A stretch of DNA of 23,107 bases from positions 1 to 23,107 of IMG/VR virus record IMGVR_UViG_3300047666_000509; one strand, written 5' to 3'. Below are positions 1 through 23,107 of this stretch, one piece after another. Made by a program: the position numbers and the translations under genes. The stretch's first letter is position 1, and every line of letters begins with the position of its first letter. The notes under the pieces were generated by a model. That model was not told where the DNA came from. It saw nothing but the letters and a program-made list of their open reading frames with translations, and ran no database searches. The stretch comes from a virus.

Positions 1-589
1 AACAAGAGCGAGGTTCATTGTGAAGGCGTCCGCTCTTTGTAAGGATTGTAGTGTTCGTACCTGCCCCACCATCAGCAACTTGAGCAATCCTAAGCTTTTG
101 TTCAAGTTTTAGATATTCAATGTAGTCGTTACATGACTGTTCATCATGAAAAATCAGACTCATACTTACGTATTCAATTAGTAAATTTGCAGTCTGGTGC
201 ATCACACCCACACGCTGTGGCTTGCAAATATTAGATATTTGGTAATAAAAATCACCCAAATCATCGACATGCATAACCCGACCAGCTTTTACAGTAGGCT
301 TGTCAATAATAGCCTGCATCTTATCCATTTCAGCCTGCAGGATTTTCATTTGCTCTTGTGCTGTTTCTTTTTTCATGTCCACTCCCAGTAGTTGCATCAT
401 TTCTGTGTATGTTACGATTGTTGAATTATCCGCCATTTTCCAAGTTCCAGAAGTGCCAATGGATGTAAACCCTATAAACCCCTCAAAAGTATTAAAGTCG
501 AAGCAGCCAGCACCCGGCATAACAGCAACAAGCCTATCAATCTGTTCTTGTGTCAAATCTGATAATCTGCACATTGTACTTTTAATCAT
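1..589 (-). CDS. Hypothetical phage protein, 3' end outside window
   Basis: An open frame of 196 codons runs leftward off the window edge, so the C-terminus is missing. The start at 589 forms an ATGA overlap with the stop of the upstream HTH gene, which strongly supports translational coupling. The N-terminus reads MIKSTMCRLSDLTQEQ; residues about 75-95 (KKETAQEQMKILQAEMDKMQ) look like a short coiled coil. The rest is mixed charged sequence with no motif I recognise. It is the most distal gene visible in the leftward early operon. Function unknown; it is clearly coding because the frame stays open throughout and has protein-like composition. Confidence 0.75.
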   Translation of the reverse strand, partial: MIKSTMCRLSDLTQEQIDRLVAVMPGAGCFDFNTFEGFIGFTSIGTSGTWKMADNSTIVTYTEMMQLLGVDMKKETAQEQMKILQAEMDKMQAIIDKPTVKAGRVMHVDDLGDFYYQISNICKPQRVGVMHQTANLLIEYVSMSLIFHDEQSCNDYIEYLKLEQKLRIAQVADGGAGTNTTILTKSGRLHNEPRSC

Positions 590-789
590 ATCATTCTCAA
601 TTTTAGCTGTTTGCCGCAAGCGTTTATGACTGCAGCAAGATTTAAAATAGTTGGAACGCTTTTCCCGTTAAGCCAAAAGCTAATCGTCACATGACTAACG
701 CCTGATAATTTGGCTATATCTGAAACTCTCAAGCCATTGTCTTTTGCGTGATCAAGCGCTTCACGTATCAACCTTTTGTATTCAATCAT
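586..789 (-). CDS. Small helix-turn-helix DNA-binding protein
   Basis: A 67-residue protein with a Cro/XRE-type helix-turn-helix: residues about 21-42 read RVSDIAKLSGVSHVTISFWL, with the typical 'LSGVS..TIS.WLNG' recognition-helix pattern followed by NGKSVPTILNLAAVINACG, which matches the later helices of the fold. It probably binds DNA as a dimer and could be a repressor or regulator of an early operon. Both ends overlap neighbours by ATGA (start with the upstream gene's stop, stop with the downstream gene's start), so it is embedded in the leftward operon. It is shorter than a CI repressor and lacks a cleavable C-terminal domain. Confidence 0.8.
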   Translation of the reverse strand: MIEYKRLIREALDHAKDNGLRVSDIAKLSGVSHVTISFWLNGKSVPTILNLAAVINACGKQLKLRMI

Positions 790-1067
790 TTATAAAGTTC
801 TTCTAGTTTTTTATGAGCTAGCTGCTTCACGTATTTGACAGCTAAATCCCTAGCCGTACCCCCCTGAAAAATTATTAAGTTTTTGAGTATTGCTACGTAT
901 TGAACAACATCTGTTTCAGCCGTGTCTAGCACCTCGTCAAGCGTTAAGCCTGATTTCTCACAAAACCCATTAACTAAAATATCATCAACCATTTCAGCTA
1001 TGTTTGGCGCATCTTCATGACATTCTGTGTTTGTGCCTACTGGCATGTTATCTGCTATATTCTGCAT
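786..1067 (-). CDS. Hypothetical acidic phage protein
   Basis: A 93-residue protein, acidic in its first half (CHEDAPNIAEMVDDI) and basic at the C-terminus (KYVKQLAHKKLEELYK), predicted helical. No family recognised. The start is preceded by CAGAGGTTTTT, a weak ribosome site of a type that recurs before the next gene upstream. Its stop overlaps the start of the HTH gene by ATGA. It belongs to the leftward early operon. Confidence 0.65.
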   Translation of the reverse strand: MQNIADNMPVGTNTECHEDAPNIAEMVDDILVNGFCEKSGLTLDEVLDTAETDVVQYVAILKNLIIFQGGTARDLAVKYVKQLAHKKLEELYK

Positions 1068-1085
1068 AAAAACCTCTGTAATTGA

Positions 1086-1340
1086 TTAATTTAAGGTGCG
1101 CTCAATAAGTCTGTTGATACTTGACATGTTATAAACGCCATTTTTTTCACTTGTCATTGCGTCCGTTCTAAACTGAAGGCAATTTCTTTTTGATTTGTGG
1201 CCGTTGTGGTTGCTTACCCTTATCTGCTTAACTTTCACGCCTTCAATCATTATGTAAATAGATGTTTTAGCATTAACAACTCTAAAGTTAACGCCTATTA
1301 ACTTTGACGTGATTAGTGTTGATAATGCTAGTAAGCTCAT
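1086..1340 (-). CDS. Hypothetical phage protein
   Basis: An 84-residue basic protein. The N-terminus (MSLLALSTLITSKLIGV) is hydrophobic enough to suggest a short membrane or signal-like segment but could equally be a buried strand. The middle part (GVKVKQIRVSNHNGHKSKRNCLQFRTDAM) is basic. No known domain recognised. The start is preceded by the leader CAATTGCAGAGAATATA, similar to leaders at 11.1 and 11.5 kb on the other strand. Coding is probable rather than certain. Confidence 0.55.
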   Translation of the reverse strand: MSLLALSTLITSKLIGVNFRVVNAKTSIYIMIEGVKVKQIRVSNHNGHKSKRNCLQFRTDAMTSEKNGVYNMSSINRLIERTLN

Positions 1341-1413
1341 TATATTCTCTGCAATTGATTAACTTAAGTTAACCTTACACCCGTTTAATTAGAGTGTAAA
1401 GCATTAAGTTTAT

Positions 1414-1659
1414 TTAATTATGCTCTTCGTGGTGATCGCCTTCATGCGCTGCCCACAGTCTAGATTGATACCAATCAGCCTTGTCAATGTCTTGCTTTAA
1501 ATCGCCTTTGTTACCTGCTCTGATGCGATATTTTAAGCAGTTGCCTTTCAGAAAACCTTTGAATTCTTCCGGCGTTAAGCACTTTTCAATTAGATCGATG
1601 CTCTGCTCACCAGGAAACAAATCATAGTGCTTTGGATTGTTTACTTCATCATGTTTCAT
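1414..1659 (-). CDS. DUF3310 family protein (T7 gp1.7-like)
   Basis: An 81-residue protein with the recognisable DUF3310 pattern: NPKHYDLFPG near the N-terminus, IDLIEKCLTPEEFKGFLKGN in the middle and CLKYRIRAGNKGDLKQDIDKADWY towards the end. The family is widespread in phages; its T7 member, gp1.7, has been reported as a nucleotide kinase, but for this shorter protein catalytic activity is only inferred. It ends in a His/Glu-rich tail (HEGDHHEEHN), which could bind metal. Its start overlaps the stop of the upstream nuclease gene by ATGA, placing it with DNA metabolism genes. Confidence 0.85.
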   Translation of the reverse strand: MKHDEVNNPKHYDLFPGEQSIDLIEKCLTPEEFKGFLKGNCLKYRIRAGNKGDLKQDIDKADWYQSRLWAAHEGDHHEEHN

Positions 1660-1943
1660 AATTCACCATTTAATTTAATTACATCATCAACAGATTCGAC
1701 TAACTCCCACCTACCCAGCCAATTGTCTTTAAATTTCTGCTCACCTTCTGACAGTTTGCGAGCGCTAGGCGGCTTGCTACCGTCCTTAATTTCAATAGCT
1801 ATAGTTTCACCTGATTTTGATACCATGATGTCACAGCAGTTCTTTAGCTGGCTAATAATAAGCACGTACCACCCAAGGCGGCGGAAACATGCCACCACCT
1901 CGGGTTGATTGTCATCGGTTCTGGCTGCTCTGCGAAATGACAT
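1656..1943 (-). CDS. PD-(D/E)XK-type phage nuclease
   Basis: A 95-residue protein with the layout of a small PD-(D/E)XK nuclease: Glu15 in QPEVVACFRRLGW, Asp38 in CCDIMVSKSGE, then the E-x-K pair Glu51 and Lys53 in IAIEIKDGSK. A basic, Ser-rich stretch and a C-terminal helix (LSEGEQKFKDNW) follow. Similar small phage enzymes include Holliday-junction resolvase-like and VRR-NUC-like proteins; I cannot tell which. It probably cuts structured DNA during recombination or replication. It abuts ssb upstream without a gap and overlaps the DUF3310 gene downstream. No signs of decay. Confidence 0.7.
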   Translation of the reverse strand: MSFRRAARTDDNQPEVVACFRRLGWYVLIISQLKNCCDIMVSKSGETIAIEIKDGSKPPSARKLSEGEQKFKDNWLGRWELVESVDDVIKLNGEL

Positions 1944-2501
1944 TTAAAAAGGAGGCTGCGAGTCATCATCAAAATCAAAATTAGGCTCTGCCATCGGCGC
2001 TTGATTCTGTGGTGGCTGATGATAACCTTGATTCTGTTGCGCTTGTTGCGGCTTTTGCTGTGGTTGCTGTTGTGGTTGCTGTTGCCCGTATTGCTGGCCG
2101 TTTGACTGATAGCCTTGGCTGTTTGATTGGCCTTGTGGTCGCTGTTGCGTCTGCTGCCCTTGGAATCCGCCTTGTGGTTGCGCAATATACCCACTACCCT
2201 CAAGCCTTGCGTTATCCATCATCAGCTTAGTGTATTTGCCGCACTCGCTAACCTCGATTTTCAGCTTTTCAGACGTCAACACAATAAAGTTGCCTTCAAC
2301 CAGCGTTTTATTGTAGTGACCAATATGCTCGGGGCTAGATGCAAACAACATGGCGCTGTAATTTGTGTATGTTTTTTCGCTCGTCCGATAGTCCTTAATT
2401 ACTTCTGACAACTCAACGATAAACATTGTTGATTGACCATCTTTGCCTACGCCTGATTTAACGTATGGTGCCTTTCTTAATTCGCCGTGTACTATATGCA
2501 T
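1944..2501 (-). CDS. ssb: Single-stranded DNA-binding protein
   Basis: A 185-residue SSB-like protein. The N-terminal 100 residues form a plausible OB-fold (HIVHGELRKAPYVKSG, FIVELSEVI, NFIVLTSEKLKIEV, KYTKLMMDNARLEG). A long Gln/Pro/Gly-rich linker at about 106-168 follows, and the acidic tail DFDDDSQPPF ends in the hallmark PPF that recruits partner proteins. It would coat single strands made during replication and Erf-mediated annealing. The OB part is not a close match to the classic host SSB, so it is a phage-type variant. The ribosome site AAGGAATAAC precedes the start and is shared with the two genes upstream. Confidence 0.85.
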   Translation of the reverse strand: MHIVHGELRKAPYVKSGVGKDGQSTMFIVELSEVIKDYRTSEKTYTNYSAMLFASSPEHIGHYNKTLVEGNFIVLTSEKLKIEVSECGKYTKLMMDNARLEGSGYIAQPQGGFQGQQTQQRPQGQSNSQGYQSNGQQYGQQQPQQQPQQKPQQAQQNQGYHQPPQNQAPMAEPNFDFDDDSQPPF

Positions 2502-2523
2502 GTTATTCCTTAATAATTAATTG

Positions 2524-2745
2524 TTAATTTATGAATTTATTTACAAATGGTACAGCCGCTTCATTTGCTGAATAATGCACTGGGGATTTACCATTAAATA
2601 TTATCGCCATCGGATGGTTAGGTATTTTAAATCTTAAGACTTGAAACGGAGGTAAGTTCTCAGTATCAACTAAGTATCCTAACCCCTCAACGTAAGACTT
2701 AAATTCCCCTATCTTTGACTTTGCTAGTGTGTTTCTGTTAGCCAT
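2524..2745 (-). CDS. Hypothetical phage protein
   Basis: A 73-residue protein with a basic N-terminus (MANRNTLAKSKIGEFKSYVE) and a beta-rich C-terminal part (FQVLRFKIPNHPMAIIFNG). No family recognised. It sits directly upstream of ssb in the leftward operon and uses the same AAGGAATAAC ribosome-site junction. Expression together with ssb is likely; function unknown. Confidence 0.65.
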   Translation of the reverse strand: MANRNTLAKSKIGEFKSYVEGLGYLVDTENLPPFQVLRFKIPNHPMAIIFNGKSPVHYSANEAAVPFVNKFIN

Positions 2746-2761
2746 TGTTATTCCTTAATAT

Positions 2762-2992
2762 TTAATCTTGAAGAAGCACATATTCACCGTTCTTTAGTGT
2801 ATATGGATTATTTATTTCAGCACGTTCGCATAGCGCTTTTACGATTTCTTTTGCAAAATGGCCATCGCTCTCATGCCCAAACCATTCGCAAGAAAACCCA
2901 ACTCCAGCAGCTTTAATATTATTTTCAAATATATCAGCAGCACACATTACTGGGGTTTGTGGTATTGCATCGGCCTTAAACCAGTCCTTCAT
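2762..2992 (-). CDS. Hypothetical phage protein
   Basis: A 76-residue protein with several Cys and aromatic residues (VMCAADIFENN, GFSCEWFGHESDGHF, KALCERAEINNPYTLKNGEY). No known motif. It shares the AAGGAATAAC junction with the two downstream genes and lies between the coiled-coil recombination companion and ssb. A DNA-metabolism role would be guilt by association only. Confidence 0.65.
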   Translation of the reverse strand: MKDWFKADAIPQTPVMCAADIFENNIKAAGVGFSCEWFGHESDGHFAKEIVKALCERAEINNPYTLKNGEYVLLQD

Positions 2993-3000
2993 GTTATTCC

Positions 3001-3687
3001 TTAATAGTTAATAGTGATGTTGTTGATCTTACCTTGAGCAATTAAAGTTATTAGCGTCTTAGCCTCAAACTCTCCCACTCCATTGTTTTGCAAAGCCGTC
3101 AGTATGTCGCGATTAATGCCTCTTACATGCTCTTTATTTGCCAGTCGATTGGCCGCATCTAGCGCGATTGCTCTGTCAGTTGCCTCTTGTGTATTCTTGG
3201 CTGCTTGAGTTGCGCGATTAGCTGCCTCAACTCTTATGGCCTCGTCACGTTCAGCCTGCCCTTTCTCATACTCAAGTTTATCAGCCAGATAACTTTTATC
3301 TAACAGGATAGCAAATTCGTGGTCTAGCCCAATCTGAATATGCAATTCTTCCTGCTGCTTTTTCTCTTTAGCCAAGTCAAGTATGCGTTTTCTTTCTGTC
3401 GCAAAATCATCTATTAATAACGTGAGAGGTTCGTTTGCTTTAGCTAGAATCGAATCAATCTCATTAAATTCATTGCTAACTTGCAACGTGTAATCTTTGA
3501 CCTTTTTGATCCGTGAAGTGTTGAGAGCCTTTCTAATAGACTTTATATCTTCAGCTTGCCCTTTAACATACTTGCGCTGTTCTGCTATATTCATATCGAC
3601 ATACAGGCCGATATAATTTTCAGACTCTTTTGTAATTTCGGCTAACTTATCAGCAGTGGTTAGTTCAGTAAATATCGTTACATTCAT
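3001..3687 (-). CDS. Coiled-coil protein next to Erf
   Basis: A 228-residue protein that is almost entirely helical and rich in Glu, Lys, Ala and Gln from about residue 20 to 190, a long coiled coil. The last 35 residues (NRDILTALQNNGVGEFEAKTLITLIAQGKINNITINY) form a distinct small domain of a kind found at the end of phage coiled-coil proteins that neighbour single-strand annealing recombinases. Its start overlaps the Erf stop by ATGA, so the two are translationally coupled and probably partners in recombination. The biochemical role is not known to me; a DNA-end or nuclease-modulating role is possible. Confidence 0.7.
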   Translation of the reverse strand: MNVTIFTELTTADKLAEITKESENYIGLYVDMNIAEQRKYVKGQAEDIKSIRKALNTSRIKKVKDYTLQVSNEFNEIDSILAKANEPLTLLIDDFATERKRILDLAKEKKQQEELHIQIGLDHEFAILLDKSYLADKLEYEKGQAERDEAIRVEAANRATQAAKNTQEATDRAIALDAANRLANKEHVRGINRDILTALQNNGVGEFEAKTLITLIAQGKINNITINY

Positions 3688-4229
3688 ATCTTATTGCTCC
3701 TTAAATATGCCGCGCAAGCCTCAACGTCTTGCACGTCTTTGATTGATGCTAGGGTAGGCGTGAACGATTCGCAAACTTGTTGCAAAGTCCAGCCACACTC
3801 CCCCGCTACTGCAACTATGTCAATGCTAGACTTCTTTGCTGGCTTGGTTGCTTGGTTTCCGTCATCATCTTCTGAAGGTATACCAGCAATGGATTGCAAG
3901 CTGTATCGTCTTGCATAAGTAATGGCGCTACCAGCCGCTTGAGGGTCTTGTTTGACCATTGGCAACATTAACACGCTAGATATCCATTCGCCCGACTCGT
4001 GCATTAATATAGTCTCGACACCAACACAACCACTTTCAAACAATGGAAACTGTGAGTAGCTAAGCCCATTGTCAAAAAAAGGCCCTCTAACAGCATCAAC
4101 CACCGAGTTCATGTCTGCATATTTCTTCTTAAAGAATGGATTTGTTTCTTTCTTTTTAGCGCCCGACATTTCAGCCTGAGCTTTGTTTAATGCCGTGGCC
4201 AACTCTTTGATTGATTCACTCTTATTCAT
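3684..4229 (-). CDS. erf: ERF-family single-strand annealing recombinase
   Basis: A 181-residue ERF superfamily protein (P22 Erf type), which anneals complementary single strands and promotes RecA-independent recombination and genome circularisation. The diagnostic motifs are NPFFKKKYADMNSVVDAVRGP (residues 30-50), MLPMVKQDPQAAGSAITYARR (88-108) and YSLQSIAGIPSEDDDGN (109-125). A short C-terminal helical domain (about 135-181) follows. I chose the start at 4229 instead of the in-frame ATG 21 bases upstream, because it overlaps the stop of the preceding small gene as ATGAATAA, the same coupling seen elsewhere in the window. SSB and a nuclease lie in the same operon, giving a complete recombination module. 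Confidence 0.9.
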   Translation of the reverse strand: MNKSESIKELATALNKAQAEMSGAKKKETNPFFKKKYADMNSVVDAVRGPFFDNGLSYSQFPLFESGCVGVETILMHESGEWISSVLMLPMVKQDPQAAGSAITYARRYSLQSIAGIPSEDDDGNQATKPAKKSSIDIVAVAGECGWTLQQVCESFTPTLASIKDVQDVEACAAYLRSNKI

Positions 4230-4344
4230 CGTCAGCCGCCTCTTTTGCATACGCCTGTTGCGCTAAGGTTTTTAAATCATCAAATGATAATCTTCCCTGC
4301 CTAATCCAGATTTCCATCTGCTCAATTATTTGCTCTTTGCTCAT
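4222..4344 (-). CDS. Small hypothetical protein upstream of erf
   Basis: A 40-residue helical, acidic protein (MSKEQIIEQMEIWIRQGRLS ... AKEAADDE). It overlaps the upstream gene's stop by ATGA and its own stop overlaps the erf start as ATGAATAA, so it is well anchored in the operon. No family recognised. Confidence 0.6.
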   Translation of the reverse strand: MSKEQIIEQMEIWIRQGRLSFDDLKTLAQQAYAKEAADDE

Positions 4345-4475
4345 AATTCTTCCTCAATATCATCAAGCATTGTTTCAAGCTGCATCATTACATATGACTT
4401 CCCTATTTTAGATTCATCAAGCCAATCTTCAACTATCTCTCTGATTTCTGCGTAATAATCTCTTTCAATACTCAT
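4341..4475 (-). CDS. Small hypothetical acidic protein
   Basis: A 44-residue acidic protein (MSIERDYYAEIREIVEDWLD ... LDDIEEEL), preceded by GGGAGTGAATAAG, a good ribosome site. It overlaps the next gene by ATGA. The acidic, helical character resembles small early phage inhibitors, but nothing in the sequence shows a target. Confidence 0.6.
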   Translation of the reverse strand: MSIERDYYAEIREIVEDWLDESKIGKSYVMMQLETMLDDIEEEL

Positions 4476-4476
4476 C

Positions 4477-4872
4477 TTATTCACTCCCTACTGTCATTAA
4501 GCGGATATCTGTGCAGGCTGAAGCTGCTATATGCGCCATTGCAAAATAAAATCTATCAGCCTCCTTATGGTAAACGCCAACCCTATTTGCTATGCATCCA
4601 TAATCAAACATATAAGCATTACCATTAACAAGCTCGAGTGCTGGTGTTATTATTGTGCCAGAATCAAGATCAACTTCACTTAATGAAAAAGCGTATTGAT
4701 AAGGAAGGCCCTCGGAATCAAAAACATAACCAGGGTCTGAATTTGGGGCATAAATAAAGTCTAATCTAGAAACTGAAAAATCATCTCCCAATGGAAGGCT
4801 GTCTGTAAAAACATACCTTTTACCAATCTGATAAACCTTACCTGCATGCGTTACTGTTTTAATTTCACTCAT
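4477..4872 (-). CDS. Hypothetical protein, first gene of leftward operon
   Basis: A 131-residue protein (MSEIKTVTHAGKVYQIGKRY...). I place the start at 4872 because GGGAG lies 9 bases upstream; the open frame extends 13 codons further (MYCCCSINREINK), which would cross the ribosome site and come within 3-8 bases of the proposed -10 box. The N-terminal 40 residues (THAGKVYQIGKRYVFTDS) look like a small beta-barrel repeat and the rest is beta-rich. No family assigned. As the promoter-proximal leftward gene it takes the position of lambda N, but it is not basic enough at its N-terminus to suggest an antiterminator. Confidence 0.7.
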   Translation of the reverse strand: MSEIKTVTHAGKVYQIGKRYVFTDSLPLGDDFSVSRLDFIYAPNSDPGYVFDSEGLPYQYAFSLSEVDLDSGTIITPALELVNGNAYMFDYGCIANRVGVYHKEADRFYFAMAHIAASACTDIRLMTVGSE

Positions 4873-4902
4873 CTTATTTATCTCCCGATTAATTGAGCAA
4901 CA

Positions 4903-4931
4903 ACAATACACCTAACTTTTAGTGAGTGCAA
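4903..4931 (-). promoter_or_regulatory. Leftward early promoter (PL-like)
   Basis: On the minus strand a -35 box TTGCAC (4931-4926) and a -10 box TATTGT (4908-4903) are separated by exactly 17 bases. Transcription would start around 4896 and read the leftward operon. It is back to back with the rightward promoter. Confidence 0.6.
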
Positions 4932-4936
4932 GCGTA

Positions 4937-4992
4937 TTTAATCAACTATTGCTTTTTACATCCACAAGTATTAGTATGGGTTTAATCAACTA
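4937..4992. repeat. Twice-repeated 12-bp candidate operator
   Basis: The word TTTAATCAACTA occurs at 4937-4948 and again at 4981-4992. The first copy lies between the two divergent -35 boxes and the second just downstream of the rightward -10 box. The second sits in GTTTA-N6-TAAAC, an imperfect palindrome suited to a small HTH dimer. The positions are those expected for operators of the Cro-like protein encoded next to them. Confidence 0.55.
4949..4977 (+). promoter_or_regulatory. Rightward early promoter (PR-like)
   Basis: A -35 box TTGCTT (4949-4954) and a -10 box TAGTAT (4972-4977) with a 17-base spacer. The predicted start lies near 4984, inside the second operator-like repeat, and the transcript leads into the Cro-like gene. 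Confidence 0.6.
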
Positions 4993-5005
4993 AACGAGAA
5001 ACACA

Positions 5006-5197
5006 ATGAATATATTGAAGTCAGTAAAAGTATCAAACGCAATGAATGGAACAACACAGGTTCAGTTAGCTGAATATTTAAAGTTTACACAGCCTTGGCT
5101 AGGTAAAATGCTAAAGGATAACAACCCAAAGCATATAGCTAAAATGGCTGAGTTTTACGACGTGGACACAAGCGCATTTATCGCAAGGGGTGAGTAA
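5006..5197 (+). CDS. Cro-like repressor
   Basis: A 63-residue protein with a helix-turn-helix: residues about 16-38 read TTQVQLAEYLKFTQPWLGKML, and the C-terminal part (KHIAKMAEFYDVDTSAFIARGE) completes a Cro-sized fold. As the first gene of the rightward operon, immediately behind a divergent promoter with repeated operator-like words, it holds the position of lambda Cro. It probably represses one or both early promoters. Its stop overlaps the next start as TAATG. Confidence 0.75.
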   Translation: MNILKSVKVSNAMNGTTQVQLAEYLKFTQPWLGKMLKDNNPKHIAKMAEFYDVDTSAFIARGE

Positions 5198-5517
5198 TGA
5201 ACAAACTAACTGATTTAGAAATATGTAAACGCCTTGCAGAAATTGAGGGGTTAGAATTTATTGTAAAAATGGACGTGTTTGGTTTTTCAGAATGTGTATT
5301 TGCCGATTCGGAAAATCATGCAGGATTAATACGTTACAACCCACTAACAGACGATGCCTTGTGTTTTAGGTTGATGATTAAATATAATGTGTCTTTTTGG
5401 CAAAATGAAGATAAAGGCATGTTTTGTGCAAAAGTTAGAGATCCTGAGTTTGGAGTTGTTAGAGTAAAGAAGCCGAATATTGCCATATGCCTAGCAATAA
5501 TTGCGTCTAAGGTGTAG
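5197..5517 (+). CDS. Phage ABA-sandwich domain protein
   Basis: A 106-residue protein recognised from the segment RYNPLTDDALCFRLMIKYNV (residues 46-65) and the C-terminal KKPNIAICLAIIASKV, which are typical of the phage ABA sandwich family (Phage_ABA_S), common in early regions of tailed phages. The biochemical role of this family is unknown to me. It is coupled to the Cro-like gene upstream (TAATG) and lies 2 bases before the next gene. Confidence 0.7.
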   Translation: MNKLTDLEICKRLAEIEGLEFIVKMDVFGFSECVFADSENHAGLIRYNPLTDDALCFRLMIKYNVSFWQNEDKGMFCAKVRDPEFGVVRVKKPNIAICLAIIASKV

Positions 5518-5519
5518 CA

Positions 5520-6014
5520 ATGGATAAGCAAACCACCCTAATCAACAGAGCCACCAGCACCGAAGACGGTAAACGTCTATGGTCAATTATTATAGACGCT
5601 TTAAATTCTAGCAACAAACCTGCATTAGTTACCATTGAAGAATTTGACGGCAGCATAGGCAAGTGGGGGATGTCTAGATTGTGGCGGTCATGGATGACAT
5701 CAACTGCTAATTTTATGGCTGCTAATGGCTCTATTATGCCTCTTATGACCAAGGCAAACGGAGATTGGTACGGTAAGCGGCCTTTTAACGAGAAAGACGC
5801 TCACGAGCTATTTACCTCGGTACATCTTGGCAACAATAAAGATGGCGAACGGCTATCATGGGCTAAGTCTGGCGATAACGTGGCAGATAAAGGGCAGCGG
5901 TTTATGGCTTGTCTAAAGCATGAGCAATGGATGGTTGATAAGGGCATTAAGTTTTTAATACCAAGAGATTCTGAATTCTTCAAAGAAAAGCAAAAAGCGG
6001 ATGGTCAATCATGA
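5520..6014 (+). CDS. Conserved phage protein, weakly NinB-like
   Basis: A 164-residue protein. The start of the folded part, KPALVTIEEFDGSIGKWGMSR (residues 33-53), faintly recalls the 'KPxxVTIxExxRS' opening of lambda NinB (Orf, a recombination mediator). The remainder (LMTKANGDWYGKRPFNEKDA, HELFTSVHLGNNKDGERLSW, DKGQRFMACLKHEQWMVDKG) is a conserved pattern I associate with uncharacterised phage proteins of marine hosts. It overlaps the next gene, a possible recombination nuclease, by ATGA; the pairing of NinB-like and nuclease genes would fit a nin-type recombination pair. Assignment is tentative. Confidence 0.55.
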   Translation: MDKQTTLINRATSTEDGKRLWSIIIDALNSSNKPALVTIEEFDGSIGKWGMSRLWRSWMTSTANFMAANGSIMPLMTKANGDWYGKRPFNEKDAHELFTSVHLGNNKDGERLSWAKSGDNVADKGQRFMACLKHEQWMVDKGIKFLIPRDSEFFKEKQKADGQS

Positions 6015-6403
6015 TAAGCAAAGGTCACGTTAAAACAAAAGCAGAAAAAGACTGGCTTGATGTAGTCGTTGATTTTGGTGCGACAACAAACTGGCTTAAA
6101 ATCAAATACCCAGAGGTTGCAAGTAATGCAGCGTTTCAAATAGACCATATAATCGGCGGTAAGGCAAAGCGCAAGATTAACGGCATATCTCAACGTGTTG
6201 GAGAGTTTGCAATAATGGCAATACCGGCGAAGCTTCACGAATCGGGTGGCTCTCACAAATCAAATCGCACTGAGAAGCCAGGTAATTACCGAAAAGAGTT
6301 CGGACATGAAAAACAAGTGTGGCTAAATATGATAAGAGCTATGCAAGAAGAGGGGTACGAAATCCCATTTAGTGAAGAAGTAATTCAAGCAATTATAAGG
6401 TAG
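6011..6403 (+). CDS. Putative Ref/HNH-like recombination nuclease
   Basis: A 130-residue protein with an HNH-like arrangement: QIDHIIGG (about residues 43-50) supplies the first histidine, and IPAKLHESGGSHKSN (about 71-85) supplies further His and Asn, followed by KEFGHEKQVW. This resembles the RecA-dependent Ref-type nucleases of phages, which lack the usual cysteines. It would act on recombination intermediates. It overlaps the preceding gene by ATGA. The active-site mapping is by eye only; a non-catalytic role is possible. Confidence 0.55.
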   Translation: MISKGHVKTKAEKDWLDVVVDFGATTNWLKIKYPEVASNAAFQIDHIIGGKAKRKINGISQRVGEFAIMAIPAKLHESGGSHKSNRTEKPGNYRKEFGHEKQVWLNMIRAMQEEGYEIPFSEEVIQAIIR

Positions 6404-6413
6404 GTATAAAACA

Positions 6414-6710
6414 ATGAATAACAAATATATTTTAGCTAATGCAGAAAAAGCAAAAGGTGCAACTCATGTACTTGGCGGTAACTGTTACTGCAACGAGTAT
6501 GTACGTGAAGATCATGAATCAGATGGTTATGGTTATTTAACATACGTCAATAATGAAACAACAACAGAAGGCCATCGCTCACTAGCAGACATTAAGCGTA
6601 TTGTAGAGCTTGAACTTAGCGCTAGACGATTACTGGATGCAAGGACATTGGAATCTCAAGAAAATGCAATGGCAGAACTTGAGGAGCTGCTTGCGGAGCC
6701 TAAACCATGA
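6414..6710 (+). CDS. RSLADI-module protein, copy 1
   Basis: A 98-residue protein. Its middle carries RSLADIKRIVELE (residues 55-67), a module found in two more proteins in this window (12.4 kb plus strand, 19.5 kb minus strand). An acidic coiled-coil tail follows (ENAMAELEELLAEPKP). The N-terminal half (LGGNCYCNEYVREDHESDGY) is unique to this copy. A good ribosome site AGGTAGG precedes the start. Function unknown. Confidence 0.65.
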   Translation: MNNKYILANAEKAKGATHVLGGNCYCNEYVREDHESDGYGYLTYVNNETTTEGHRSLADIKRIVELELSARRLLDARTLESQENAMAELEELLAEPKP

Positions 6711-6898
6711 AACCAATTAAGTTCATGACAACCCCATTCAACCCTATTGCATACCACGACTTAAGCAATTACATGTCTGACATAGGCGAGCGCATAGGGT
6801 CAGCACCTAACCGTAGCTACATGCACCACATAAACCAGACTGGCTATACTCGTATAAGACAAACCAAAAGTTTAATTATAGTTGAGTGGATGGAATGA
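6707..6898 (+). CDS. Small hypothetical protein
   Basis: A 63-residue basic protein (MKPIKFMTTPFNPIAYHDLS ... IIVEWME). It overlaps the previous gene by ATGA. No motif recognised. Confidence 0.55.
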   Translation: MKPIKFMTTPFNPIAYHDLSNYMSDIGERIGSAPNRSYMHHINQTGYTRIRQTKSLIIVEWME

Positions 6899-6899
6899 T

Positions 6900-7094
6900 A
6901 TGGAGTTTACAATTTGCACCAAAGCAGCCTACTGCGACAGGAAAGGAGCCAAAAGGTTTCTACGCAAAAGAAGCCTGCAGTATAAACAGCGGACATATCG
7001 CTGCAATGTTTGCGGCTGGTATCACAACACATCATTGAACGCTGAAGAACGGCGATTAATTAAAGAATTTAACAGTGGAGAAAAAAACGAATGA
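6900..7094 (+). CDS. Small zinc-finger-like protein
   Basis: A 64-residue basic protein. Residues about 34-44 read YRCNVCGWYHNTS, a C-x2-C knuckle followed by His, with two more cysteines near the N-terminus (CTKAAYC) that could complete a zinc site. I chose the ATG at 6900 because the previous gene ends at 6898; a TTG at 6882 would add six residues. Small proteins of this form with a 'YRC..CG.WH.T' end are frequent in phage early regions. It may bind nucleic acid. Confidence 0.6.
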   Translation: MEFTICTKAAYCDRKGAKRFLRKRSLQYKQRTYRCNVCGWYHNTSLNAEERRLIKEFNSGEKNE

Positions 7095-7198
7095 AACCAA
7101 CTAAAACACAGGGCGAAATACAAGCCCATAAAGCTTTATTAACAATAGCTATATTTGCACTGATAGTTGTTAATGTTTATTTAGGGTGGGCATCATGA
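7091..7198 (+). CDS. Small single-span membrane protein
   Basis: A 35-residue protein with a soluble basic N-terminus (MKPTKTQGEIQAHK) and one membrane span (ALLTIAIFALIVVNVYLG). It overlaps both neighbours by ATGA. The charge pattern predicts the N-terminus in the cytoplasm. Function unknown. Confidence 0.55.
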   Translation: MKPTKTQGEIQAHKALLTIAIFALIVVNVYLGWAS

Positions 7199-7347
7199 GC
7201 GAGGCGTATTGGAAGGGCTATAATGACTTTAGAGTTGGAATTTATTCAACAGATGGATACTGTCACCCGTCGAGCCAAAAGGATGACTACAACAAGGGTC
7301 AGAATGATTCTGAAATGGATAAACAAAAAGGGTATGACGCAAGGTAA
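7195..7347 (+). CDS. Small hypothetical protein
   Basis: A 50-residue polar protein (MSEAYWKGYNDFRVGIYSTD ... DYNKGQNDSEMDKQKGYDAR) with two similar 'YxKGxxD' stretches at its ends, which may be an internal repeat. Overlaps the previous gene by ATGA. No family recognised. Confidence 0.5.
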   Translation: MSEAYWKGYNDFRVGIYSTDGYCHPSSQKDDYNKGQNDSEMDKQKGYDAR

Positions 7348-7392
7348 TTAATTAAACGTGATATCAATCTAAGTAATAACGGAGTAGATAAA

Positions 7393-7674
7393 ATGAAAGT
7401 TTTGGTAAATGGAAAGGTTCATGATGAGTCGGAACTTGTTGATGGCGTGTATTACAGGAAGCCCCTTAGAGCAATAAGAAAACTTCTAGTGCTAATTAAA
7501 ATAAAAGATAGAGAAATTGAAATAAAAGATAGCGAAATTGAAAGGCTAAAATTAACAGAAGCTTCTTTTGGTTTGCAGATTTGCGAAATATCCGAGCTTA
7601 GTCGCTCAGTAAATAAACTTACAGCGGAAAAAAGTAAATGGGCAAGAAATCATAAAAAGATGATATCAAACTAA
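7393..7674 (+). CDS. Hypothetical coiled-coil protein
   Basis: A 93-residue protein. The middle (about 33-55) is a heptad-like charged repeat, KIKDREIEIKDSEIERLKL, in which the 7-residue unit KDxEIEI is repeated at DNA level as well (aaaagatag.gaaattgaaa). The start has GGAG nine bases upstream. Last gene before the structured leader region. Function unknown. Confidence 0.6.
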   Translation: MKVLVNGKVHDESELVDGVYYRKPLRAIRKLLVLIKIKDREIEIKDSEIERLKLTEASFGLQICEISELSRSVNKLTAEKSKWARNHKKMISN

Positions 7675-7688
7675 AACAATAGTATAAT
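7660..7688 (+). promoter_or_regulatory. Promoter of the replication-gene leader
   Basis: A perfect -10 box TATAAT (7683-7688) with a weak -35 match ATGATA (7660-7665) at a 17-base spacing. The expected start near 7695 falls just before the first hairpin of the leader RNA described below, a placement that supports a real promoter. Confidence 0.5.
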
Positions 7689-7696
7689 ACTAAATG

Positions 7697-7794
7697 TGAA
7701 CTCCCCGTTCATAGTTATCTATCTGATACGCCCTGCTTGCTACCAACTTGCAGGGCACCTCCTTGGTAGGGATTTTCAGATAAATAATCAGATA
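7697..7794 (+). ncRNA. Candidate structured leader RNA with H-type pseudoknot
   Basis: This non-coding stretch holds a 5-bp hairpin (7697-7701 with 7707-7711), an outer stem TATCTG/CAGATA (7720-7725 with 7777-7782) and two interleaved 7-bp perfect helices: GCCCTGC/GCAGGGC (7730-7736 with 7750-7756) and CTACCAA/TTGGTAG (7740-7746 with 7763-7769). The order a-b-a'-b' with linkers of 3, 3 and 6 bases is sterically ideal for an H-type pseudoknot. It lies between a promoter and the replication gene start at 7812. I do not recognise a known riboswitch class; a cis-acting regulator is inferred. Confidence 0.6.
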
Positions 7795-7799
7795 AATAA
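7776..7799 (+). repeat. Tandem 12-bp duplication
   Basis: TCAGATAAATAA is repeated twice head to tail at 7776-7787 and 7788-7799, directly upstream of the ribosome site of the replication gene. Each copy contains CAGATA, so the outer stem strand at 7720-7725 can pair with either. Confidence 0.85.
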
Positions 7800-7811
7800 A
7801 TTAGGAAGATT

Positions 7812-8579
7812 ATGCATTACTACAAAAAAAATATCGGTGACTATCACAAAAAAGCTGGACGTTTATCCATCTTGCAACACGGTGCGTACAACCTATTAAT
7901 AGATTCGTGCTATGACCGTGAGTCTTTCCCAACGATTGATGAAGCTATTGATTGGGTTTGGGCTTCTTCAGAAGCTGAAGTTGACGCTGTAAAATTCGTT
8001 CTAAAAAAGTTTTTTCATGAGTCTGACGGCGTATATATACAGTCAAGAATTCAAGATGATTTGGAGAAATATCAGGCTAACAGTGTTACAAATAAACGCA
8101 TTGCTATTGAACGTGAAAGGAAGAGAAAGGAAACAGGGCGTGATGCAAATAGCACGAAGCGTGCTGGTGTCGTTAACGATTCGATTAACTTACCTGACGA
8201 AGCTACACCTAACTATAAACCATTAACTATAAACCAAGAACCATTAACTAATAACCAGTTAAAAGAAAAGACTACGCCAGTCAAGCTGGACTACTCAGTT
8301 TTGCAAATGACAGAACAGCAATCTAAAGATGTTGTTCGGATCAGGAGAAAAAACAAAGGTACGGCATTAACTCAATTAATCATCAACCAACTTGCTAAAC
8401 AATTCTTTCTAGCTGCTGAAAAGGGTTTTACGTTTGATGACTCATTAATTGAATGGGAAGTGCGCGGATGGAAATCATTTAAAGCTGAGTGGATGAAAAT
8501 AGACACCAGCGGCAACGGGCAATTCTCACACACCACCATGCAAAACATAGAAACCTTTAGAAACGTGGAGCTAGACTAA
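7812..8579 (+). CDS. DUF1376 replication initiation protein
   Basis: A 255-residue protein. Residues about 1-95 are a DUF1376 (YdaU-type) domain: HYYKKNIGDYHKKAGRLSIL, QHGAYNLLIDSCYDRESFPT and a winged-helix-like end KFVLKKFFHESDGVYIQSRI. A polar linker (100-165) leads to a C-terminal domain with WEVRGWKSFKAEWM. Proteins of this type take the place of lambda O in many phages and are thought to recognise the origin. A helicase-loader-like gene follows with an overlapping TAATG, as in an O-P pair. The ribosome site TTAGGAAG lies eight bases before the start and may be masked by the upstream RNA. The origin might lie inside the Lys/Asn-rich linker-coding DNA, where CCATTAACTA occurs at 8220-8229 and again at 8242-8251. 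Confidence 0.8.
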   Translation: MHYYKKNIGDYHKKAGRLSILQHGAYNLLIDSCYDRESFPTIDEAIDWVWASSEAEVDAVKFVLKKFFHESDGVYIQSRIQDDLEKYQANSVTNKRIAIERERKRKETGRDANSTKRAGVVNDSINLPDEATPNYKPLTINQEPLTNNQLKEKTTPVKLDYSVLQMTEQQSKDVVRIRRKNKGTALTQLIINQLAKQFFLAAEKGFTFDDSLIEWEVRGWKSFKAEWMKIDTSGNGQFSHTTMQNIETFRNVELD

Positions 8580-9139
8580 TGCAAAAATCAGATTCATTAA
8601 AATTCAAAGAGTTGCTAACAGGCGCAGGCGAAGAGTATAAAATTAAGTTCAGTGAAATTAGGTTACGCATGTGGTGGAAAATCTTAAATCAGTACACCAT
8701 CGAACAGGTTGAGGCTGGAATATACGCACACATGAGAGACCCAGATGCGGGTATGTTTGAATTAAAGACAGCTAGTATCATCAAGCATATTGACGGAACC
8801 AAAAAAGACAACACCGCCGACGAAGAATTTATAGCTCAAGCAGCTTGGTTGAGCATACCCAAAGCAATTGCTGGCTGCGGAGTCTATCGAGCGCCTAACT
8901 TTCATGACCCTATCACAGCGGCATGTGTAAGCGTTATGGGATGGAAGACACTATGCGCTATGACTGACAAAGATGCGGTTTGGAAGCAAAAAGAGTTCGT
9001 TGAGCATTACCAGAACTTCAGCAAGAAACCGTTTGACCAGCTACCAAATAACATTCAAGGGCTAGAATCCGTTAAGCAGCTTGAAAGTAATATGACAACG
9101 ATTTTAACTAAGTTAGAAAATTTAAAGGTAGAGAAATAA
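8579..9139 (+). CDS. Putative helicase loader / replication protein (lambda P analogue)
   Basis: A 186-residue protein with the pattern of phage replication proteins related to DUF6475: RMWWKILNQYTIEQVEAGIY (residues 30-49), HMRDPDAGMFELKTASIIKH, CGVYRAPNFHDPITAACVSV and a final coiled-coil tail. In its position behind a DUF1376 protein it would bring the host replicative helicase to the origin; no helicase gene is present in the window. It overlaps both neighbours (TAATG). The family link is by motif memory, the loader function by context. Confidence 0.65.
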   Translation: MQKSDSLKFKELLTGAGEEYKIKFSEIRLRMWWKILNQYTIEQVEAGIYAHMRDPDAGMFELKTASIIKHIDGTKKDNTADEEFIAQAAWLSIPKAIAGCGVYRAPNFHDPITAACVSVMGWKTLCAMTDKDAVWKQKEFVEHYQNFSKKPFDQLPNNIQGLESVKQLESNMTTILTKLENLKVEK

Positions 9140-9426
9140 TGAATCTTCCAAAATTATACAGGTCAGTTTACATAAAATTCAGCTCGTTAAGAAATGGCTT
9201 GGGCTGTGGTGGCGGTGTTATTTTTGATATTGATACGATGGTTATACAGCAATGCAGAAGGGTTAAAACCATAGGCGGTTGGAAGTGGCAAATGTGCAGT
9301 GTAGATAATCTTATGAAATGGGATTACATGGCTGAGACAGATCAGGAAGCTTTAGACGAATACACTGATGAAATAGAATTTGAAATGTCAGATTTTAAAT
9401 CATACATTTCTCAATTTAATTATTAA
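9139..9426 (+). CDS. Hypothetical phage protein
   Basis: A 95-residue acidic protein (MNLPKLYRSVYIKFSSLRNG ... DEYTDEIEFEMSDFKSYISQ) with a Gly-rich turn GLGCGGG. Its start is preceded by the recurrent junction AAAGGTAGAGAAATAATGA, an excellent ribosome site. No family recognised. Confidence 0.6.
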   Translation: MNLPKLYRSVYIKFSSLRNGLGCGGGVIFDIDTMVIQQCRRVKTIGGWKWQMCSVDNLMKWDYMAETDQEALDEYTDEIEFEMSDFKSYISQFNY

Positions 9427-9439
9427 AGGTGAATAAATA

Positions 9440-9646
9440 ATGAATAAGCAAAAGTTCTTTTACAACTACACTGCAAATAAAAAAAATGGATACGATAAGT
9501 TTTCTTACGGCATTATAACTGCAACGCCTGATGGTGATGGTGATATGGATTTAATTGATGAGATTTTTGAAAAGTTAAAATCTCTCGCCAAAGAAGACTT
9601 TCCTGACGCTGATAACATAAACATTACAGCATTCAATCGGGTGTAG
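9440..9646 (+). CDS. Small hypothetical phage protein
   Basis: A 68-residue protein (MNKQKFFYNYTANKKNGYDK ... DADNINITAFNRV). The pattern of an N-terminal 'FFYNYTA', a Gly-rich middle and a C-terminal 'INITAFNRV' resembles small beta-rich proteins seen in many phage early regions, function unknown. The ribosome site is in the junction AAAGGTGAATAAATAATGA. Confidence 0.6.
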   Translation: MNKQKFFYNYTANKKNGYDKFSYGIITATPDGDGDMDLIDEIFEKLKSLAKEDFPDADNINITAFNRV

Positions 9647-9680
9647 TAGCCAACACAAATAATTTAAAGGTAGAGAAATA

Positions 9681-9857
9681 ATGACTAAGCAAGAGGTGAT
9701 GAATTTAAATTTTGATCAACCAGTAAGCTACGCAGGTTTTGAAAATCTATCATTTAAAGGTAAGGATGAAAGGCACGTTTGGTTGATAGATAGTTTTGGC
9801 AATGAAAAACGTGTTTACATTGAACTTTTTATGAAGTATGGAAAGGTAGAGAAATAA
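9681..9857 (+). CDS. Small hypothetical protein
   Basis: A 58-residue protein (MTKQEVMNLNFDQPVSYAGF ... ERHVWLIDSFGNEKRVYIEL). It has the junction AAAGGTAGAGAAATAATGA both before its start and across its stop, so it is a single-gene cassette between two copies of that sequence; its last residues GKVEK are encoded by the second copy. The preceding helicase-loader gene also ends in KVEK for the same reason. Confidence 0.6.
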   Translation: MTKQEVMNLNFDQPVSYAGFENLSFKGKDERHVWLIDSFGNEKRVYIELFMKYGKVEK

Positions 9858-10273
9858 TGAATATTAAATTAGAAGATTTAAAAGCTGGGCAAAAAGTTTA
9901 CATTTGTGATTACCGTCAAGAGGATTTAAATAAAAAACCAATTAGAAATGTTCAGCCAATGCTGGTGCAAGTTGTTAGCAATGATGATTTACCAAAAAAT
10001 AAAACGGTTTATTACTCTGACGTACATTTTAGAATGATTAAAAATAAAGGCGAGGGGGTGACATCAAGAATTATTGCACCATTTGACAATACTGGATATC
10101 GATCCTACTCAGGTGTAATGCTTAATATTTTTGATAATTATGAAGAGTGTGCAGATTTATTTAAAGTGCAAATTGATGATGTTATTGAAAGGTTGGAACA
10201 TAAAAAAGAATTTGCTGTAATTGCTATACAACAAAGCATTGATGCAATGATCAAGTTAAAGGTGAATAAATAA
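9857..10273 (+). CDS. Hypothetical phage protein
   Basis: A 138-residue protein. The first 30 residues (LKAGQKVYICDYRQ) suggest a small beta barrel; residues 105-138 are helical. Its start overlaps the upstream stop (TAATG) within the recurrent junction, and its last residues KLKVNK come from the related junction AAAGGTGAATAAATAATGA. No family recognised. Confidence 0.65.
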   Translation: MNIKLEDLKAGQKVYICDYRQEDLNKKPIRNVQPMLVQVVSNDDLPKNKTVYYSDVHFRMIKNKGEGVTSRIIAPFDNTGYRSYSGVMLNIFDNYEECADLFKVQIDDVIERLEHKKEFAVIAIQQSIDAMIKLKVNK

Positions 10274-10458
10274 TGAGTGAAACAATCAGCATGACTTTAT
10301 TTTCAGGGCATGAATTTAAAGATATTCAAGAGTGTTTAGAGTCAATAGTAAGTTGCCCGATGCCAACCGAGGTATTTGACGCGTTTTTAAGCGAGTATAA
10401 AAAAACTGGTGACTTAGGTGTTGCTAGGTTTTTTGCTCAGTGCGAATGGGATTGTTAG
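10273..10458 (+). CDS. Small hypothetical protein
   Basis: A 61-residue acidic protein (MSETISMTLFSGHEFKDIQE ... VARFFAQCEWDC), coupled to the upstream gene by TAATG in a repeated junction. No motif recognised. Confidence 0.55.
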   Translation: MSETISMTLFSGHEFKDIQECLESIVSCPMPTEVFDAFLSEYKKTGDLGVARFFAQCEWDC

Positions 10459-10460
10459 TT

Positions 10461-10790
10461 ATGACTCACAACATAACACCAGAACAGCAAGTATTTGAAA
10501 ACCTGGATATCATGGCTTCAACATGGGCTTATCGGATTATGACTAAGAAGCTGAGTAACGATCAATGCAAGTTTGAGATAACGCAACAAGTCGAGAATAT
10601 CGAAGACATGCAAACCAGGGTTAGGAAGTATCTGAAGGCGGGGCTAGTTACTGAGCAAACTTACGCTAAAAAACTAGACCCTCAACTTTACAGGCTAAAA
10701 CAGCATGCTAAAGCGCCACCAGCACAAGCACAATCAACGTCAGGCTCAAAAGATGGGTTATGGAGTAAAAGTCTAGGGGGTAAGAAATGA
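10461..10790 (+). CDS. Hypothetical phage protein
   Basis: A 109-residue protein starting MTHNITPEQQVFENLDIMAS; residues 1-75 are helical, then a Pro/Ala/Ser-rich basic tail (KAPPAQAQSTSGSKDGLWSK) ends in GGKK. The start at 10461 was chosen because the upstream gene ends at 10458; an in-frame GTG at 10440 would overlap it without a ribosome site. It overlaps the following HTH gene by ATGA. Such pairing with an HTH protein allows a regulatory role, but no late antiterminator motif is visible. Confidence 0.6.
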   Translation: MTHNITPEQQVFENLDIMASTWAYRIMTKKLSNDQCKFEITQQVENIEDMQTRVRKYLKAGLVTEQTYAKKLDPQLYRLKQHAKAPPAQAQSTSGSKDGLWSKSLGGKK

Positions 10791-11029
10791 ATACAACCAT
10801 GAGGGCATACAGGCGCAGGAATGATATAGACATGGAATTGAAACCAAACTATCGAAAGGTGTGGGCTGATAGAATGGGTAACGTATTGCAGATGATTGGT
10901 TGCGGTTTAAGCCTTAAAGACATCGGCAAGCATTACGGATGCACAGGCACAAACATATATCTAGCTATGAAAGTCGAAGGGCATAGCATTCGAAGAGTTA
11001 GAGCTAATATGAAATTAAATAAACAATAG
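10787..11029 (+). CDS. Small helix-turn-helix protein
   Basis: An 80-residue basic protein with a helix-turn-helix at about residues 40-62: GLSLKDIGKHYGCTGTNIYL. The same layout ('GxxxKDxxKHYGxxxxxI') recurs in the protein at 11856-12152, so the two are probably paralogues. Likely DNA-binding. It ends just before a very strong promoter and might regulate it. Confidence 0.65.
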   Translation: MNTTMRAYRRRNDIDMELKPNYRKVWADRMGNVLQMIGCGLSLKDIGKHYGCTGTNIYLAMKVEGHSIRRVRANMKLNKQ

Positions 11030-11031
11030 TG

Positions 11032-11060
11032 TTGACAGTATAGTCGCTGGTGTATATAAT
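11032..11060 (+). promoter_or_regulatory. Perfect-consensus sigma-70 promoter
   Basis: TTGACA (11032-11037) and TATAAT (11055-11060) separated by exactly 17 bases, a full consensus match that is rare in natural DNA. Transcription would start near 11067 and read the small-gene region up to the terminator at 13630-13656. Confidence 0.85.
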
Positions 11061-11107
11061 AACTCCAAGGTTAAGGAATCAGCCAAGACCAAACAAATGA
11101 GAATATT

Positions 11108-11338
11108 ATGACTACATTTACAGCAACTAACGGAATGTTTAGCTATGAAGTCCAAGTAACCAAAAGCGTAAACTCTAAGAAATTTAAATTAAGAAGTACT
11201 AGCAAGGATTCGTCTCTTTACTCTAATGATGAAGATTTTAAAAAAGATATGTTTTTGGATTTTGGTTACTACGAAGCAAAGGGATTAAGTGAGTCTGGCT
11301 TTACTAATCAACAAATAAATCAGATGTTCAATGAATAA
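11108..11338 (+). CDS. Small hypothetical protein behind strong promoter
   Basis: A 76-residue protein (MTTFTATNGMFSYEVQVTKS ... ESGFTNQQINQMFNE). The first half looks beta-rich, the second helical. It is the first gene behind the perfect promoter and so is probably made in large amounts. Its leader ends in GAGAATATTATG, a form shared with the second leader at 11.5 kb. Function unknown. Confidence 0.6.
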   Translation: MTTFTATNGMFSYEVQVTKSVNSKKFKLRSTSKDSSLYSNDEDFKKDMFLDFGYYEAKGLSESGFTNQQINQMFNE

Positions 11339-11375
11339 ATCAATAAAAAAATATGATGATTGGATAAACTCTTAA
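11331..11375 (+). CDS. Possible 14-residue peptide
   Basis: A mini-frame MNKSIKKYDDWINS starts in an ATGAATAA overlap with the preceding stop, the same coupling seen at erf and at 22.9 kb. It may be translated, but at this length it may equally be chance. Confidence 0.25.
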   Translation: MNKSIKKYDDWINS

Positions 11376-11622
11376 TCATTAAAAACTATTTGCTGCTTCA
11401 TTCGTGACGCGCGCCCTACATGATGGGATGGACGGTGTATAGTGGCTAGCTTAATTAACCGCCCCTTAACTGGGGCCAACTCAAACAACTACAGAGAATA
11501 TTATGGGTGAGGATGACTTTTGCGATTTTATAGGTTGATTCTTATTAAGCAGAGTTTTAATCATAACATCATCAGGAATCAAACAGCCCTTCGGGGCCAA
11601 TCACTAAAATCGGGAGATTAAA
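11376..11622 (+). promoter_or_regulatory. Leader region with a diverged copy of the 11-kb promoter leader
   Basis: No sizeable gene lies here. The part 11427-11505 (TGGAC, GTATAGTGGCTAG, then CAGAGAATATTATG) is a diverged copy of the promoter-leader at 11032-11110 (TTGACA, GTATAGTCGCTGG, then GAGAATATTATG). It includes a hairpin GCCCC-TTAACT-GGGGC (11461-11476) and opens an 11-residue frame MGEDDFCDFIG (11503-11538). A second hairpin GCCC-TTCG-GGGC (11586-11597), with a stable UUCG loop, lies upstream of the next gene's ribosome site. A full-strength promoter is not evident in the copy. Confidence 0.45.
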
Positions 11623-11859
11623 TTGAATTTAGTATCAGTAGTAATTAAAGAAAAATACGGCTCAGTACCTAAAGCCAGTAAAGCGACAGGCCAGTACACA
11701 ACACAGCTTTATCGGTGGGTTAAAATGGGCGCATTAGTTGACCGTGACAATAACGTCTATCAGTATTCAGACGGCGCAACAGTTGACGGTGATGGCGAAA
11801 GCTTGATGTGTAAGGTTTATGTGTTAATCGGCAAGTTTACAAGGGAGTTAAATAAATGA
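11623..11859 (+). CDS. Cro/YdaS-like small DNA-binding protein
   Basis: A 78-residue protein starting at a TTG with GGGAG seven bases upstream. Residues about 9-37 (KYGSVPKASKATGQYTTQLY, then RWVKMGALVD) form a helix-turn-helix of the Cro/YdaS sort, where the 'GS...AS..TG...TQLYRW' spacing is typical. The C-terminal part is beta-rich. It may regulate the operon it sits in. It overlaps the next gene by ATGA. The TTG start implies reduced expression. Confidence 0.6.
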   Translation: MNLVSVVIKEKYGSVPKASKATGQYTTQLYRWVKMGALVDRDNNVYQYSDGATVDGDGESLMCKVYVLIGKFTRELNK

Positions 11860-12152
11860 TTCACAGACCAATAAGAGAACAAACCAAATTCTGGGACTCT
11901 GAAATGCGTAACATCTGGGATTTGGTGACTTTAAAAGGCTATCGAGCTAAAGACCTGGCCAAGCACTACGGCGTAAAACCTAATTCAATTTTAGCAGTGT
12001 TGTATAGGCGTGAAGTCAGTTTAGTTAGATGGCGTCATGATGCAGCAAATGGCAAGCCTTTCACATGGGAAAAGGCAAATCCATTTTCATTAAACGACAT
12101 CCACGCACATGTTTACAAGCAAGATAAATTATTAAGGGGGCAAGTAAAGTGA
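11856..12152 (+). CDS. Helix-turn-helix protein, paralogue of the 10.8-kb gene
   Basis: A 98-residue protein with a helix-turn-helix at about residues 29-50 (GYRAKDLAKHYGVKPNSILA) resembling that of the protein at 10787-11029. It ends in KLLRGQVK, a diverged version of the LKEQVK ending shared by the next three genes, because the gene-junction sequence encodes it. Probable DNA-binding protein. Overlaps both neighbours. Confidence 0.6.
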   Translation: MIHRPIREQTKFWDSEMRNIWDLVTLKGYRAKDLAKHYGVKPNSILAVLYRREVSLVRWRHDAANGKPFTWEKANPFSLNDIHAHVYKQDKLLRGQVK

Positions 12153-12376
12153 TGAAACCAGAAGAGTTGATAAACCTAGCTAAAGCAGAAACAGAAATGT
12201 TTGAACGTCCCGCGCGTCGTACGTCGTGTTTGATGGTAGAAATGATACAAGTTATGGTTGAACGTATTGCAGAGCTTGAAGAAGAGCTTAAGTTTCTTTA
12301 TGAGGTTGCATGTGAAGGGACCAACCCAGAGTGGCTACAAGAGCAAATAAACGCACTAAAGGAGCAAGTCAAGTGA
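12149..12376 (+). CDS. Coiled-coil cassette gene, first of array
   Basis: A 75-residue protein (MMKPEELINLAKAETEMFER...) with a coiled coil at VERIAELEEELKFLYEVA (about 37-54) and the common end NALKEQVK. I prefer the GTG at 12149, since the spacing from AAGGGGG equals that of the GTG starts of the next genes; the ATG at 12152 is an alternative. The 18-base word coding IAELEE (12266-12283) is repeated exactly at 13151-13168. Function unknown. Confidence 0.55.
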   Translation: MMKPEELINLAKAETEMFERPARRTSCLMVEMIQVMVERIAELEEELKFLYEVACEGTNPEWLQEQINALKEQVK

Positions 12377-12666
12377 CTGACCAAGAGATTTTAGATAATG
12401 TGCCACCAAAACAAGGCAAGTGGCCAGACTGTAATCAGGTTGATAGTGATGGGAAGTGGAGTCATAGACAGCCATTAATTCGCTCACTAGCAGACATAGC
12501 TAGGATTGTGGAGATTGAACACGCAAATGAAGGGTTAGGCTTTGAAATTATTGAGCTTGAGAAAGACATAGCATTTCTACAATCGTGTGTTAATTCAGGT
12601 GAGACTGCAACTAAAGCAGATAGACCCAGCAAGCAAGCAAAAGCGTTAAGGGAGCAAGTCAAGTGA
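12373..12666 (+). CDS. RSLADI-module protein, copy 2
   Basis: A 97-residue protein beginning at a GTG in a GTGA overlap with the previous stop. Residues about 36-48 read IRSLADIARIVEIE, the module shared with the proteins at 6.4 kb and 19.5 kb. A coiled coil follows and the end is ALREQVK. The frame is open upstream, but the ribosome site GGAG at 12361-12364 fixes the GTG start. Function unknown. Confidence 0.6.
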   Translation: MTDQEILDNVPPKQGKWPDCNQVDSDGKWSHRQPLIRSLADIARIVEIEHANEGLGFEIIELEKDIAFLQSCVNSGETATKADRPSKQAKALREQVK

Positions 12667-13067
12667 CTGATATTAAAAAAGAACTTATAAACTTTGAAAT
12701 GCACTGTTTAGAAACGGACCAGTTACAAGTTGCAGAACTGCAAAGTAACGCTGTCAAACGAATTACAGAGCTTGAGAAAGAGCTAAGCTTAACTAAGGAT
12801 ATTATTGTAGCCCATCAAATAGCTGATGAAACAGGCTATATCGATGGCGTGGGATGGGTAGAAAATTGGAGCGAAATGGAAGGAAAAGTTTCAAATCTGC
12901 TAGAAGCCCACAACCTAGAGCAGCAAGCTAAAGGCTGTTTTGAATCTATTCTAGAAATAGACGCTTATTCTAAAAATGGTTCATCATTTGTTTTAGTTAG
13001 AGACGTTAATAATTTTGGTGTCAAAAAACAATTACAAGCTGAAGCACTAAAGGAGCAAGTCAAGTGA
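12663..13067 (+). CDS. Coiled-coil cassette gene
   Basis: A 134-residue protein starting with GTG in a GTGA overlap. It has a coiled coil at VKRITELEKELSLTKDII (about 28-45), a central acidic part (GYIDGVGWVENWSEMEGKVS) and the common ending EALKEQVK. Its last 24 coding bases are identical to the last 24 of the gene ending at 12376. Function unknown. Confidence 0.6.
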   Translation: MTDIKKELINFEMHCLETDQLQVAELQSNAVKRITELEKELSLTKDIIVAHQIADETGYIDGVGWVENWSEMEGKVSNLLEAHNLEQQAKGCFESILEIDAYSKNGSSFVLVRDVNNFGVKKQLQAEALKEQVK

Positions 13068-13249
13068 TTAGACCTACGATGTCTCACGCAGTAGATAAGC
13101 AGCACTTGCATGAACTGATAAGTGTTTACGCAACAAACTTGGAAAGTAAGATTGCAGAGCTTGAAGAATCAAACAAAACCCTGATGCAACGCGCTACAGA
13201 TTTAGAGCGTGAATTATGGTTGAGTAATCAATCTAAGGCGGGTGAGTAA
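13064..13249 (+). CDS. Coiled-coil cassette gene, last of array
   Basis: A 61-residue protein starting with GTG in a GTGA overlap. It is nearly all coiled coil (LESKIAELEESNKTLMQRAT, DLERELWL) and lacks the EQVK end, which marks the array's right boundary. Overlaps the next gene as TAATG. Confidence 0.55.
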   Translation: MIRPTMSHAVDKQHLHELISVYATNLESKIAELEESNKTLMQRATDLERELWLSNQSKAGE

Positions 13250-13419
13250 TGAAAGATAGAAAAATAGAGTGCGCAAGAGTAAGAGCTTGCAAGTGGAAAG
13301 GTGTTCAAGGTGATTTAATTGGAGTTGTGAATAAAAAGGATAGTAAAGAACTTGGGTTTGAAATTAAAGACATGACTTGCCCGCATTGCGGATGCAAAAC
13401 AACTTACGACAGAGATTAG
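13249..13419 (+). CDS. Small zinc-ribbon protein
   Basis: A 56-residue protein with four well-placed cysteines: Cys8 and Cys14 (CARVRAC) and the knuckle CPHCGC at about 44-49, followed by KTTYDRD. This is a compact zinc ribbon, probably a structural metal site in a nucleic-acid or protein-binding adaptor. The start overlaps the upstream stop (TAATG). Confidence 0.6.
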   Translation: MKDRKIECARVRACKWKGVQGDLIGVVNKKDSKELGFEIKDMTCPHCGCKTTYDRD

Positions 13420-13448
13420 TAAATGAAAATACTAATAGGTGAATTCTT

Positions 13449-13622
13449 ATGACTGAATACAATTGCACATGTCACATAGACGGTAAAACATACACTTTGC
13501 TAACGGTTGGAGCCATAACAACACAACAGGCAATGTTGCAATTTAACGACTCAGTAACAGACGAAGGCGGGGATTTTACAAGGGTAGATGGACTGACATT
13601 AGATTTAATTGAAGTAGAGTGA
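13449..13622 (+). CDS. Small hypothetical protein
   Basis: A 57-residue acidic protein (MTEYNCTCHIDGKTYTLLTV ... RVDGLTLDLIEVE), last gene before the terminator. The ribosome site AGGTGAATTCTT precedes the ATG. A nine-residue frame (13423-13452) upstream is probably not a gene. No family recognised. Confidence 0.5.
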   Translation: MTEYNCTCHIDGKTYTLLTVGAITTQQAMLQFNDSVTDEGGDFTRVDGLTLDLIEVE

Positions 13623-13629
13623 TATAATT

Positions 13630-13656
13630 AGCCTCATATAGTTTTGAGGCTTTTTT
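13630..13656 (+). terminator. Rho-independent terminator ending the early region
   Basis: A 7-bp perfect stem AGCCTCA/TGAGGCT (13630-13636 with 13645-13651), an 8-base loop and a run of six T. It separates early from late genes; late transcription must start beyond it or be antiterminated. Confidence 0.85.
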
Positions 13657-13671
13657 ACATGCAGAAATTAA

Positions 13672-14346
13672 ATGATTACTAGACCCATTACTAGGTCAAT
13701 CACACGGGCCATCACGCGAAGTATTGCCGGCGTTGAGACGATTGTACTTATAGAGCTGGAAGCTGCTGTAATTGCTTATTATTCTTTATCGTCTGCATGG
13801 GTTGCAACAGATGATTTTAGTATAAAACTCAACTATGATTGGGATGGTGGTGGTAATGTGGTGCTTGTTGGTTATTCGTTAGATGTTTCCTCCTACATTG
13901 CCATCATTTCAGGTGGTAAACTTAGGGCCAGTATCGCAGGAATCATATTAGACACGGCGGGGGTAGTTGTCACGCCAAATGAGCTTGAAACACTTGAAGT
14001 TAAGCGGGTTTCTAATGTTGTTAGTATTGTTTTAAATGGCGCAGTTGTCGCAACAAGAACCGCAGCCGGTACTGTAAGCTTGGATAACTTTGGGAGATAC
14101 GCCTCTGGCCTATTATTTAATGGCATAATCTCAAAACCCAGCTTGACCGACCTTACAACCCCTGCTAACTCACTAGAGTTTACACTCGGAAATATAACGG
14201 CAAACACAGAAGTTAACAACGGTGTAACCCTAACATACAACAACATAGCAACTACTCAAGATGTCAGAGATACATACACTCTAAGTAATGACGGTACACA
14301 GTGGGTGGGCGGATTACAAACTATTGATATAGCAGCACAAGCATAA
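13672..14346 (+). CDS. LamG/concanavalin-like probable virion protein
   Basis: A 224-residue protein. The N-terminus is a short-period repeat (MITRPITRSITRAITRSI), then residues about 40-170 show a jelly-roll pattern of the LamG type (DDFSIKLNYDWDGGGNVVLV, YIAIISGGKLRASIAGIILD, LETLEVKRVSNVVSIVLNGA). Such domains often decorate virions and bind sugars. The C-terminal 50 residues are Thr/Asn-rich and end QTIDIAAQA. No strong ribosome site precedes the ATG. It is coupled to the next gene (TAATG). A host-surface-binding head or fibre accessory role is inferred. Confidence 0.6.
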   Translation: MITRPITRSITRAITRSIAGVETIVLIELEAAVIAYYSLSSAWVATDDFSIKLNYDWDGGGNVVLVGYSLDVSSYIAIISGGKLRASIAGIILDTAGVVVTPNELETLEVKRVSNVVSIVLNGAVVATRTAAGTVSLDNFGRYASGLLFNGIISKPSLTDLTTPANSLEFTLGNITANTEVNNGVTLTYNNIATTQDVRDTYTLSNDGTQWVGGLQTIDIAAQA

Positions 14347-14690
14347 TGATACCCAAACATTATATTTATCACGTAGACCACGCACCTATCGAGCTGTTGA
14401 ATAAGTTTCCTCATGCGGCAAGATATGTATCTATTATCTTGTTTGTGGAAGGGTTGGAGATTGTCACCGGTATTACACCAGCAGGTATTGTTAATCTAGC
14501 AGCTATACCGTTCAATCATCCTTTTGATAATGAAGGGCAAGGAATAACGGCTGCTGAATTTGATGCAATGGTTGACTCGTTGCTATCAACAGATACACCA
14601 TTCACATCTGATGAAGTCCAGATAAGCAAGACTCAAACAGAATACATTTACAAAACTAGGTTTGCTCAGTCAAACATTGATTTAATTTAA
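14346..14690 (+). CDS. Hypothetical protein in late block
   Basis: A 114-residue protein (MIPKHYIYHVDHAPIELLNK ... TRFAQSNIDLI), coupled to the LamG-like gene by TAATG. Mixed alpha/beta with an acidic helix ITAAEFDAMVDSLLS. No family recognised; likely functions together with its upstream partner. Confidence 0.6.
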   Translation: MIPKHYIYHVDHAPIELLNKFPHAARYVSIILFVEGLEIVTGITPAGIVNLAAIPFNHPFDNEGQGITAAEFDAMVDSLLSTDTPFTSDEVQISKTQTEYIYKTRFAQSNIDLI

Positions 14691-14704
14691 CGCAGGTATT
14701 AAGA

Positions 14705-14932
14705 ATGAATTTATTAACAGATAGAGAATACGAAATAGCCAATGGTGGATGGACTGTATTCCAGGCTATTTTAGCAGGCGGCACAGCTACACTCTCATGC
14801 AGTAATGCGGGATCAGCAGCTTCATCTGTAAAAGTATTACCAGAAGGGTTTACTGATGTTAAGTTGCCGTCATTTGGTAAGTACAAGGTCGTATTGACAG
14901 GTAGCGCTACCGTTACCATAGAAGGTAAGTAA
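14705..14932 (+). CDS. Small probable virion-associated protein
   Basis: A 75-residue, Gly/Ala/Ser/Thr-rich, beta-type protein: MNLLTDREYEIANGGWTVFQ, AILAGGTATLSCSNAG, then FGKYKVVLTGSATVTIEGK. The style 'LTDREF..GG.TVFQAI..GGTATL' is one I associate with small phage structural or decoration proteins. It overlaps terS by TAATG. Function inferred from style and place only. Confidence 0.55.
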   Translation: MNLLTDREYEIANGGWTVFQAILAGGTATLSCSNAGSAASSVKVLPEGFTDVKLPSFGKYKVVLTGSATVTIEGK

Positions 14933-15315
14933 TGCCATCTGGCAGCCCTTTATTTGAGTCCCCAAAAGTCTTGGCCGCAATGGTTGACGACTACCTTGAA
15001 AACCCTCCTATTAGGACTGTAATAACTAAAGATGGGCCAGTTGAATACCCTGCTATAACCATCACAGGGCTTGCTATGCATTTAGGTTTTGAAAGTAGGC
15101 AGAGTTTATATGACTATGAAAAGCGAGATGGTTTCTCTTACATTATAAAAAAAGCGCGGCTACATGTAGAGAATGCTTATGAATATCAACTGCAGTTTGG
15201 TAATAGCACTGGCGCTATATTCGCACTAAAAAACATGAACTGGACAGATAAGGTTCAAAACGAAAACTTAAACGTTGAGCTAACTCATGAGCAATGGCTT
15301 GACGAGCTTAAATAG
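14932..15315 (+). CDS. Terminase small subunit (P22 gp3-like)
   Basis: A 127-residue DNA-packaging protein of the gp3 family: FESPKVLAAMVDDYLENPP (residues 8-26), YPAITITGLAMHLGFESRQS (42-61) as the DNA-binding helical part, and GAIFALKNMNWTDK (about 98-111). P22 gp3 is somewhat longer (about 160 residues). It recognises the packaging start site and activates the large subunit. It overlaps terL by 29 bases. A pac site often lies inside this gene in P22-type phages; I could not pick one out. Confidence 0.85.
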   Translation: MPSGSPLFESPKVLAAMVDDYLENPPIRTVITKDGPVEYPAITITGLAMHLGFESRQSLYDYEKRDGFSYIIKKARLHVENAYEYQLQFGNSTGAIFALKNMNWTDKVQNENLNVELTHEQWLDELK

Positions 15316-16825
15316 TAATCGACAAAGGCTCAAAGATGATTTTGAGTTTTACGCTCGAAATTGCTTATCTATAAGAACAAAGTTCAAAGGGGTTACGCCA
15401 CTTGTTTTAAATGATGCTCAGCGTTATATACATGAGCGTATCGAGCAGCAGATAAAAGATACAGGCAAGGCCAGGGCAATAATCCTCAAAGGTAGGCAGC
15501 AAGGCGCAAGTACATATGTTGAAGGTCGATACATATGGAAGACGACACACACAAAGGGCGTTAGGGCGTTTATACTTACTCATGATGGAGAGTCAACCAA
15601 CGCATTGTTTGAAATGACAGAACGTTATTATGAAAACCTTCCTGTATTTATTAAGCCGTCATTAGGTGCTAGTAACGCCAAAGAATTACATTTTGACAAG
15701 CTAGACTCAGGCTATAAGATAGGGACTGCAGGCAATAAGGCAGTAGGCCGAGGGCAAACTATACAGTTCTTCCATGGCTCTGAGGTGGCGTTTTGGCTGA
15801 ATGCTAGCGAGCATACTAAGGGGATAATGCAAGCGGTTCCTGATGGCGATGGTACCGAGGTGATTTGGGAATCAACAGCAAATGGCGTGGGAAACTTCTT
15901 CCATGAGCAATGGAAATTAGCAGAAAAAGGGTTGTCTGAATTTCAAGCTATATTCGTGCCGTGGTTTTGGCAGTCTGAATATAAAAAGGTATTGCCTGAA
16001 GGTACGGTATTTGATGATGAAGACGTTAAAATTAAAGAAGCGTACAATTTAACGTTTGAGCAAATGTATTGGCGCAGGATGAAGATTGCAGAATTAACCA
16101 CTGATGGAGTAGATGGCACCAAAGCATTCAAGCAAGAGTATCCTATGAACTCAGCCGAGGCGTTTCAAATGTCTGGGGGTGACGGATTAATTAACGCTAA
16201 CATGTGTATGCAAGCAAGGGGTAACGAATTTAAAGGTAGCGGCCCGTTAATTGTTGGGGTTGATCCTTCTAGGGGTGGCGATAGGTTTGCTTTTGTAAAT
16301 CGCCAAGGTCGTAAAATGTACGGCATGAAGGCTTACAAGGGTGAGGAGTGCAACACGCTAGGAAAGAATGTGGCGTTATGCATTGATGTTCTAGATACTC
16401 ACTGCCCTATTGCAGATAGGAAGCCAGACAAGATGTTTGTGGATGCTGGCGCAGGCGCTGACATAGTAGATAGATTGCATGAGCTTGGATATAAAGACAA
16501 GGTTAAGGCTGTCTACTTCGGATCAACACCACTCAGGCCAAAGAAGTACACAAACAAGCGAAACGAGATGTGGGGCGAAATGTCAGACTGGCTTAATGAT
16601 GAGTCATTACCGGTTGACATACCAGACAGCGACGAACTGCAAGCGGATATTTGTGCAAGTCCTTATAGTTGGGACTCAAACCATCGGCGTGTATTATGGG
16701 CAAAAGAGCGAATCAAAAAAGAATTGGGGTTCAGTCCTGATTACGGGGACGCCGGAGCATTAACATTTACTGAGCCTGTTAGTACAGAGGCCACACAACC
16801 ACTAGAGTTTGAATCATTATGGTAG
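15287..16825 (+). CDS. Terminase large subunit
   Basis: A 512-residue motor ATPase and nuclease. The ATPase part has the Walker A-like ILKGRQQGAST (residues 66-76), a Walker B-like acid in FFHGSEVAFW (about 161-170) and coupling motif ESTANG (195-200). The RNase H-like nuclease part shows VGVDPSRGGD (Asp325), FVDAGAGAD (Asp385) and a final Asp near DYGDAGAL (about 484-490). The size matches P22 gp2 (about 500). It translocates DNA into the prohead and cuts it at headful length. The ATG at 15287 lacks a strong ribosome site, so translation probably depends on coupling from terS, which it overlaps. Confidence 0.9.
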   Translation: MSNGLTSLNSNRQRLKDDFEFYARNCLSIRTKFKGVTPLVLNDAQRYIHERIEQQIKDTGKARAIILKGRQQGASTYVEGRYIWKTTHTKGVRAFILTHDGESTNALFEMTERYYENLPVFIKPSLGASNAKELHFDKLDSGYKIGTAGNKAVGRGQTIQFFHGSEVAFWLNASEHTKGIMQAVPDGDGTEVIWESTANGVGNFFHEQWKLAEKGLSEFQAIFVPWFWQSEYKKVLPEGTVFDDEDVKIKEAYNLTFEQMYWRRMKIAELTTDGVDGTKAFKQEYPMNSAEAFQMSGGDGLINANMCMQARGNEFKGSGPLIVGVDPSRGGDRFAFVNRQGRKMYGMKAYKGEECNTLGKNVALCIDVLDTHCPIADRKPDKMFVDAGAGADIVDRLHELGYKDKVKAVYFGSTPLRPKKYTNKRNEMWGEMSDWLNDESLPVDIPDSDELQADICASPYSWDSNHRRVLWAKERIKKELGFSPDYGDAGALTFTEPVSTEATQPLEFESLW

Positions 16826-19038
16826 ATTACGAAGATCACGCAAAAATGCGAGAAGAGCGCGCAAACTCTCAAGACGTCAATGATGACATGAGAGAGTCAT
16901 CAAGGGCGCAGATATACTTTGTTGAAAAAGAGGATGGTCAATGGGACCCTGATGTTATAACTAAAATGACAGGTAAGCCAAGGTACACTGACGATCGATG
17001 CAATCCTATTCTCGATTCAATATGCGGTGAAATTGAAGACAACGAATTTGCTATTAAGATAAGCCCGGCAAGTGGAGACTCATCAAAAGAAACTGCTGAG
17101 ATATTCGAGGGATTAATACGCAATATTGAAAACATTAGTTCAGCATCACTCATCTATTCATCCATGGCGCGAATGATGGTTACATGTGGCATGTCTGGGG
17201 TTGAGCTAGAGCAGGGATATGTTGACGGTGATAGCTTCAATCAAGATTTGTTTATTCGTGAGATACCAGACTTCCAAAATAGAGTTTGGTTTGCGCAGTC
17301 TAGTATAAAACAAGACAACAGTGACGCTCCTTTCGTGTTTGTTGATGAGTACATCACAAAAGAGGAGCATGAAAAAAGATTTGATAGTGAAGGTGATAAC
17401 TCACTAGATTCAGGCGCTAGAAGTAACGTATATGCAGACAGGCCAGACGTCATTACAATTAGCCGATTCTATTACAAAAGCCCAATCAAAATAGACATAG
17501 TTCAAATGTCAGACGGCTCAGTATATAAAGATGACGAAGACTTAGCCATGCTTATCGATGAATTAATGGAGCGCGGAATAACCGAGACAGGTCGCAGAAC
17601 AAGAGAGACGTTTAAGGTTTATCAGCGGTATATGGATAGCGAGGGCTGGCTGAATGAAGCAGAAGAAACGGTATTCGAATTGTTGCCTGTCTTTGGGTGC
17701 TATGCTAATCATAAGGTGATTGACGGCAAGGCCATTGTCCGTGGTGCTATCGCTAAAGCTATGGATCAACAGCGCGTACACAACATGGCGTTTAGTCGTG
17801 AAGTTGAAGAAGTTGTTTTAAGTCCTAGAGCTAAGTTTTGGGGTACGCCTGCAATGCGGCTAGGCCACGAGAAAACATTAAACACTCTCAATACAAACTC
17901 TCATCCGTGGCAAGATATGAACTACGACCCTTCAATGCCTAATGGCCCGTTGTTTATCGGTGGCGCACAAATTAATCAGGGTTTATCCCAGTTGAGTATG
18001 TCATCAGCACAGTCAATTGATTTGGCCGCCGGTGCGTTTAGTCCTGCGCTAGCTAACAACGCTAACCTGCAGTCAGGTATTGCATTAGATAAGCAGATAG
18101 AAAAAGCTAACACATCAACTGTTAAATACTACAAGTCAGTGCAAGTCACACTCACAGCAATGGCTAAGTGCTTAGTTAATTGCATACCACGAAGCTATGA
18201 TTCCACAAGGCAGCAAAGGATACTTGGTGAGGATGGAGCCGGTGAGATGGTCACACTAAATGAGGTTATAATAGACCAGCAAACAGGTCAGGAAATAACC
18301 TTAAACAATCTTACATTAGGTCAGTATGATGTTAACTGTGATTACGGCCCAGCATTCAAAAGCCGACAAGAGAAATCTAGTGAAGCCTTTGCTACTATTG
18401 CTCAACTTGATCCTACCATCATGGAGTTGGCAAGAGATGTATGGTTAAGCAACATCAACGAACCAGGAATGAAAACGGTTGCAGAAAGATCGAGGTCTAT
18501 GCAGATAAAGAATGGCATTATACCATTTGAGCAGCTGACATCTGAGGAGCAACAGCAGGCACAACAGCAAGCTAACCAGCCTCCACAACCTGATCCAAAC
18601 ATGCTTATAGCTGAAGCTGAAATGGGTAAGGCGCAAGCTGAACAGTTAAGCGCACAGACCAAGCAAGAGGAAGCTCAGGGCAACATGCAGCTTAAAGCAG
18701 CAACACTGCAACTGGAGAACAGAAAACTAGCACTAGCAGAGCAGGAGCAGCAATTAGACGTAGCTAAATTCCAACGTGAGAAGGATGATAAATACAATGT
18801 TGATGCGGCGAATATCCAACAGAACCAAGAAAAAATTGATTTGCAATCACAGAATCAGCAGTTTACGCAGATGCTGGCAATGCAAAAACAGTTGATTGAA
18901 TCTCAAAAGGCGCAAGCTGAAACGCTTAAGGCATTGAAAGATGCTATGGGTGCTGAAGCTATAATGAATCAAAGTGCTGTCAAAGCTTATGATAATGTAG
19001 CTGAAGACTTAGCAAAAGAAGATCTGCCTAGCGAGTAA
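16819..19038 (+). CDS. P22-type portal protein
   Basis: A 739-residue portal, close to the 725 residues of P22 gp1. The N-terminal part has YTDDRCNPILDSICGEIEDN and the middle has YQRYMDSEGWLNEAEETVFELLP-type sequence typical of this family. From about residue 575 onward there is a long Gln/Ala-rich helical region with coiled-coil character (LAEQEQQLDVAKFQREKDDK), matching the long C-terminal helical barrel of P22 portal. Twelve copies form the DNA gate of the head. It overlaps terL as ATGGTAG. Confidence 0.9.
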   Translation: MVDYEDHAKMREERANSQDVNDDMRESSRAQIYFVEKEDGQWDPDVITKMTGKPRYTDDRCNPILDSICGEIEDNEFAIKISPASGDSSKETAEIFEGLIRNIENISSASLIYSSMARMMVTCGMSGVELEQGYVDGDSFNQDLFIREIPDFQNRVWFAQSSIKQDNSDAPFVFVDEYITKEEHEKRFDSEGDNSLDSGARSNVYADRPDVITISRFYYKSPIKIDIVQMSDGSVYKDDEDLAMLIDELMERGITETGRRTRETFKVYQRYMDSEGWLNEAEETVFELLPVFGCYANHKVIDGKAIVRGAIAKAMDQQRVHNMAFSREVEEVVLSPRAKFWGTPAMRLGHEKTLNTLNTNSHPWQDMNYDPSMPNGPLFIGGAQINQGLSQLSMSSAQSIDLAAGAFSPALANNANLQSGIALDKQIEKANTSTVKYYKSVQVTLTAMAKCLVNCIPRSYDSTRQQRILGEDGAGEMVTLNEVIIDQQTGQEITLNNLTLGQYDVNCDYGPAFKSRQEKSSEAFATIAQLDPTIMELARDVWLSNINEPGMKTVAERSRSMQIKNGIIPFEQLTSEEQQQAQQQANQPPQPDPNMLIAEAEMGKAQAEQLSAQTKQEEAQGNMQLKAATLQLENRKLALAEQEQQLDVAKFQREKDDKYNVDAANIQQNQEKIDLQSQNQQFTQMLAMQKQLIESQKAQAETLKALKDAMGAEAIMNQSAVKAYDNVAEDLAKEDLPSE

Positions 19039-19045
19039 ACAACAA

Positions 19046-19074
19046 AGCCAGCAGTCTATGGTAGGTTGCTGGCT
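19046..19074. terminator. Terminator behind portal, convergent with inverted cassette
   Basis: A perfect 8-bp stem AGCCAGCA/TGCTGGCT (19046-19053 with 19067-19074) and a 13-base loop, flanked by AACAA and TTGTT that could extend it. The T-run is weak (TTATTGGTTGTT). It lies between the portal stop and the convergent end of the inverted genes, where it could stop both transcripts. Confidence 0.55.
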
Positions 19075-19101
19075 TATTGGTTGTTATAGATTACTCATCA
19101 T

Positions 19102-19275
19102 CTACTCATCCATGATCATTTCTATTGCACTGTCATAATCACCATCATCATACCCATTCGGATCTATGGTTTCACCAAATGCTATAAGAGCAATCATTAG
19201 ACTCCTCTCTTTTTTTGTTAGTGACTCTCGATATTTTTTATTGGTTCTAAACTTGTATGAATTGTACTTACTCAT
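19102..19275 (-). CDS. Small hypothetical protein, inverted cassette
   Basis: A 57-residue protein with a basic N-terminal half (MSKYNSYKFRTNKKYRESLT KKER) and an acidic C-terminal half (GYDDGDYDSAIEMIMDE). The start overlaps the upstream stop by ATGA and AAGGAG lies nine bases upstream, within the preceding gene. Last gene of the five-gene minus-strand cassette. Confidence 0.6.
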   Translation of the reverse strand: MSKYNSYKFRTNKKYRESLTKKERSLMIALIAFGETIDPNGYDDGDYDSAIEMIMDE

Positions 19276-19631
19276 CGCTTACTCTCCTTTAGTGCTTCAT
19301 ATAACCCAACTTTAGTATCTAAATACGGGCTGTCATAAACTTGCTCATGTAATTCATATATTAAGGTCTCAGCCCTTGCTTGCTGGGTTTCTAACCAAGC
19401 AATACGCTTAATGTCTGCTAGTGAGCGAATGTATTGGGGTTTAATGACTTCTGTAATGTCAAATGTAAGCCACACATCCCCACAATCCTTGTTCTCAAAC
19501 AGGCCCATGTACAAACCTTCATCACTAACTGTCATCAGATTTCCATTTTCTAACACGGTTATTTTTTGTGATTCGGTTGCAGTTAACTGCTCTGTTTTGT
19601 GGTTTCTATCTATAATTTCTTGGTCTTTCAT
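19272..19631 (-). CDS. RSLADI-module protein, copy 3
   Basis: A 119-residue protein. Residues about 68-80 read IRSLADIKRIAWLE, the module of the proteins at 6.4 and 12.4 kb; here 29 bases (19400-19428) are identical to those at 6575-6603. The N-terminal part (ATESQKITVLENGNLMTVSD, MGLFENKDCGDVWLTFD) is unrelated to the other copies, while a coiled-coil tail follows as in them. Both ends overlap neighbours by ATGA. Function unknown. Confidence 0.65.
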   Translation of the reverse strand: MKDQEIIDRNHKTEQLTATESQKITVLENGNLMTVSDEGLYMGLFENKDCGDVWLTFDITEVIKPQYIRSLADIKRIAWLETQQARAETLIYELHEQVYDSPYLDTKVGLYEALKESKR

Positions 19632-19798
19632 AACTTACCCTTTAATCCATTACACCGACACACAAGCTGTTGACGATGCTTATCATTAATATTACGGCAT
19701 GTTCTACGCCATACATCATATCTAATACCCCAGTGTTGGCAGGCTTCCCACACAGTCCAGCCTTTAGCGTGGATTAGCGTTGTAAATTCACATTTCAT
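19628..19798 (-). CDS. Small basic protein, possible helix-turn-helix
   Basis: A 56-residue basic, Cys-rich protein (MKCEFTTLIHAKGWTVWEAC, QHWGIRYDVWRRTCRN). The segment KGWTVWEACQHWGIRYDVWRR has the spacing of a helix-turn-helix (helix, turn 'WGIR', second helix), so it could bind DNA. Cys2, Cys20, Cys34, Cys47 and Cys49 might bind a metal. Both ends overlap neighbours by ATGA. Confidence 0.55.
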   Translation of the reverse strand: MKCEFTTLIHAKGWTVWEACQHWGIRYDVWRRTCRNINDKHRQQLVCRCNGLKGKL

Positions 19799-19911
19799 GA
19801 CACCAACTTTAAAATAAGCTCAATAACAAACAGCGCCAACACACCAATAGCAGCACCATAAAACCCACCGAACAAGAAGCCAGCAGCTGCAAACACTATG
19901 TATAAAGTCAT
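19795..19911 (-). CDS. Small glycine-rich membrane protein
   Basis: A 38-residue, almost wholly hydrophobic protein (MTLYIVFAAAGFLFGGFYGA, AIGVLALFVIELILKLVS), either one long or two short membrane spans around a Gly-rich turn. It could be a holin-like or membrane-exclusion protein, but nothing proves either. Ribosome site AGGGGTAATTT. Overlaps the next gene by ATGA. Confidence 0.55.
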   Translation of the reverse strand: MTLYIVFAAAGFLFGGFYGAAIGVLALFVIELILKLVS

Positions 19912-19921
19912 AAATTACCCC

Positions 19922-20098
19922 TTAATCTATTAGCTCACATCTATATGCTTTTTCACTTATTACAACATGCTTGGATAACTCACAAGATAATGCAATATCC
20001 TTTTGAGTGTTAACTTCCGAAACGAAAGATGCAATCGCCATCATAACTATAAACACAAGCGCACCAACAAACCCTACATACACACCTTCAAAATCCAT
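19922..20098 (-). CDS. Small membrane-anchored protein
   Basis: A 58-residue protein with one N-terminal membrane span (GVYVGFVGALVFIVMMAIASF, about 5-25) and a polar C-terminal part with two cysteines (SCELSKHVVISEKAYRCELI) that could form a disulphide if outside the inner membrane. First gene of the inverted cassette, with ribosome site AAGGGGTGATTT, nearly the same as that of the next gene. Candidates are superinfection exclusion or envelope modification; unproven. Confidence 0.55.
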   Translation of the reverse strand: MDFEGVYVGFVGALVFIVMMAIASFVSEVNTQKDIALSCELSKHVVISEKAYRCELID

Positions 20099-20112
20099 AA
20101 ATCACCCCTTAA

Positions 20113-20142
20113 AACATAGGCTAAACGCCTATCTACAGTCAA
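20113..20142 (-). promoter_or_regulatory. Candidate promoter of inverted cassette
   Basis: On the minus strand TTGACT (20142-20137) and TATGTT (20118-20113) are 18 bases apart, ahead of the first gene at 20098. A small palindrome ATAGGC-TAAAC-GCCTAT (20116-20132) sits in the spacer and could be an operator or weak attenuator. Confidence 0.45.
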
Positions 20143-20222
20143 CTTAGCAAATATATTATAATAAGTCAAAGTGTACGCGACATTATTCGCGGTTAATAAC
20201 CTACCTTTACAAGGGCCATGAG
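20143..20222 (+). promoter_or_regulatory. Leader of scaffold-coat operon
   Basis: The stretch has an AT-rich run with TATAAT (20157-20162) lacking a clear -35 box, and an inverted repeat CGCGA-cattat-TCGCG (20176-20191). Because a terminator and an inverted cassette separate it from portal, some promoter for scaffold and coat is expected here; the repeat could be its control site. Confidence 0.35.
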
Positions 20223-21035
20223 ATGAGTGACGAGCTACAAAACGATGAGTATGTTGAAGAAACGGAATTTGAAGCCATACAAGCCGAAGAGACTGACGAA
20301 AGTGAGTCATCAGAATTAGCTGCTGATAGTGATGGGGAACACGAACAAAAACCCGACGGTACTGACCAGAAGCAAGTTAACCAAGATGCGGTTAATGAGG
20401 CTATAAATAGGCAGCACAGGAAATACCAAGAAGAAAAGCGCCGCGCAGATGAGTTGCAAAAACAGCTTGCTCAATACGCACCTAAAGCACAAGCGCCGAT
20501 TATTTTGGAATCGCCTGATCCGTTTGACGATGACTATGACGTTAAACAGAAAGCTTATATCGAGTCTATCAGGCAAGCAGAACGATACAGTTATCAGCAA
20601 GAGCAATCTAGCGAGTTAACTAATCAGCAGCAAGCCGCAAAACAACAGTCGATGCAGGAAGATCTAAACACTAAAGCAATATCATACAGCGGTAGAGCTA
20701 AAGAGTTTGGTATCAAGCCTGAAGAGTTGCAGCAAGCAGGTCAAATGGTGGCAAGTTATGGACTAAGTGACGATGTGGCTATGTTTATTCTCGATGACGA
20801 GAAAGGCCCGTTAATTACTCGGTACTTATCGAGCAACCACGCTGATGCGGAAAAGATTGCAGGCATGAACCCTATGCAAGCAGCCTTATATATTGAACGC
20901 ACAGTTAAACCTAAAGTTGCAGCAGTAAAGCAGAAACAAACAAACGCGCCCAGTCCAGCTACTAAAATTAGTGGCGGCGGTGGCGATAAAGATGCCGGCA
21001 AGTACAAATACATTGACGGTGCAGAATTCACATAA
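20223..21035 (+). CDS. Scaffolding protein (P22 gp8-like)
   Basis: A 270-residue scaffold, slightly shorter than P22 gp8 (303). The N-terminus is strongly acidic and disordered (residues 1-55), then EAINRQHRKYQEEKRRADEL starts a helical region, and Gln-rich helical sequence continues to about 150. The C-terminal third ends in basic Lys-rich sequence (VKPKVAAVKQKQ) and a Gly-rich tail (KISGGGGDKDAGKYKYIDG). It guides coat assembly into proheads and leaves before maturation. The C-terminal basic segment is expected to contact the coat protein. Confidence 0.85.
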   Translation: MSDELQNDEYVEETEFEAIQAEETDESESSELAADSDGEHEQKPDGTDQKQVNQDAVNEAINRQHRKYQEEKRRADELQKQLAQYAPKAQAPIILESPDPFDDDYDVKQKAYIESIRQAERYSYQQEQSSELTNQQQAAKQQSMQEDLNTKAISYSGRAKEFGIKPEELQQAGQMVASYGLSDDVAMFILDDEKGPLITRYLSSNHADAEKIAGMNPMQAALYIERTVKPKVAAVKQKQTNAPSPATKISGGGGDKDAGKYKYIDGAEFT

Positions 21036-21050
21036 AGGAAACAGTCTCTC

Positions 21051-22319
21051 ATGGCTAACAATTTAGCAAGTAACACACAAGCAACGCTCTCCAAAGCTAT
21101 TCTATCCAGCTTTGAATCTAAGCGCGTAATGTCTAAAACTGTAAACACTCAGTTTTTATCTGATGCAATCAACGCTAACACCGGTGATACGGTATTCATT
21201 AAACGTCCGAACCGTTTTAAATCAACATCAACGGTTGATGGCGATATTTCAGGCACCACAGCTAATAGTATTATTGCTGGCAAAGCGCAAGGCAAGGTGC
21301 AGAACTTTATCACTGTTGAGGTTGATTGGTCTATTTTAGAGCAAGCCACTCAGCTTAATCAGCTAGATGAGCTAGTTGTAGAGCCAATGATGGATGAAAT
21401 GGTTGCGACATTAGAAACCCGCTTTGGTGAGTTCGTATTTAAAAACTCTAACCTTTCATTAGGCACACCTGGACAAGCAGTTGATGCGTGGGGCGATGTG
21501 GCAAAAGTAGCTGCAATGTGTAAATCACTAAGCTGGCCTAAAGGCGATAGAACTTTATTGTTAAACCCATTCTCTGAAGTTGGCTTGTCTGAAGTTCAGC
21601 GTTCAATCGGCACAGCTGATAGTTTAGTTAACCCAGCGTTTAAAGATGCTGTAATTAACTCCAACTTTGCTGGTATGCGCGTAATGACTAGTGACTCACT
21701 TGCAACATTTACATCGGGTGCAAGTGCTGATCGTGTAGGCGCTATCAATGGAACACCTAACGCCACATACCTAACAGCTAAAGACACAATGACCCAGTCA
21801 CTTGTGATTGACGGCCTAACTGCTAACGGCACCGTGAAAGCTGGTGAAGTTATCGAAGTTACCGGTAAATACTACTTAAATCAGTCTACACGACAGGTTA
21901 TTTTGAACGGTTCAACTGCTGTTAAGTGGCGCGCAACTGTTACCGCTGATGCAACCATTAGCGCAGGCGGCGAAGTCACTGTTATAGTAGCTGGCCCAGC
22001 AATTAAAGAATCGACTCAGCAGTACGACACAATAAACGCAGCAATAGCGGACGGTGACGTAGTTACATTCTTAAATGCAACTTCAACATTGTATCAACCA
22101 AACATGTTCTATCACAAAAACGCCTATGCTATTGGTTCTGTTCCATTGCCTAAACTAAGTGCTCAAGATGTGCTCATGAAAACTAAAGATGGCTTGCAGT
22201 TGCGTTGCTCTCGCGGTTCTTCATTACGTGAGAATAAGCAAATCTTGCGTATTGATTTACTACCAGCATTTGCAGTGCTTAACCCATTCCTTGCTGGACA
22301 AGGCTTTGGTAACGCTTAG
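21051..22319 (+). CDS. P22-type major coat protein (HK97 fold with insertion domain)
   Basis: A 422-residue coat protein, close to P22 gp5 (430). Residues 1-220 and 345-422 correspond to the HK97-like core (MANNLASNTQATLSKAILSS; VEVDWSILEQATQLNQLDEL; KLSAQDVLMKTKDGLQLRCS). The intervening part, about 222-345, is beta-rich (VKAGEVIEVTGKYYLNQSTR, GGEVTVIVAGPA) and matches the P22 insertion domain, which helps fold and stabilise the subunit. A strong ribosome site AAAGGAAAC precedes the ATG. It forms the capsid shell. Confidence 0.9.
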   Translation: MANNLASNTQATLSKAILSSFESKRVMSKTVNTQFLSDAINANTGDTVFIKRPNRFKSTSTVDGDISGTTANSIIAGKAQGKVQNFITVEVDWSILEQATQLNQLDELVVEPMMDEMVATLETRFGEFVFKNSNLSLGTPGQAVDAWGDVAKVAAMCKSLSWPKGDRTLLLNPFSEVGLSEVQRSIGTADSLVNPAFKDAVINSNFAGMRVMTSDSLATFTSGASADRVGAINGTPNATYLTAKDTMTQSLVIDGLTANGTVKAGEVIEVTGKYYLNQSTRQVILNGSTAVKWRATVTADATISAGGEVTVIVAGPAIKESTQQYDTINAAIADGDVVTFLNATSTLYQPNMFYHKNAYAIGSVPLPKLSAQDVLMKTKDGLQLRCSRGSSLRENKQILRIDLLPAFAVLNPFLAGQGFGNA

Positions 22320-22338
22320 TTATAAGCTTTAATGAATT

Positions 22339-22360
22339 AGCCCCTTAATTGGGGCTTTTT
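22339..22360. terminator. Bidirectional terminator behind coat gene
   Basis: A 6-bp GC stem AGCCCC/GGGGCT (22339-22344 with 22351-22356) with loop TTAATT, followed by TTTTT on the plus strand. The loop contains the stop codon of the convergent minus-strand gene, so the transcripts overlap tail to tail. Confidence 0.8.
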
Positions 22361-22611
22361 ATTGAGTCAACGTGTTCGGTAAAGTTTTTGTTAACATCTC
22401 TGCTGGCGCTTAAATATACAGGATTCATCAAGCTAGCTGCTGCTGCATTACTAAAACCATAAGCGACTTGCATCACTGGATATCTGGATTCTTCAGCTAA
22501 CCTTCTAAGCCTCTTGCCATCTCGAGCGGAATTAGTTTCCTTCATAGTCATGCTAGAAGTAACAAAGATATCAACACCATTACGCTGAATTACTTTTATG
22601 TGTGGTTTCAT
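22345..22611 (-). CDS. Hypothetical protein, inverted behind coat
   Basis: An 88-residue protein (MKPHIKVIQRNGVDIFVTSS ... ASRDVNKNFTEHVDSIKSPN). Basic; the middle KETNSARDGKRLRRLAEESR is helical. No strong ribosome site; the upstream gene stops 3 bases before its start, so translation may be reinitiated. Its stop lies in the coat terminator loop. No family recognised. Confidence 0.6.
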   Translation of the reverse strand: MKPHIKVIQRNGVDIFVTSSMTMKETNSARDGKRLRRLAEESRYPVMQVAYGFSNAAAASLMNPVYLSASRDVNKNFTEHVDSIKSPN

Positions 22612-22614
22612 TTT

Positions 22615-22941
22615 TTATAACCTAGAAGTCTGCAATGAACGAAGCTCGTTAAGCCAAGTTGGGGGGATTGGCTTCCTATCCTTTAAATATCTAATCATGG
22701 CAGAAATTATTTCATCCTCCCTAGCTAAATTATGAATGCGTTTAGGCTTAAGGCCAATCGGCGGCTTATTAGCTTCTGTAGGCGCACTAGCTACAGGTAC
22801 ATCACGCTTAGTTATTTTAATGTCGGTTCGAATGGGTGCCTTGCTAAACACATCATGACCAGCCATAAATACAGGAATTTCTACAGCATCAAACCCAAGC
22901 GCATCGATTAGCGCGTCTAGTTTCTTTTCAATGTTATTCAT
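22615..22941 (-). CDS. Hypothetical protein, inverted behind coat
   Basis: A 108-residue protein. An N-terminal helix (MNNIEKKLDALIDALGFDAV) leads to a basic Pro-rich linker (ASAPTEANKPPIGLKPKRIH) and a helical end (REDEIISAMIRYLKDRKPIP). Ribosome site AAGGGGG. The start overlaps the upstream stop as ATGAATAA. No family recognised. Confidence 0.65.
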   Translation of the reverse strand: MNNIEKKLDALIDALGFDAVEIPVFMAGHDVFSKAPIRTDIKITKRDVPVASAPTEANKPPIGLKPKRIHNLAREDEIISAMIRYLKDRKPIPPTWLNELRSLQTSRL

Positions 22942-23107
22942 AAGCCCCCTTATTTATATCAAGTACAACGTAACCAGTGGCATTGGAGATATAGGCCACA
23001 GACTGCGTACAAGGTTTGTCAAGAAATCCAGTAAATGTTTTGTCTTGTACTGAATACCTAATACTTTCACAGCAAACAATTTCATAATCACGCCTAAAAA
23101 AGCCAAC
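22934..23107 (-). CDS. Hypothetical protein, N-terminus outside window
   Basis: An open frame of 57 codons enters from the right edge and stops at 22934 in an ATGAATAA overlap with the next start. The residues (FFRRDYEIVCCESIRYSVQD, KTFTGFLDKPCTQSVAYISN, ATGYVVLDINKGAYE) look like a beta-rich protein end. A competing frame starting at an internal ATG gives less protein-like sequence. No family recognised. Confidence 0.55.
   Translation of the reverse strand, partial: VGFFRRDYEIVCCESIRYSVQDKTFTGFLDKPCTQSVAYISNATGYVVLDINKGAYE

Follow-up and report, generated by a model that had tools for sequence, protein, structure and literature searches.

A predicted pseudoknot leader RNA before a DUF1376 replication gene of a virus, with a possible role in translational control

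In front of a DUF1376 gene, the window (the whole 23,107-nucleotide stretch of viral DNA analyzed here, IMG/VR record IMGVR_UViG_3300047666_000509) carries a leader in which two perfect 7-bp helices interleave in the manner of an H-type pseudoknot. This feature is real and improbable by chance, and it is probably functional. We consider it likely that the region encodes a functional, structured leader acting in cis. The best overall explanation, which we hold with even confidence, is that the DUF1376 replication gene has a 5' leader RNA that acts in cis and would serve as a protein-nucleated translational operator; a mechanism like that of T4 gp32 in particular is proposed tentatively. The features are collected in Table 1.

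Table 1. Features of the leader region and of class B leaders; positions are those of the window unless a locus label (L number) is given.
Feature	Position	Strand	Remarks
Promoter-like site ATGATA-17-TATAAT	7660-7688	+	TATAAT at 7683-7688; 10/12 consensus matches; expected start near 7695
13-bp palindrome TAGTATAATACTA	7680-7692		Around the -10 box; sole exact copy in the window
5' terminal hairpin	7695-7701/7707-7713	+	7 bp including one G-U
Outer stem	7720-7726/7776-7782	+	7 bp
Outer-stem 5' strand, TATCTGAT	7720-7727	+	
Pseudoknot stem 1	7730-7736 GCCCTGC/7750-7756 GCAGGGC	+	7 bp; exact complementarity
Pseudoknot stem 2	7740-7746 CTACCAA/7763-7769 TTGGTAG	+	7 bp; exact complementarity
Pseudoknot loop 3, ACCTCC	7757-7762	+	Resembles the anti-Shine-Dalgarno of 16S rRNA
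Competing nested hairpin UCCUU-GGU-AGGGA	7760-7772 (7760-7764/7768-7772)	+	Exclusive with stem 2
Two tandem copies of TCAGATAAATAA	7776-7787, 7788-7799	+	A+U-rich, UAAA repeats; alternative outer-stem 3' partners
Shine-Dalgarno core AGGA of the DUF1376 gene	7803-7806	+	At most partly paired in the nested ensemble
DUF1376 gene	7812-8579	+	PF07120, E 2e-21; PHROGs primosomal protein
Next gene of the unit, DUF6475 domain	8579-9139	+	
Class B leaders	L009 272-372; L092 1388-1488; L129 1389-1488; L192 590-690; L273 445-543; L303 471-568; L304 586-686		

Both pseudoknot helices lie in the sequence exactly as originally predicted, in the order a-b-a'-b' at 7730-7769 with loops of 3, 3, and 6 nt. An exhaustive search showed that this is the sole perfect 7 + 7 interleaved pair on the plus strand of the window, and shuffles of the whole window gave 0.1 such pairs per strand, even with looser loops. 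When 7695-7811 was shuffled 3000 times with dinucleotides preserved, no shuffle equaled the pseudoknot by a stacking-energy score, and the pseudoknot ranked first among 794 tiles from both strands; the predicted improbability of the interleaved helices was thus borne out. The nested fold alone (7695-7800) gave a z value of -4.15, and none of 200 shuffles was as good. The sequence elements, their improbability, and their position are shown directly, as is the tendency of this gene to have structured leaders; that the pseudoknot would form in the transcript, we infer.

The 5' hairpin and the outer stem of the original prediction are both present, but each is 7 bp long rather than 5 and 6 bp, respectively, and the outer stem faces a rival pairing. 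Because TCAGATAAATAA is tandemly repeated at 7776-7799, this stem has two possible 3' partners, and the rival stem (8 bp, 7720-7727/7787-7794) is equally good. A third copy of the 12-mer, inverted and with one mismatch, is the outer-stem 5' strand itself; the three copies flank the GC-rich core, and close-together copies occur only here. The 42 nt from the pseudoknot to the start codon are 79% A+T and contain three UAAA motifs, running into AGGA and AUG, and just 0.7% of 42-nt windows of the phage have that many UAAA motifs. These A+U-rich repeats can pair with 7720-7727. Within the core, rough energies were about -18 kcal/mol for the pseudoknot, including the standard pseudoknot penalty, and -17.2 kcal/mol for stem 1 combined with the competing hairpin. 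These near-equal estimates suggest that the leader fold may be bistable.

Several other readings of the leader sequence were rejected. A terminator at 7760-7775 was ruled out because it has 5 bp and just four U, and no intrinsic terminator was found in the window leader. Sequestration of the Shine-Dalgarno sequence by the ACCUCC loop was dropped as the main mechanism because the two form only 4 bp (-4.2 kcal/mol). A small ORF over the leader (7696-7899, GTG start, no Shine-Dalgarno sequence) was likewise rejected, and the window leader showed no frame for a leader peptide that has a ribosome site.

A transcript start near 7695 had been predicted from the TATAAT box. The box is present with ATGATA 17 nt upstream, and the leader structure begins at the very position expected from it, but promoter-like sites in the window DNA are no commoner than in shuffles. 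The palindrome TAGTATAATACTA is a possible repressor site. On the minus strand, a simple consensus scan of 7300-8000 gave no promoter-like site besides one whose end, at 7239, falls within coding sequence upstream. A perfect TTGACA-17-TATAAT was observed at 11032-11060, in a short gap before a gene at 11108. The gene downstream of the leader encodes a DUF1376 and PHROGs primosomal protein, and the description "replication initiator" is a reading of that annotation. The leader is not, as had been stated, the only sizeable gap of the early region; the gap at 11339-11622 is longer (284 nt) and is the largest there, and its part at 11395-11500 folds no better than shuffles.

Other copies of the leader were searched for by blastn, with DNA patterns (exact or gapped) in which one helix pair or the other was fixed, and with a single-sequence covariance model. 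No diverged homologue of the leader RNA turned up among 2.9 million viral contigs, in collections of phages and plasmids, or in 369 genomes (a sample only, of one class centered on an Acinetobacter genome). The sole other copy was in IMG/VR 3300047667_000841, where 3182 bases (window 6895-10076) are 100% identical DNA; there is therefore no covariation for the window pseudoknot. Upstream of 6895, only 5004-5200 of the window matches this contig (97.5%), with the DNA between unaligned, which marks a junction in the early region that arose by mosaicism or deletion. Three pattern matches beyond the identical contig were judged to be chance, as they lacked the second helix and one lay inside a reading frame, and blastn returned either nothing or A+T-rich chance matches only. 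The covariance model, calibrated with no second known member, gave no homologue in 52 sources (the window and 51 loci) or in the 369 genomes. In accordance with the original view that the RNA class was unfamiliar, Rfam cmscan of 7640-7830 gave no match to any family up to E = 10, and no model of the known riboswitch classes in Rfam 15 matched the leader. At the protein level, the window protein alone as a query against the genome contigs confirmed no relative, and an alignment as the query gave 15.

Structured leaders are the rule before DUF1376 genes that have a leader of at least 60 nt, and the window RNA fits this setting. The sequences before DUF1376 relatives gave 184 distinct leader regions for which the protein was usable, and in 76 of these the gene lies within 60 nt of the preceding gene and hence has no leader. 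The other 108 have a non-coding stretch of 60 nt or longer, and about 100 of them, the window's own included, are structured and mostly pseudoknotted. By sequence pattern, 84 leaders are int-alpA-like, and two further leaders of the 108 look like int-alpA variants; RF02996, the Rfam model of int-alpA, was searched in some of the leaders, and L026, L042, and L118 reached the gathering score, with the others tested below it. Class B (seven leaders, Table 1) combines several interleaved helices with an intrinsic terminator directly before DUF1376, or before another frame in L303, and is supported by strong covariation, since 22 of its 37 pairs differ on both sides, which none of 500 shuffles matched. 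In class C (L102 and L114), the hairpin loop is complementary to the loop of the following terminator (GGACTAG/CTAGTCC versus GAATCAG/CTGATTC), and the L022 leader has the same plan. Class E (L065 and L177) shows the int-alpA plan in different letters, and class F consists of L170, L193, and L039. Classes C, E, and F and L022, read by eye from one to three sequences each, have their structures in the last 100-170 nt before DUF1376, with pairing of a loop to a downstream strand. Representatives of classes B, C, E, and F and L022 had no Rfam matches. A TATAAT-like box, read by eye and unscored, precedes the structure in many relatives' leaders.

Among the int-alpA-like leaders, the pseudoknot loop matches the first downstream strand over at least 6 nt in 70% of cases (7% with shuffled downstream DNA) and a second strand near the Shine-Dalgarno sequence over at least 5 nt in 27% (1% shuffled), by a simple test that ignores relatedness among the leaders; L013, L027, L029, L064, and L071 are examples. 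That the loop matches a first downstream strand and, in part of the leaders, the Shine-Dalgarno region as well suggests that alternative pairing controls the initiation of translation. On this result, int-alpA RNA would seem to be a leader that acts in cis on translation and not an independent small RNA. On a quickly built protein tree in which near-copies inflate clustering, the leader types require 38 changes (minimum 8; shuffled 77), the seven class B rows require seven changes, and the window's leader type adjoins a leaderless relative (89% identity over 138 columns). Because the leader classes scatter over the tree, leaders appear to come and go as modules, and their distribution indicates that they are swapped. 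A broader hypothesis, to which we lean less than to its opposite, is that the DUF1376 leader is a hotspot exchanging unrelated pseudoknotted RNA classes as promoter-plus-RNA modules, all gating replication, with the window representing a further class marked by a pseudoknot and a duplicated outer-stem partner.

The closest parallel in overall plan is the gene 32 operator of T4 and RB69, in which a pseudoknot acting as the nucleation site is followed by a less structured UUAAA/UAAA stretch that includes the ribosome-binding site (PMC535899, PMC3014915). The two share a phage replication message with a pseudoknot 5' of an A+U-rich UAAA stretch that reaches the ribosome-binding site; in the window, the pseudoknot is present as sequence capacity, and the stretch, with its three UAAA in 42 nt, may be either open or paired with 7720-7727. 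The likeness is one of plan, with no sequence similarity tested positive. The T4 operator controls the single-strand binding protein's own gene, whereas the window gene encodes a DUF1376 protein. The window has a longer first stem as well as an extra outer stem and a 5' hairpin, and its pseudoknot lies at -82 to -43, whereas the review puts the pseudoknot of the T4 operator no more than 67 nt before the start codon. The gene 32 comparison is thus an analogy and not a homology, as the gene is different and the repeats may be paired.

A protein-nucleated translational operator is proposed because the leader has no terminator and no strong Shine-Dalgarno sequestration, and its remaining plan is that of the gene 32 operator. 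Transcription would begin near 7695 from an early promoter at about 7660-7688, and the RNA would fold into the 5' hairpin and the H-type pseudoknot, optionally closed by the outer stem with either of the identical 3' repeats. The pseudoknot would be followed by the A+U-rich UAAA stretch leading into the ribosome-binding site. A protein could recognize the pseudoknot and spread along these repeats over the ribosome-binding site, controlling translation initiation in the way that T4 gp32 acts on its mRNA. The ligand, when present in excess over DNA, might be the DUF1376 protein itself or a single-strand binding protein of the phage; by name, the candidates would be the DUF1376 protein and the protein encoded at 1944-2501. 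We infer the transcript start, the ligand, and the direction of control in this scheme. The 1944-2501 protein (minus strand) has an acidic tail, DFDDDSQPPF, like single-strand binding proteins, and gave no match in Pfam, PHROGs, or solved structures; no single-strand binding protein of the window was confirmed by profile. Close by, at 3684-4250, is a gene for an ERF annealing protein. The original claim of a promoter-proximal pseudoknot leader before the replication gene draws good support from its anatomy, the chance tests, and the relatives' leaders. The points that count against the overall explanation are the lack of a diverged homologue, the near-equal nested fold, the possible pairing of the A+U-rich repeats, the different kind of gene that is controlled in T4, the lack of a profile match for a single-strand binding protein, and the non-significant promoter-like site.

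The other known leaders resemble that of the window in part. The int-alpA and int-alpA-like RNAs likewise lie directly before DUF1376, often behind a -10-like box, and pair a hairpin loop with a strand further downstream. However, the second helix of the window lies inside the outer stem, whereas the int-alpA loop appears to pair beyond it, and the conserved int-alpA core letters CUAG, CGAAAAG, and CUG are absent from 7695-7811. Class B leaders share with the window interleaved helices directly before DUF1376 but are larger, with several such helices and an intrinsic terminator, and have no sequence in common with it. The repZ gene of ColIb-P9 is controlled by pseudoknot leaders (PMC12370729). 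Leaders of this PK-repZ type also place a pseudoknot in front of a replication gene, but in the window leader neither a leader peptide frame with its own ribosome site nor, by a simple consensus scan, an antisense promoter was seen, and there is no Rfam match.

Other explanations fit the leader less well. The hairpin and the pseudoknot might protect the early message from decay or keep the ribosome site unpaired without sensing anything. In favor, the hairpin lies where the 5' end is presumed to be, and together with the stable pseudoknot it leaves the ribosome-binding site largely open; a simple hairpin would be enough for this, though, with no need for a second perfect helix or a duplicated outer partner. 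We regard simple stabilization as improbable. Slightly less probable still is a small-molecule riboswitch, in which binding of a metabolite or ion would shift the balance between the pseudoknot and the hairpin at 7760-7772 and alter ribosome access. H-type pseudoknots serve as compact aptamers, and near-equal estimated energies are expected of a switch, but no Rfam riboswitch matches, there is no terminator or strong Shine-Dalgarno pairing, and such classes are usually widespread with a conserved core, whereas the window RNA is an orphan.

Two further alternatives are, in our estimate, equally unlikely and fall below the riboswitch. The RNA could act in trans or be regulated by antisense RNA, its loops being antisense targets or antisense themselves that shut off replication, as in plasmid replication leaders and phage immunity RNAs. 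Class B and class C leaders do end in terminators right before the gene, like promoter-RNA-terminator units, and repZ of ColIb-P9 offers a precedent for a pseudoknot leader (PMC12370729); over the window leader, however, a simple consensus scan gave no minus-strand promoter-like site, and no terminator and no leader peptide frame preceded by a ribosome site were seen. Alternatively, the DNA itself could be the functional element, with the TCAGATAAATAA repeats (two in direct orientation and a third inverted, differing at one position) and the palindromes binding a repressor or a replication protein, perhaps as an origin, and RNA pairing being incidental. The three 12-mer copies around the GC-rich core, the palindrome over the -10 box, and the adjoining primosomal gene fit this explanation. 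Against it, these are the only copies set close together, two interleaved perfect helices would go unexplained, and relatives carry RNA-type leaders at the same place, with covariation in class B. A random inverted-repeat pair without a role is very improbable given 0 of 3000 shuffles and a position in a leader that usually holds structured RNA, even though the window RNA is a single sequence with no diverged homologue.

Of these explanations, we favor the cis-acting translational operator. According to a 2010 review, the T4-type gene 32 pseudoknot may be the only viral example in translational autoregulation (PMC3014915). If phage DUF1376 genes routinely use exchangeable pseudoknot leaders, the control of phage DNA replication would include a widespread layer that has hardly been described. 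The int-alpA RNA, listed in Rfam as an sRNA gene, could then be assigned a likely cis-leader function, and several RNA classes would be open to covariation tests, with class B already well supported.
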